Shown: positions 1-49,708 of the stretch, piece after piece
Numbering within the stretch: the first letter of the stretch is position 1
Layout: each line of letters opens with the position of its first letter
Assembly: GCA_947589035.1 (NCBI GenBank)
Contig: CANPYZ010000015.1
Span: forward strand, 1 to 49,708
DNA from: an uncultured Clostridia bacterium
GTDB lineage: Bacteria > Bacillota > Clostridia > Oscillospirales > Ruminococcaceae
Direction: 5' to 3'
DNA length: 49,708 nucleotides
Notes under the pieces: generated by a model
The model's database searches: none
Told to the model about the DNA's origin: nothing
Seen by the model: only the letters and a program-made list of their open reading frames with translations
Position numbers and translations under genes: made by a program

Positions 1-186
1 GATATTTCCATGCAGATAAAAGAACAAAAGGGATTCCAAGTTATACCAAAGCGTTGGGTTGTCGAACGAACTTTTGCTTGGCTAAACTTTTCACGCAGAT
101 TATCTAAAGATGATGAGATTTCTTCTCGTTCTTTTGAGTGCATGATTACCATTTCTCATGCTTTCTCTCTTTTGAAACGTCTATGA
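1..186 (+). mobile_element. IS5-family transposase, C-terminal fragment (cut by window edge)
   Basis: Frame 1 is open from the first base to the TGA at 184-186 and gives 61 residues. The motif [20 protein letters not shown] is the C-terminal signature of IS5-family (IS427/IS1031-like) DDE transposases; the Glu of VERTFAW is the third catalytic acidic residue of that family. The upstream part lies outside the window, so whether the element is complete cannot be judged. The element end is probably near 290-307, where a 21-bp sequence occurs that is repeated at 47078-47098. Confidence 0.85.
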
Positions 187-286
187 ATGCAGGTTCTTAA
201 AATTTTATCCTCTCGCTACAGAAATAAAAGAAGAGATTTCAGTCTTCGTGTTTCTTTAATTTACGGTATTTATAATTTTCAAAATT

Positions 287-307
287 AGGTTATTAAACAG
301 GTCTATT
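287..307 (+). repeat. 21-bp direct repeat, copy 1 (probable IS right end)
   Basis: The 21 bases starting AGGTTATTAAACAGG are identical at 287-307 and 47078-47098, in the same orientation. Copy 1 lies about 100 bp downstream of an IS5-type transposase stop codon and directly before the 3' end of the nucleoside phosphorylase gene, which is where an IS terminus would sit. The rest of 187-308 is AT-rich and shows no gene. Confidence 0.6.
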
Positions 308-308
308 A

Positions 309-1607
309 TTAAATTATGCCAAAAATCATTGGTTCTTCTTTTACAGGATTTTCTGAAAATTGAATTGCCTCTTGCAAGCTGTGTTCCGCTTGTTCGCAAA
401 GCATTTCCGAATTGCCATGAATTTCACAAAGAATTTCACCTTCCTGCACATATTCGCCAATTTGACGGAAAAATTCCACACCTGCGCCGTAATCAATTTC
501 ATTCCGGACAGCGGTTTTCCCTGCTCCTAAGGCTAAACAGGCAAGACCAATTTTTTCGCTGTGAATGCCGGACAAATAACCGGAATATTTCGCCCGTAAG
601 GGAATTTTCACGGCGGATTCCGGCAATAATTCTGAATGTTCCGTTACAGCAGCATTTCCGCCTTGTGCGGCAATCATTTCCCCGAATTTTTCTAATGCTT
701 TTCCGGAAAGTAAAGCTTTTTCCGCTTTATTCCGGCATTCCTGAAGATTTCCCTTTCCGGAAAGTTCCAGCATATGCGCCGAAAGTGTCAGCACTAATTC
801 AGAAAGCGCATTCGTTTTCCGGTTCTGTAAAATGGCGAGTACTTCTTTGATTTCTAAGGCATTCCCCACGGCAGAACCGAGAGGGGCATTCATATTCGTG
901 ATTATTGCACGGCATTGTTTTCCGGCAAGTTTTCCTACAGTCACCATTGCACGGGCTAAATTTTCCGCTAATTCGGGCGTTTTCATGAATGCGCCGTTTC
1001 CGCATTTGACATCTAATAAAATGCAATCCGCCCCGAGGGCTAATTTTTTACTCATAATGCTTGAGCAAATTAACGGAATACTGTCCACTGTTGCGGTTAA
1101 ATTCCGTAAAGCGTAAATTTTCTTGTCCGCAGGAGTTAAATTTCCACTCTGGGAAATGACTGCACAACCAATTGTTTTCACTTGCTGAATGAATTTTTCC
1201 CGGCTTAATTCAACGGAAAAATCAGGAATACTTTCTAATTTATCAATTGTTCCGCCAGTGAAACCGAGACCCCGACCGGACATTTTCGGCACGTAACCGC
1301 CGCAGGAAGCAACAATTGGCGCAATTAGTAAAGTCGTTTTATCTCCGATTCCGCCAGTACTGTGTTTATCCACGGTAATATTTCCAATTCCAAACAAATC
1401 TAAACATTCGCCGGAATCACGCATAGCCAAGGTTAATTGCAAAGTTTCTTCATCAGTCAACCCCTGACAACATACTGCCATTAACCACGCTGACATGCAA
1501 TAATCCGGAATTTCTCCGGAAGTAAAGCCTTTGACTAAATAGTGAATTTCTTCTGTAGTCAACGGCTGAGTTCTTCTTGTTTTCTGAATTAAATCATAAA
1601 TTTGCAT
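309..1607 (-). CDS. pdp: pyrimidine-nucleoside phosphorylase
   Basis: 432 aa, the normal length for the DeoA/Pdp family. It cleaves thymidine or uridine with phosphate to the free base and (deoxy)ribose-1-phosphate in the cytoplasm, for nucleoside salvage. Visible family motifs are VDKHSTGGIGDKTT (phosphate-binding loop), SGRGLGFTGGTIDKLES and the block DVKCGNGAFMKTPE with its substrate-binding residues. The start ATG at 1605-1607 follows GAGGTG at a good distance. The gene stands alone. It is divergent from spoIIR and its 3' end abuts the IS-end repeat, so it has no visible terminator of its own. Thymidine phosphorylase (deoA) is the alternative name; the Firmicutes enzyme is usually the broad-specificity Pdp. 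Confidence 0.93.
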   Translation of the reverse strand: MQIYDLIQKTRRTQPLTTEEIHYLVKGFTSGEIPDYCMSAWLMAVCCQGLTDEETLQLTLAMRDSGECLDLFGIGNITVDKHSTGGIGDKTTLLIAPIVASCGGYVPKMSGRGLGFTGGTIDKLESIPDFSVELSREKFIQQVKTIGCAVISQSGNLTPADKKIYALRNLTATVDSIPLICSSIMSKKLALGADCILLDVKCGNGAFMKTPELAENLARAMVTVGKLAGKQCRAIITNMNAPLGSAVGNALEIKEVLAILQNRKTNALSELVLTLSAHMLELSGKGNLQECRNKAEKALLSGKALEKFGEMIAAQGGNAAVTEHSELLPESAVKIPLRAKYSGYLSGIHSEKIGLACLALGAGKTAVRNEIDYGAGVEFFRQIGEYVQEGEILCEIHGNSEMLCEQAEHSLQEAIQFSENPVKEEPMIFGII

Positions 1608-1621
1608 AATTTTTCACCTCG

Positions 1622-1653
1622 TTGTATAATTTTCCCTGTCATGCAGCATACTG
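1622..1653 (+). promoter_or_regulatory. putative sigma-F/sigma-G type promoter of spoIIR
   Basis: TTGTATA (1622-1628) and CATACTG (1647-1653) are separated by 18 bases. This resembles the forespore sigma consensus (GYATA ... CATACTA). spoIIR is sigma-F dependent in Bacillus subtilis, so the location fits. The identification rests on the motif only. Confidence 0.5.
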
Positions 1654-1684
1654 CCATTGAACAAAAAAACAGGGGGTTTTTTAC

Positions 1685-2308
1685 ATGAGAAAATTAGAAA
1701 CGGCAATGTGTTTAGGCATTATTCTTGCGATTTTCATGGGGAGTTTTTCCAGTTTTGCGAAAAAACTGGAAAATTTACAACATGATGTTCTCCGGCTGCA
1801 TATTTTAGCCAATTCTGATTCTGAACAAGACCAGTCTTTAAAATTAAAAGTCCGTGATAAATTATTAGCTGAATCGGAAACACTTTTTCAGGGCTGTAAC
1901 TCGCTCGACGAAATGAAACAGCGAGCCATTGAACAGAAAGAAACTATTCGTCTTCTTGCGAAATCCGTTTTAGAAGAAAATGGCTGTGAACAGGACGTTT
2001 CCGTTCAGCTTGTGCAAATGGATTTCGACACACGCCAATATGAAGAAATTACTATGCCGGCAGGGTGCTATGACGCATTAAGAATTTTAATCGGGAAAGC
2101 AGAAGGGCATAACTGGTGGTGTGTGATGTATCCGCCGTTATGTTTGCCCGTTGCTGAACCGGAAATTTATTTCGATACCGGAACGGCGGAAATTTTAGAA
2201 CAGCCGCAAAAATATGAAGTCCGTTTCAAATGCCTTGAATTATGGGAAAAACTAAAACAGAAAAGTGCTGAAACGTCCAGCACTTTTCCTGAAAACATCA
2301 ATCCATAA
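1685..2308 (+). CDS. spoIIR: stage II sporulation protein R
   Basis: 207 aa. An N-terminal hydrophobic segment (about residues 8-25) acts as signal or anchor. It is followed by the diagnostic block LRLHILANSDSEQDQSLKLK and KVRDKLL, and later by WWCVMYPPLCLP. SpoIIR is made in the forespore under sigma-F, is exported to the intermembrane space, and triggers SpoIIGA to process pro-sigma-E in the mother cell. Its presence says the organism belongs to an endospore-forming lineage. The start is preceded by GGGGG about 9 nt upstream. The 3' end overlaps the convergent gpmI gene by 11 bases, so there is no room for a terminator. Confidence 0.93.
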   Translation: MRKLETAMCLGIILAIFMGSFSSFAKKLENLQHDVLRLHILANSDSEQDQSLKLKVRDKLLAESETLFQGCNSLDEMKQRAIEQKETIRLLAKSVLEENGCEQDVSVQLVQMDFDTRQYEEITMPAGCYDALRILIGKAEGHNWWCVMYPPLCLPVAEPEIYFDTGTAEILEQPQKYEVRFKCLELWEKLKQKSAETSSTFPENINP

Positions 2309-3824
2309 TTAAGCTATTGCCTGTCATTTCTTCCGGCTGCGGTAAATCCATTAATTTCAGAATTGTTGGGGAAAGGTCAGCTAACACGCCGCCTTCGGTG
2401 CGTAATGTTTTCTGTCCGACTCCAACAACGATGAAGGGAACGGGGTTCGTTGTATGCGCCGTGAATGGTGAACCGTCTGCTTCATACATTTTGTCGGCGT
2501 TTCCGTGGTCAGCGGTAATTAAAGCCGCTCCGCCTTTTGCTAATACGGCTTCTACAACTTTTCCAACGCAAGTATCGACAGCCTCTACTGCCTCTACAGC
2601 TGCATTGAATACGCCGGTATGCCCGACCATGTCGCAATTCGCATAATTTAAAATAATGACATCATATTTTTCCGATTCGATAGCCTTTAAAACAGCGTCT
2701 GTCACTTCATAGGCACTCATTTCCGGCTTCATATCGAACGTTTCCACGTCAGGAGATTTAATTAAAATTCTGTCTTCTCCTTCAAACTGCCGTTCTTCCC
2801 CGCCATTGAAAAAGAATGTCACATGGGCATATTTCTGCGTTTCGGCAATTCGGAGCTGCGTTTTTCCGCACTTAGATAAATATTCCCCTAAAGTCATGGA
2901 AAGTTCTTCCGGTGGGAAAGCAATTTCCACATTCGGCATTGTGGCATCATACTGTGCCATACAAACGAAATGTACAGGGAAATAGCCGTTTTTCCGTTCG
3001 AATCCGGTAAATTCAGGGTCAACGAATGCTCTTGTGATTTGTCTTGCTCTGTCGGGGCGGAAATTCATGAAAATGACACTGTCATTTTCTTTAATCATGC
3101 CGTTTTTGTCAACGACTATCGGCAACATAAATTCATCAGTTACTTCATTAGCATAAGAATTTTTAATTGCCTGAACAGGGTCAGTTTCCTGAACGCCCTC
3201 ACCGTAAACTAATGCAGAATAGGCTTTTTCCACTCTATCCCAGGCATTATCTCTGTCCATAGCGTAAAATCTTCCGGCAATTGTGGCAATTTTCCCTAAA
3301 CCAATTTCATTTAATTTTTCCACAGTTTCCTGCATATATTCCGCCGCTGAAGAAGGCGGAACGTCACGCCCGTCTAAATAGGCATGAATGTAAACTTGTT
3401 CCAATCCGAATTGTTTTGCCATTTCCACAATTCCGAATAAATGTGTCATATGGCTATGCACTCCGCCGGGGGAAAGTAAACCCATAACATGCAAAGCAGA
3501 ATGATTTTTTTTCGCATTTTCCATAGAATGCACTAATGCAGGATTCTTGAAAAATTCTCCGTCTTCAATAGATTTAGAAATTTTCACTAACATCTGGTAA
3601 ACAATTCTTCCTGCGCCAATGTTCGTATGACCGACTTCAGAATTACCCATTTGTCCGTCAGGCAAGCCCACACATAAACCGGATGCTCCGATAATTGTGT
3701 TAGGCTGTTCGTTCATGTATTTGTCTAAATTAGGCGTTTTTGCTGCCATAATTGCATTTCCGTAAGAATCCGGATTGTAACCGAATCCGTCCATAATGAT
3801 TAAAGCAACTGGTTTTTTTGCCAT
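2298..3824 (-). CDS. gpmI: 2,3-bisphosphoglycerate-independent phosphoglycerate mutase
   Basis: 508 aa, typical for the alkaline-phosphatase-like GpmI family. It interconverts 3- and 2-phosphoglycerate using two Mn ions. Visible are the metal site IIMDGFGYN near the N terminus, the phospho-serine region GQMGNSEVGHTNIGAGR around residues 58-75, DGRDVPPSS, and the C-terminal metal ligands in CDMVGHTG and TADHGNAD. The gene lies downstream of tpiA but is separated from it by a strong terminator-like hairpin. It is probably read from its own promoter or by read-through. It overlaps spoIIR tail to tail. Confidence 0.96.
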   Translation of the reverse strand: MAKKPVALIIMDGFGYNPDSYGNAIMAAKTPNLDKYMNEQPNTIIGASGLCVGLPDGQMGNSEVGHTNIGAGRIVYQMLVKISKSIEDGEFFKNPALVHSMENAKKNHSALHVMGLLSPGGVHSHMTHLFGIVEMAKQFGLEQVYIHAYLDGRDVPPSSAAEYMQETVEKLNEIGLGKIATIAGRFYAMDRDNAWDRVEKAYSALVYGEGVQETDPVQAIKNSYANEVTDEFMLPIVVDKNGMIKENDSVIFMNFRPDRARQITRAFVDPEFTGFERKNGYFPVHFVCMAQYDATMPNVEIAFPPEELSMTLGEYLSKCGKTQLRIAETQKYAHVTFFFNGGEERQFEGEDRILIKSPDVETFDMKPEMSAYEVTDAVLKAIESEKYDVIILNYANCDMVGHTGVFNAAVEAVEAVDTCVGKVVEAVLAKGGAALITADHGNADKMYEADGSPFTAHTTNPVPFIVVGVGQKTLRTEGGVLADLSPTILKLMDLPQPEEMTGNSLIMD

Positions 3825-3886
3825 AACACTTCAACCTTTCGTTTTATTTTAAAATAATGTTCAAAATTTAAATTTTCACTTTAAAA

Positions 3887-3913
3887 TACGGGAGACCGCA
3901 ATGGTCTCCCGTA
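3887..3913 (-). terminator. terminator-like hairpin between tpiA and gpmI
   Basis: A perfect 11-bp inverted repeat (TACGGGAGACC / GGTCTCCCGTA) with a 5-nt loop begins 3 bp past the tpiA stop on the minus strand and is followed by a T-rich run. It should end or attenuate the pgk-tpiA transcript before gpmI. Confidence 0.8.
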
Positions 3914-3916
3914 TCA

Positions 3917-4693
3917 TCAACCATTGACAGCTGCCTGCACAATGACGTTGAAGGCATCTGCTTTCAGAGAAGCTCCGCCGATTAAACCGCCGTCAATGTC
4001 GGGCTGTGCCAGTAATTCAGCAGCATTTGCCGCATTCATTGAACCGCCGTACTGAATAGTAACCGATTCTGCTGTTTCTTCATCGTAAAGTTTTGCCAAT
4101 TGTTTCCGGATAAATGCACAAACTTCCTGTGCCTGTTCAGGGGAAGCCGTCAAGCCAGTGCCAATTGCCCAGACTGGTTCGTAAGCAATGACAACATTCT
4201 TAATTGCCTCTTTGGATACTTTCCATAAGTCCAATTTAATTTGGCGGGCAATAACTTCTTCTGTGATGTTGCATTCTCTTTCCCATTTAAGTTCACCAAC
4301 GCAAACAATTGGTTTCAGTCCTGCTTCTAATGCGGCAAGTGTTCTCTTGTTGACAGTTTCGTCTGTTTCGCCGAAATACTGCCGTCTTTCGGAATGTCCG
4401 ATAACAACATATTCCACGCCGACTTCCACTAACATGTCTGCGGAAATTTCCCCAGTATATGCGCCGGATTTTTCAAAATGTACATTTTCAGCACCGACTT
4501 TAATATTAGAACCTGCTGTGACATTCACGGCTGTTTCTAAATTCGTGAACGGTACGCAGGCAATCACTTCCACATTGCCTTCTGCATTAGCCACGAGGGG
4601 CTTAATGTCTTCTAATAAAGTTTTCGCTTCCGGTCTGGTTTTGTTCATTTTCCAGTTTCCGGCAATGATTGCTTTTCTTGCACTTTTTTTCAT
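3917..4693 (-). CDS. tpiA: triosephosphate isomerase
   Basis: 258 aa TIM barrel. Catalytic residues are visible in AGNWKMN (Lys), VIGHSERR (His) and AYEPVWAIGTG (Glu), with the phosphate-binding IQYGGSMN and GLIGGASL near the C terminus. It interconverts dihydroxyacetone phosphate and glyceraldehyde-3-phosphate. It is the third gene of the unit pgk - small unknown gene - tpiA, 24 bp after the small gene. A GGAGG-like ribosome site precedes ATG 4693. Confidence 0.97.
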   Translation of the reverse strand: MKKSARKAIIAGNWKMNKTRPEAKTLLEDIKPLVANAEGNVEVIACVPFTNLETAVNVTAGSNIKVGAENVHFEKSGAYTGEISADMLVEVGVEYVVIGHSERRQYFGETDETVNKRTLAALEAGLKPIVCVGELKWERECNITEEVIARQIKLDLWKVSKEAIKNVVIAYEPVWAIGTGLTASPEQAQEVCAFIRKQLAKLYDEETAESVTIQYGGSMNAANAAELLAQPDIDGGLIGGASLKADAFNVIVQAAVNG

Positions 4694-4717
4694 TCGAAAA
4701 AAACCTCCTGATGATAT

Positions 4718-4939
4718 TCAGTTAATAATGGCATTGTCGCCGATAAAGCCGAACTGCTGAAGAATTTTATCATTCTTCACGTCGGCAAGAATAACACATC
4801 TTTTCGGCACGCCACAAAATAATGCATATCTGCTGACGGCTTCTGTGAAATTGTCAAACCGTTCTGTTAAACAAGTGACGTTCACGCCGTCTTCATTCAA
4901 ATCAGTATAACTGACAATATATTTTGTTTCGTTCATCAC
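4718..4939 (-). CDS. small conserved-looking protein between pgk and tpiA
   Basis: 73 aa (72 if the second Met is used), acidic, with no signal peptide or membrane segment and a mixed alpha/beta look. I do not recognise the family. It lies 9 bp after pgk and 24 bp before tpiA on the same strand, so it is co-transcribed with two glycolytic enzymes. That position suggests a small cytoplasmic protein with a housekeeping or regulatory role, but no motif points to a function. Operon position and a normal start make it a real gene rather than a chance frame. Confidence 0.7.
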   Translation of the reverse strand: MMNETKYIVSYTDLNEDGVNVTCLTERFDNFTEAVSRYALFCGVPKRCVILADVKNDKILQQFGFIGDNAIIN

Positions 4940-4948
4940 TAATAATAA

Positions 4949-6169
4949 TTATTTTTCAGCGATTACGGCTACGCCAGGAAGAACTTTTCCTTCGAGGTAT
5001 TCGAGAGAAGCACCGCCGCCTGTGGAAATGTGGCTGATTTTATCAGCAAAGCCGAGTTTCTTCACAGCTGCGGCAGAGTCACCACCGCCAACAATTGTTG
5101 TGGCATCTGTTTCAGCGAGAGCCTGTGCAACGGCAATTGTGCCTTTAGCGAGTGTCGGATTTTCGAATACGCCCATAGGACCATTCCAAACAACAGTTTT
5201 CGCCGTCTTTACAGCTTCAGCGAACGTTTTCTGCGTTTCTTCGCCAATGTCTAAACCGAGTTTATCCGCAGGAATTTCACCGGCTTTTACGGTTTCAACG
5301 GCAATTTCCGCATCAATCGGATTCGGGAAAGCAGCAGCAGCAACTGTATCTGTAGGAAGAAGAATTTTCTTTCCGAGTTGTTCAGCTTTATCTAACATCT
5401 GCTTGCAGTAATCTAATTTTTCATCATCAACAAGGGAATTTCCGATATTTCCGCCCTGAGCCTTAATGAATGTGTAAGCCATACCGCCACCAATAATTAA
5501 CGTGTCGCATTTTTCCAGAAGATTGGAAATCACATTCAGTTTGTCGGCAACTTTTGCACCGCCGAGAATGGCAACGAATGGGCGAACGGGTTCTTCTACA
5601 GCGTTTCCTAAATACTGAATTTCCTTCTGCATTAAATAGCCGACAGCTGTTTTTTCAACGAATTTCGTTACGCCAGCAGTGGAAGCGTGCGCTCTGTGTG
5701 CGGAACCGAATGCATCCATGACGAAAATCTGGTTATCCACTAAAGCAGCTAATTCTTTGGAAAATTCTTCCCCGTTCTTTGTTTCTTCAGCACCACGGAA
5801 TCTGGTATTTTCGAGAACGACAATTTCGCCGTCCTGCATAGCAGCAACAGCGGCTTTCGCATTTTCACCGACTACTGTGTCATCTTTAGCGAAAACCACT
5901 TTTGCCTGAACGAGTTCAGCCAGTCTTGCGGCAGCCGGAGCAAGGGAAAATTTATCTTCCGGTCCGTTCTTCGGCTTGCCTAAATGGGAGCAGAGGACAA
6001 CTTTTGCGCCGTTTTCGGTAAGTTTGTTAATTGTCGGAAGTGCCGCCTGAATGCGGTTGTCGTCCGTAATCACGCCATCTTTTAACGGAACGTTGAAATC
6101 CACTCTGACGAGAACTTTCTTTCCTTTCACATCAAGATCTTCTACTGTTACTTTGTTTAAACCTGCCAT
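4949..6169 (-). CDS. pgk: phosphoglycerate kinase
   Basis: 406 aa. N-terminal motifs [15 protein letters not shown] and [12 protein letters not shown], the hinge region, and the C-terminal nucleotide site [10 protein letters not shown] and [13 protein letters not shown] are all intact. It makes ATP and 3-phosphoglycerate from 1,3-bisphosphoglycerate. It is the first gene of the pgk - unknown - tpiA unit and has a near-consensus promoter upstream at 6222-6250. An AAGGA-type ribosome site lies before ATG 6169. Confidence 0.97.
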
Positions 6170-6221
6170 AATTCAATGACATCCTTTCACATAAATTTGC
6201 TGTTTGCACAGCCTTAGTTAT

Positions 6222-6250
6222 ATTATACACTATTGCGGAAAATTTTTCAA
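6222..6250 (-). promoter_or_regulatory. sigma-A promoter of pgk operon
   Basis: On the minus strand TTGAAA (6245-6250) and TATAAT (6222-6227) are spaced by 17 bp, about 55 bp upstream of the pgk start. Confidence 0.8.
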
Positions 6251-6283
6251 GTCATATTTGTAAATTTTTTGTGATTTTCTCAC

Positions 6284-6312
6284 TTGACAAATCCGGAAAA
6301 TTATGTTATACT
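6284..6312 (+). promoter_or_regulatory. sigma-A promoter of the DUF4250-VanZ operon
   Basis: TTGACA (6284-6289), 17-bp spacer, TATACT (6307-6312), about 50 bp before the ATG at 6366. It is divergent from the pgk promoter. Confidence 0.8.
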
Positions 6313-6365
6313 GAAATTGCATTGGAAAAAAATTTTAAATTTACTCTGAAAGGGGAAATTTTCTC

Positions 6366-6542
6366 ATGAAAATTCCTGAAGACCCGATGATTTTAGTAAG
6401 TTTCCTGAATACGCAGTTAAGAGATTTCTATCCGTCACTGGAAGAATTTTGTTCAGCGAATCAATGCAATATGCAGGAAATTTTACAGAAATTAGAAAGT
6501 ATTGGTTATGCATATGACAAGAACCAGAACCGTTTCCGCTAA
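6366..6542 (+). CDS. DUF4250-like small protein
   Basis: 58 aa, beginning MKIPEDPMILVSFLNTQLRD. The pattern of IP.DP.ML.SF.NTQLRDFY.SL at the N terminus and a short helical C-terminal half matches the DUF4250 family found widely in Clostridia, whose function is unknown. A GAAAGGGGAA ribosome site lies just upstream of ATG 6366 and a good promoter at 6284-6312. The end overlaps the start of the VanZ-like gene by about 35 bp, which indicates translational coupling. Confidence 0.75.
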   Translation: MKIPEDPMILVSFLNTQLRDFYPSLEEFCSANQCNMQEILQKLESIGYAYDKNQNRFR

Positions 6543-7062
6543 ATCAGCATATTATGCAATAGTTTATCTGGTGGATATATTTCTTGTGGCAGCGTTTTTC
6601 TTTTACTTATTTTGTGTATTGTATTTAGTATTAGGGGAACGCTGGATTATGGGCGAACAGTCGCATTTTCACCACCCGCAGCCAGATATTCCCTACTGGA
6701 CACAAATTAAAATGCACATTCAGGCAAAACCATTCCGGACAATTTTAGGGTATGCCAGAAGACTTCCGGTTTCTAATCCGTTACGCCGGATTGCCTTTGT
6801 GAATTTAGTTGGAAATTTAGCCTTATTTTTCCCGATGGGCGTTTTTCTGCCGTGTCTTTGGAAAAAGCAAAGGAATTTCTTCATTTTTTCGCTGACATGT
6901 ATTTTACAGATTGCTTTTGTGGAAATTTCACAACTTTTCACGCTGTTAGGGTCATTTGATATTGATGATTTCATTTTAAACTATGTCGGCGCAGTGGGAG
7001 GATTTCTTTGCATACAAATCATATTCTGGATTTGGGGGCATATTCATGCCAGAAAAATATGA
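6508..7062 (+). CDS. VanZ-like membrane protein
   Basis: About 184 aa with roughly four hydrophobic segments. The motif NLVGNLALFFPMGVFLPCL, then an Glu/Gln pair in FVEISQL and GSFDIDDFILNYVGAVGG, is the VanZ family signature. VanZ proteins are small integral membrane proteins linked to low-level teicoplanin resistance in enterococcal transposons, but most chromosomal members have unknown roles in the envelope. The frame opens at 6502; ATG 6508 or 6514 are the plausible starts, all inside the DUF4250 gene. The stop overlaps the next gene by 17 bp. Confidence 0.8.
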   Translation: MHMTRTRTVSAKSAYYAIVYLVDIFLVAAFFFYLFCVLYLVLGERWIMGEQSHFHHPQPDIPYWTQIKMHIQAKPFRTILGYARRLPVSNPLRRIAFVNLVGNLALFFPMGVFLPCLWKKQRNFFIFSLTCILQIAFVEISQLFTLLGSFDIDDFILNYVGAVGGFLCIQIIFWIWGHIHARKI

Positions 7063-7294
7063 CAAATTGAAAATCGTTTTCCAGTCCGGAAAATTTACAT
7101 TTTACGAGAATAATATTTTACAGCGTGAACCAGATAGACAAAAATTTCAGTATGCGTTGCAGGTGTTCAAAGCGTTTTCACCGGAAACACTGTTCCGGAA
7201 ACTTCCGGAAAAAGCAGTCATTGTATTCCGGACGGACACCGGACAAATGCAGCAATTTTCAGAATTGCTACAGGGAAAATTCCCTGAATCATGA
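7046..7294 (+). CDS. small protein of unknown function
   Basis: 82 aa from ATG 7046, chosen because GGGGG lies 8 nt upstream; the frame itself is open further 5'. It has no signal peptide or membrane segment and is rich in Phe and Lys. The gene overlaps the VanZ-like gene by 17 bp and ends 16 bp before the zinc-ribbon gene, so it belongs to that operon. I do not recognise the family. Confidence 0.6.
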   Translation: MPEKYDKLKIVFQSGKFTFYENNILQREPDRQKFQYALQVFKAFSPETLFRKLPEKAVIVFRTDTGQMQQFSELLQGKFPES

Positions 7295-7310
7295 ACAGGA
7301 GGACTTTTTC

Positions 7311-7733
7311 ATGGATACCAATGAGCTGAAATCTAAACTCACCGCATTTGGCGCAAATGTACGGGATTCTGCCGGAAAATTAACGAAATCCGCCGCTGAA
7401 ACTTCCCGCAAAGCCGGTGAAAGAATCCGTATTCAAAACCGTTTGCATAAAGCGGAAAATCAGCTTCAGGCAGCACAACTTGCACTCGGCAGAAGATATG
7501 AAGAACTTTATGGAAACAGAAATGACCCTGATTTAGCACAATATATTGCCGATATTGCGAATGCCCGTGCGCAGATTGCCGCCGCACATGCGGAATTAAC
7601 TTCTCTTGACCAGGCATTCGTCTGCCAGAAATGTCATCAATTCGTTACGGAAAATCAAAAATTCTGCCCTCATTGCGGAACGGAATTATTTCACCGTGAC
7701 CCGATTGTCGACACAGATTATCAGGAACTGTAA
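7311..7733 (+). CDS. coiled-coil protein with C-terminal zinc ribbon
   Basis: 140 aa from ATG 7311, preceded by a strong AGGAGG; the longer open frame upstream is not used. Residues 1-100 form a long charged helix, probably a coiled coil, rich in Ala, Lys and Glu. A zinc ribbon follows with CQKC and, 11 residues on, CPHCG. Such proteins are common in Firmicutes and of unknown function; protein binding is more likely than DNA binding because there is no basic surface next to the ribbon. It is the last gene of the operon and is followed by a terminator. Confidence 0.75.
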   Translation: MDTNELKSKLTAFGANVRDSAGKLTKSAAETSRKAGERIRIQNRLHKAENQLQAAQLALGRRYEELYGNRNDPDLAQYIADIANARAQIAAAHAELTSLDQAFVCQKCHQFVTENQKFCPHCGTELFHRDPIVDTDYQEL

Positions 7734-7747
7734 ACGTTAAAGGAAAA

Positions 7748-7776
7748 CCCTGCTCACATTCTTTCATGGAGCAGGG
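7748..7776. terminator. bidirectional terminator between convergent genes
   Basis: CCCTGCTC / GAGCAGGG (8 bp, 13-nt loop) with AATTTTT on the plus side and a T-rich run on the minus side. It serves the zinc-ribbon gene and the signal-peptidase-like gene. Confidence 0.75.
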
Positions 7777-7782
7777 AATTTT

Positions 7783-8946
7783 TCATAATTTTTTCTTTTC
7801 GTTTTCCAGTAACCGAATTAAATCATCAATAGATTCCTGTGAAGAAATGCTTGATTTAGCTTTTTTGTCCGCATTTAAAATATCATCAATATTCGGGCTG
7901 CTGTAATTCGGTTTGGAAACGGGTGCAGGCTTAGGCTTTTCCGGCTGAATTTCCTGTTTTGGCGGTTCTGGCGCAGGAATGGGAGAAGGCTTTTCCGGTT
8001 TAGAAATTTCCGGAATTGGTTTCGGTTCGGGAACGGGTTCAACTTCAGGCACAGGCTTTTCCGGTTCGGGGTGCATTGCTTTCTGTGCCTGTAATCTTGC
8101 CTGTTCACGAATTTGTTCGGCAGAATATACCTGTGTATCTGGTTTTTTCCTTCCTGGATAAGGTTCTTCCAATGCCCTGAGGGCTTCTTCTTCAATTTCC
8201 TGTCGTCTGAATTTCATTGTTTTTTCCCGTTCCTGAACGGCTTTCTGATATGGTGAATTTTCATTCACAGGCTTAGCGGCAAAATTTTCTGAAATGGAAG
8301 ATTTTTTTTCTTCTAATTTTTCAGCAGTTGGAGCTGTTTCAGGGTCGTAAAGCGGATTTTCTGCGGCGGCTTTTTTCTTCTGTTTAGGCTGTTCTTCTTC
8401 GAAAGTAAATTCTTCGTCGTCAATGTCTTCTTCCCCATTTCGGGCAATATGCACCAGAAGCATAATAATTAAAATCACGCACGGCGCAACCAAAAGACAC
8501 ATCAGCCCTGTAACCGTTGTGGAAAACTGCACATAAGCATATAATTCCGGACTTGCCCACATGCACAAAGCGAAAATATTCGTTCGGGGAATCACTAAAT
8601 CTGTTCCCTGTTCCTTATTCGTACCTGGGTAATAATTCACTGTTCCGTCGTCAGTTTCTTCCACTTTGTAAATACTCCGCAAGGCAAGCGTTCCATCTGC
8701 TAAATAACAGAGAACAACATTCCCTTCTGAAATGTCTCCTACTGTTGCTGGTTCAGCAAAAACCAAAGAATTTCCTTCCACTGTTGGTTTCATGTCGTCA
8801 GTTTCTTGCATATACAGATAATATCCGGCAATTTTCGGCACACGTTCTCCGGAAAAAAGCAAATTCACTGCCGCTGTACAGGCAATCACCACAAGCAAAA
8901 CAAAAACAACCAAACCAGAAAATACAGAAGTCCTTTTCTTTTTCAT
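7783..8946 (-). CDS. SipW-type signal peptidase homologue, probably catalytically dead, with long cytoplasmic tail
   Basis: 387 aa. An N-terminal membrane helix (about 9-30) is followed by an S26-like region. The position of the catalytic Ser (normally SGSMxP) reads TDDMKPT, so the nucleophile is an Asp. The fold continues with GDISEGNVVLC and a second membrane segment near residues 140-165. After that comes a 220-residue hydrophilic tail rich in Glu, Lys and Pro, with repeats of the type PEPEKP. Signal peptidases of this class process TasA-like or other exported proteins at the outer membrane face; this copy probably acts as a scaffold or regulator instead. It is a single-gene unit with its own promoter. 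Confidence 0.65.
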   Translation of the reverse strand: MKKKRTSVFSGLVVFVLLVVIACTAAVNLLFSGERVPKIAGYYLYMQETDDMKPTVEGNSLVFAEPATVGDISEGNVVLCYLADGTLALRSIYKVEETDDGTVNYYPGTNKEQGTDLVIPRTNIFALCMWASPELYAYVQFSTTVTGLMCLLVAPCVILIIMLLVHIARNGEEDIDDEEFTFEEEQPKQKKKAAAENPLYDPETAPTAEKLEEKKSSISENFAAKPVNENSPYQKAVQEREKTMKFRRQEIEEEALRALEEPYPGRKKPDTQVYSAEQIREQARLQAQKAMHPEPEKPVPEVEPVPEPKPIPEISKPEKPSPIPAPEPPKQEIQPEKPKPAPVSKPNYSSPNIDDILNADKKAKSSISSQESIDDLIRLLENEKKKL

Positions 8947-8981
8947 TAAAATTTTCTCCTTTCCGTGATAGGGTTATTTCT

Positions 8982-9010
8982 ATTATAGCACAGTTCTGAA
9001 AGAATTGCAA
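8982..9010 (-). promoter_or_regulatory. sigma-A promoter of the signal-peptidase-like gene
   Basis: Minus strand TTGCAA (9005-9010), 17-bp spacer, TATAAT (8982-8987), then an AAAGGAG site before the start at 8946. Confidence 0.75.
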
Positions 9011-9026
9011 GTATTTTTTTAACAAA

Positions 9027-9054
9027 AAAAGACGGCAAAATTCTGCCGTCTTTT
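9027..9054 (-). terminator. terminator of rpsB-tsf operon
   Basis: AAAAGACGGCA / TGCCGTCTTTT, 11-bp stem with 6-nt loop, followed on the minus strand by a run of T. It starts 15 bp past the tsf stop. Confidence 0.9.
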
Positions 9055-9068
9055 ATTCAATTTCAGGC

Positions 9069-9992
9069 TTATTTAATCATGCTGGCAACTTCTGCTGCAA
9101 AATCATCAGCTTTCTTTTCGATACCTTCGCCGAGTTCAAAGCAGACGAATCCTGTTACATCAATTGCTGCACCGGCTTCCTTTGCCTTACTGTCAAGATA
9201 CTGTTTTACTGTCAGTTTATTTTCTTTCACGAAAGCCTGTTCCATTAAGCAAATTTCAGAATATACTTTTCCGAGTTTGCCTTCTGCAATTTTAATTTTA
9301 GCCTGTTCGGGCTTGGAAGCGAGTTTCGGGTCTTCTTCCATTTGCTTGAGAATAATTTCTTTTTCTTCGTCAATTCTGGACTGGGGAACATCTTCACGCA
9401 CTAAGAAATCCGGATGCATTGCGGCAACCTGGAAATCGCAGTCTTTGAGGGCTTCGAGAACAGCAGGAGCAGCACCGGCTTCTGTTTTGGCAGCCGTAAT
9501 GACACCAGCCTGTCCGCCCTGATGAACGTAAGCCACAACGGCATCACCTTCTAAACGAGCGAAACGGCGAATCTGAATATTTTCCCGAATAGACAGGAAT
9601 AATTCCTGTAATGCTTCCGCAACAGTGGTATTTCCGCCGGAAATCGTTTCTGCTTTCAGTGCTTCCACATCAGCAGGATTTTTTTCAATTACTGTCTTGG
9701 CAACACTTTCCACAAATTCTTTGAATTTCGGATTTTTAGCGGCGAAATCTGTTTCAATATTGACTTCTACCACAGCACCGACTTTATTGTCTTCGCTGAC
9801 TAAGGCTAACGCTAAGCCTTCAGCGGCAATTCTGCCGGCTTTCTTTGCCTGTGTAGCGAGTCCCTGTTCACGCAGAATCTGTACAGCCTTATCTGTATCG
9901 CCTTCTGCCTCTGTTAATGCTTTTTTGCAAGCCATAATTCCTGCACCGGTCATCTGGCGCAGTTCATTAATCTGTGCAACTGTCACAGCCAT
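9069..9992 (-). CDS. tsf: translation elongation factor Ts
   Basis: 307 aa. The N-terminal UBA-like region (MTGAGIMACKKALTEAEGD) is followed by the conserved VNIETDFAAKNPKF, which contacts EF-Tu, and two core subdomains. EF-Ts exchanges GDP for GTP on EF-Tu. It is co-transcribed with rpsB, 18 bp downstream of its stop, the usual order in bacteria, and followed by a clear terminator. Confidence 0.97.
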   Translation of the reverse strand: MAVTVAQINELRQMTGAGIMACKKALTEAEGDTDKAVQILREQGLATQAKKAGRIAAEGLALALVSEDNKVGAVVEVNIETDFAAKNPKFKEFVESVAKTVIEKNPADVEALKAETISGGNTTVAEALQELFLSIRENIQIRRFARLEGDAVVAYVHQGGQAGVITAAKTEAGAAPAVLEALKDCDFQVAAMHPDFLVREDVPQSRIDEEKEIILKQMEEDPKLASKPEQAKIKIAEGKLGKVYSEICLMEQAFVKENKLTVKQYLDSKAKEAGAAIDVTGFVCFELGEGIEKKADDFAAEVASMIK

Positions 9993-10010
9993 AAAACTTA
10001 ACCTCTTTTC

Positions 10011-10766
10011 TTATGCTTCCTGAACTTCTTCTGCCGGAGTTTCCACTTCAGCAGCGTTAGCATCTTCAGCGGAAACAACGTCCGCACCCTGACGACCTTC
10101 AATAATTGCATTAGCAATTGTTCCGGCAATCAATTTTACTGCACGGATTGCGTCGTCATTTCCGGGAATGACATAATCCACTTCATCAGGATCACAGTTT
10201 GTATCTACGATAGCAATAATTGGAATATGCAATTTCTTTGCTTCTGCCACGGCAATTTTTTCTTTTCTGGGGTCAACGATGAATAACGCTTTCGGAAGTT
10301 TCTTCATATTCTTGATACCGCCCATGAATTTTTCCAGACGTTCAATTTCAAGATTTAACTTCACAACTTCTTTTTTAGGAAGTAAAGCGAAAGTTCCGTC
10401 TTCAGCCATTGCGTGCAGTTGTTCCAGTCTCTGGATTCTTCTCTGAATGGTCTTGAAATTGGTCATCATACCGCCGAGCCATCTTGCATTCACATAATGC
10501 GCACCAGCCCGAACGGCTTCTTCCTTAATGGATTCACTTGCTTGTTTCTTTGTGCCGACGAAAAGCACTTCTCCACCGTCAGCAGAAAGGTCACGAACGA
10601 ATAAATATGCTTCGTCCAGTTTCTTGACTGTTTTCTGCAAGTCAATAATATAAATTCCGTTACGTTCCGTAAAAATATACGGAGCCATTTTCGGGTTCCA
10701 TCTTCTTGTCTGATGCCCGAAATGTACACCTGCTTCAAGCAGTTGTTTCATTGAGACTACTCCCAT
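10011..10766 (-). CDS. rpsB: 30S ribosomal protein S2
   Basis: 251 aa from ATG 10766. The start was chosen because CAGGAGG lies just upstream and because other Firmicutes S2 proteins begin [16 protein letters not shown]; the open frame runs 65 codons further 5' but only through the leader. Conserved blocks are [37 protein letters not shown] and the C-terminal [13 protein letters not shown]. It is part of the small ribosomal subunit near the 30S shoulder. Upstream lie a consensus promoter and a leader of about 100 nt. Confidence 0.97.
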
Positions 10767-10869
10767 TGTAGTTCCTCCTGTTAAAATTTGGTTATTAACT
10801 CCTCCGTCTGCTGACTGCCAGCAACCTGAAACAAGCACCATGCCAACCGAATCACAGACGTGCGAAATC
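10767..10869 (-). promoter_or_regulatory. rpsB mRNA leader, possible autoregulatory RNA
   Basis: The predicted start site is about 7 nt below the -10 box, giving a leader of about 100 nt before the rpsB ATG. It is far more GC-rich than normal intergenic sequence here and contains complementary pieces such as TTGCTGGC and TCAGCAG next to GGAGGAG. Leaders that bind S2 are known for rpsB in several phyla. Which structure forms here I cannot determine by eye. Confidence 0.4.
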
Positions 10870-10875
10870 TTATTT

Positions 10876-10904
10876 ATTATATCACATTTTTCTTCTGAAT
10901 GCAA
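10876..10904 (-). promoter_or_regulatory. sigma-A promoter of rpsB-tsf
   Basis: Minus strand TTGCAT (10899-10904), 17-bp spacer, TATAAT (10876-10881). Confidence 0.8.
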
Positions 10905-10964
10905 GAGCAAATTCAAATAAACTTCTACAAATTTTTCCTGTTGAATTTCAACATATTTCACAAA

Positions 10965-11099
10965 TTATTTTTTCTTCTTCGCCAAAACGCTTGTCACAAT
11001 AATTAAAATGACGGCAACAATGGCAATAATTACCCATAAAACAATATTTCGGGAATCACCTGTTACTGGCGCAGTTTCCGTAAGCTGAATCAAATTCAT
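10965..11099 (-). CDS. 44-aa membrane microprotein with sortase-signal-like sequence
   Basis: ATG 11099 is preceded by a strong GGAGGTGAG. The peptide begins MNLIQLTETAPVTGDS, has one membrane helix (about residues 18-40) and ends in KKKK. The layout APVTGD - hydrophobic helix - Lys tail is that of a cell-wall sorting signal, yet there is no exported domain before it. It may be a leftover C-terminal tail of a surface protein or a genuine single-pass microprotein. The strong ribosome site argues for translation. It lies between rpsB and the divergent glycyl-tRNA synthetase gene, with no obvious terminator in either direction. Confidence 0.6.
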   Translation of the reverse strand: MNLIQLTETAPVTGDSRNIVLWVIIAIVAVILIIVTSVLAKKKK

Positions 11100-11192
11100 G
11101 CTCTCACCTCCGTTTTCACTATTATAACATGTTTTCCGTAATTCGTCAAGTGCCTGAAAAATTTTTTCAGAATCCAGAAATCAGATTTTCTC

Positions 11193-11221
11193 TTGACATT
11201 TTCTTTCAGATATGATATAAT
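11193..11221 (+). promoter_or_regulatory. sigma-A promoter of glyQS
   Basis: Perfect TTGACA (11193-11198) and TATAAT (11216-11221) with 17-bp spacing. The leader is only about 50 nt; it holds a small hairpin (TTCGTCAC / GTGACGGA, 11231-11251), too short for a T-box. Confidence 0.88.
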
Positions 11222-11277
11222 AACAACATATTCGTCACAGCCAGTGACGGAAAATTCAGGAAAGAAAGTGTTGCATC

Positions 11278-12663
11278 ATGTTGAAAAATTCCGAAAAAAC
11301 GATGGACAAACTCGTGAATCTCTGCAAAGGCAGGGGATTTGTTTACCCATGTTCAGAAATTTATGGTGGACTTGCCAATACGTGGGACTATGGACCTTTG
11401 GGTGTCGAACTCAAAAATAATATCAAAAACGCCTGGAGAAAAAAATTCATTCAGGAATCGCCTTATAACGTCGGTTTAGACAGTGCTATTTTAATGAATC
11501 CGGCAACATGGGAGGCTTCTGGTCATCTGAAAAGTTTTTCCGACCCGCTCATGGATTGCAAATCCTGCAAAACCCGTCACCGTGCGGACAATTTAATTGA
11601 AGATTTCGACGGCACGAATCCGGCAGGCTGGACGGCTGAACAGTTAATGCATTACATTCAGGAAAAAGAAATTCCCTGTCCGAATTGCGGAAAGCATAAT
11701 TTTACTGAAATCCGGCAATTTAATTTAATGTTTAAAACTTTCCAGGGCGTAACGGAAGATTCTAAATCTGAATTATATCTCCGTCCGGAAACGGCACAAG
11801 GCATTTTTGTGAATTTCCAGAATATTCAGCGTACAACCCGAAAGAAAATTCCTTTCGGCGTTGGTCAAATCGGAAAATCTTTCCGGAATGAAATTACTCC
11901 AGGGAATTTTATTTTCCGTGTGCGTGAATTTGAACAAATGGAGCTTGAATTTTTCTGCAAGCCGGACACAGATTTGGAATGGTTTTCTTATTGGCGTTCA
12001 TATTGCAAAGAATTTTTGTTAAGTTTAGGCATAAAAGAAGAAAATTTCCGGCTCCGTGACCACAGCGAAGACGAATTATGTTTCTATTCTAAAGCAACAA
12101 CAGATTTTGAATATTTATTCCCGTTCGGCTGGGGTGAATTATGGGGCGTTGCTGACCGGACAGATTACGACTTAACACAACATCAGAATCATTCCGGCGA
12201 ATCAATGGAATATTTCGACCAGGACGACAACACAAAATATATTCCTTATGTGATTGAACCTTCTTTAGGCGTGGAAAGATTATTCCTTGCAATTCTTACG
12301 GAAGCCTATGATGAAGAAATCGTTCCCGAAACGAACGAACTCCGGACAGTGCTGCACCTGCATCCTTATCTTGCGCCGTTTAAAGCCGCCGTTCTTCCGC
12401 TTTCCAAAAAACTCGCCCCCGAAACAGAAGAAATTTTCAGAATGCTTTCTAAAAAATTTCCCGTGGATTATGATGACAGAGGTGCTATTGGCAGAAGATA
12501 CCGCCGTCAGGACGAAATCGGCACGCCGTTCTGCATTACTTATGATTTCGATTCAAAAGAAAAAGACCAGTGTGTAACCGTTCGTGACCGTGATTCTATG
12601 GAACAGGTACGCATTCCTATTACAGAACTGGAAGCCTACCTTGAACAGAAACTCGTTTACTGA
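11278..12663 (+). CDS. glyQS: glycyl-tRNA synthetase (single-chain, dimeric type)
   Basis: 461 aa class II enzyme that charges tRNA-Gly. Visible are the N-terminal [20 protein letters not shown], a zinc-binding insertion with CKSCKTRH and CPNCG (about residues 96-141), motif 2 ([19 protein letters not shown]) and motif 3 ([14 protein letters not shown]), then a C-terminal anticodon-binding domain. This is the eukaryote/archaea-like alpha2 form used by many Firmicutes, not the alpha2beta2 GlyQ+GlyS form. The start at 11278 has AGGAAAG upstream; an internal ATG at 11302 is possible. It is monocistronic, with a promoter and a terminator. Confidence 0.96.
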
Positions 12664-12669
12664 AACATA

Positions 12670-12696
12670 ATCCCTCTGCTTTTTCGGCAGAGGGAT
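12670..12696. terminator. bidirectional terminator between glyQS and rhomboid-like gene
   Basis: ATCCCTCTGC / GCAGAGGGAT, perfect 10-bp stem with 7-nt loop and AT-rich flanks on both sides, between two convergent genes. Confidence 0.8.
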
Positions 12697-12706
12697 AATT
12701 TATTAT

Positions 12707-13357
12707 TTATTTCCATTTATTTTGATTTTTCTTTCTCCGGATAAAATATTTTATTCGCTGAATCAGGTCTTTTCCGAAAAACACGCTGAAATTCAGCAGA
12801 GACATTAAAATAGCGATTTTATAGGGGAGACTGGTAATTATTAATGAAATCAATAATAATGCCCCGTCAAGATATGCCAGCCATTTCATTTTTATCGGAA
12901 TGAAGAAAAATAATAATACTTCAAAATCCGGAAATAATACGGCAAATGCCAGAAATAACGACAAATTCAAATAGGTGTTTTCCGTTACGCCCATAATTAA
13001 ACCGGCAATGATTGTTCCGATTGCCCCGATGAAGTAATAGACATTGAACCGGAAACTTCCCCATTGTGATTCTAATGCACGCCCGATTAACCAATAGAAA
13101 TATAGCGAAAAAATAATCCATAATGGGCTGCTTTCCGGCGGAATAAACAAAAATGTAATGATTCGCCATATTTGCCCTTGTGCAATCGCTGCACGGTCGA
13201 ACGCCAACAGCGAACTCAACGTGTAAACATTATTCGGATTCGCTGCCGTGAACGTGTCTAACAGAAAGACTAATCCCATTCCGAAAATAATTACTGTCAT
13301 CAGATTAGGAATTGCATATTTTCCGTATTTTCGTTCCAGTTTATTCAGCCATTTCAT
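12707..13357 (-). CDS. rhomboid-like polytopic membrane protein, catalytic serine not seen
   Basis: 216 aa from ATG 13357, chosen because GAGGAG lies about 8 nt before it; the longer frame adds 27 residues with no ribosome site. Five or six membrane helices. The block GQIWRIITFLFIPP and the following helices resemble bacterial rhomboid family proteins. The loop that should read GxSG reads GAIGTIIAG, so the nucleophile is missing and this is probably a pseudoprotease of the derlin/TMEM115-like kind. It ends in a basic tail, RRKKNQNKWK. It is a single gene with its own promoter. Confidence 0.65.
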   Translation of the reverse strand: MKWLNKLERKYGKYAIPNLMTVIIFGMGLVFLLDTFTAANPNNVYTLSSLLAFDRAAIAQGQIWRIITFLFIPPESSPLWIIFSLYFYWLIGRALESQWGSFRFNVYYFIGAIGTIIAGLIMGVTENTYLNLSLFLAFAVLFPDFEVLLFFFIPIKMKWLAYLDGALLLISLIITSLPYKIAILMSLLNFSVFFGKDLIQRIKYFIRRKKNQNKWK

Positions 13358-13397
13358 TCTTAACATTCTCCTCTGTTTATTCAGAATATATAATTTA

Positions 13398-13426
13398 AGT
13401 ATAGCGCAAATTTTCGAATTTGTCAA
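13398..13426 (-). promoter_or_regulatory. sigma-A promoter of rhomboid-like gene
   Basis: Minus strand TTGACA (13421-13426), 17-bp spacer, TATACT (13398-13403). Confidence 0.8.
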
Positions 13427-13510
13427 GAAACTTGCCAAATTATTTCATTTTTGTTAGAATTGCACAAAAATAAACCTGGTTTTTACCTAATAATTTGTCT
13501 TTTTGTGTCA

Positions 13511-13539
13511 TTGTAATTTTTCCCGTTTCGCTGTATAAT
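13511..13539 (+). promoter_or_regulatory. sigma-A promoter of the beta-helix surface protein gene
   Basis: TTGTAA (13511-13516), 17-bp spacer, TATAAT (13534-13539), 40 bp before the ATG. Confidence 0.7.
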
Positions 13540-13578
13540 AAGTATATGGTGTAAAAAAATTCGATTGGAGAGATATTC

Positions 13579-15117
13579 ATGAAAATAAATCATTTTTTCG
13601 CTGCCGTTTTATCCGGCTTACTGCTTTTGCAGCCTGTTTCTGCTTTGGAAACGTCCGCTGCCACTTATGTTCCGGAAGGTGCGGTTGCGTCTGTTACAGT
13701 AAATAATGTGACTTCTTATTATTATAATAAAGCCACTTCCGGCGGTGCAGAAGCCATGTGGAACACGGCAATGACCGCTTCAACGGCTATGGTGACACTT
13801 TACGCCGACTGGACTTCTTCCTATGGAACAAAATTCGGTTCTGGTGACGGGTTTATTTATGACGGTGCATTGAATGTTCCTTCCGGTCATGAAATTACTA
13901 TTGATTTGAACGGATACAGCATTAACAGAAATTTAGAATTTGCGGTTGAACATGGGGAAGTCATTCACGTTTCTGACGGCGGAACGCTGAACATTACGGA
14001 CACCAATGCAGACATGGGAAATAGTGGAACGATTACCGGAGGGAACAGCACAACCGGCGCAGGCGGAATTTACATTGAAGCCGGAGGAACTGTGAACCTC
14101 TGGGGCGGAAATATTACCGGAAATCAAACGGAAGTCAGCGGCGGCGGCGTTCTTCTCGCTGGTGAAGGCAGTTTGTGCAGTGTCAGCGAAAATGGAAAAA
14201 TTACTAATAATACTGCCGTACAATGCGGCGGCGGCGTAGCCATTTCCGACGGTACATTCAAATTCGCAAGCGGCGAAATTTCCAGCAATACTGCACAGGA
14301 CGGCGGCGGCATTTATGCACAGTCCGGCGAAAGTATTTTAACCGGAGGGGAAATTTCCAGCAACGTTGCCGTTCATGGCGGAGGAATTTTGCTGAACCAG
14401 ACGGCTTCTTTAACATTGAAAGGCACAACTTCCGTGCAGAGTAATATTGCTTCCGGTGAAAATCGTGTCGGCGGCGGTATTTTATCCATGGGAACGCAGC
14501 CAATTCAGCTTGGCGGACAACCCAGTGTATTGAATAACAGTGCTGACGGCGTACAGAGTAATTTAGTTTTCTGGCAGGAAACAGAAAATAAAGACGGGCT
14601 TTTACCTTGTTATGTGCAGAACGTCGGAACAGATATTGAAGCGAAAATTGGCATCAGCCTTTCCGGAAATCTGAAAAAAGCCGTTTTTGCGCCGGAATGG
14701 ACAGGTTCAGACTGTTTCATTTGCGATGCGATGGATTACACGCTTGAAAATCAGGAAGGCAATTTAGTGCTGAAACGAACTGTAAATTATGCATCTTTAC
14801 TCGGCAATAAAAACATGATGCTGTTAATTGTTACTTGCGTATTAGTTGCTTTAGCAATTATTTCCATTTTCATTTTGGCATTCCGCAGTAAAGGCAAGAA
14901 AAAAGCCAAAAAATCTAAGAAGAAAACCCGTGTCAACGTCAAAAAGAAAAATTCTTCCCCGAAACCGGAAAAACCCGTACTGGAAAAAACAGAACCAGAA
15001 GAAGAAATTCCCGAAAACGCTGAAAATTCAGATGAAGAAGATGACGAATATGAAGATGATGACGATGAAGAAGAATATGATGAAGATGAAGAATACGACG
15101 AAGATGACGACGAATAA
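13579..15117 (+). CDS. membrane-anchored beta-helix surface protein with acidic cytoplasmic tail
   Basis: 512 aa. A signal peptide (about 1-28) is followed by a beta-helix region (about 90-320) with repeating short strands of the type GGGI/GGGV...G.I..N, e.g. GGNITGN, GGGVLLAG, GGEISSN, GGGIYAQ. This is like polymorphic outer-membrane or pectate-lyase-like folds. A membrane helix sits near 412-432. The tail first is very basic (KKKAKKSKKKTRVNVKKK) and then almost pure Asp/Glu to the end. The extracellular part probably binds glycan or another surface partner. The tail may contact cations, ribosomes or cytoplasmic proteins; this is a guess. It is monocistronic with a strong terminator. Confidence 0.7.
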   Translation: MKINHFFAAVLSGLLLLQPVSALETSAATYVPEGAVASVTVNNVTSYYYNKATSGGAEAMWNTAMTASTAMVTLYADWTSSYGTKFGSGDGFIYDGALNVPSGHEITIDLNGYSINRNLEFAVEHGEVIHVSDGGTLNITDTNADMGNSGTITGGNSTTGAGGIYIEAGGTVNLWGGNITGNQTEVSGGGVLLAGEGSLCSVSENGKITNNTAVQCGGGVAISDGTFKFASGEISSNTAQDGGGIYAQSGESILTGGEISSNVAVHGGGILLNQTASLTLKGTTSVQSNIASGENRVGGGILSMGTQPIQLGGQPSVLNNSADGVQSNLVFWQETENKDGLLPCYVQNVGTDIEAKIGISLSGNLKKAVFAPEWTGSDCFICDAMDYTLENQEGNLVLKRTVNYASLLGNKNMMLLIVTCVLVALAIISIFILAFRSKGKKKAKKSKKKTRVNVKKKNSSPKPEKPVLEKTEPEEEIPENAENSDEEDDEYEDDDDEEEYDEDEEYDEDDDE

Positions 15118-15130
15118 AAATAGTTTTCCG

Positions 15131-15157
15131 GCTTCCCTGCTGATTCAGCAGGGGGGC
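15131..15157 (+). terminator. terminator of the beta-helix surface protein gene
   Basis: A 12-bp stem built on CCCTGCTG / CAGCAGGG with a 3-nt loop, followed by TTTTATTTTTTT. Confidence 0.92.
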
Positions 15158-15189
15158 TTTTATTTTTTTCACAAATTCACAAAATATAT

Positions 15190-15218
15190 TTGACAAATCC
15201 GAAAAAATATGCTATAAT
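15190..15218 (+). promoter_or_regulatory. sigma-A promoter of the GGDEF gene pair
   Basis: TTGACA (15190-15195), 17-bp spacer, TATAAT (15213-15218). Confidence 0.88.
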
Positions 15219-15280
15219 AGATAACAAGATATATTTTCCTCTCGCCCGTGAGCAAATTATTTTTTTATGGAGTAAAGACA

Positions 15281-17053
15281 ATGAAACAAATACAATTACT
15301 TCTGGATAATGCAGATACATTCCGAAAGGAATTGCTTGAGATTCAGCACCAATTTTCAGACTGCTGTTATCTGATTCATCTTTTTTACGATAAAGACAGA
15401 CAACCGGAAATACAACCAATTGTGGATTTCATTCACAAAGAATTTCCACAGGCGCATTGTCTCGGCTGTTCTTCTAATGCCAATATCGAAAATGGCATGA
15501 TTAACGAAAATTCTATTCTTGCTGTCTGTACAATTTTTGAAGAACCCGACACGAAAATTGAAATTTTTCAATATTCGCTCAATGCGGAAAATCAGTCTTC
15601 CGTCTGTGATGATTTACTGGAACAAGTGAAACAACGCCCCTGGGTAAAAGCTGTAGAATTACTGATTACTTTACGGGATATGTCCACTACTTATTTTTGC
15701 GACCGCCTGTCGGAAATGGACGAACATATTCAGATTTTCGGGGGCTGTTCGTTCAATAAAAATTTAGACAGATACGATGTCAGTGTATTTTCTGAACATC
15801 ATGGCTTTCTGGAAGAAGGTGTCGTGTTCGTTCTTTTCGGTGGCGAACATCTGCATATTCAGTCTTCTTATATTACTGGCTGGAAACCTCTCGGTCAAAA
15901 AATGCGTATTACCCGTTCAGAAGCTAACCGCCTTTACGAACTCGGCGGAGAACCGGCTTTTGATACCTATTACCGCTATCTGAAAATTGAAAATGATGAA
16001 TTTTTTTATCGTAACACGCTGGAATTTCCAATTTTTTACGAAAGGAACGGAATTAACGTTCTTCGTGTTCCGGCGCAATGCCTGGAAGACGGTTCTTTAA
16101 TTATGACATCCGATATGCCCACAGGCGCACTTGCACAAATTTCTTACGGCGACCCGCAAACAATTCTGAAAAGTATTTTTCATGAGGCGGAAACGCTTGC
16201 AGATTTCGTTCCCGATGGAATTATGATTTTCGATTGTGCTTCCCGTCGCACGTTCTGGGGAAATGAAGACATTAACCGTGAATCACTGCCTTTCCAGACA
16301 ATTGCCGACACTGCCGGATTTTACACGGGAGGAGAATTTCACCGTTTCGGAAAATCCCTCAATCAGCATAATGTGACACTCGTCATTGTGGGAATGCGTG
16401 AAGATGTTTCCTGTAATGCAAATAAATCCGGTCTTCTGAAAGAATATCATTATAATAACGAACATATCAGCATGGTGCGCCGTCTTGCGAACTTCATTGA
16501 TGTGGCTTCCCACGAGCTTGACGAAACGAATCATAAATTAGAAGCCATGAACGAACGCCTTCTCCGCATGGCAACCATTGACGAATTAACGAACGTATTT
16601 AACCGGCGGGAAATTCATCAGCGAATTATTCAGGCGGCACAGTCTGCACAGCAATTTTCTTTAATTATGCTTGATTTGGATAATTTCAAGAAAATTAACG
16701 ACACTTACGGTCATGATGAAGGCGACGCAATTTTGAAATCGTTTTCTTCTATTATGCAATCTGTTGCTGAATCTGTTAATTATCCTGTTTCCATTGGCAG
16801 GTGGGGAGGGGAAGAATTTATGATTTTAACAGAACATGCCGATGCGAAAACCGCTTATGAACTTTCCGAAAAAATCCGAAAAACATTCGCTGCCGCAAAT
16901 TCTCCTGTTTCCGGTCATCATACAGTGAGTTGCGGCGTAACACAAGCCAAACCGGAAGAATCTGCTGATTCTGTTTGTACCAGAGTAGACCATGTGCTTT
17001 ACCATTCCAAACATAACGGCAGAAATCAAACCAGTATAGAAGAAGTCCTATGA
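15281..17053 (+). CDS. FIST-domain diguanylate cyclase
   Basis: 590 aa from ATG 15281, chosen for GGAG upstream; the frame is open 11 codons further. Residues about 1-390 are FIST N and C domains: HCLGCSSNANIENG, IFGGCSFNKN, GVVFVLFGG, and a C-terminal segment with FYTGGEFHRFG and NVTLVIVGMRED. FIST domains bind small ligands such as amino acids or metals. A short coiled coil follows. The GGDEF domain (about 425-585) has DELTNVFNRREI, LDLDNFKKINDTYGHDEGD and an intact RWGGEEF active site, so it should make cyclic di-GMP. It is cytoplasmic and soluble. The next gene, 13 bp downstream, is also a GGDEF protein. Confidence 0.88.
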   Translation: MKQIQLLLDNADTFRKELLEIQHQFSDCCYLIHLFYDKDRQPEIQPIVDFIHKEFPQAHCLGCSSNANIENGMINENSILAVCTIFEEPDTKIEIFQYSLNAENQSSVCDDLLEQVKQRPWVKAVELLITLRDMSTTYFCDRLSEMDEHIQIFGGCSFNKNLDRYDVSVFSEHHGFLEEGVVFVLFGGEHLHIQSSYITGWKPLGQKMRITRSEANRLYELGGEPAFDTYYRYLKIENDEFFYRNTLEFPIFYERNGINVLRVPAQCLEDGSLIMTSDMPTGALAQISYGDPQTILKSIFHEAETLADFVPDGIMIFDCASRRTFWGNEDINRESLPFQTIADTAGFYTGGEFHRFGKSLNQHNVTLVIVGMREDVSCNANKSGLLKEYHYNNEHISMVRRLANFIDVASHELDETNHKLEAMNERLLRMATIDELTNVFNRREIHQRIIQAAQSAQQFSLIMLDLDNFKKINDTYGHDEGDAILKSFSSIMQSVAESVNYPVSIGRWGGEEFMILTEHADAKTAYELSEKIRKTFAAANSPVSGHHTVSCGVTQAKPEESADSVCTRVDHVLYHSKHNGRNQTSIEEVL

Positions 17054-17066
17054 CTTAGAAAGAAAG

Positions 17067-18947
17067 ATGATGCCGATGCTTAACGGTCAAAAAATTATCA
17101 CACTGTGCATTTCCCGCCTTTACGACAACGAACACCACAGATTCGTGATGCAGCTTAATGAAAAACTCCGGAAAATGAATGCTGTCCTTTGGATTTATCA
17201 TGTGAATACTGATTTATATTGGAACGAAAAAAATCTTCATGCAGAAGCTTCTGTATTTGATTTAATTGATTTTTCCATTACTGATGCAGTCATTTTAATG
17301 GACGAGAAAATTAAAAGCCGGACGGTTGCCGAGAAAGTCATTTCCCGTGCAAAACAAGCGGAAATTCCTGTCATTGTCGTGGATAATGAATATCCCGACT
17401 GTATTTCCGTATGTTTCGACTATCAAAGCGGCTTTGAATCTGTTGTCCGGCATGTATTGAATTTTCATCATGCCCGACATCCGCATTTTATGGGCGGTTT
17501 TCCGGGAAATCCCTTTTCCGACCAGAGGCTTTCAATTTTCCGGAAACTTTTAGAAGAATATCATATTCCATTCGATGAAGAAACAATGGTGAGTTATGGC
17601 ATGTTCTGGGCGCAGCCTGCCGCAGAAGCCGCTGAAAAAATAGTTGCCTCTGGGAATCTTCCGGACGCTATTATTTGTGCGAATGATATTATGGCAATTA
17701 ACGTTGTCAGTGTGCTGAACAGTCATGGCATTTCCGTTCCGGAACAAGTCATTGTCACAGGATTTGACGGAATTGATGAAATTTATTTTTCCGTGCCGTC
17801 AATTACTTCCGTACAGTGTTGCAGCAGTGCTTTAACGGAAACAATTTTTTCCGCATTAGAAAATATACTTTCCGGAAAAGCGGAAATTTCCCGTCATTAT
17901 GTCCGCCCTGAAATTATTTACAATGATTCCTGCGGCTGCCGGAATACCAGCAAACATAACTTGAAATTCAATTTTAATGACAGATTTTACCGCTATCAGA
18001 TTGACACACAAATTATTCACCAACTCACGGAAAAAATGCAATCCTGCCTGACATTCAAACAGGCGGCGGAATGTTTATTCTGCGAACAAATTCAAGATAT
18101 GTCATTTATCATTAATCAATGGTGTACGGATAATTCTGTAAATCATTTTGCCGTGCAGAAAGATTCTGCTTTTGAAGAGGAAATGTTTTTATTTTTCACT
18201 TCTGAACAGGAAAATTTTCATCAGGGTGTATTTCATCGCCGTGACATTATGCCTAATCTGAAAGAATTTCAGAAAACAGGCTATCCTTTAATTTTCAATG
18301 CGGTTAGTTTTTTAGGTGTGCCTTTGGGATATTTATGTTTTCATTTCCCGAATTATGAATTGACTAATTATTGTAAAATTCATGAATTAGTGAATACGTT
18401 AGGGCAAAGTCTTGGTGTATTCATGAATTGGCAGTATCAGCGTTATTTAATGGAACAAATCGAATTTACTTATAAATATGATGCGCTGACCGGATTATTG
18501 AACCGCCTTTGTTTCAGTCGGGAATTTGGCGCATGGAAACAAAATTTAAACGGCGAAACTGTCCCTATGGCGGTCATTCTTTCCGATCTTGATGGGCTGA
18601 AAAAAATTAACGACATTTTCGGACATAATGCCGGAGATAATGCCATTCATACCGTTGCACAAGCCTTGAAAAATGCCTGTCCGCCTGATGCGCTTTGCGT
18701 GCGATTCGGGGGAGATGAAATGCTTGCGGTGATTGCCGGAGAATACAGCGTTCCGGAAATCATTCAGAAAATTCATCAATATTTAGAAAATTATAATCAA
18801 GTTTCCGGTTTAGACTATCAAGTTTCCGCCAGTATCGGCGGTTATACGGGATTTCTTTCAGCGAATACGGAATTTGAAGAAATTATTCAGAAAGCTGATA
18901 AAGCAATGTATTCCCAGAAACAAAACAAGAAAAAATCACATCAATAA
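17067..18947 (+). CDS. diguanylate cyclase with LacI-type ligand-binding sensor domain
   Basis: 626 aa. Residues about 8-285 form a periplasmic-binding-protein/LacI-like sensor: ISRLYDNEHHRFVMQLNEKL, the ligand-site sequence FMGGFPGNPFSDQRLS, ICANDIMAINVV and VTGFDGIDE. No DNA-binding helix-turn-helix and no signal peptide precede it, so it senses a cytoplasmic sugar-like ligand. A linker with a possible GAF-like fold (300-460) leads to a GGDEF domain with YDALTGLLNRLCF, LSDLDGLKKINDIFGHNAGD and RFGGDEM. The signature Phe is Met (GGDEM), which some active cyclases tolerate. It lies 13 bp after the FIST cyclase, so both are made from one mRNA. Confidence 0.85.
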   Translation: MMPMLNGQKIITLCISRLYDNEHHRFVMQLNEKLRKMNAVLWIYHVNTDLYWNEKNLHAEASVFDLIDFSITDAVILMDEKIKSRTVAEKVISRAKQAEIPVIVVDNEYPDCISVCFDYQSGFESVVRHVLNFHHARHPHFMGGFPGNPFSDQRLSIFRKLLEEYHIPFDEETMVSYGMFWAQPAAEAAEKIVASGNLPDAIICANDIMAINVVSVLNSHGISVPEQVIVTGFDGIDEIYFSVPSITSVQCCSSALTETIFSALENILSGKAEISRHYVRPEIIYNDSCGCRNTSKHNLKFNFNDRFYRYQIDTQIIHQLTEKMQSCLTFKQAAECLFCEQIQDMSFIINQWCTDNSVNHFAVQKDSAFEEEMFLFFTSEQENFHQGVFHRRDIMPNLKEFQKTGYPLIFNAVSFLGVPLGYLCFHFPNYELTNYCKIHELVNTLGQSLGVFMNWQYQRYLMEQIEFTYKYDALTGLLNRLCFSREFGAWKQNLNGETVPMAVILSDLDGLKKINDIFGHNAGDNAIHTVAQALKNACPPDALCVRFGGDEMLAVIAGEYSVPEIIQKIHQYLENYNQVSGLDYQVSASIGGYTGFLSANTEFEEIIQKADKAMYSQKQNKKKSHQ

Positions 18948-18952
18948 AAATT

Positions 18953-18977
18953 TACCGTCCGGCAATTCCGGACGGTA
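18953..18977 (+). terminator. terminator after the GGDEF pair
   Basis: TACCGTCCGG / CCGGACGGTA, perfect 10-bp stem with 5-nt loop, then ATTTTC. It also lies just past the stop of the convergent amidase gene. Confidence 0.82.
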
Positions 18978-18981
18978 ATTT

Positions 18982-19722
18982 TCAACCTATGACAATAAAA
19001 TCAGATAATACATATCCTGTAAAATTTTTCCATGAAACGACATACCATTCATCAGCACTGCCATAAACCGTTACGGCTTCCCCGTTCGGAATGGAAGTAA
19101 TTAATGCTCCGTTCACACTCGGATAACTGCGCAAGTTTAAACCTGAACCATCTGTAACAACTACGCCCTTGACGACTTTCGTCGGCATAATGAACGGTAT
19201 GCCGAAATAGTCGCATAAAGAATCCACTAAATTCGCTGCAATTTCATCTAAATGATTTTTAATCCATGCAGCGTCTTCCGGATTATCGTGATAGCCTAAT
19301 TCACATAACACAGCTACAGCATTTGTTCGGGTCACTTCTCCTAAAGTTGTCGTAGGTCTTGCGGAACTTTTTGCAGGATTCGGGTAAATTCCTTTTAAAT
19401 TATTCGCAACAGTAATGGCAAGCCGTTCACTTGACATGCTGTAAGGCGAATAATAAATGTCTATCCCCTGAAGCTGTCCGCTCATGCTTTCCGGTGAAGC
19501 ATTGGAATGTAATGCAAAATGTACATCATAATAATTCGAATTAGAATCCGCAATCGCTCCGGCAGCATTTCGTTCAGGGTCATTCCGCACGAAAGAAATT
19601 CCGCTTGCTTTTAAATATGGCTCCATAGCATCTGCAAGCAAATTCATATATTGTTCTTCCGTTCCGCCGTTGACATAAGCATTATATTCTTGTGTGGACG
19701 GACTCAGGAAAATTTTCGGCAT
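18982..19722 (-). CDS. N-acetylmuramoyl-L-alanine amidase (Amidase_3-like) with SH3 domain
   Basis: 246 aa. The N-terminal part (about 1-175) is Amidase_3-like: EEQYMNLLADAMEPYLKASG, HFALHSNASPE with a metal-binding His, and CELGYHDN with the catalytic Glu. The N-terminal metal His of classical members (DPGHGG) is absent; the start reads SPSTQEYNAY, a pattern seen in a known amidase subgroup. A bacterial SH3 domain follows (190-246: GLNLRSYPSVNG, GYVLSDFI). No signal peptide is visible, so release may need lysis or a holin. The gene follows addA by 63 bp on the same strand. Confidence 0.75.
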   Translation of the reverse strand: MPKIFLSPSTQEYNAYVNGGTEEQYMNLLADAMEPYLKASGISFVRNDPERNAAGAIADSNSNYYDVHFALHSNASPESMSGQLQGIDIYYSPYSMSSERLAITVANNLKGIYPNPAKSSARPTTTLGEVTRTNAVAVLCELGYHDNPEDAAWIKNHLDEIAANLVDSLCDYFGIPFIMPTKVVKGVVVTDGSGLNLRSYPSVNGALITSIPNGEAVTVYGSADEWYVVSWKNFTGYVLSDFIVIG

Positions 19723-19785
19723 AAAATACTCACTGCTCCTTTCGGTAGTATATTCATATTCTATGCCGTGACTTTCCGAAATGTG

Positions 19786-22700
19786 CTATATTTTTGTTTT
19801 GGATAAATCTGCTTCAATTTCCTGATTCAAATGAAACGAATAAATATATGCCTGTTTTACCGGTTCTTCGAGAACTAATTCCATTGAACGGCAATATAAC
19901 CATAACTGCAAAGCATATTTTTCTAAAAGTTCTGTGCTATCGTCTACAGCATCGGTTTTATAATCCACAATTACCCATCCGTCCGGCTCATGAAACAGTA
20001 AATCCACTGTACCAATCATAATTCCGTCTGTTCCGGCGTATTCCTGTTTTAAGGTGGAATCTTCCGGTAAATGCATTTTTCCTATCTGCACGAATAATTG
20101 TTTTTCTTTTTCCACACGGTCAGAAACAGAAATTCTCTGATATAATGCACTGTTGAAAAATTCCTGAATTTTTTCCGGTTGAATGGATTCCGCTTCAATC
20201 GGTTCAAGCAGTTTCGCTTCCTGTAAACGTTCCAATTCCTGAGAAAGATTTTTTTCCGCCAATTGGAAATTGATAAATTGCATAATTTTATGAATTGCTG
20301 TTCCTCGTGCCGTGCCGTGCAATTTTTTCAACCGTCCCCGTTCATCTTCCAGCATGAAATCCGGAACAACTTGTGTATTTTCTTCTGAATCTTTTTGGGA
20401 AAGGTCTGTAACAGCCCATTTTGCAGGCGTTTTTGTTTTCCGTGAATCGTATTGATAATTCATCTGTGCCTGTAATTTTTTCAACGTCTGTTCATCAGCT
20501 TCCGCCGGAATAATTTCTTCCTGTTCAGTTTGCACTTCCGGTTCATGATAACGCCACACATGATATTCCACATCAGGAGAATTTGAATCTTCACTTTCCA
20601 TCAACGCTTCCAGAAAATAATCTGCTTCATTTCCAGACAATAGATATGCTAAAATCCATTCCTGCATACTGTTTAAACCAGTCACTACCATAGGAACAAT
20701 TTCCGGTGAATGATACAGAAAATCTTTCATATTCATTATTTTTTTCGGTAATTTTTCAACCGTAATGAATAGTTTTTGTTTCGCCCTTGTCAGTGCAACG
20801 TAAAGCAGCCGCATTTCTTCGCTGATGTCTTCTTTATTCTGTATACTGTGAAGATATTTCCACACAGCAGAATCAATTCTTAACATGTGCTGACGGTCAA
20901 TCATGCTTGCGCCTATCATGCCGTTTTCTTCCATGAAAATGACTGGTGCTGTTGGTTTTGCGCTGAATTTTCTTTCTGAATATACCAAAAAGACAAACGG
21001 ATATTCTAACCCTTTTGCGCCGTGAATGGTTTTCACAGAAACGTATTCCGTGTGATTTTGTATTGCTCCGGAATAAATATTTTCTCCGCTTTCTCTCAGA
21101 TAATTCAAATAACGAATCCAGCCACTTAAACTGCTTTGTGCCGTTAAATCAGCATGTTCACGGTAACTTTTCGCATACTGCGCAAGAAATTCTAAATGAT
21201 TTCGCCTTTGTTCGGCGTTTTCATAGAGACTTTGCAAAGAAAGCAAATCCGTCATTTCGTAAATTTCCCGCATAAATTTTTCTAAAGGCATTGTATCGCT
21301 TAACAAACGCATTTCTGATAATTGTTCCAGGAATGCTTTGCATTTACGGAATAATTCGGGGTTTTCCTGTTCTGTCATGCTTTTCATTTGTAAATAAATT
21401 CGTCTGCCCTTTCCGGAAATTTTCAGCATCGCTAAATCTTCCGGAGTAAATCCGTAAATAGGCGACGACAACACGCCCATCATGGAAACATCCGTCATAG
21501 GATTATCAATGACTTTCAGCAAATTCATGATTAACCGAATTTCTGGTAAATTCAGGAAATTTTCACCGTCATCACAAACAAAAGGAATATTTCTTTTTCG
21601 TAATGCTTTACATAATGAAGGGGATTTTTTCAGTGTACGCATCAAAATGCAAAAATCCTGATAATTGCAATCTCTTTGTTTGCCGTTTTCCATTACCTGC
21701 ACTTTCTGCCGCACCATTTCTGAAATTGTATCTGCAACGCATTCCGCCTGAAAATCATCAAAAAATGCATTTTCATCAGGAAGAAGAAACTGCACTCCCT
21801 GCACAGCGGCTTTTTCTAAAGAAACCGCTCCGAAATTGAGTTTTTCCCGTTCATCGTACACTAAGCCGCCGCAAGTTTCCGACATAATACGAGAAAATAA
21901 CTGATTGATGAATGTTAATATTCCGGAAGCACTGCGGAAATTTTGATTCAGGTAAATTCTTGCCATTTCATCAGAAGAACATTCTTCCAGTAAACAGCTG
22001 TCTGCTATGGCTCTCCGGAAATTTTCCGGATTCGCCTGACGGAAACGGTAAATAGATTGTTTCACATCTCCGACAAGAAAAGCATTTTTCCCGTAATGTA
22101 AAATTTTCCCGTCTTCTGAAATTTCGCAACCTGCCGACAATAACCGGAATAAACAATCTTGTTTATTATTGGAATCCTGATATTCATCAATCATAATTAA
22201 CGCATAATTTTCCGAAAGTGTTTTCGCTAATTCCGAACGGTGAATATTTCCGTTTTCGTCGATATGCCCTAAAAGAGACAACACAAGATGTTCCGCATCA
22301 TCAAAACTTAACACGTTCTGTTTCTGCTTTTCCTTGAATAAGGCTTTCTGATAGGCTTCCGTCAAATCTAAAAGCAGTGGAATAACTGCTTGCTGCCGTT
22401 TTTCGTCTTCACGCCAGAATGCTAAGGGTTCAAGCAAATTGGTTACTACAGATTCATACCATGATTTGTAAATTTCCCGAACCTGTTTGAAATTTCCCAT
22501 TGCCTCAACATCAAAAGTAATATTTTTCTTCTTTTGGGATAGCCGTTTAAATTCCACAACAGCTTTTGTTGGGTGAGTTAATAATTCTTCACATTCCATT
22601 TCTTCTAAATACTGCTGGTGCAACTGCATATGAAAAATATCTTCTCTTAATGTTTTCGGATATTCTTCATGTGCTTCTTCCGCCAAAGTATAACATTCCT

Positions 22701-23397
22701 GTGCAAGCTGAATGCATTTCTGTATTTCTTCTATTGCTGTTTTGCGTAAACGATTCAGAAATGCTTCACTTCCATTCTGACAGAATGCCCTTGCCTGACT
22801 AATCCAGTATTCCGGAAACGCTTGCGAATTTGAATATTTTGCCAGGTCATAAATCAGTTTTTCCAGTTCTTCATCACTTTTCATGCAGAACGTATTATAT
22901 AGAAGTTCCATTTCTGCGGAATGTTTCCGGCTGTATGTTTCCAGAACATTGTGCATTGCCCTTTTCCGGAATGCATATTCTCTTGCTGGTTCTGCTATGC
23001 TGAACTGTGAAGAAACTCCACAAGCGTCCGCATTTTCCCGAATAAAATCAAAACAGAATGAATGTATTGTGGAAATTTTCGCATTATTCAGCGATGCTCT
23101 TTGCTGAATTAACCAATCATAAGCCGGTTCATGCTGTTTTCCCTGATGATGCATAGTTTCCATCATTTCGGACATTTTATGTGACAATCGCTGTTTCATC
23201 TGGGCAGCGGCATCTTTCGTAAATGTCACCACAATAATTTTTTCCATGGGGACACGGGTATCCGGTGACGGGTCTGCTAAAATTTTCAGCAAACGTTCCA
23301 CTAATACCGTTGTTTTTCCACTTCCGGCAGCCGCTGAAACAAGAATGCTCCTGCCTTGGGTGTCAATTGCTTGCCGTTGTTGTTCAGTCCAGCTCAT
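19786..23397 (-). CDS. addA: ATP-dependent helicase/nuclease subunit A
   Basis: 1203 aa from ATG 23397. This start has GAGGAAG upstream and begins MSWTEQQRQAID; the open frame extends 12 codons further. Walker A SAAAGSGKTTVLVERL, helicase motif DEYQDSNNKQ, LVGDVKQSIYRFRQANP, and motif VKTIHGAKGLEYPFVFL are intact. The C-terminal RecB-type nuclease domain has GTAIHKIMQ, TVDLLFHE and VIVDYKTDA. With AddB it unwinds and trims DNA double-strand ends to load RecA. The start overlaps addB by 14 bp, implying coupled translation. Confidence 0.96.
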   Translation of the reverse strand: MSWTEQQRQAIDTQGRSILVSAAAGSGKTTVLVERLLKILADPSPDTRVPMEKIIVVTFTKDAAAQMKQRLSHKMSEMMETMHHQGKQHEPAYDWLIQQRASLNNAKISTIHSFCFDFIRENADACGVSSQFSIAEPAREYAFRKRAMHNVLETYSRKHSAEMELLYNTFCMKSDEELEKLIYDLAKYSNSQAFPEYWISQARAFCQNGSEAFLNRLRKTAIEEIQKCIQLAQECYTLAEEAHEEYPKTLREDIFHMQLHQQYLEEMECEELLTHPTKAVVEFKRLSQKKKNITFDVEAMGNFKQVREIYKSWYESVVTNLLEPLAFWREDEKRQQAVIPLLLDLTEAYQKALFKEKQKQNVLSFDDAEHLVLSLLGHIDENGNIHRSELAKTLSENYALIMIDEYQDSNNKQDCLFRLLSAGCEISEDGKILHYGKNAFLVGDVKQSIYRFRQANPENFRRAIADSCLLEECSSDEMARIYLNQNFRSASGILTFINQLFSRIMSETCGGLVYDEREKLNFGAVSLEKAAVQGVQFLLPDENAFFDDFQAECVADTISEMVRQKVQVMENGKQRDCNYQDFCILMRTLKKSPSLCKALRKRNIPFVCDDGENFLNLPEIRLIMNLLKVIDNPMTDVSMMGVLSSPIYGFTPEDLAMLKISGKGRRIYLQMKSMTEQENPELFRKCKAFLEQLSEMRLLSDTMPLEKFMREIYEMTDLLSLQSLYENAEQRRNHLEFLAQYAKSYREHADLTAQSSLSGWIRYLNYLRESGENIYSGAIQNHTEYVSVKTIHGAKGLEYPFVFLVYSERKFSAKPTAPVIFMEENGMIGASMIDRQHMLRIDSAVWKYLHSIQNKEDISEEMRLLYVALTRAKQKLFITVEKLPKKIMNMKDFLYHSPEIVPMVVTGLNSMQEWILAYLLSGNEADYFLEALMESEDSNSPDVEYHVWRYHEPEVQTEQEEIIPAEADEQTLKKLQAQMNYQYDSRKTKTPAKWAVTDLSQKDSEENTQVVPDFMLEDERGRLKKLHGTARGTAIHKIMQFINFQLAEKNLSQELERLQEAKLLEPIEAESIQPEKIQEFFNSALYQRISVSDRVEKEKQLFVQIGKMHLPEDSTLKQEYAGTDGIMIGTVDLLFHEPDGWVIVDYKTDAVDDSTELLEKYALQLWLYCRSMELVLEEPVKQAYIYSFHLNQEIEADLSKTKI

Positions 23398-26300
23398 GAT
23401 TTTCTTCCTCACTTTCTTCACTGCCAAATACACTTTTTATTGCTTCTGATTTTTCTTCTGCGGTCAATGCAACCTGTTCAGATTTATTTTTTTCGCAAAT
23501 ATCTGCATAAGGGCAGTATTGACAAGGCACGAATCCGCCATGTAAATACGGGTCAGGGGCGGTATCTCCTGCATAAAGCCTTTCCGCCATTTCCAGCACT
23601 TTCTTTTCTACATGTTGTTTTAAATGCTGAAATTGTTCTTCCGTCATGGAAAATAAAGTCGCTTTCGGGTCATTTTTTGTGACTGGAACAGAAGAAAAAA
23701 TTTCCTGCTGCATATACGGGAGAGAATTTTCCGTCAGAAGTCCTCTCATCTGATAAAATGTAGATAAAGTTTTTTCTTTTGAGGGGTTTCCTTCTTTCCG
23801 GTGAGGGTAACAGTTAGAAGCCGGCTGCCCGCTGGGAACGTATAATGCGCCTGCTGGTTCTGCTCCGGAAAAAGCCTGATTTTGCTCCAATGCAAGCAAA
23901 TAAATCAACATTTGCATATCCAGCCCGAAAGCTAATTTTTCCGGATAAAGAACTTTATCTCCGGTTTTGTAATCCAGTACACGCATAAATTTCTGGTCAT
24001 CTTTCTGGCAAACGTCAACACGGTCAATTTTCCCCTGACAAAGAATTTCCCCGTCTTTCAGCACATATGGCGAAAAATTTTCGCCTGTTCCGACTTTGGC
24101 TTCAAACGCTTCCGGAATGAAATCGGAATGTTTTAATTCTCTCTGAATATAATTCAGCACTTGCAGAATATTTTTCTTATACATCTCGTAATTTAACTGA
24201 AATCTGCCGTCTTTCTGGACAGATTCGGAAAAATTTTCTTTCCGGAATTGTTCGGCTAATTTTTCCATTTCCTGTATCAGTTGTTCTTCGGAAAGGTCTT
24301 TGAATGCTTCACGATACTGACTAATTAAATGTTCAAGGCAGTAATGCGTGAAATTCCCGATATGTAAAGCATCAAATGTTACTTTTTGCGGAGCGTACAA
24401 ATGCAGACAATGTTTGCAAAAATAAGAAAACGGACATTGATAGAAATCTTCAATTCCTGTTGAAGATAATACAAGCGGATGAGGTAATAATTTCCTCATG
24501 ACTTCCGGTGAAGTTTTTCCTGATAAATCAGAAAATTTTTCTTCTAATTTCTGTATTTTCGCCGAATAAACAGAATCTTGCTGCAAAATTTTTTTCAATG
24601 CGGCTGTTTCGGGCGTGTTTTCCTGCATATGGCGCACATAATGAAAATAAGCAGATGATTTCGTCCATGCATAGAACGTCAAGGGAATATCTCTCTGTTC
24701 AAGGAAAATTTCTGCTTCTGTTGGGAACATGTGCTGAATTTCTTCAATCAGCGGTGAAGGCTCTGTAATTACCTGTTCCGCATCTCTTTCCGGATAAGTT
24801 AAATATAACTGTTCTGACGGAGAAGAAAGAATTTTATTGATAATCAATAATTCATCTGCATATAATTCCGGCAGTAAATGCGCAATCTGCATATGATAAC
24901 TTTCTAAAATTTGCAGTTCCTGTTGGCTGAATATGCTGTTTGACTGAATATTTCCGGTAAATTTTCCTTCAATTACTCCTGGAACGAAAACAATTTTCGG
25001 AGAATTTAACCGCACAGTCAGCGTTTCATATAATGTTTCCACTACACGAATACTGTCTAATGTTTGCGGAGGTGTGGAAAAATTACTGCTTTTAATCAGA
25101 ATTAAGAATATCTGCAATAAATTCTTCATGGGAATTTTTTCTTCTCCCATTGTTTTCACTACAGTATCCATTGTTTCACAAAGTATTTTCCAAACAACGG
25201 AATATTCTGTCTGTTCAAGAATATTTTCCGCAAAACGTTCTTCATCAACAGATTTTTTCTGTTCAAGATATTTGTAAATGATTCGGCAAATTTGGCGGAC
25301 AGTTGCATCTTGACAAGCTGAACGCAATTCCTGCATTTCTTCTATAAACTGTTTCCGGAGTGATTCAATCGCTTCACCGCCAAACGGTGCAGAACGCTGA
25401 TTTTGTTCTTCATTGCCTTTTTCATAAAACGTTTTCGTCCATTCGTCTCTGTCAATGTTCCACGTGAAACAATAATGTTCCAACATGGAAACCGTTTCCA
25501 TATCTGCACCAGTAAACCGATTTTTCAAATATTTCAAAATCGTTTCTGTACGCCATTCCGAAGAAGACAAAATTTCCAACAGTGTCAGAAAACACCGGAT
25601 GACTTCTTTATGTAAAATGGATTTTTCCGCCGCAATATCATAAGATAATTGATAGCGTTCAAATGCTCTTTCTAAAATAGGGCGGTAAACGTCAGGGTCT
25701 TTCACGGCAATAGCAATATCTGAACAATGTAAATCAGAATGTTCAGAGAGCAGTCTGTAAATTTCCGCACAGAAATATTCTACTTCTGAAACAGGGTCTT
25801 CTGCTTTAATGATATGCACATGATTTTGCCAAGGGGTAATTTTTCCAGGCGTGCGGAATACTTGTTCGGAAACGGCTTTTATATCTGCATGTTTCGAACG
25901 TTTAAATTCTTTGCAAGTGTACACCTGTAAAACATTCGGGTTAATTTCTTTCGCTTTCTGTTGCAAATTCCGGAATGTCTGATTTCCTCCCGAAAAAATT
26001 CTACTCGACATAGAAACAGTAGCATCTGACCGTATCGCAATAGTGAAGTTTTCCGCCTGATGCAGAATGACTTCCAGCATTTTATACTGGTCTCCGCTGA
26101 ATACACCAAATTCATCGAAATAAATTTCTTTCCTGTTGAAAAATTCATGTTTCTGCGCTAATAATGCCGCACCAGTCAAATCATTCAGACTGTCCAGCAA
26201 GCCTTTTTCATTAAGAATTTCATTATATGCTGTCAAAATATGGCTGATGTCCTGCATTTTATCCTGTAAACGCACAGATTCTTTCAATGCTGGTGAAATA

Positions 26301-26716
26301 TCCTGTATTCCTTCCGGTGTAATGCCTTCCCGACGAATTTTCACCACGAGTTTCTGTAAATTCATCAGCGATTCCGGAGAATGCTGTTTATACAGTACTT
26401 TTAATTCTTCCCGTTTGGCGCAAGCCTGCAATGCCTGCCAGAGAAATAGTAATTTCTCCTGTTCTGTGGCGTAAGGTTTTCCATAGCTACCACATTTCTG
26501 AAAAATATCCTGCGCTAAAGTATGAAAACTATAAGTTTTCATCTGATTAAATAATTTTGCATCTAAAAAATCATATAACCGTTTTTCCGCCTCGAATGAA
26601 AATTCTTCCGGAACAATCAGCCATACTTGTTTTCCGTTTTCTAAGTCTTTGCGGATTCTGTTCATCAGTTCTGTGGATTTTCCTGTTCCACATTCTCCGA
26701 GAATAAACGTAAACAT
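23384..26716 (-). CDS. addB: ATP-dependent helicase/nuclease subunit B
   Basis: 1110 aa. N-terminal Walker A GECGTGKSTELMNRI; the middle region is a degenerate UvrD-like helicase. The C-terminal nuclease domain has VLDYKTGDK, and the four cysteines of the Fe-S cluster are visible, one in FYQCPFSYFC and three in CQYCPYADIC. AddB is the partner of AddA in recombinational repair and recognises Chi-like sites. It starts 12 bp after the SPFH gene, so repair and this membrane-type protein share an operon. The next gene, addA, overlaps its end. Confidence 0.95.
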   Translation of the reverse strand: MFTFILGECGTGKSTELMNRIRKDLENGKQVWLIVPEEFSFEAEKRLYDFLDAKLFNQMKTYSFHTLAQDIFQKCGSYGKPYATEQEKLLFLWQALQACAKREELKVLYKQHSPESLMNLQKLVVKIRREGITPEGIQDISPALKESVRLQDKMQDISHILTAYNEILNEKGLLDSLNDLTGAALLAQKHEFFNRKEIYFDEFGVFSGDQYKMLEVILHQAENFTIAIRSDATVSMSSRIFSGGNQTFRNLQQKAKEINPNVLQVYTCKEFKRSKHADIKAVSEQVFRTPGKITPWQNHVHIIKAEDPVSEVEYFCAEIYRLLSEHSDLHCSDIAIAVKDPDVYRPILERAFERYQLSYDIAAEKSILHKEVIRCFLTLLEILSSSEWRTETILKYLKNRFTGADMETVSMLEHYCFTWNIDRDEWTKTFYEKGNEEQNQRSAPFGGEAIESLRKQFIEEMQELRSACQDATVRQICRIIYKYLEQKKSVDEERFAENILEQTEYSVVWKILCETMDTVVKTMGEEKIPMKNLLQIFLILIKSSNFSTPPQTLDSIRVVETLYETLTVRLNSPKIVFVPGVIEGKFTGNIQSNSIFSQQELQILESYHMQIAHLLPELYADELLIINKILSSPSEQLYLTYPERDAEQVITEPSPLIEEIQHMFPTEAEIFLEQRDIPLTFYAWTKSSAYFHYVRHMQENTPETAALKKILQQDSVYSAKIQKLEEKFSDLSGKTSPEVMRKLLPHPLVLSSTGIEDFYQCPFSYFCKHCLHLYAPQKVTFDALHIGNFTHYCLEHLISQYREAFKDLSEEQLIQEMEKLAEQFRKENFSESVQKDGRFQLNYEMYKKNILQVLNYIQRELKHSDFIPEAFEAKVGTGENFSPYVLKDGEILCQGKIDRVDVCQKDDQKFMRVLDYKTGDKVLYPEKLAFGLDMQMLIYLLALEQNQAFSGAEPAGALYVPSGQPASNCYPHRKEGNPSKEKTLSTFYQMRGLLTENSLPYMQQEIFSSVPVTKNDPKATLFSMTEEQFQHLKQHVEKKVLEMAERLYAGDTAPDPYLHGGFVPCQYCPYADICEKNKSEQVALTAEEKSEAIKSVFGSEESEEENHELD

Positions 26717-26728
26717 GTTCGCCCTCCG

Positions 26729-28054
26729 TTATTCCTGCACTAAGTCGTTCTGGTCAAAAATATCTCCGCATTCCGGACAGAATTTCGGTGGTTTAGAAGG
26801 GTCTGCCGGTTTCCAGCCGCATTTGTCGCAACGGTAAATTTTCACGCCGGAAGGCTTTGGCTTTCCGCATTCCATGCAGAATTTTCCCTGATTGAACACA
26901 CCGCAGGAACACGTCCAACCGTTCGCCGTTGGTTTAGGTTTTCCGCACTCTAAACAAAATTTACCTGCATTTTTCGTTCCGCAAACACAAGTCCATGTAT
27001 TGGAATTTTCCGGAACAGTTGTAAATTTAGGCTGCTGTGCCTGCTGGGCGGCATTCATCTGGAATAATTGCTGTGCATTCAAACCGCCTGCCTGCTGTGC
27101 CATATTCATATTCATGAAACCCATCATGGAACCATTCGCATTTCCGGCAGCTGTTTTCATGGCTGCTGCTTGTGCTTCCGTTAAAGTTGCCGCTGCCATT
27201 CCTGTATTCTGAAGCATTCCGGTTCGCTGTGCCTGTTTAATTAGTTCTTCATCTTCTTTTGAAGCGGTCGCCGAATTAATCATCACGGAAACAATTTCAA
27301 TTCCCCGTTTTTCTCTCCATTTCTGGGAAAGTGCCTGATTCATGGCATCGGTTAATTCCTGCGTATATCCTGGTAAAGCACTGTATCTCACGCCTAAAGC
27401 GGAAATTTTCGCAAATGCTGGTTGTAATGCTGTTAAAAATTCCGCTTTTAATGTTCCGGAAATCTGGTCTGTGGTGTACTGACTGGAAACATTCCCACAA
27501 ACATTCGCATAAAATAACATTGGGTCGGCAATTCGATAAGTATATTCCCCGTTGCAGCGAATGGAAATATCTATATCCAAATGAATATTCTGGTCAACTA
27601 CCCGAAACGGTACAGGATTTTGTGTGCCGAATTTATTATTCATGATTTCTTTCATGTTGAAATAATAAATTCTCTGGTCGTGTCCTGTTCCGCCGCCGAA
27701 AGTGATTCTCTGCCCGATTTTCTGGAAAGTTTCTTTAATGCTACTGCCCAAACTTCCTGAAAAGATACTCGGTTCAGAAGAAGCATCATAAGTATATTGC
27801 CCTGGTTCTGCACAAAGTTCAACGGCTTTCCCGTTGTCCACAATCATCATGCATTGCCCGTCAGCAACAGCAATTCCGCTCCCGCTTGTGATAATGTTTT
27901 CATTGCTTTTCGTATTGGAAGAACGGCGGGAAGTGCTTTTCTGCCCTTTCATCACCAACACATTCGCCGGAAGTGCTTCACAATAGAAAAAGTCTTTCCA
28001 CTGGTCAGCCATTGTTCCTCCGACAGCTGAAACAACTGCTTTAATTAAACCCAT
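26729..28054 (-). CDS. SPFH-domain protein with C-terminal zinc ribbons (YdjI-like)
   Basis: 441 aa. The N-terminal segment MADQWKDFFYCE and the region to about 285 (e.g. YYFNMKEIMNNKFGTQNPVPF, DIDISIRCNGEYTYRI, INSATASKEDEELIKQAQRTG) are the SPFH/virion-core-like family. A Met/Ala/Gln-rich linker follows, then three zinc ribbons with CVCG...CLECG, CSCG...CMECG and CDKCG...CPECG. Homologues such as YdjI of Bacillus localise to membranes and work with PspA-like stress proteins. Here it leads the addB-addA operon, an unusual neighbour. Its promoter is at 28091-28119. Confidence 0.82.
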   Translation of the reverse strand: MGLIKAVVSAVGGTMADQWKDFFYCEALPANVLVMKGQKSTSRRSSNTKSNENIITSGSGIAVADGQCMMIVDNGKAVELCAEPGQYTYDASSEPSIFSGSLGSSIKETFQKIGQRITFGGGTGHDQRIYYFNMKEIMNNKFGTQNPVPFRVVDQNIHLDIDISIRCNGEYTYRIADPMLFYANVCGNVSSQYTTDQISGTLKAEFLTALQPAFAKISALGVRYSALPGYTQELTDAMNQALSQKWREKRGIEIVSVMINSATASKEDEELIKQAQRTGMLQNTGMAAATLTEAQAAAMKTAAGNANGSMMGFMNMNMAQQAGGLNAQQLFQMNAAQQAQQPKFTTVPENSNTWTCVCGTKNAGKFCLECGKPKPTANGWTCSCGVFNQGKFCMECGKPKPSGVKIYRCDKCGWKPADPSKPPKFCPECGDIFDQNDLVQE

Positions 28055-28090
28055 AATTAACGTTCCTTTCTGAAATTGAAATTCATGTTA

Positions 28091-28119
28091 ATTATAACAC
28101 ATTTTCAATCAAATGTCAA
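28091..28119 (-). promoter_or_regulatory. sigma-A promoter of the SPFH-addB-addA operon
   Basis: Minus strand TTGACA (28114-28119), 17-bp spacer, TATAAT (28091-28096). Confidence 0.85.
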
Positions 28120-28182
28120 TCCAATTTGTGAAAATCAGAAAATTATCAATAATTTAACCGAAATTTTGAATCGAACATAAAA

Positions 28183-28207
28183 AATGCAAAGCTAATTGTT
28201 TTGCATT
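28183..28207 (-). terminator. weak terminator after the C_GCxxG_C_C gene
   Basis: AATGCAAA / TTTGCATT, 8-bp AT-rich stem, followed on the minus strand by TTTTTATG. Confidence 0.5.
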
Positions 28208-28229
28208 GAAATGGCTAAAAAATCAAAAT

Positions 28230-28641
28230 TTACTTAATTAACTGTTCTGCTATTTTCACAGTGGAAACCACCATTGCCGGACAAAATTCAACAAACAAAT
28301 TATGCTTTCTGGCATAGATTTTGCCTTCTTGAGTTGCCAAATCACAACCCAACAATTCTTTGCATAAATATGAACCGTTCTCATCATGAAAAAGTTCAAG
28401 AAATTTTACAGTAACATCATTAGTTTTTAATCGGCTATCTAAATCATCAATTTCACATTGACCATATGTTAAGCCCAATACCATTAACGCCCCTGTACAA
28501 GTATCACATACTTCACCTTTACACATTCCGCCTCCAAAACATCCACCTATTTTGAGGGCTTGTTTTGAAAGCAGCGAATACAGCTTGTGAACAGTGATAT
28601 TTTTGTTTAAACAATTCTTTAGCCTTATCAACTTGATTCAT
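28230..28641 (-). pseudogene. C_GCxxG_C_C family redox protein, frameshifted
   Basis: The natural start is ATG 28641, with GAGGGAGAAA upstream; it reads MNQVDKAKELFKQKYHCSQAVFAA and then leaves frame near 28570 and stops. The remainder, ALKIGGCFGGGMCKGEVCD...CTGALMVLGL and later LLGCDL and FCPAMVV, lies in another frame up to 28230. Together they make a C_GCxxG_C_C protein (a putative redox-active, metal-binding family), but the piece between the first Cys and GGCFGGG is about 8 residues shorter than usual. So an indel both deleted residues and shifted the frame. A sequencing error cannot be excluded. It lies 66 bp after the Rrf2 gene and was probably in its operon. Confidence 0.7.
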
Positions 28642-28707
28642 TATAATTTCTCCCTCTAAATTCCGATTCGGTAGTACAAGCCAAAATTTTTATAATTAAT
28701 TATATTA

Positions 28708-29130
28708 TTATATATTTTTCTTTGCTTCTTCAAGTAATTGAAAAAGTGTCGTTTCTGCCATTTTATTTTCCATTGCCAGTTGAATTGTATCTATTTTGCT
28801 GTCCATCACTGAATGAATTGTTCTTCCGACAGGGCATTCCGGATTTGGATTTTCATGAAAATGAAAGAGAGATTCTTCTTTTTCCACTGCTTTGAAAATA
28901 TCCCGTAAAGTAATTTCATCTGCTGGTTTTGCAAGATATGCACCGCCTATTCCTGCTTTGATTTTGACAAGCCCTGCTGCGGATAATTGTCCTAAAATAT
29001 TTCGAATCATCACAGGATTGACATTGATGCTGCCTGCAAGAAAATTGGAAGTGACTTTATATTCTTTCTGAAACATGGCGATACATAATAATGTATGTGT
29101 CGCAATGGTAAATCTTGATGAAAACTGCAT
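28708..29130 (-). CDS. Rrf2-family transcriptional regulator
   Basis: 140 aa. The N-terminal winged helix (SRFTIATHTLLCIAMF, TSNFLAGSINVNPVMIRNILGQLSAAGLVKIKAGIGGAYLA) is the Rrf2 signature, closest in look to the YwnA branch. Only one cysteine is left in the sensor region (NPECPVGR), so it lacks the three-cysteine Fe-S site of IscR/NsrR and may sense thiol or electrophile stress by another means. It is divergent from the cupin gene, with both promoters in the 200-bp gap, and is followed by the broken C_GCxxG_C_C gene. It probably controls both. Confidence 0.88.
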   Translation of the reverse strand: MQFSSRFTIATHTLLCIAMFQKEYKVTSNFLAGSINVNPVMIRNILGQLSAAGLVKIKAGIGGAYLAKPADEITLRDIFKAVEKEESLFHFHENPNPECPVGRTIHSVMDSKIDTIQLAMENKMAETTLFQLLEEAKKNI

Positions 29131-29161
29131 AGAAATACGCCTCCCTTATGTGTATAGTTAT

Positions 29162-29190
29162 AGTATAGCATACTTTTATCATAATGTCAA
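29162..29190 (-). promoter_or_regulatory. sigma-A promoter of the Rrf2 regulator
   Basis: Minus strand TTGACA (29185-29190), 17-bp spacer, TATACT (29162-29167). The region just after the -10 repeats TATAGT twice on the plus strand, a possible operator. Confidence 0.78.
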
Positions 29191-29247
29191 TATCTACAAT
29201 TAAAAGCATGTAAATTTGTGCAAGTATACAAAATTTAGGTGTAACTA

Positions 29248-29276
29248 TTGACATGACAACGTAATTATGTTATAAT
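29248..29276 (+). promoter_or_regulatory. sigma-A promoter of the cupin gene
   Basis: Perfect TTGACA (29248-29253) and TATAAT (29271-29276) with 17-bp spacing; the palindrome at 29277-29305 begins directly after the -10. Confidence 0.9.
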
Positions 29277-29305
29277 GTAGTTGTAATTAAGTAAATTACA
29301 ACTAC
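29277..29305. promoter_or_regulatory. perfect 12-bp palindromic operator at the cupin start site
   Basis: GTAGTTGTAATT and AATTACAACTAC are perfect complements with a 5-bp centre (AAGTA). The site spans the transcription start and would block RNA polymerase when bound. It has dyad symmetry fit for a dimeric regulator such as the divergent Rrf2 protein, or a MarR/HxlR-type regulator encoded elsewhere. As RNA it could also form a 5' hairpin in the leader. Confidence 0.72.
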
Positions 29306-29329
29306 ATATTTTTTGGAGGTATTCTCAAA

Positions 29330-29683
29330 ATGAAAAATTTTAACAAAGTTACTGTTAATCAGGACGCAAGAACAGAATTGCATGATTCGCTTTCCCTGAC
29401 GGGTGCAGAAATCAGCATCAACAATCTTCCTGCCGGTGCGAGTGTGCCGTTCGTACATGCGCACAAGAAGAATGAAGAAATTTACGCCATTCTTTCCGGT
29501 AAGGGGAAAGCAGTGATTGACGGAGAAACAGTTGAACTGAATACAGGCGATTGGCTTAGAATTTCTCCCAAAGCAAAAAGACAATTTTTTGCAGCAGAAG
29601 ATTCCGGCATAAGCTATATTTGCATTCAGGTGAAAGAAAATTCGCTTGAAGAATATACAGCGAATGATGCAGAAATTTGTTAA
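29330..29683 (+). CDS. cupin-domain protein
   Basis: 117 aa single cupin barrel: motif 1 PFVHAHKKNEEIYAILSGKG with two His and one Glu as metal ligands, motif 2 GDWLRISPKAKRQFFA where the usual His is absent. Small cupins of this type are isomerases, oxygenases or binding proteins; the exact reaction cannot be told. TTGGAGG precedes ATG 29330. It is monocistronic, with a tight promoter/operator before it and a terminator after it, which points to an inducible stress or detoxification role together with the Rrf2 regulator. Confidence 0.82.
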   Translation: MKNFNKVTVNQDARTELHDSLSLTGAEISINNLPAGASVPFVHAHKKNEEIYAILSGKGKAVIDGETVELNTGDWLRISPKAKRQFFAAEDSGISYICIQVKENSLEEYTANDAEIC

Positions 29684-29710
29684 TCATGCAAATTACTTGA
29701 AAATTACAAC

Positions 29711-29741
29711 TTCAGCCCAAACGAATACAGTTTGGGCTGAA
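29711..29741 (+). terminator. terminator of the cupin gene
   Basis: TTCAGCCCAAAC / GTTTGGGCTGAA, perfect 12-bp stem with 7-nt loop; the T-tract after it is weak (TGAATTTTA). Confidence 0.75.
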
Positions 29742-29810
29742 TGAATTTTATGAAGCATATGCTGAATATATGTGGCAAAAAAATAGTTAAGCATTCATTC
29801 AAGGTAAAAA

Positions 29811-29835
29811 AAGCACCTGCAAAATGCAAGTACTT
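29811..29835 (-). terminator. terminator of the XRE operon
   Basis: On the minus strand AAGTACTTGC / GCAGGTGCTT (10 bp with G-U pairs, 5-nt loop) followed by TTTTTTTACC. Confidence 0.72.
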
Positions 29836-29854
29836 TTTAAATTTTGTTTAAATT

Positions 29855-30442
29855 TTAAATAGGGAATAAGGCGAGAGAAGGTTTCCGTTTTGCACGGATT
29901 TTCTTGACAATCTCGTCAGCATTCGATTCAATAGTGTTAATCTGTTTTTGATTCACTTTGCATGAATCAATTACCACATAATCGACAAGTTCCCTTTCTT
30001 CTTTTTCATTTTTTTCATTGATGACAACGTGCTTTACTTTTTTCAGTTTGCACAAAACAAGGAATTTTTCACCCTGATGTTTTTCAGCACGATGTTTAGC
30101 AATATCTTCATGGGCTGCTTGCCATGTCAGATAGCGATTATACTCTCTGTCAACAGTATATACTGGATGTTGGATTCTTGGAAATAATTCCACGATAATC
30201 CAGTTAAAGCCCAGATGACCTTCAAATTGTGGAGATTTCGGTTCGAAAGTATTCATGGAAAGCACGTCAATCCATTTTCCTTTCGTATTGACTTCCATTG
30301 CAAGGTCACGAACCACATGAACAACAGTGGCTTCTCCTGATTCATAGTAATCCGTAAACTCTTGATCGTGAAATTTCTCATACCATTTTTCACGATAGTC
30401 AACAAGTTCCTCATCTTCAAATTCTTCATACCATTTGTTCAT
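29855..30442 (-). CDS. unknown protein with duplicated N-terminal segment, partner of XRE regulator
   Basis: 195 aa, not recognised. The first 34 residues are an internal duplication: KWYEEFEDEELVDY is followed after two residues by KWYEKFHDQEFTDY. The middle and C-terminal parts are mixed alpha/beta and end in a basic segment (KKIRAKRKPS). No signal peptide or membrane helix. It starts 13 bp after the XRE gene stop, so the two form an operon. The layout (XRE-type regulator plus unknown partner, autonomous promoter and operator) resembles toxin-antitoxin or phage-defence pairs, but nothing in the sequence shows a toxic activity. Confidence 0.7.
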   Translation of the reverse strand: MNKWYEEFEDEELVDYREKWYEKFHDQEFTDYYESGEATVVHVVRDLAMEVNTKGKWIDVLSMNTFEPKSPQFEGHLGFNWIIVELFPRIQHPVYTVDREYNRYLTWQAAHEDIAKHRAEKHQGEKFLVLCKLKKVKHVVINEKNEKEERELVDYVVIDSCKVNQKQINTIESNADEIVKKIRAKRKPSLALFPI

Positions 30443-30455
30443 AACAATTACTCCT

Positions 30456-31442
30456 TTACGATTCGTTTTGATGGAACCAGTTCAAAAGTTTTTCTCCTTG
30501 TTCGTTAATCGAAAGTATCCATTCCGCCTGCTCGTTTTCTGTATAATTGACAAGCTTTTCAATACCGCTCCGGATTCTGGCGGGGTTATGATACCTGTCC
30601 CATTCTTCTGTGAATTTTTCCGCATTGCCATACCATTCAGGAATTTCATTTCTCCGGCATTGCAGATATTCAGGGACATTGTCAGTACAAATTAACCATA
30701 ATGGAACGTCGTCACATAAAGGATTACTCCAATGTCCATTTGTCAAATGTACTGGCTTTTTTTTCAGTTCAGGGAGAAGTTGTTTGGCTTTGTGCATATT
30801 GACGTGAAACCATAAAGCATGGTCAGAATCAGCATTCCAATCAGCCTCGTCCAGCTTTTTATGCCCATAATCAATAAAATCACAAATCTGTTCCATAGAA
30901 AGGCGACATAAATTAAACTCTTTCTCAGGATTCAGCCGCAGCACTTTTATCAGAAAATCAGTTTGTACATATTTTAATACATGATATAATCCTTCTGCAA
31001 TATTCAATAAATTGATACTGCCAAACTGACTGATAAATTGATAAGGAATCCGTTTCAAATCTTCCCGCAAATTTTCTGAATCCATTTCTTTCCGGTCAAG
31101 AAATTCCGCATGATAAATATAGAGGATTCCAAAAAGTTCCTGTTGACTCATTGTCAGATGAAGTGTTCTGACAATAGTATTTGTTTCCTCGTCAAATAGA
31201 AAATACGGAAACCGGTCAGGTAAATCATTTTCTTCACTGATAAGCATTTCATAAATCAACTTTTCCAAGGGAATATTAAACAGCTCGGATAGCTTTGAAA
31301 GTTTTTCAAGGCGTATCTGATTTTTCCCACTTTCCCAGTTCTGCACGGCAATAGTGGATACTTTTAATTCTTCAGCGAGCCGTTCTTGTGTAAATCCTGC
31401 TAACTTTCTGTTTTGCTTAAGCATTGCACCAAAAGAGTTCAA
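30456..31442 (-). CDS. XRE-family regulator with large C-terminal domain
   Basis: 328 aa. TTG 31442 is taken as start because AAAGGAGG lies 7 nt upstream of it; the ATG-initiated frame begins ten codons earlier, in front of that ribosome site. The HTH (about 5-60: MLKQNRKLAGFTQERLAEEL, VSTIAVQNWESGKNQIR) is clear. The C-terminal 260 residues are helical and acidic, with no known enzymatic motif; they may bind a ligand or partner. A promoter and a palindrome AAAGT-TTC-ACTTT lie upstream, suggesting autorepression. It is the first gene of a two-gene operon. Confidence 0.85.
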   Translation of the reverse strand: MNSFGAMLKQNRKLAGFTQERLAEELKVSTIAVQNWESGKNQIRLEKLSKLSELFNIPLEKLIYEMLISEENDLPDRFPYFLFDEETNTIVRTLHLTMSQQELFGILYIYHAEFLDRKEMDSENLREDLKRIPYQFISQFGSINLLNIAEGLYHVLKYVQTDFLIKVLRLNPEKEFNLCRLSMEQICDFIDYGHKKLDEADWNADSDHALWFHVNMHKAKQLLPELKKKPVHLTNGHWSNPLCDDVPLWLICTDNVPEYLQCRRNEIPEWYGNAEKFTEEWDRYHNPARIRSGIEKLVNYTENEQAEWILSINEQGEKLLNWFHQNES

Positions 31443-31512
31443 ATTTCTGCCTCCTTTTACAGTATACACCATATGACATCTAAATTACACTAAGTAAAAC
31501 TACATTTTTCAA

Positions 31513-31560
31513 AAAGTTTCACTTTGTAATTATGATAACATATATTCAAGCAATTGTCAA
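31513..31560 (-). promoter_or_regulatory. promoter and probable operator of the XRE operon
   Basis: Minus strand TTGACA (31555-31560), 17-bp spacer, TATCAT (31532-31537). Just downstream on the transcript lies the palindrome AAAGT-N3-ACTTT (31513-31525), and a related half-site follows near 31490-31500. Confidence 0.65.
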
Positions 31561-31633
31561 GAAGAAAAGCATAAAAAAGCATAAAATAAAACCAGCTATG
31601 AAAAAATTCCAAAGCCGTTAGTGATTATATTTT

Positions 31634-31765
31634 TTACGAAAATGTGAAATACTTTACATAATCGGAAATTCTGTATTTATCATTGGTCATTACGCTGTCA
31701 TGTTTATTTTTACGATAATTTTCAACAGCATTAAAAAAACTGTCATTTGCCCTGATTGTCTTCAT
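31634..31765 (-). CDS. possible 43-aa protein
   Basis: ATG 31765 to TAA 31634. The peptide MKTIRANDSFFNAVENYRKN... is hydrophilic with no motif. It overlaps by 23 bp the natural end (in another frame) of the broken gene upstream, a normal arrangement for coupled genes in mobile elements. No ribosome site of its own is visible. It may be a small gene or part of the same decayed unit. Confidence 0.35.
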   Translation of the reverse strand: MKTIRANDSFFNAVENYRKNKHDSVMTNDKYRISDYVKYFTFS

Positions 31766-32143
31766 ATTCTGAAAGCAGATTGCGCATTTGCTTAACAAAA
31801 TCCAGTACATGTTCTAAATTCTTTTCCAGTTCTTTATTCCATAAGTTTCTTCGCCGAGATGTTCCACAAAAAGTGGTTTATTGGCATTTCCGGTATGACC
31901 ATAATGTCCATTAGTATGCGTACTGTTTACGATGTCTGGAAATCGTTCTGTAAATTTTTCGTAAAGCCGTTCAGCTCTGGTTGGCTTGGACTGAATATCC
32001 ATTTCTTTTTCAGCAGATTTTGTCACTGCCACAGACTCACGGTCCTTTTCCGTTTCCGAAAATGTGCTGTATGTGTTAACTTTTTCATTATCCAAGTAAT
32101 TTAGATTCTCTTGCTTCACGTCCAAAAGATTCCGGATTTTCAA
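31743..32143 (-). pseudogene. frameshifted gene, probable mobile-element remnant
   Basis: The frame 32143 to 31814 gives 109 residues (TTG start, no good ribosome site) ending ERLYEKFTERFPDIVNSTHT...FVEHLGEETYGIKN. Near 31845 a shift into another frame restores a sensible helical C terminus, LWNKELEKNLEHVL and DFVKQMRNLLSEYEDNQGK, ending at TGA 31743. So a single indel probably broke the gene. The look is that of a small accessory protein of a conjugative element, but I cannot name the family. The N terminus also lacks a convincing start, so it may be truncated. Confidence 0.5.
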
Positions 32144-32162
32144 AAAATTTTTGTCAAAACTC

Positions 32163-32191
32163 TTGACAAGTTGATAAAGTTGTGGTATATT
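32163..32191 (+). promoter_or_regulatory. sigma-A promoter of a candidate small RNA
   Basis: TTGACA (32163-32168), 17-bp spacer, TATATT (32186-32191). The predicted start site is at about 32198, exactly where the terminal stem of the RNA begins. Confidence 0.75.
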
Positions 32192-32197
32192 TATAAC

Positions 32198-32287
32198 AAC
32201 AACACTTGTAGACTCGGTGTTACCATCTTTGAATGGTACGCTTAAGGACTGAAAACCTTTGAGTAGTCTAACAAGTGTTGTTTTTAT
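32198..32287 (+). ncRNA. candidate structured small RNA, about 90 nt
   Basis: The 5' ACAACACTTGT (32199-32209) pairs perfectly with ACAAGTGTTGT (32271-32281), then AGAC (32210-32213) pairs with GTCT (32266-32269) around one bulged A. Inside lie a hairpin TACCAT-CTTTGA-ATGGTA extended by a bulge and three more pairs, and a second small hairpin AAGG / CCTT. That is a three-way junction. TTTTTATT follows the closing stem, so the same stem can act as an intrinsic terminator. Promoter, ends and fold fit one compact independent RNA. It matches no family I know. It lies 300 bp before the FHA-ABC/kinase operon, on the same strand. Confidence 0.68.
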
Positions 32288-32474
32288 TCTTTCAGAGTAT
32301 TGTTAGAATGAATATACTGAGCATGAACATAGATTCAGTTTCTCTGGTGACAGTGAAAATTTTAAGTTGAATTTTCTGTACGGAGTTTTATTTTATTTGT
32401 TGCTTTTTGTGTTTGATTTTTACCTAAATTCTACTAACAATACAGAAGAAATACAAATTTTGACACAAAGTCTC

Positions 32475-32503
32475 TTGACAAAACCATGAAAGCATGATAT
32501 AAT
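32475..32503 (+). promoter_or_regulatory. sigma-A promoter of the FHA-ABC/PP2C/kinase operon
   Basis: Perfect TTGACA (32475-32480) and TATAAT (32498-32503) with 17-bp spacing. The leader is about 78 nt and ends with AAAGGAGAG before ATG 32588. The stretch 32288-32474 between the small RNA and this promoter shows no gene. Confidence 0.88.
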
Positions 32504-32587
32504 AATTATGAGATATAATAACGACTTTGTCAAAAGCGATGAAAACTTTCTCAAAGACGGACTAATAATGCAAAAGGAGAGATAATC

Positions 32588-34225
32588 ATGATTAACAATA
32601 AAACGGTGTACTATACACCTCTTCCATCTAAGCCTGCTACGCTGCTGATTTTAGAGCGTGGCAAACCTGTACGTGTGATAACATTGAAAGGTGATATGCG
32701 TTTAGGGCGGGAGGAAGCTGAAACCCGTAATGATATTACATTACGGTCATCTATTGTTTCCCGTCATCATGGTGATTTTTCTTATATAGATGGTGTGTAT
32801 TATTATAAAGACAACAATAGTCTTAACGGAACTTTTCTTAACGGAAAGAAAATGGAGTCGTATAACAAACAAGGCACCAAATCAGTGGCTTTACACGATG
32901 GTGATGTACTTAGAATTGATCGGCAGACACTAAATAATCCACACCCTGAAGCGGTTGAAATGATTTTTAGTATGACTTTTTCCCCAGATGATAATTGGGC
33001 TAAGTATTCTCTGCAAGGAAAATCTGAAGTGAAAATTGGTCGGGAAGTAGACGGGATTCGGCTTCCGAATTTCATGGTTTCCCGACATCATGCAACGTTA
33101 AAGCATTTTGGTAATAATTGGATTATATATGATAATGACAGTAAAAATGGTACTTTTGTAAACAATGAAGCAGTTGAAGAAAAACATATCGTAAATCCTT
33201 TTGATGTTATCCGGATAGCGAACATAACTTTAATTTTTACTGGTGAAGAAATCGTTTACGTTGCAGGACGTTCTGATGTAACTGTTGCAAAGCCATTCCG
33301 TTATGCTGAACGTTCTGTCATTATGTCAGTCAATATCAATCAAGTGTATACGAAAAGCCATTTATTCTCTAAGAGTAAGATTTTACTAAAAAATATAAAT
33401 CTTGATATTGAATCCGGAGATTTTATTTTAGTATTGGGTGGAGCAGGTGCTGGAAAATCGACTTTCATTAAAGCCATTACTGGACAAAAAGTTCAGGAAG
33501 GATTAGAAGTAGAAGGGGCAATAATATTGAACAAAATGGATTTATACAAGAAGAGCAATCTTCGATTGTTAAAACTCAAAATTGGCATTGTTCCACAATA
33601 TCCGGATTACAGACCAAATGATACAGTGTATCATACAATTCTTGACTCCGCACTTCTGCAATTATCTTCTGATTATAGCAGACAGGAAATTGAACAGAAA
33701 GTGGAAACGGTCATTCGAAATATGATGCTAAGTAACATCCGTGATAGTAAACTTTCCGTAATCAGCGGCGGACAAAGAAAAAGAGTGCAAGTTGCGATAA
33801 AAGCTGTAGGAGATATTAGCTTTTTCACATTTGATGAACCTGATGCCGGACTGGATATTGCTGGGCGTAAAGATCAAATTAATCAGTTATCTTCAACCAT
33901 ATTGAAAGATGTGGAACCTTTGACTCCTGAATCATCAAAAGATAATGCCATAGAATTACAGCAAGCCACTTTGAATGGAACAGCTGGGTTAATGATTTCC
34001 CATTATCCTGATGATGTAGCAGAAAAATATACAAAAGTAATTGTTCTTGCCAAAAGCAAAATTGACGATGCTGGTCATCTTGCCTATTATGGTGATGTTC
34101 CGAATGCTTTATCATTCTTTGGCGTACAGAAACTAAGCGATATTGTGTATGAAATTAACTATGAAGGCGGAAAAGGACGTGGCGACGAATTTATCAAGAA
34201 ATTTGAAAATACAAGGAAAGGCTAA
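32588..34225 (+). CDS. double-FHA protein fused to an ABC ATPase domain
   Basis: 545 aa. FHA1 (about 17-130) has G40-R41, S58-R59-H60 and N80-G81; FHA2 (about 137-220) has G151-R152, S165-R166-H167 and N187-G188. Both keep the residues that bind phosphothreonine. The ABC domain (about 248-515) has Walker A GGAGAGKST (284-292), signature ISGGQ (392-396), Walker B with FDEP (D416, E417) and H-loop His472, so it should hydrolyse ATP. It resembles the ABCG-type ATPase with N-terminal FHA domains, but the usual membrane domain is missing from this protein and from its neighbours. It may energise a transporter encoded elsewhere or act as a non-transport ATPase controlled by the kinase two genes downstream. 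Confidence 0.88.
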   Translation: MINNKTVYYTPLPSKPATLLILERGKPVRVITLKGDMRLGREEAETRNDITLRSSIVSRHHGDFSYIDGVYYYKDNNSLNGTFLNGKKMESYNKQGTKSVALHDGDVLRIDRQTLNNPHPEAVEMIFSMTFSPDDNWAKYSLQGKSEVKIGREVDGIRLPNFMVSRHHATLKHFGNNWIIYDNDSKNGTFVNNEAVEEKHIVNPFDVIRIANITLIFTGEEIVYVAGRSDVTVAKPFRYAERSVIMSVNINQVYTKSHLFSKSKILLKNINLDIESGDFILVLGGAGAGKSTFIKAITGQKVQEGLEVEGAIILNKMDLYKKSNLRLLKLKIGIVPQYPDYRPNDTVYHTILDSALLQLSSDYSRQEIEQKVETVIRNMMLSNIRDSKLSVISGGQRKRVQVAIKAVGDISFFTFDEPDAGLDIAGRKDQINQLSSTILKDVEPLTPESSKDNAIELQQATLNGTAGLMISHYPDDVAEKYTKVIVLAKSKIDDAGHLAYYGDVPNALSFFGVQKLSDIVYEINYEGGKGRGDEFIKKFENTRKG

Positions 34226-34236
34226 GAGGGAGCTAT

Positions 34237-35142
34237 ATGCTGTTTAACTTATTCAAGAAGAAAAAACCTTCAAAAGGTACAGACAGTAACAAACCATCAA
34301 ATTCGGATATACAAAAAAATTCCTCAAACCAATCTAATATTACTGTTTCTGTTTCAATATCTACAAATCCAGGCTGTATACGAGAGGTTAATGAGGACAA
34401 TTTTTTTGTGAGTCATATTGGCAACAAACCATGCGCTATATTTTCATGCGATGCAGTCATGCATGAGAGTAAATTCTTTTTTTCTGCGGTTTTTGATGGT
34501 ATGGGCGGAGAAGCATTCGGTGAAGAGGCATCTAAAATTGCGTCAGCTACATTAAAAGAATTTTCTGCAAATTTCGACGATAGCGACAGTAAAGACTTTG
34601 ACATGAAAAAGAAGATAAAGCAATTTATCTCTTTAGCGAATCGCCGTATCATGGAAATGATTGCTGAAAAGAAATGTCATCGCAGCGGCTGCACTATGGC
34701 ATTGATTGTCATTTGGAACGAAATGGCTTATGCGTTTAATATCGGAGATAGTCGTATTTATCGTTGCGATAAAAATTCACTTGAACAAATTTCAGAAGAT
34801 CAGACACTTGCCATGAAAAAACTGAAAGCCAACATTTACACAGAAGAAGAGGCTCGTAATAGTCCTGATGCACATAAAATCACATCATATATTGGTTTAG
34901 ATAATCGTGGGCTTGGTGTTCCTTATCACGCCTATGAACCTTTCCCGATAGCAGAATCAGTTCTTTTACTTTGTAGTGATGGTTTAACGGATATGTGTAC
35001 TGATGAAGAAATCAAGTCTGTTTTGTTGAGCGAGGACGAAACACCAGCAAAATCACTCATGAAATTGGCAATAAAAAACGGCGGTGAGGACAATGTCACC
35101 TGCATTGTGATCAATACAAAACAAAAAATTGAAAAAAATTGA
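34237..35142 (+). CDS. PP2C-family protein serine/threonine phosphatase
   Basis: 301 aa. After a 35-residue hydrophilic N-terminal extension comes the PP2C core: SISTNPGCIREVNEDNFF, AVFDGMGGEAFGEEAS, GCTMALIVIWNEMAYAFNIGDSRIY, LLLCSDGLTD and GGEDNVTCIVI. The metal-binding Asp residues in VNEDN, FDGMGG, CSDGLTD and GEDN are all present. It removes phosphate from Ser/Thr in the cytoplasm and is the natural opponent of the kinase encoded next. It lies 11 bp after the FHA-ABC gene, with GAGGGAG as ribosome site, and 13 bp before the kinase start. Confidence 0.93.
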   Translation: MLFNLFKKKKPSKGTDSNKPSNSDIQKNSSNQSNITVSVSISTNPGCIREVNEDNFFVSHIGNKPCAIFSCDAVMHESKFFFSAVFDGMGGEAFGEEASKIASATLKEFSANFDDSDSKDFDMKKKIKQFISLANRRIMEMIAEKKCHRSGCTMALIVIWNEMAYAFNIGDSRIYRCDKNSLEQISEDQTLAMKKLKANIYTEEEARNSPDAHKITSYIGLDNRGLGVPYHAYEPFPIAESVLLLCSDGLTDMCTDEEIKSVLLSEDETPAKSLMKLAIKNGGEDNVTCIVINTKQKIEKN

Positions 35143-35155
35143 AAGAAAGGTATAT

Positions 35156-37435
35156 ATGGATATTCGTGATGTCATTGAACAGGTAATCAAGCCACAAATC
35201 AAACAACCCTTATGGGAGAATTGGTATATTAAAGAAAAAATCGGTTCTGGATCATTCAGTGTTGTTTATCGAATAGAAGCACAGCGTCCAAGTGGTTTAG
35301 ATGTTTCTGCGCTTAAAGTCGAAGCGATTATGTCTGATAAACAGATTTTCACTGACAGTTTTCGTAAAACAACTTTTCTCAACAGTAGAAAACAGATGGC
35401 AATTAACGAAGCACAGATTATGAAAAAACTCCGTGACTGCCCCTATATCGTCAGATATGAAGAAGAATATATGCAGGAACTCTATATAAATGGTGAATTT
35501 GAAGGGTATTATTATCTAATTAGAATGGAATTTTTGCAAAATGTCTATGACCTGATGAAAAAAGGATGGTTTCCTTATTCAGAAGAAAATGTAAAAAAGC
35601 TTGCTATAGAAATAGGGCAAGGTTTACACGCTGCGCATAGTATAGGAGTAATTCACAGAGACATAAAGCCTGATAATATGTTTGTTAGTGATGCGGGGAT
35701 TTACAAACTGGGCGATTTTAACATTTCAAAAAAAGCTGTGTCTACCAGAACATATGCAGGTACTCAATACTATATGGCACCTGAAATTTACCGTGCAAGA
35801 ACGAACATTGACGCAAGCTATACCACTCAAGCGGATATATATTCATTTGGTTTATGCTTATATCAAATGATGAATAATGGGCAACTGCCATTTGAAGACA
35901 AATTAGATCCAGATACGGCTTATGACAAACGTATGTCTGGACCAGTGAATTTTCCACCACCTTGTAACGGAACTCTTGAATTTATAAGAATCATATTGAA
36001 AGCGTGTTCCTTTAATCCAAATGAACGATACAGATCCGTTAATGATATGCTGATGGAACTCAATGGTAAAACGCAAACAACAGCTAATATTACTGAATAT
36101 GCAAATTATGGTTATTATCCAGCCACAGGGCAAGGCAATCCGAACGAAAGATACGAATCTGTTAATCCTAATGCTACTGCGTATGCAGATGATTACCAGA
36201 GTTTATATGAAAGATATGAATCCGTTCATGATAGAATGCAGACACCATCTAATGCTACTGCATATGCAAATGATGATTATCCAACTCCAAGGCGAGGCAA
36301 TTTAACTGAATATGCAAGTGATGACGATCAAATGCCGCCATATCATGGCAATGCTACAGAATATGCCGGATTTGATGATAATTATGATAATAATTATGAT
36401 CAAACGCCTTATGGCACACAAGCAACTCCGGTTAATCCAATTTATAGTAAAACAGACACAATTCCAATTAAGTTAATTTCTGTAGTTATTGCATTTATTC
36501 TGCTTGTCATCGGGATTGCTTTAGGAATCCCAGAACATGATGAATCCGATCATGAATCTGAATCTTCTGATGACACAGTTGAAAATGAACAGCCTTCTGA
36601 TCGTCAGAATCACATAATGGAAAACACAGAGTCCGAATCATTAAGTACATCAACTACAGCTGAAGAAAGCACAATCAGTAGTACAATTGAAAGTGAACAG
36701 TCTTTTAGTCGTCAGAATTACATGGTGGAAAACACAGAAGCTGAAGTATTAACTACAGTACCACCAGAAAGTACTACTATTACTATAAATCCAGCTGAAG
36801 AAATACCAACTAATTATATCATTGAAAGTGAACCGCCTGTTAATCAGCAAGATTACCTACCAGAAGAACCAAACAATGATATTCCTGTAGACCCAGTTGA
36901 AGAAGTCATTGTTGAAGGAAATGAACCTGATGAACCTGATGAACCTGTTGTGCAGAATCCAAGTATGACTATACCGCATCTATCAGACTATAGTTCTCAT
37001 ATTTCCGACATTACTTCAAGTAGTCATCTGGCGAATGAAACGTATGGAAACACAACATACGTCCATTCAGCAGAACAAGCATTTGATAATGATTTGTCCA
37101 CTTGTTGGAGTGAAGGCGTAGATGGGTACGGGGTAGGGGAATCTATCACGGTTTTTTTTGATAATACATATGAAATATCGGAATTTTCTCTATATAACAG
37201 CTTATGTACAAACGAAGATTTATTCTACAAGAATACAAGACTGCAAAGTATTTCCGTTATATTATCAAACGGAAACAGCTATGATTTTGAATGTGCAGAT
37301 GGTTGGGAGAACAGGAATAATACATTCTCATTTGGGGAAAATGTGGAAACATCATCATTGACCATTATCATTCAATCTGTTTATGCGGGAAACAAGTATG
37401 AAGATACTTGCATATCCGAAATAAGCATATCATAA
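35156..37435 (+). CDS. transmembrane Ser/Thr protein kinase with extracellular glycan-binding-like domain
   Basis: 759 aa from ATG 35156, chosen for GAAAGAAAGG upstream. Kinase domain (about 20-300): G-loop IGSGSFSVVY, Lys54 in ALKVE, HRDIKPDN (167-174), DFN in place of DFG (187-189), APE (208-210). The juxtamembrane part (305-430) has five T-[EA]-Y-A motifs at T313, T341, T368, T384 and T401, plus copies of ERYxSV. One membrane helix lies at about 437-458. Outside are three imperfect repeats of about 45 residues (ExEQ..xRQN), a Pro/Glu linker, and a terminal domain of about 140 residues: AFDNDLSTCWSEGVDGYGVG, FYKNTRLQSISVILSNG. That domain resembles the NADase-type/discoidin-like glycan-binding fold. 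PASTA domains are absent. Confidence 0.9.
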   Translation: MDIRDVIEQVIKPQIKQPLWENWYIKEKIGSGSFSVVYRIEAQRPSGLDVSALKVEAIMSDKQIFTDSFRKTTFLNSRKQMAINEAQIMKKLRDCPYIVRYEEEYMQELYINGEFEGYYYLIRMEFLQNVYDLMKKGWFPYSEENVKKLAIEIGQGLHAAHSIGVIHRDIKPDNMFVSDAGIYKLGDFNISKKAVSTRTYAGTQYYMAPEIYRARTNIDASYTTQADIYSFGLCLYQMMNNGQLPFEDKLDPDTAYDKRMSGPVNFPPPCNGTLEFIRIILKACSFNPNERYRSVNDMLMELNGKTQTTANITEYANYGYYPATGQGNPNERYESVNPNATAYADDYQSLYERYESVHDRMQTPSNATAYANDDYPTPRRGNLTEYASDDDQMPPYHGNATEYAGFDDNYDNNYDQTPYGTQATPVNPIYSKTDTIPIKLISVVIAFILLVIGIALGIPEHDESDHESESSDDTVENEQPSDRQNHIMENTESESLSTSTTAEESTISSTIESEQSFSRQNYMVENTEAEVLTTVPPESTTITINPAEEIPTNYIIESEPPVNQQDYLPEEPNNDIPVDPVEEVIVEGNEPDEPDEPVVQNPSMTIPHLSDYSSHISDITSSSHLANETYGNTTYVHSAEQAFDNDLSTCWSEGVDGYGVGESITVFFDNTYEISEFSLYNSLCTNEDLFYKNTRLQSISVILSNGNSYDFECADGWENRNNTFSFGENVETSSLTIIIQSVYAGNKYEDTCISEISIS

Positions 37436-37456
37436 TTCATGTAAAGGCGAAACATT

Positions 37457-38458
37457 ATGAAAAAATTACTCTCATTCTTAATTTTAACAATATTGTTGAC
37501 TGGTTGCGCACGAGTCAGTGAAAAGCAAGTCTTATCTGATGATTCAGAACTCGAAACGACTACTTCAACTACAGCCGCAGCGATTACTTCCATATCTTCA
37601 GTATCTTCTACTTCTATGATTAATACTACTGCGAACCCTGTTGAAACAACGGAGTCAATTTCTACCCCACAGCAAGAAGAAAGTACGATGATTTCCACAT
37701 ATCCCACTAATCCCGCTAACCCAATTGAAACGGATACAACAGTATCCCCTGTAATGAATACTCCTTCAAGTTTTGTTGAAACAATGGAATTAATTTCTAT
37801 CACGCAGCAAGAAAAAAGTACAATAATTTCTAAATATCCCACTAATCCCACGAATACAACAATTGAAACAAATACAACAACTGAAGTAGTGTCTGAAATT
37901 GTTCCGGAAGATGGACAATTAGTCCGTATTCTTGACTTTATTCCCGATGCAGAAATTGATTTAAGATATGCAACTACCAATAATTTTACAGGTACTGTAA
38001 TATACGATGATTCGGAGGCTTATTTGTGCTATGGCACAGTTAAGAAACTTATTTCTGTCCAGAATGAACTGAAAGAAATGGGCTATCGAATTTTAATATG
38101 GGACGCATATCGTTCTACAGAAGCGCAATGGAAATTATGGGAAACTTATCCAGACCCTACTTTCGTCGCAAACCCTAATAATGGCATTACAAGCCATAGC
38201 CGTGGAAACACGATAGATATTTCTTTAGTCTATGAAGATGGCTCTCCAGTTGAAATGCCATCAGCATTTGATGAATTTGAAGCAATTGCCGACCGGGATT
38301 ACAGTGACGTTTCAGAAACTGCTGCTGCAAATTCAAGACTACTTGAAGAAGTGATGTACAGACATGGTTTCACGGGCTATTGGGGCGAATGGTGGGATTA
38401 TTCTGATACAAACCAATATGAATTGATACCTGCTGTATCTCTAAATTCTGCAAAATAG
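37457..38458 (+). CDS. VanX-like D-Ala-D-Ala dipeptidase lipoprotein
   Basis: 333 aa. Lipoprotein signal with lipobox LLTGC (Cys17). A Thr/Ser-rich stalk (30-150) holds two copies of a 31-residue repeat (VETTESISTPQQEES..., VETMELISITQQEKS...). The M15D peptidase domain (about 155-325) shows DLRYATTNNFTG, WDAYRS with Arg219, SHSRGNTIDISL with zinc ligands His247 and Asp254, and GEWWDYSD with Glu311. In VanX the residue three after that Glu is the third zinc ligand, His; here it is Asp314. VanX is cytoplasmic and cuts the D-Ala-D-Ala dipeptide; this protein faces outward, so a wall-derived substrate is likely. It lies 21 bp after the kinase gene and ends the operon. Confidence 0.85.
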   Translation: MKKLLSFLILTILLTGCARVSEKQVLSDDSELETTTSTTAAAITSISSVSSTSMINTTANPVETTESISTPQQEESTMISTYPTNPANPIETDTTVSPVMNTPSSFVETMELISITQQEKSTIISKYPTNPTNTTIETNTTTEVVSEIVPEDGQLVRILDFIPDAEIDLRYATTNNFTGTVIYDDSEAYLCYGTVKKLISVQNELKEMGYRILIWDAYRSTEAQWKLWETYPDPTFVANPNNGITSHSRGNTIDISLVYEDGSPVEMPSAFDEFEAIADRDYSDVSETAAANSRLLEEVMYRHGFTGYWGEWWDYSDTNQYELIPAVSLNSAK

Positions 38459-38517
38459 GCTAAAAATTCTACCATAAGCATGGGAGGGGAGAAGGCGTTT
38501 TTCTGATAATAAAAATT

Positions 38518-38538
38518 CCCCTGTCTGTATGACAGGGG
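38518..38538 (-). terminator. terminator of the lipoprotein gene
   Basis: CCCCTGTC / GACAGGGG, perfect 8-bp stem with 5-nt loop, followed on the minus strand by AATTTTTATT. Confidence 0.85.
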
Positions 38539-38544
38539 ATTGAT

Positions 38545-39729
38545 TCATTGAACGGTTGATTCGTAATTATACTGTTCCGCATTGGCGGTGACACATGCAT
38601 TAAACAGGCTGTCTATATCTCGATAACCTCTGAAATGGTAAAAGATTGCAATGAAATTGACATAACCATAGTCACTTTCTGAACTGTTTTCACAGAGTTG
38701 TCCGGAGCTTAAATCTACAGAACATGTTCCGTCTCCTAAGATTTGAATATCGGAATACCGATAAAATGTATAATAGGTTTCTTCACCCTGAACTTTTTCA
38801 CTGCTGCTTCCGCCTCTTTTTAAAGCGTTAATGCTTGCCGTATATTTATACACTAAATATAAATCATTATACGGTGACGGGGAAAAACCTTCTTTTCCTG
38901 TCAGGAAATAATACCCTACAAATTCCGGTTCTCCCTGCATAGTGCAGTCTTTTTCCCATGTTGTGCCGTAGGAACGGAGTGCATCAGCAGCTTGATTTTT
39001 CATTTTTTCCTGCATGTCTTCCGGAATGTCTTTCAGTTCAGCCGCATAAGAAGTCAAGCCTTCAACAGTATATTCTTTTTCCGTGCAAGTAGGAATTTTA
39101 CCGGCTTGAATACAAATCTCTTCCAATGTACTGCTTTCAGAAGATGAATCCGCTGTAATGGTGACTTTGTCGCCATTTTTCAAATTTTCGTAGGGGTTCG
39201 CATGGAAAACTAAATTGCTGACATTTTCACTGCCGACTTCCATATTAATTTGCCCGTAAGGTGCCGTTCCGGTAAACGTTACCTGCAAATTGTCAAATGG
39301 GTCAAATTCTTCTGCTTTTTCGAGATTTTCAACAGGATACGTCTGGTCTTCATAACTGAAACTAACGGGATAATTTTCCTGTAAAGCAGCTAAATTGCTG
39401 ATTTCCCAATGGTACTGCACGCTGTCGCCGTTGGATAAATCACTGGTTTTGTCCAGTTCTCCGGAAATTGCTTCTTCTAATTGAATTTGCACGCTTAAAG
39501 CGTCCATTTCGCTGGAAGAATCCGTTAAACCGAATGCTTTCGGATTTTCTTTAATCATGGCTTCAATATCTAAATTACTGGAAGCCGTGCCGACAGTATC
39601 GTAACCATCACAATCTACGCTAAGATAATCATTCAAATTCACTTTTGTTCTGCCGCAGCCAGTAAACAGCGCACATAAACATAAAGCGGTCATAAAAACA
39701 GTACATTTCCGGTTCATATTCATGTTCAT
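38545..39729 (-). CDS. lipoprotein of unknown function
   Basis: 394 aa. Signal peptide with lipobox ALFTGC, so it is anchored on the outer membrane face by lipid. Two or three beta-rich regions follow: about 105-215 looks like two Ig-like or DUF-type beta domains (SVQYHWEISN, LQVTFTGTAPYGQINMEV), and 260-370 is an alpha/beta part with YLVYKYTASI and TFYRYSDIQI. I do not recognise the family, although multi-domain lipoproteins of this shape are common in Ruminococcus-like genomes. The start overlaps the upstream membrane-protein stop by four bases (ATGA), so the two are translationally coupled. Confidence 0.78.
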   Translation of the reverse strand: MNMNMNRKCTVFMTALCLCALFTGCGRTKVNLNDYLSVDCDGYDTVGTASSNLDIEAMIKENPKAFGLTDSSSEMDALSVQIQLEEAISGELDKTSDLSNGDSVQYHWEISNLAALQENYPVSFSYEDQTYPVENLEKAEEFDPFDNLQVTFTGTAPYGQINMEVGSENVSNLVFHANPYENLKNGDKVTITADSSSESSTLEEICIQAGKIPTCTEKEYTVEGLTSYAAELKDIPEDMQEKMKNQAADALRSYGTTWEKDCTMQGEPEFVGYYFLTGKEGFSPSPYNDLYLVYKYTASINALKRGGSSSEKVQGEETYYTFYRYSDIQILGDGTCSVDLSSGQLCENSSESDYGYVNFIAIFYHFRGYRDIDSLFNACVTANAEQYNYESTVQ

Positions 39730-39992
39730 TCCTGAGTTCCTCCATAATAGCGATTTTGATTTTGTTCAAGCAGACGTTTCATTTCAGCAGTGTTCTGACT
39801 GATTTCACAAATCATCATCACTCCGGCTGCACTGATAAACGACCCCACAACGCCGATCACAATCACCAGAACGCCGATGATTTTTGTTTCGTCACTGATT
39901 GACATGACACCCAGTCCCGCAATGACGGAAACAATAATTCCCAGCACGACGAAACCTTTTCCTAATGTTTTCATTAAATTTGTCCAAAACAT
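39726..39992 (-). CDS. small two-helix membrane protein
   Basis: 88 aa from ATG 39992 (GGAG 9 nt upstream) or 90 aa from 39998. Two membrane helices (about 13-33 and 39-62) are joined by a short polar turn, and the C terminus is a polar helix (NTAEMKRLLEQNQNR). The stop overlaps the lipoprotein start. Function unknown; operon context suggests a membrane partner of the lipoprotein. Confidence 0.72.
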   Translation of the reverse strand: MFWTNLMKTLGKGFVVLGIIVSVIAGLGVMSISDETKIIGVLVIVIGVVGSFISAAGVMMICEISQNTAEMKRLLEQNQNRYYGGTQE

Positions 39993-40028
39993 TCTCATTT
40001 TCTCCTTTGTGAAAAATTTACAGTTCTA

Positions 40029-40057
40029 AGTATAGCATATTTTTCAAGATTATTCAA
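40029..40057 (-). promoter_or_regulatory. sigma-A promoter of the membrane protein/lipoprotein pair
   Basis: Minus strand TTGAAT (40052-40057), 17-bp spacer, TATACT (40029-40034). Confidence 0.68.
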
Positions 40058-40101
40058 CATAAAAACACAGTGCGAATACTTTTGAAACACAACATGCAAA
40101 C

Positions 40102-40395
40102 TTACGGTTTTTTCTGTTTCAGAAGAGAAACAGCCATTTCAATAAAAGCAATTTCTTCGTTGTCTAAACCGGTAACATCAACAACTTGTTTTTTCGCTTC
40201 AATGCCTAAAAGATAATCTGTAGAAACATGAAATATTTCTGATAAATGAATTAAAATTTCAGGAGAAGGGGAACGTTCATATAATTCATAATTACTGATT
40301 GTTGCTTTAGTGACCCATAATTTTTTCGCCAGTTGTTTTTGTGTTAAACCAGATTGTTTGCGCAATTGCTTCAGCCGTTTTCCAAATTCTGTCAT
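40102..40395 (-). CDS. small XRE-family regulator
   Basis: 97 aa from ATG 40395; the ATG two codons earlier lies too close to the GGGAG site. The HTH is typical: RLKQLRKQSGLTQKQLAKKL, VTKATISNYELYERSPSPEI, FHVSTDYLLGI. The short C-terminal helix (NEEIAFIEMAVSLL) should dimerise. Regulators of this size are common in integrated elements; next to it on the other side are 11-bp repeats and conjugative-element remnants. Confidence 0.87.
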   Translation of the reverse strand: MTEFGKRLKQLRKQSGLTQKQLAKKLWVTKATISNYELYERSPSPEILIHLSEIFHVSTDYLLGIEAKKQVVDVTGLDNEEIAFIEMAVSLLKQKKP

Positions 40396-40429
40396 AAACA
40401 TCTCCCATTCCGCTTATTTCGATAAAAAA

Positions 40430-40458
40430 ATTATAGCATGAATTGCAAATTTCAGCAA
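40430..40458 (-). promoter_or_regulatory. sigma-A promoter of the small XRE regulator
   Basis: Minus strand TTGCTG (40453-40458), 17-bp spacer, TATAAT (40430-40435). Confidence 0.72.
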
Positions 40459-40613
40459 GCGTAATCAACAGAATCAATACTGTATTTTAACAAAATGTTT
40501 TCCTACGGCTTGACATTCTGCAAAAAATATGCTAAAACTAAGCCACTTTATCACCATTTATCACCAAGTATCATGAAATGTTGCCAAATTGGCGTAGAAT
40601 CGCTGTTTAAGTT

Positions 40614-40741
40614 GGTAGAAATGAGGAAATCAGCGAGTTTCCGTTGTTCTCAAAAATCACAAATTTTAAGAAATCCGGTAGAAATTTGGTAGACAATCGG
40701 TAGACACCAACGGAAGAAAAAGTTGGTAGAAAACTGGTAGA
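40614..40741 (+). repeat. six GGTAGA repeats, mostly 11-bp phased
   Basis: GGTAGA[AC]A occurs at 40614, 40677, 40688, 40699, 40725 and 40736. Positions 40677/40688/40699 and 40725/40736 are exactly 11 bp apart, i.e. one helical turn. This looks like arm-type integrase sites or other iterons, not coding sequence. The rest of 40459-40917 holds no gene; a weak promoter-like TTGACA-17-TAAAAC is at 40510-40538. Confidence 0.6.
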
Positions 40742-40793
40742 CAACCAAAATAAGCCCAAATCGGCAGAAGTCTGTTGACAAATTGAATATCCC

Positions 40794-40834
40794 ATAGCGG
40801 ACGGTGTTTCATATCCAGAAACACTGTCCGCTAT
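40794..40834 (+). terminator. strong 17-bp hairpin terminator
   Basis: ATAGCGGACGGTGTTTC pairs with GAAACACTGTCCGCTAT (one G-U pair), 7-nt loop, then ATTTTTAT. No gene precedes it on the plus strand, so it either ends a non-coding transcript from the repeat region or is a boundary element. Confidence 0.8.
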
Positions 40835-40917
40835 TTTTATGCCCTGAATGAAATACTGATTTATCTATGCAAAAGAAATAAAAAAATATTTTCCTGAGCC
40901 AACAAGGAGGTCTTTCT

Positions 40918-41196
40918 ATGCCGAATCCAAGTGCGATTGGTGTACCGAATCTGAGATTTTCAGAGGAACAGATGACTATTCTGCACATGATGATGAACGA
41001 AAAAGAATGCGATTATTCTACAATTGACGAAATTGTTCAAATAAATGTTCTGTCTGATTTTTCAGACGAGGAAATCAGAACTGCTGTAAATGAATTAACA
41101 AAAAGAGGTTTTCTTTTTGAAATTGAAAAACCTTATGGTTGTGTTTATGGGATAAACAAATTACGAATAGCAAATAATGAAACCCTGACACATTAG
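40918..41196 (+). CDS. small winged-helix-like protein of the decayed element
   Basis: 92 aa, with AAGGAGG seven bases before ATG 40918. The pattern FSEEQMTILHMMMNE...TIDEIVQ...DFSDEEIRTAVNELTKRGFLFEI and a final strand GCVYGINK fits a winged-helix fold. It may be a DNA-binding accessory protein. I do not recognise the family. It starts a plus-strand series of conjugative-element genes, of which the later ones are broken. Confidence 0.65.
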   Translation: MPNPSAIGVPNLRFSEEQMTILHMMMNEKECDYSTIDEIVQINVLSDFSDEEIRTAVNELTKRGFLFEIEKPYGCVYGINKLRIANNETLTH

Positions 41197-41200
41197 TTCA

Positions 41201-41299
41201 ATGAAGGCTGTGAAAGCAGATGGGCTGATTACGCTGTTGCAAGAGATTTTGGCTATTCTGCGTGATTTGAAAGGGGTGGTGCTGATGATTGTGAGATGA
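41201..41299 (+). CDS. possible 32-aa peptide
   Basis: ATG 41201, four bases after the previous stop, to TGA 41297-41299, and 4 bp before the next ATG. The peptide is an amphipathic helix (GLITLLQEILAILRDLKGVV). No ribosome site is visible; translation could be coupled. It could equally be the remnant of a larger gene. Confidence 0.35.
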   Translation: MKAVKADGLITLLQEILAILRDLKGVVLMIVR

Positions 41300-41303
41300 G
41301 ATT

Positions 41304-41813
41304 ATGCCTGAACGCCGTGAAATAGAAGAATTGTTCCATTCCTTTCACAGCGAATTTGAATCCATTGTTATGGAGTTGGTTGAAGGCAAAATAGACAAGT
41401 GTATTCTTGATGCAATGTTCGAGGATTTCGACACTTTGCAGGAATTTTTGTCGGGCAAATCCGAAAAAAAAGGTCGCATGACTTACAGACAATTGCAGGA
41501 AAAGTCTATTTCCAAACTTGACAACATTGAAGTTTCTGACCGAAATATCGGGGATTTTCTGAAAATCACACGAAAATATGATGTGGATTTTGCCCTAAAA
41601 AGAGATAAAAATAATCCACCGACATATCATGTTTTCTTTTCTGCTGCCAGAACAGAGGATTTCAAGAAAGCATTTTCGGAGTATATCGGCAAAGGGCAGA
41701 GCAAAAAGTGCGGCAAGTTTACCCGTGAGCAGATGCACCAGCAGGCACAGAAAATTAGGAATAAACCACACAAACAGAAACAGAGAGAAAAAACGAGGGA
41801 GAACAGAAGATGA
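41304..41813 (+). CDS. DUF3801/PcfB-like protein of conjugative elements
   Basis: 169 aa. The part from about residue 56 on (GRMTYRQLQEKSISKLDNIEVSDRNIGDFLKITRKYDVDFALKRDKNNPPTYHVFFSAARTEDFKKAFSEYI, cited in pieces) matches DUF3801: KLDNIEVSDRNIGDF, KYDVDFALKRDK, YHVFFSA. PcfB-type proteins work with the VirD4 coupling protein in conjugation. The N-terminal 55 residues differ from what I expect for the family and may be recombined. The C terminus is strongly basic. A broken VirD4 gene follows directly, the standard order in Firmicutes integrative conjugative elements. Confidence 0.72.
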   Translation: MPERREIEELFHSFHSEFESIVMELVEGKIDKCILDAMFEDFDTLQEFLSGKSEKKGRMTYRQLQEKSISKLDNIEVSDRNIGDFLKITRKYDVDFALKRDKNNPPTYHVFFSAARTEDFKKAFSEYIGKGQSKKCGKFTREQMHQQAQKIRNKPHKQKQREKTRENRR

Positions 41814-41880
41814 GATTTCGCTGTGACATTATTTCCACGGCTTGCTTTTATGCCGAATTTTCGAGAAGGAAATTACAACA

Positions 41881-42070
41881 TTGCAGGTCAGCACCAAAAA
41901 GTTAAAAAAGGTCATTCTGAAATTGCTCCCCTATCTGATTTTCGGCTATGCAGGCGATTTAATCGGCTATGCGTACCGAACGGCTGGGTGACGAGTTTCA
42001 GGAAAAAATTCTCCCTTTTTTGGACAATTTTTTGTTTGTGAAACTTGAAAAATATTTTTATATATTCTAA
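41881..42070 (+). pseudogene. VirD4-type coupling protein, N-terminal remnant with frameshift
   Basis: TTG 41881, with AAGGA upstream, opens a frame with KVILKLLPYLIFGYAGDLIG and YAYRTAG, then stops at TGA 41989. The adjacent frame continues with LGDEFQEKILPFLDNF to TAA 42068. Read together this is the first membrane segment and loop of a conjugative VirD4/TraG-like ATPase (PYL.FGY.G...YAYR.A.GD.FQEKILPF). All of the ATPase domain is missing, so the element has lost its transfer function here. Confidence 0.7.
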
Positions 42071-42106
42071 AAATTATAATGGCAAAATCTAATTTTCCAA
42101 CAAAAA

Positions 42107-42146
42107 AGCACTCTCAAAAAACTTGTAATTTTTTTGAAAAAGTGCT
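42107..42146 (-). terminator. hairpin with T-run, probable terminator of the surface-protein operon
   Basis: AGCACT...AGTGCT with inner TCAAAAAA / TTTTTTGA pairs; on the minus strand it is followed by TTTTTTGTT. It is the first clear terminator below the operon that ends at 42645. The stretch 42147-42445 shows no gene. Confidence 0.6.
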
Positions 42147-42445
42147 ATGTAGTTAGTATATTTGAATTTTTTATGGTTTTATAATACTAAAATATAATTG
42201 TGCGGGACAGTTTGTGAGTGTGTCAATAGGCTTAAACTTATCGCCATCCTGAATCCATGAAGTTTAGATGAGTTTAATATATAAAAAACACTCATTTTGA
42301 AATGAAAGCCTTATAATTTCTTGGACAATTTTTCATAATCTATTGGGTAAGAAAATTTTAAGTTTGATAATCATCCTGATATCCGCATCATTTAGCTGTT
42401 TTCATGTTCTTCCATTCATTTGAATTTCACTAATTCAGGACTATG

Positions 42446-42594
42446 TTATTCATTAAACAGGAACGCTGTTACATCCCACAAACAATGTGCTAATATTGCT
42501 TTTTCTGAATATTTTATCGTTGTTTCATTCGAAATTTTATAATTCAGAAATTCAATCGGCTTAGATGCTTCAATTAAATATGCTTATTTGAGGA
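42446..42594 (-). pseudogene. degenerate coding remnant
   Basis: A 49-codon open segment without start reads AYLIEASKPIEFLNYKIS...EKAILAHCLWDVTAFLFNE and then stops at 42446. The composition is protein-like, and the segments after the stop are also peptide-like in shifted frames, but I cannot identify the parent. Confidence 0.35.
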
Positions 42595-42610
42595 CTTTTT
42601 TGACAGGCTG

Positions 42611-42639
42611 AAACAGGAACATTTTTCATGTTCCTGTTT
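42611..42639. other. perfect 12-bp hairpin without T-run
   Basis: AAACAGGAACAT / ATGTTCCTGTTT with 5-nt loop, 5 bp past the stop of the sortase-type gene. On the minus strand no T-run follows (CAGCCTGTC), so it may be an mRNA 3'-stabiliser or a processing site more than a terminator. Confidence 0.6.
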
Positions 42640-42644
42640 GAGTG

Positions 42645-43280
42645 TTATTCTTTTTTTCTGAACAAATATACACCAAATGCCGATACTATGAGAAAAATGC
42701 TTATTCCGAATGGCGTATGATCGCCCGTATCCGGACTGCCGTCATCATTCTGGGTTGCAGTTATTGCAGAAGTGAATTTTGTGATTGCCTGCATTTTTGA
42801 ACGAGTTGTATTTTGGGTTATTTCTGCTGGTGTTGTATTAGTTGATGTTGTTTCTGTGGTTGTGATTTTCGTTGTTTCTGTTGCTGCTGCCGTTGTTGAC
42901 GGTGAATCTTCGTCAACATACACAACAGAAAATTTAAGATCTTCATGCACAGACGGAATTGTAAATCCTTCACCGAAAATTTCATCGGTAATATCTTTGC
43001 CATTCAGGAAAACTTGTTTTATTTCCCTGCCGTTTTTGTCGAATCTGTCCATTTTAAAAGTATGCTCTGACAGTCTGTCTATTTCCGAAAAATTAACAAC
43101 TTTCCCGTCCACATAGAACATGATGTCTTCTGAAAAATCCGTTTCAATTTCATGCTTTTCAGGAACTGAAACAGTAATTTTTGCACTTTCATCATAGTCA
43201 TATGAACCGACTGCAAAACCATTCAGCGGAGTTGTCCACAGCAGGCATAGCGACAGAAAGAAAATTATGATTTTTTTCAT
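42645..43280 (-). CDS. sortase-type surface protein, last gene of the surface operon
   Basis: 211 aa. Signal peptide (1-24), a small beta domain (25-125), a Thr-rich stalk (TTETTSTNTTPAEIT...), then SPDTG - membrane helix - FRKKE, a variant LPXTG sorting signal. It should be covalently linked to the cell wall by sortase. A GGAGG site lies just before ATG 43280. It is probably the wall anchor or cap for the secreted proteins encoded upstream in the operon. Confidence 0.82.
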   Translation of the reverse strand: MKKIIIFFLSLCLLWTTPLNGFAVGSYDYDESAKITVSVPEKHEIETDFSEDIMFYVDGKVVNFSEIDRLSEHTFKMDRFDKNGREIKQVFLNGKDITDEIFGEGFTIPSVHEDLKFSVVYVDEDSPSTTAAATETTKITTTETTSTNTTPAEITQNTTRSKMQAITKFTSAITATQNDDGSPDTGDHTPFGISIFLIVSAFGVYLFRKKE

Positions 43281-43290
43281 AATCGCCTCC

Positions 43291-43746
43291 TTATCTGTCA
43301 GCGTACTGAATATGAAAAATCATCGTATCTTCGTAATCTCCCGCAGCCGCCTGATTCCAGTCGTCCTGTGAAATATTGATTGTCAGGTCAGATTTTTCAC
43401 CTTCTGACAGATATTTTGCAGATACAAAAACGCTGTCATCATTTTTGTCGTGAATGCTGTAGGGGATTGTTTTGCCTGAATCAGCAGTGTTGTCGAGGGT
43501 GTTGTCGGATTCGAGCGTAACAACAACACATTTATCTGATTCCAGACGTGCAGTATCAAGCACAACACTCCCGAAATCGGTTGCCGTGGAATTGAACGGA
43601 ACTCTCACGCTCAACGGAATTGTCACGGTGAATGCCGGTGAAATCGTGGTTGTAATCAGCGAACTTCTGTCCTCGGCAGATACGGAAACCGACGAAACTG
43701 CCAGAAATGTGCCTATTGCTGTAAAAAATGCAATTGTTTTTTTCAT
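43291..43746 (-). CDS. secreted beta-sandwich protein (operon gene 5)
   Basis: 151 aa from ATG 43746; the ATG three codons earlier touches the AAGGAG site. Signal peptide (about 1-25), then one beta-sandwich domain: PAFTVTIPLSVRVPF, SVVLDTARLESDKCVVVTL, and the closing GDYEDTMIFHIQYADR. It shares with the next three upstream genes the layout TVTIP near the N terminus and a strand of type TxxFxI/V at the very end. No sorting signal, so it must be held by another component. Confidence 0.75.
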   Translation of the reverse strand: MKKTIAFFTAIGTFLAVSSVSVSAEDRSSLITTTISPAFTVTIPLSVRVPFNSTATDFGSVVLDTARLESDKCVVVTLESDNTLDNTADSGKTIPYSIHDKNDDSVFVSAKYLSEGEKSDLTINISQDDWNQAAAGDYEDTMIFHIQYADR

Positions 43747-43772
43747 CGGTATCATCTCCTTATGACATTGAA

Positions 43773-44348
43773 TTATACTGCAGGTACTGTTGTTGTAAAT
43801 GTAAATGTTACTGTATCAGAATAACTTCCGGCATTTGTTAATTTTTCGGTTGTTTTAAAATAGACTGTAAGCGGATCATCAGGTGTATCTCCTACATTCG
43901 ACTCAAAAGTTCCAACTAAGCCACCATCTGTAAGTACAGGATCAAATTTGTCACTTGTCGATGCCTGATATAATAATTTGTCAGTCGCTGAAGTTGTACT
44001 GCTTAGTGTAAAATCACTTTTGATAGCAACTCGCAAAGATGAACCTTTCTCAAGATGAATTTTTGTAGCTGTAATTTCACCGCTGCCTTCATAAATGTCA
44101 TTACTATCTGTGTCAGTAAGATTAATCGTAGCTGGAATAGTGACAATGTAAGTCGGGTCAGCATTCAGAGTGACATTTGTGTTCTGGTTTTGCTCCGCCT
44201 GTACATCTGTTCCCGAAACTGAACCTTCCCAAGTATTCGATTCTGTTTTTTCAGTCCATGTAGCTGCAGCATTTGCCATTACTGGTGCGGTCATTGTCGC
44301 TGCGAGAGCGAGTGCGGTCAGAACCTGTGCAATTTTTCTTGTTTTCAT
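43773..44348 (-). CDS. secreted beta-sandwich protein (operon gene 4)
   Basis: 191 aa. Signal peptide (1-28, ending ANAAA), an N-terminal arm of about 35 residues (TWTEKTESNTWEGSVSG), then the beta domain PTYIVTIPATINL, ITATKIHLEKGSSLRVAI and the closing SYSDTVTFTFTTTVPAV. The free N-terminal arm before the domain could serve as a donor strand in polymerisation; that is speculation. It is co-directional and 17 to 27 bp from its neighbours. Confidence 0.75.
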   Translation of the reverse strand: MKTRKIAQVLTALALAATMTAPVMANAAATWTEKTESNTWEGSVSGTDVQAEQNQNTNVTLNADPTYIVTIPATINLTDTDSNDIYEGSGEITATKIHLEKGSSLRVAIKSDFTLSSTTSATDKLLYQASTSDKFDPVLTDGGLVGTFESNVGDTPDDPLTVYFKTTEKLTNAGSYSDTVTFTFTTTVPAV

Positions 44349-44375
44349 GATAAAAACTCCTTTCAGATTGTCACA

Positions 44376-44879
44376 TTAGTTCCATTCTACGGAAACTGTA
44401 AATGTGATTGTGCCATTGTATGTGCCGGAATATGTGTATTTTCCCGACAAATTGAATGTTAAATTTGCGGTTGCGTCTGTTCCTGCTGTGGTTGATATAA
44501 TTTCAGAATCAACCCCAATAGAATCAGAATCTTTTGTAATTTTGTAATCTAAAACAGGTGAACCTTTATCAGCTCCTGCACTGACTTTCAGTCCGCTTGT
44601 TTCATTCTGTGCTTGTGCGCCGGATAGCGTAACTTTAAGCGTTTTGCCTTTTTCAATACATATATCTTTTGCCGAAACCGTCGCCTCTCCGCCAATTGTA
44701 ACGCTTGCCGGAATAGTAACAGTGTATGACGGTTCAACGGTGTAACTGACATTCATAGTAGCTGTTTTGGGGTCAGGGCTTTCATTCGTAATCATAGTAT
44801 TATCAGCATAGACCGTTGCCGGCATTGTAAATGCCATAATCACAGCAAAAGAAAACAAAGTGATAATATTTTTCTTCAT
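44376..44879 (-). CDS. secreted beta-sandwich protein (operon gene 3)
   Basis: 167 aa from ATG 44879, which has AAGGAG upstream; the open frame is nine codons longer and would overlap the previous gene. Signal peptide (1-25), then PSYTVTIPASVTIGG, VSAKDICIEKGKTLKVTL and the closing YSGTYNGTITFTVSVEWN. The C terminus is nearly the same as in the next upstream protein (TFTISVEWQ), showing common origin. Confidence 0.75.
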   Translation of the reverse strand: MKKNIITLFSFAVIMAFTMPATVYADNTMITNESPDPKTATMNVSYTVEPSYTVTIPASVTIGGEATVSAKDICIEKGKTLKVTLSGAQAQNETSGLKVSAGADKGSPVLDYKITKDSDSIGVDSEIISTTAGTDATANLTFNLSGKYTYSGTYNGTITFTVSVEWN

Positions 44880-44892
44880 GCCATTTCTCCTT

Positions 44893-45945
44893 TCATTGCC
44901 ATTCAACAGATATTGTAAACGTAAGCGTTCCGGAATACTCGCCAGGATACTTCGGTTTTGACAAAGGTTCTGAAAACTCTAAAGAAACTGTTGTATTTCC
45001 AGAGGTTTCAATGATATTGCTTTCATTGGAAACAGATTTACCATTTACTTTAATATTGTAATCAAAAGTATTACTTTCTTCAGAATTTAAATAAAAAATT
45101 TCTCCCTCAGCAATATCTTGTGATAATTTTACACATATTTTGTCATAATTATCTTCAATTCCAGTCACATCACTTATGCTGATTTCCGAGGATTTACCGA
45201 GTTCAGCACCAGTCGGAATTGTAACTGTGTAGGTTTCAGGGGTTGGTTCTTGTTCTACACCATTTATTGTTCCGCCAACTAATTTGACACAGCTCTCGGG
45301 ACCGACCAAATCGCCTATATTTTCTGAACCACTCGCATTTTTTGCAGTGATATTACCATCTCTTATAACAATAAGACCTCCACTGCTGCTTACTCCACCA
45401 TTTCCAATTGCGGGTGTTCCTGCTCCGCCAGTGGCAGTTATCGTTCCAGCATTTATTATGATAGTTCCACATGTTTCATTAGAACCGCCGCCAATAGCAG
45501 CAGCAAGATACCCACCTTCTACTGTTAGCGTTCCAGTTGAACTTTTATCAATTACAAGCGTTGCACCTTGGGGCACATTTAATCCACTTTTCGTAAATCC
45601 TCCTTTTAACACATTTTCACCCTCAATTATTAATGTACATTTTGCACCATTGGATATTTTTATTGGACTTGTTCTTGATTGAAAAGTCATATTTAAATTT
45701 GAAATTGTTATCGTAGGAGAACAGCCCTTGTTTATCGTAATCGTGTTCGTGGTGCTTGTTCCGGTTATTCTATACTCACCGGAATCATTTATCACAATAT
45801 TGTCGTTTGCAATATTTAGTTCTTTTACTTCTGCATTCGCAATAATCGGAATTGAAAAATCAACATCATGATATGGAAAAACACCTGAACCAAGCAAAAG
45901 AAGAGCTGCACATAAAACAGCAACAGCATTTTTCAAGATGTTCAC
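44893..45945 (-). CDS. beta-helix protein with C-terminal beta-sandwich (operon gene 2)
   Basis: 350 aa from GTG 45945, taken as start because GGGGGG lies about 7 nt before it; the longer frame overlaps the upstream gene. Signal peptide (about 1-38). Residues 45-230 are a beta-helix or carbohydrate-binding-like fold: NDSGEYRITGTSTTNTITI, CTLIIEGENVLKGG, GTLTVEGGYLAAAIGGGS, IIINAGTITATGGAG. Residues 235-350 are the TVTIP module and close with GEYSGTLTFTISVEWQ. It is the largest secreted member and a candidate for the adhesive tip. Confidence 0.75.
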   Translation of the reverse strand: MNILKNAVAVLCAALLLLGSGVFPYHDVDFSIPIIANAEVKELNIANDNIVINDSGEYRITGTSTTNTITINKGCSPTITISNLNMTFQSRTSPIKISNGAKCTLIIEGENVLKGGFTKSGLNVPQGATLVIDKSSTGTLTVEGGYLAAAIGGGSNETCGTIIINAGTITATGGAGTPAIGNGGVSSSGGLIVIRDGNITAKNASGSENIGDLVGPESCVKLVGGTINGVEQEPTPETYTVTIPTGAELGKSSEISISDVTGIEDNYDKICVKLSQDIAEGEIFYLNSEESNTFDYNIKVNGKSVSNESNIIETSGNTTVSLEFSEPLSKPKYPGEYSGTLTFTISVEWQ

Positions 45946-45958
45946 AAGCGATCCCCCC

Positions 45959-46507
45959 TTATTGAGCAATCAAGACAGTTTCCACATTAGCCCCGTTCAG
46001 CGGCGTTTCTCCGTCAAGCGCAATCGTGGAAATCTGAATCATTGCCGGATATTCTCCTGCCGGAAGTCCTCTCGAAAGCGTTACGTCTGTAATTGCCTGA
46101 CCAGGCGGAACATACTTCGATTCATAGAGAACTTCTTGCGTATCATTCAAAACAATTGTAAAATGAAAATAGCATGGGTTGCCCTCCGGATTCAACAGTG
46201 ACATTGTGACATTTTTCGTGTCCGCCAAAATTGAAATGGACGGATAGCCGGGAATTTTTATGCCGACTTCCTCGCCGCCCTTGTCTTGCGGTGTTTCGCC
46301 ATTATATGCACCTGCATTCGGGTCAAGTTCAATGCCGGATTTCATCGAAGTTGAAGATGTATCTGCCGGAATTTCCTCTTTGCCGAACCAATTATGCCAA
46401 TTAAATGCCAGTAAAATACTTCCAATCAGGATAATCAGAAATATTACGGCAAAAATAATAATATGCTTTTTCTGAATGACAATTCCGTTTTCATTATCTT
46501 TGTGCAT
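45959..46507 (-). CDS. single-pass membrane protein, first gene of the surface operon
   Basis: 182 aa from ATG 46507, with AAGGGG 7 nt upstream; an ATG at 46540 has no ribosome site. A cytoplasmic N terminus of about 15 residues, one membrane helix (HIIIFAVIFLIILIGSILLAF), an extracellular linker, then a beta domain (100-182) with VTMSLLNPEGNPCYFHFTIVLND and VPPGQAITDVTLSRGLPAGEYPAM. The last part resembles a small Ig-like fold seen in several Firmicutes surface clusters. It may be the membrane base or assembly factor. Confidence 0.75.
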   Translation of the reverse strand: MHKDNENGIVIQKKHIIIFAVIFLIILIGSILLAFNWHNWFGKEEIPADTSSTSMKSGIELDPNAGAYNGETPQDKGGEEVGIKIPGYPSISILADTKNVTMSLLNPEGNPCYFHFTIVLNDTQEVLYESKYVPPGQAITDVTLSRGLPAGEYPAMIQISTIALDGETPLNGANVETVLIAQ

Positions 46508-46551
46508 TGGTAAAGCCCCTTTTTTATGAGTTATACTCATTCTTAATTCAA

Positions 46552-46580
46552 ATTATAGCAGGATATTTTCATTTTGTCAA
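46552..46580 (-). promoter_or_regulatory. sigma-A promoter of the surface-protein operon
   Basis: Perfect minus-strand TTGACA (46575-46580) and TATAAT (46552-46557) with 17-bp spacing. Confidence 0.88.
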
Positions 46581-46622
46581 GAGTTCTGTAGTTATTTTGT
46601 ATAAATGTTGTATAAATACAAG

Positions 46623-46640
46623 AAAAAAAAAAAAAAAAAA
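46623..46640 (+). repeat. A18 homopolymer tract
   Basis: Eighteen consecutive A, about 45 bp upstream of the surface operon promoter -35 box. Such tracts slip during replication, so length may vary between cells; as a rigid A-tract or UP-like element it could affect promoter strength. Confidence 0.8.
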
Positions 46641-46752
46641 CTGTTAATATTGCACAAATACGCCAAAAAATAAAATAAGCCTATCAAAAATATTTGTCTA
46701 TTAACAATATGTTTCTATTGGCGTAAATGGAAAAAATTGACGAAAACTATTC

Positions 46753-46779
46753 AGCCGTTTTGCCCCAAGCAAAATGGCT
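46753..46779 (+). terminator. terminator-like hairpin
   Basis: AGCCGTTTTGC / GCAAAATGGCT, 11-bp stem (one G-U), loop CCCAA, then TTATTTTTT. No gene lies before it on the plus strand. Confidence 0.68.
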
Positions 46780-46853
46780 TTATTTTTTGATCAGAAAGTG
46801 ATTCAAGCTGCTATCTTGATGATTAAAAGAGTGTATGCAAACAAAAAGAATGC

Positions 46854-46877
46854 CAGTCTCCGATTTTTTGGAGATTG
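46854..46877 (+). terminator. second terminator-like hairpin
   Basis: CAGTCTCC / GGAGATTG, 8-bp stem with 8-nt loop, followed by ACACTTTTTTTG. Confidence 0.6.
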
Positions 46878-46948
46878 ACACTTTTTTTGCTTTTAATTGG
46901 ATTTTATAGGAATAAGGTCATTTGCCTATTGCTAATGCTAATGATGGT

Positions 46949-46982
46949 ACGCCGTATGAGGGGAAACTTTCATGTACGGTGT
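46949..46982 (+). mobile_element. group II intron domain V (intron 3' remnant)
   Basis: A 34-nt hairpin starting ACGCCGTATGAGGGGAAAC folds like group II domain V: seven lower pairs with the CGCCGT / ACGGTG core, a two-nt bulge on the 3' side, seven upper pairs and a GAAA tetraloop. It is followed by GTATAGTGGGGG..., the usual start of domain VI in this intron class. No reverse transcriptase or 5' domains are found upstream, so only the 3' end remains. The rest of 46541-47128 has no gene. Confidence 0.65.
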
Positions 46983-47077
46983 ATAGTGGGGGAAAATCCG
47001 GCGATAACTTCAAAAAATTACTAATTGAACAGTACTTCATCTGCAATTTATTATATCACTTTTGACTGGGTTTGTCA

Positions 47078-47098
47078 AGGTTATTAAACAGGTCTATT
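47078..47098 (+). repeat. 21-bp direct repeat, copy 2 (IS-end remnant)
   Basis: Identical to 287-307 and in the same orientation. No transposase sequence is found next to this copy, so it is probably a solo IS end left by recombination or imprecise excision. It lies 31 bp past the stop of tcdA. Confidence 0.6.
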
Positions 47099-47128
47099 TT
47101 TGTAAATCAGTTCAAAATTTTCTTTCTG

Positions 47129-47857
47129 TCAGCGTTTAATGACGTCTTGAATGACTTCACTGGCAATCATTAAACCCGCTACAGGAGGAACAAAGGCTGT
47201 TGAACCTGGAATGGCTTTTCTTCCTGTTCGTTCTTCTTCAGTTAAACAGGAAAATTTTTCTTCTTCATCAGGCTGTATAGGTGTTTCTTCAGAATAGATA
47301 ACTTTTAAATTTTTTATGCCGAGGCGTTTCAATTCATGCCGCATGACTCTTGCTAAAGGGCAAACTTTTGTTTCATAAATATCTGCTACACGCAATGCTG
47401 ACGGATTCAGTTTGTTTCCCGTTCCCATAGAAGAAATTACCGGAATCTGTAAAGCATTCGCCTGTTTAATAATTTCTAATTTTCCGGCTACTGTGTCAAT
47501 GGCATCAACAATATAATCATATTGCGAAAAATCAAACTGTTCCGCTGTATCCGGAAGATAAAAGCAGGGAAATGCATTGACTTGAATTGCAGGGTCAATT
47601 TCATGAATGCGCTTTTTGGCGACATCTACTTTATATTGTCCAATGGTTTCCCGTGTAGCGAAAATTTGCCTGTTTAAATTCGTTAAGCTGATTTTGTCGC
47701 TGTCAATTAAATCTAACGTGCCAATACCACTTCTTGCAAGGGCTTCTACGACATACCCCCCAACACCGCCTAAACCGAAAACGGCGATTCTACGGGAATG
47801 AATTTTTTCCATTGCTTTTTTACCGAGTAATAATTCTGTTCTTGCGTATTGGTTCAT
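47129..47857 (-). CDS. tcdA: tRNA threonylcarbamoyladenosine dehydratase
   Basis: 242 aa ThiF/E1-like protein. It has the nucleotide loop VFGLGGVGGYVVEALARSG, DLIDSDKISLTNLNRQ, VDAIDTVAGKLEII, and the TcdA-typical KVCPLARVMRHELKRLGI and PGSTAFVPPVAGL. It converts t6A37 in tRNAs to the cyclic ct6A form using ATP and works on top of the TsaBCDE pathway. It is the second gene after the hydrolase (21 bp apart), likely from the promoter at 48827-48855. Confidence 0.92.
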   Translation of the reverse strand: MNQYARTELLLGKKAMEKIHSRRIAVFGLGGVGGYVVEALARSGIGTLDLIDSDKISLTNLNRQIFATRETIGQYKVDVAKKRIHEIDPAIQVNAFPCFYLPDTAEQFDFSQYDYIVDAIDTVAGKLEIIKQANALQIPVISSMGTGNKLNPSALRVADIYETKVCPLARVMRHELKRLGIKNLKVIYSEETPIQPDEEEKFSCLTEEERTGRKAIPGSTAFVPPVAGLMIASEVIQDVIKR

Positions 47858-47878
47858 GTTTCCACTCTTTTCATTTTG

Positions 47879-48754
47879 TTATTTTGTAATTTTTTGGGAA
47901 AGAAATGTTTTGAATGTTTCTGCCATTTTTTCCGGAATTTTGCTGTACATGAAATGCCCCTCTGAAGAAAGATGATATTCTCCGCCACATTTTCGAGCGT
48001 AAAGAATACCGGCTTCTTGCCATGTCATGGTCTTCACTGGGGACGGCATATCACTAATGAAAAAACAAGCAGGACATTTCAATATGCCAGTAGAACAAGC
48101 TTTTTGCGCATTTTCCGTCATTCGCAAAGATTCTTCCATCATTTCCCGATTGGCAATATTCCGGTAAAATAATTCCGTGTAGAGGGCTTTTTCTTTTTCA
48201 GAAAGAACATTTCTGGAAAGCATACCGGAAGCGTTCACTGTTCGATTTTTCAGCAATCGGGCAAGCAAGCTATTTTTTCGGACAAAAGAAAAAAACCAAT
48301 AATATTTTTCCAGCATTTTTTTCTTTTTCGCATCAGGAAAAGCTTTCGCCTGTAGTAATGCCATATCCGGAATACCCATATCTATACCGAGAACAGCCTG
48401 AATTTCTTCTGGATGGGTATTTGCCCAATATACCGCTTCAAAACCGGAATAGGAATGCGGCGCAAGAATATATGGCGGTTTTATTCCGGACAAGCGCAAA
48501 GCTTTCCGGCTTTCCTGTACCATATTTTCCACAGTCCTTTTCGTGGAAGCATGACCGCTGAAGCCATATCCGGCTTTTTCCACAACGGCAATTCGATATT
48601 GGTCAGATAATTTTCTGTATAATATGCGATATTCCAGAACAGGGGAAGTAATGCCTGAACCAGCCATAAAAACAATTGCTATTTTTCCAGTTCCTTCTGT
48701 GTAAATATTTAGTTGATTTTTGCCAACGTTCACGAGATTTCCATAATATTCCAT
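47879..48754 (-). CDS. alpha/beta hydrolase
   Basis: 291 aa from ATG 48754, chosen for TTGGAGG upstream; the frame is open eight codons further. Oxyanion region IVFMAGSGITSPVLEYR, nucleophile elbow APHSYSG (Ser in place of the usual GHSxG), and a C-terminal catalytic His in SSEGHFMYSK. A helical lid lies at about 140-220. No signal peptide. The substrate is unknown; lipase or esterase of peptide-type small molecules is possible. It is the first gene of a two-gene operon with tcdA. Confidence 0.82.
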   Translation of the reverse strand: MEYYGNLVNVGKNQLNIYTEGTGKIAIVFMAGSGITSPVLEYRILYRKLSDQYRIAVVEKAGYGFSGHASTKRTVENMVQESRKALRLSGIKPPYILAPHSYSGFEAVYWANTHPEEIQAVLGIDMGIPDMALLQAKAFPDAKKKKMLEKYYWFFSFVRKNSLLARLLKNRTVNASGMLSRNVLSEKEKALYTELFYRNIANREMMEESLRMTENAQKACSTGILKCPACFFISDMPSPVKTMTWQEAGILYARKCGGEYHLSSEGHFMYSKIPEKMAETFKTFLSQKITK

Positions 48755-48826
48755 GATTTTCCTCCAAATATTAAACATAGATGAACTTTTTTCAAGTCAT
48801 GCAAAAATTAATTTTTAACTGATTTT

Positions 48827-48855
48827 AGTATAACATATTGTTTTTTATTTGTCAA
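48827..48855 (-). promoter_or_regulatory. sigma-A promoter of hydrolase-tcdA
   Basis: Minus strand TTGACA (48850-48855), 17-bp spacer, TATACT (48827-48832). Confidence 0.82.
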
Positions 48856-48866
48856 GAGGGATTTAA

Positions 48867-49064
48867 CAGTTAAACACGGCAACAGCATTTACTTTCTCTC
48901 AAAAATATGATAAAATATTTGAAAAGATTCATCCCGAAAAATTATCCGAATATCTTGTAAACTGGCTGGAAGAAGAACTTCCGGACAGGTGCATCATCGC
49001 CATTGATGGCAAGACAATCTGTGGCAGTGCAGACAAAACACATAAAGTATATATTGTCATCTAA
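48867..49064 (+). mobile_element. ISAs1-family transposase fragment
   Basis: An open stretch reads FTFSQKYDKIFEKIHPEKLS, EYLVNWLEEELPDRC and IIAIDGKTICGSADKTHK, then TAA. HPE...IIAIDGKTI.GS is the region around the first catalytic Asp of ISAs1-type transposases. Both ends of the gene are missing and no start codon or ribosome site is present, so it is a decayed fragment. Confidence 0.8.
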
Positions 49065-49065
49065 C

Positions 49066-49316
49066 TGTACTCATGAATTGTGTGATTCTTTCTGCTGTAA
49101 CAATCATAATAGTATTCGTTTTCGTAACAGAAACGTCATACGAAATGTCCGTCGTCCGTAATCACTTCGCTGTTATCAATCAATTCGTCGCAGTTTTCAC
49201 AGCCCACACTCATTTCTTCTGCAATCATTGCCATACAATGTCATCACTAATCCAGAAATAATTTTCACCTTCATGAATAATTTCACCGCAGCAGCCGAAG
49301 ATTTTTTCGATTTGTT
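49066..49316 (-). pseudogene. broken zinc-ribbon protein gene
   Basis: On the minus strand, frame pieces read EKIFGCCGEIIHEGENYFWI, then in another frame IAEEMSVGCENCDELIDNSE and VITDDGHFV, a TGA where a Cys codon (TGT) is expected, then RFCYENEYYYDCYSR. Joined, these give paired CxxC-type zinc sites typical of a small zinc-ribbon protein. At least one frameshift and one stop are present. No start codon was found. Confidence 0.6.
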
Positions 49317-49433
49317 AGCTTGTGCAACATAAAATTGCACGAAATATCACATAATACCCTATTTTTCAAGGTTTTGGACTCAATAAGGGTACGATAAGGG
49401 TTTTCACCGCCTGTCCGTTACACAAGCAAAATG

Positions 49434-49465
49434 AACGCCTATGTTTTTTGCTGAACATAGGCGTT
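49434..49465. terminator. hairpin next to the initiator tRNA
   Basis: AACGCCTATGTT / AACATAGGCGTT, perfect 12-bp stem with 8-nt loop. It lies 4 bp beyond the tRNA 3' end and probably ends the tRNA transcript on the minus strand. The T-run is better on the plus side (GTTTTTCT). Confidence 0.75.
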
Positions 49466-49469
49466 TTTC

Positions 49470-49546
<77 letters not shown>

Positions 49547-49590
49547 GGGGGAGAATGTTATACTCATAATCTTTTTTAGATTACTTGTAT

Positions 49591-49619
49591 AGTATACCAC
49601 AAAAATTTTCTCTTGTCAA
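49591..49619 (-). promoter_or_regulatory. sigma-A promoter of tRNA-fMet
   Basis: Minus strand TTGACA (49614-49619), 17-bp spacer, TATACT (49591-49596). Confidence 0.85.
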
Positions 49620-49708
49620 GAACTTTTTTATTTTAGGAGTGGCTAAATGGGGATATTATAAAAAATCAACGAAACCAAGAGGAAATTCCCCTTTACGACC
49701 GGAGATTT
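49620..49708. other. unassigned right end of the window
   Basis: A plus-strand frame from GTG 49639 (AKWGYYKKSTKPRGNSPLRP) runs off the edge, but the AGGAG lies too close for it. On the minus strand ISGRKGEFPLGFVDFL ends in TAA and looks like a protein C terminus, possibly of a transposase. The 89 bp are too few to decide. Confidence 0.25.

Follow-up and report, generated by a model that had tools for sequence, protein, structure and literature searches.

In Mycobacterium, the receptor kinase PknF is reported to recruit the FHA-bearing ABC exporter Rv1747 (PMC3908365, PMC7761784, PMC9312465). The cluster of genes that we describe, located in the window (the whole 49,708-nucleotide stretch of DNA that was analysed, from a relative of rumen Ruminococcus), resembles PknF–Rv1747 of Mycobacterium tuberculosis in its two N-terminal FHA domains followed by an ABC ATPase, in the Ser/Thr kinase gene of the same cluster, in the ABC2-type permease found elsewhere in the family, and in a phosphatase that would counter the kinase, PstP there and PP2C here (PMC3908365, PMC7761784, PMC9312465, PMC5549992). 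There are also differences. Rv1747 is reported to be a single polypeptide that includes the membrane domain, whereas the permease is here a separate, unlinked gene. The FHA domains of Rv1747 are reportedly connected by a disordered linker of ~150 residues; here they are close together and the long linker is absent. Unlike in the Rv1747 module, repeated threonine motifs are present in the kinase tail, and the kinase ectodomain, the PP2C within the cluster and the lipoprotein also set the locus apart. MsmK of Streptococcus suis is reported to be an ATPase subunit working with permeases whose genes lie apart from its own (PMC4519317), as we propose here. It lacks FHA domains, however, and energizes importers of sugars; the pairing here is of one ATPase with one permease, and a relic shows how their linkage was lost. 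The PP2C gene adjoins that of a membrane Ser/Thr kinase, as for the PASTA kinases PrkC/PknB with PrpC/Stp. Unlike in those systems, an FHA-ABC ATPase is in the cluster, and domain searches of the kinase revealed a NADase-type F5/8 domain and no PASTA domain. The direct relatives are linked clostridial clusters (L083, L080, L079), in which the permease is located directly behind the ATPase, in contrast to the window. The first-pass annotation knew of no described system with these parts; this does not hold, as a module of kinase and FHA-FHA-ABC exporter is described in the Mycobacterium reports. The cluster is a clostridial relative of the phospho-regulated PknF–Rv1747 exporter with one part missing, and not a new four-part system. 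A literature search, in which few subscription papers were covered, showed no description of a clostridial FHA-ABC–kinase–PP2C system among the papers listed or read.

The four genes of the cluster, for an FHA-FHA-ABC ATPase, a PP2C phosphatase, a membrane Ser/Thr kinase and a VanX-like lipoprotein, were confirmed (Table 1). So was their tight spacing behind one promoter-like site, as first annotated: the intergenic gaps are 11, 13 and 21 nt, and the sigma-70-type promoter-like site in front of them is the sole 12/12 match among 38 sites in 31400–38600, where shuffles give 29.1 (sd 5.4).

Table 1. Features of the cluster and of the region directly upstream, in window coordinates.
Feature	Position	Strand	Details
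Promoter-like site of RNA candidate	32163..32191	+	TTGACA-17-TATATT, 11/12
Structured RNA candidate, ~93 nt	32197..32290	+	Long closing stem, then T run
Promoter-like site of four-gene cluster	32475..32503	+	TTGACA-17-TATAAT with TG, 12/12
FHA-FHA-ABC ATPase, 545 aa	32588..34225	+	Two FHA stretches; ABC_tran 267-419
ATPase/PP2C junction, 11 nt	34226..34236		Position of the permease gene in nearly every relative; empty here
PP2C-type Ser/Thr phosphatase, 301 aa	34237..35142	+	Domain and motif match
Ser/Thr kinase, 759 aa	35156..37435, from ATG	+	Pkinase 25-292; NADase_transloc F5/8-type 613-758
Five T-x-Y-A repeats, kinase juxtamembrane tail	36092..36367	+	Candidate FHA docking sites
Predicted TM segment of kinase	36452..36508	+	Hydropathy; about residues 433-451, sole hydrophobic segment
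NADase-type glycan-binding ectodomain of kinase (F5/8 type C)	36992..37429	+	Domain match
M15 (VanX/DdpX-like) lipoprotein, 333 aa	37457..38458	+	Peptidase_M15 155-320; LTGC at residue 14

FHA matches in the ATPase span residues 38–110 and about 147–218, and a motif check revealed that the phosphothreonine-binding motifs GR, SRxH and NG are kept in both domains. The ABC motifs are all intact (GGAGAGKS at Walker A, the Q-loop, ISGGQ, DEP, and SH at the H-loop), and the gene encodes no membrane domain. The ABCG-like model TIGR00955 matched the ATPase at 85 bits and ECF ATPase models slightly higher (95 and 90), none of them near its cut-off. By profile, ABCA proteins provided the best solved chains, and CDR1 and ABCG proteins were among the matches too. 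A structure model (mean pLDDT 77.6, pTM 0.52) served only to assess the disordered tail and to run a rough fold search with Foldseek, in which ABCG25 was the top match, followed by many other ATPases; the model has no low-confidence stretch between the FHA domains. The ATPase is probably the nucleotide-binding subunit of an Rv1747-like exporter. The PP2C motifs (DGMGG, GDSR, SDG and EDN) are intact as well, and the protein scored 158 bits against the Stp1/IreP model, for which the cut-off is 230.

The kinase has the ALK, HRD and APE motifs, with DFN replacing DFG. The threonines of the T-x-Y-A repeats in its inner tail are at residues 313, 341, 368, 384 and 401. This motif, which was picked after viewing the window, was observed 22 times in the tails of 42 kinases, compared to 1.5 expected, and 17 times compared to 1.3 in the 41 that remain without the window kinase; it is absent from 29 of the 42 tails, and 14 of 56 kinases, which had no detected TM segment, were left out of the count. 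The N-terminal tail of the ATPase carries a KTVYY motif, of the type T-[VI]-Y-Y, and residues 1–14 are predicted to be disordered in the structure model. T-x-Y-Y is present in 42 of 74 ATPase tails against 0.5 expected, six of the 80 loci having been left out with an ATPase frame outside 400–620 aa or not found. The T-x-Y-A repeats and the T-[VI]-Y-Y tail resemble FHA docking sites and are new candidates for this function. The earlier proposal that the kinase recruits the ATPase gains from the repeated motif and from the analogy with PknF–Rv1747.

The permease is closely tied to the ATPase in relatives. Searches that started from the ATPase gave 41 other loci in samples of the genus, family, order and class, and 39 of them have an ABC2 permease, fused to the ATPase in 18 and adjacent to it in 21; G019, whose ATPase stops at a contig end, was left out of this count. 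When the search began from the permease, the ATPase was adjacent in 78 of 80 named loci (kept from 193) by script, and L127 was added by tblastn; L120 is cut by its contig start. An ATPase orthologue and the permease co-occur in the same four of 38 genus genomes. PP2C is present in 58 and the kinase in 45 of the 80 clostridial permease loci, so that parts first taken as unknown together belong to a module that is widespread in clostridia. Two Ruminococcus loci (L083, L123) have the four gene types of the window plus the permease, and their kinase has the NADase-type domain; the order in L083 is ATPase, permease, PP2C, NADase-domain kinase and M15. The linked ATPase–permease form is also kept in L080-like relatives. 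The ancestral gene set included the permease. The permease gene is absent from the window locus, and a remnant in the junction was rejected, as its 11 nt leave no space. The first-pass annotation overlooked this missing gene, normally beside the ATPase and here on another contig.

That contig, C24, contains an intact ABC2 permease homologue (PF01061; L042:15462-16295, about C24:39461-40294), which has no stops and is 75% identical to that of G037. Directly upstream is the relic of an FHA-ABC gene, 142 nt in three pieces that are collinear with nt 1–49, 1338–1379 and 1590–1638 of the window ATPase gene (blastn E = 4e-4, 3e-9 and 2e-8 against that gene). The chained score of the relic is 122. 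None of 500 Markov shuffles scored above 56, and the genes of four relatives, at 70 to 88, fit less well than that of the window. In 29-row trees the window ATPase pairs with L080 (100/100), and the C24 permease does so too (96/92). The pairing of the permease drops to 85/81 in a 15-row tree, where a four-row clade holds at 99/98; by raw identity the permease is nearer to L085 and L083 (75%) than to L080 (73%). L095, whose ATPase aligned over part only, was left out of the trees. The permease has a promoter-like site (11/12) at L042:15200-15228, but 4 such sites were detected in the stretch searched, against 6.0 in shuffles.

A second split was found in a distant clostridium (G816). Its ATPase and its lone permease are both intact, are encoded on separate contigs and belong to the G020-type clade. 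A tblastn search for an FHA remnant in the 2.6 kb upstream of this lone permease gave nothing better than weak matches (lowest E 0.02). The lone ATPase of G583 has a degenerate P-loop (GGSVEDRT at Walker A). It is the only lone ATPase whose genome gave no permease, with the same profile that detected permeases in G816 and G986.

The intact C24 permease, the relic, the tree positions and the second split lead us to infer an exporter that is assembled in trans. The cluster probably encodes the motor of an Rv1747-like exporter, regulated by kinase and FHA domains, with its permease supplied in trans from C24 after reciprocal loss. An ancestral FHA-ABC/permease/PP2C/kinase cluster would have been present twice. 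One copy, that of the window, would have lost the permease gene, and the C24 copy nearly all of its FHA-ABC gene while the permease stayed open; these reciprocal losses would make each copy dependent on the other. The kinase would sense a ligand outside the cell via its glycan-binding-type domain, and would phosphorylate its own inner tail at the threonines of the five T-x-Y-A repeats; the T-V-Y-Y tail of the ATPase is a probable further target. The two FHA domains would bind the phosphothreonines, which would bring ATPases to the membrane, a recruitment that the PP2C would reverse. The ATPase would drive the C24 ABC2 permease, the cargo of which may be an envelope lipid, a glycolipid or similar. 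A bolder version, which we consider doubtful, is that the motor stays cytosolic as long as the glycan-sensing kinase has not phosphorylated the five T-x-Y-A repeats of its tail, that the repeats then collect several FHA-FHA ATPases at the membrane, perhaps in a condensate, and load them onto permeases produced from another locus, that valency has moved from the linker of Rv1747 to the receptor kinase, and that motor and channel have split at least twice in clostridia. If the assembly in trans is true, motor and channel come from unlinked loci and are joined by kinase–FHA docking, phospho-control of ABC transport becomes testable in soluble parts, and the motor of an exporter can be studied apart from the membrane part. 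Concrete candidate sites for FHA recognition would be provided by the T-x-Y-A array and the T-[VI]-Y-Y tail for a large group of rumen and gut clostridia that is essentially unstudied, while the relic would reveal a route by which an operon can be dismantled as its parts persist.

Other origins and roles of the cluster were considered. Viral origin was rejected, with no relative of the ATPase in viral contigs (14 pattern matches, 0 confirmed). A defence system was rejected also, as PADLOC gave generic kinase and ATPase matches only for the seven locus proteins scanned: the kinase matches mad6 across the kinase domain (167 bits), the ATPase weakly matches mad3 and mad8, and the PP2C and the lipoprotein have no match. 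The full Mad set of the MADS anti-phage system is absent among these seven proteins. A link to type VII secretion was discarded, since WXG100 genes adjoin only one of the 80 permease loci.

The RNA candidate of about 90 nt with its own promoter, also proposed in the first-pass annotation, is borne out by an 11/12 promoter-like site and by a stable fold: 32190–32290 folds at −32.2 kcal/mol, compared to a mean of −17.49 (sd 3.14) for 200 shuffles, none of them as stable (z −4.68). Its expected conservation with the cluster is not. There was no Rfam match at gathering score, and a lax Rfam search of 32100–32600 gave six sub-threshold matches, none over the candidate. A DNA search of 38 genus genomes found it in its own genome only, besides a 22-nt match to the terminator stem elsewhere in G037. 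A model search of 297 family genomes found it in one, its own. Together with a further model search, which covered 38 sources, these searches gave only its own copy, the reverse strand of that copy, one weak match on C33 (E 0.25) and the 22-nt stretch of G037. No good match was present in the loci of 18 relatives and 19 stretches of other contigs. As the model rests on a single sequence, entered twice, it could miss distant relatives; stricter filters apply beyond 40 genomes. As a conserved regulator the RNA was rejected, as it was not found in any relative searched.

The ATPase might have left transport altogether and now act in soluble form, as a phospho-reader or in signalling, with the C24 permease a leftover that is being lost. 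The absence of a permease at the window locus is consistent with this, as is the existence of orphan forms, such as the G583 ATPase with its degenerate P-loop, and only four of 40 rows keep fewer near-invariant columns than the C24 permease (L095 and L121 were left out of this test). However, the reading frame of the same permease is open over its full length and 62 of the 65 columns are kept, while the neighbouring ATPase gene has shrunk to 142 nt; the ABC motifs of the window are all intact, unlike those of G583, and G816 supplies a second intact split pair. We regard the loss of transport as unlikely. Selection on the permease gave no dN/dS estimate because synonymous sites were saturated. 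An artefact of the draft would entail that C24 is from another strain or species, or that the window contig is mis-joined, the true operon being linked. The genome is a draft of 72 contigs with 0.69% contamination, the permease is ~1.3 kb from the C24 end, and L080-like relatives have the linked form. That both halves are in one cell is based on binning and composition, and C24 may be the contig of a close relative. Yet ATPase and PP2C are on one contig with an 11-nt gap, and relic and permease are both within C24; as both altered loci are contiguous, two independent mis-joins that remove exactly complementary genes are improbable. The two C24 pieces (GC 0.400 and 0.374) have tetranucleotide correlations with the genome mean of 0.990 and 0.987, inside the range of 19 other contigs (0.929–0.994), and among the genes compared it is that of the window to which the relic is most similar. 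An artefact appears quite improbable in view of these observations.

The original reading has very little probability. In it, the cluster is a new wall-sensing system of four parts, with the lipoprotein as a trimmer of wall peptides and with a role for the upstream RNA. The ancestral set has the permease, the RNA is confined to its own genome among the 297 of the family, and M15 genes are present in 2 of the 80 permease loci. Searched for co-occurrence, ATPase, permease, PP2C and kinase are not merely scattered, whereas the lipoprotein is nearly so and the RNA is so within the genomes searched. The zinc ligands of the VanX-type M15 fold are the H-D-H of SHxxGxxxD and EWWH. The lipoprotein has SHSRGNTID, but EWWD at the last ligand, in place of the EWWH found both in 1r44, a solved VanX-type enzyme, and in the M15 proteins of L083 and L123. 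The lipoprotein scored 71 bits against the NCBIfam VanX model (cut-off 320). The lipoprotein, described at first as a part of the system, is by its sequence and distribution not a core part. In favor of the original reading, the NADase-domain kinase and M15 follow ATPase, permease and PP2C in L083 and L123, and four other loci have a beta-lactamase-fold protein at the M15 position, so that peptidoglycan-related enzymes recur there.

The genome that holds the window comprises 72 contigs (2.4 Mb), and the window is one complete contig of 49,708 bases. Checks of genes, domains, promoter and fold placed the four genes, their promoter and the RNA candidate where the first-pass annotation had put them, and its observation of the cluster as a whole stands. 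Because the short intergenic gaps (11, 13 and 21 nt) and the promoter-like site, which scores 12/12, fit an operon, we infer that the four genes form one transcript. The key motifs are kept in the FHA domains, the ATPase, the kinase and the phosphatase; the DFG position of the kinase reads DFN, as it does in the counterpart kinase of the related locus L083. On the minus strand, a promoter-like site (11/12) overlaps the start of the cluster leader; its TTGACA and the operon -35 box together make up an inverted repeat.

Coordinates of the features discussed
Feature	Location	Strand	Detail
FHA-FHA-ABC ATPase gene	window 32588-34225	+	
PP2C phosphatase gene	window 34237-35142	+	
Kinase gene	window 35156-37435	+	
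M15 lipoprotein gene	window 37457-38458	+	
Cluster promoter-like site	window 32475-32503		
Minus-strand promoter-like site	window 32505-32533	-	
RNA candidate	window 32197-32290		
DUF3801 protein	window 41304-41813		few kb downstream of cluster
Group II intron match	window 46947-47056	+	Rfam RF00029, 43.6 bits, gathering 40
Lone permease	contig C24, ~39461-40294		
Three genes beside lone permease	L042:8111-14999 (contig C24)	-	DNA/RNA non-specific endonuclease domain; HerA-type ATPase, 1221 aa; dynamin-family GTPase, 854 aa
SH3-domain membrane protein	L038:2619-4187 (G037)		
Unlinked ATPase-like protein	L191:6884-8338 (G583)		
ATPase-permease-PP2C cluster, then WXG100-like pair	L067, L111, 2939-5723		

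The earlier interpretation is partly borne out, but its view that no described system has these four parts is not supported: the cluster belongs, as a variant, to a known kind, the kinase plus FHA-ABC exporter, and what is new here is an unlinked permease with a relic, a second such split and a T-x-Y-A array. A full-length ATPase orthologue is rare in the genus, being present in 4 of 38 genomes and cut by a contig end in one of these. Counting the window genome each time, ATPase matches occurred in 17 of 297 family, 14 of 394 order and 11 of 391 class genomes sampled, at cut-offs of 1e-60, 1e-80 and 1e-90, respectively. In the genomes G037 and G020 a separate ABC2-type permease gene (PF01061) lies behind the ATPase gene, and a permease was present in 39 of the 41 other judgeable ATPase loci: in 21 its gene is adjacent, and in 18 it forms a single polypeptide with the ATPase, the arrangement of Rv1747. 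The search was also made from the permease; it gave 193 named loci, and the best 80 of these (rumen and gut Ruminococcus, Oscillospiraceae, Lachnospiraceae) were kept. The ATPase adjoined it in 79 of these 80 (78 by script, L127 by tblastn), the contig start cutting off the view in the remaining one. On the same strand and no more than five genes away, co-occurrence of the four genes was borne out for PP2C (at least 58 of these best 80), kinase (at least 45) and both (at least 37) but not for M15 (at least 2), all being lower bounds owing to contig ends; a NADase-type domain occurred in at least 3, a beta-lactamase-fold protein in at least 4 and WXG100 in at least 1. In both L083 and L123 the ATPase gene is followed by those for the permease, PP2C, a kinase with a NADase-type domain and an M15 protein, in that order; the window cluster is therefore this five-gene arrangement minus the permease. 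The L083 kinase is close to that of the window; the L123 kinase shares the architecture but has a kinase domain of another type.

The window genome holds one such permease, on contig C24, with no stops and 75% identity to the G037 permease; the permease occurs in the same 4 of 38 genus genomes as the ATPase. The 142 bases directly 5' of it match the window ATPase gene in three collinear pieces, corresponding to its first 49, a middle 42 and its last 49 bases, the third piece reaching the stop codon of that gene (E values by blastn 4e-4, 3e-9 and 2e-8; chained score 122, against a maximum of 56 in 500 shuffles). To this relic the window gene fitted best (122, versus 82 for L080, 76 for L083, 88 for L082 and 70 for L079). 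Hence the genome formerly carried two ATPase copies, the motor being retained at one site and the channel at the other. A promoter-like site (11/12) precedes the relic and permease, in a region where the count of such sites is not above chance. In 29-row trees both the window ATPase (100/100) and the C24 permease (96/92) pair with L080; in a 15-row tree the latter pairing has 85/81 and the four-row clade 99/98. By raw identity the C24 permease is slightly nearer L085 and L083 than L080. The composition of C24 fits the genome, as could that of a near relative's contig. Taken together, the three genes beside the permease might make up a mobile or defence-like unit.

Of 65 near-invariant columns the C24 permease retains 62, which ranks it fifth from the bottom among 40 rows and within the range of the linked permeases (lowest 0.928); synonymous change in the comparison was saturated and gave no estimate of selection. 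The strongest argument for a functional split is comparative. G816, from another family, has both halves intact on separate contigs: an ATPase with no permease in its 15.8-kb contig, and a lone permease. Trees place both in the G020 clade. In G583, the unlinked FHA-FHA-ABC-like protein has a degenerate Walker A (GGSVEDRT), and no permease was found in that genome with the profile that detected those of G816 and G986. In both cases of an intact motor, then, the genome also encodes a permease, and the motor without a detected permease is broken, though the cases are few.

For Rv1747 of Mycobacterium, the literature (PMC3908365, PMC7761784, PMC9312465, PMC5549992) describes phosphorylation by PknF through an interaction that requires both FHA domains, clustering promoted by phosphorylation and reversed by PstP, and an exporter tied to envelope components. 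Rv1747 has a disordered linker of ~150 residues between its FHA domains, whereas those of the window ATPase lie close together; in place of the linker, the kinase inner tail has five T-x-Y-A repeats (residues 313-401, spaced 16 to 28 residues). Among the 42 kinases in which a transmembrane segment was found, inner tails held 22 such motifs versus 1.5 by shuffling (17 versus 1.3 without the window kinase, the motif source), kinase domains none and outer parts one; at least one occurred in 13 tails and none in 29, the sequences being mutually related. The N-terminus of the window ATPase is predicted by a structure model to be disordered (residues 1-14), and among 74 relatives 42 carry T-x-Y-Y in this tail, against an expected 0.5, with T-[VI]-Y-Y in 23 of 25 tails of the closest set. 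Behind the G037 kinase gene, an SH3-domain membrane protein carries TVYA before its membrane segment, in the presumed inner part, and is a further candidate FHA partner. The threonines of these motifs would be shared candidate phosphothreonine sites for the FHA domains. The kinase ectodomain differs by locus (NADase-type, SH3 plus C-type lectin, leucine-rich repeats), as expected of a receptor.

The lipoprotein carries an M15 domain. Its dipeptidase activity is uncertain, because EWWD replaces the EWWH of relatives and 1r44, a one-base difference that could be a draft error. In L107, L108, L109 and L110 the neighbourhood of the kinase gene includes a protein that resembles the beta-lactamase-fold lipoprotein of L065; except in L109 it lies directly behind that gene, and it may take the position of the window M15. 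The two small WXG100-like proteins of L067 and L111 suggest that, in one lineage, the cluster may be linked with type VII secretion.

The RNA candidate has a good fold and its own promoter-like site, and its conservation with the cluster would have supported a system; among the relatives searched (genus, family and relatives' loci) it was found only in the window genome, and it is outside the argument for the exporter. Downstream, the window also holds a group II intron match and a DUF3801 protein, of a family known from conjugative elements.
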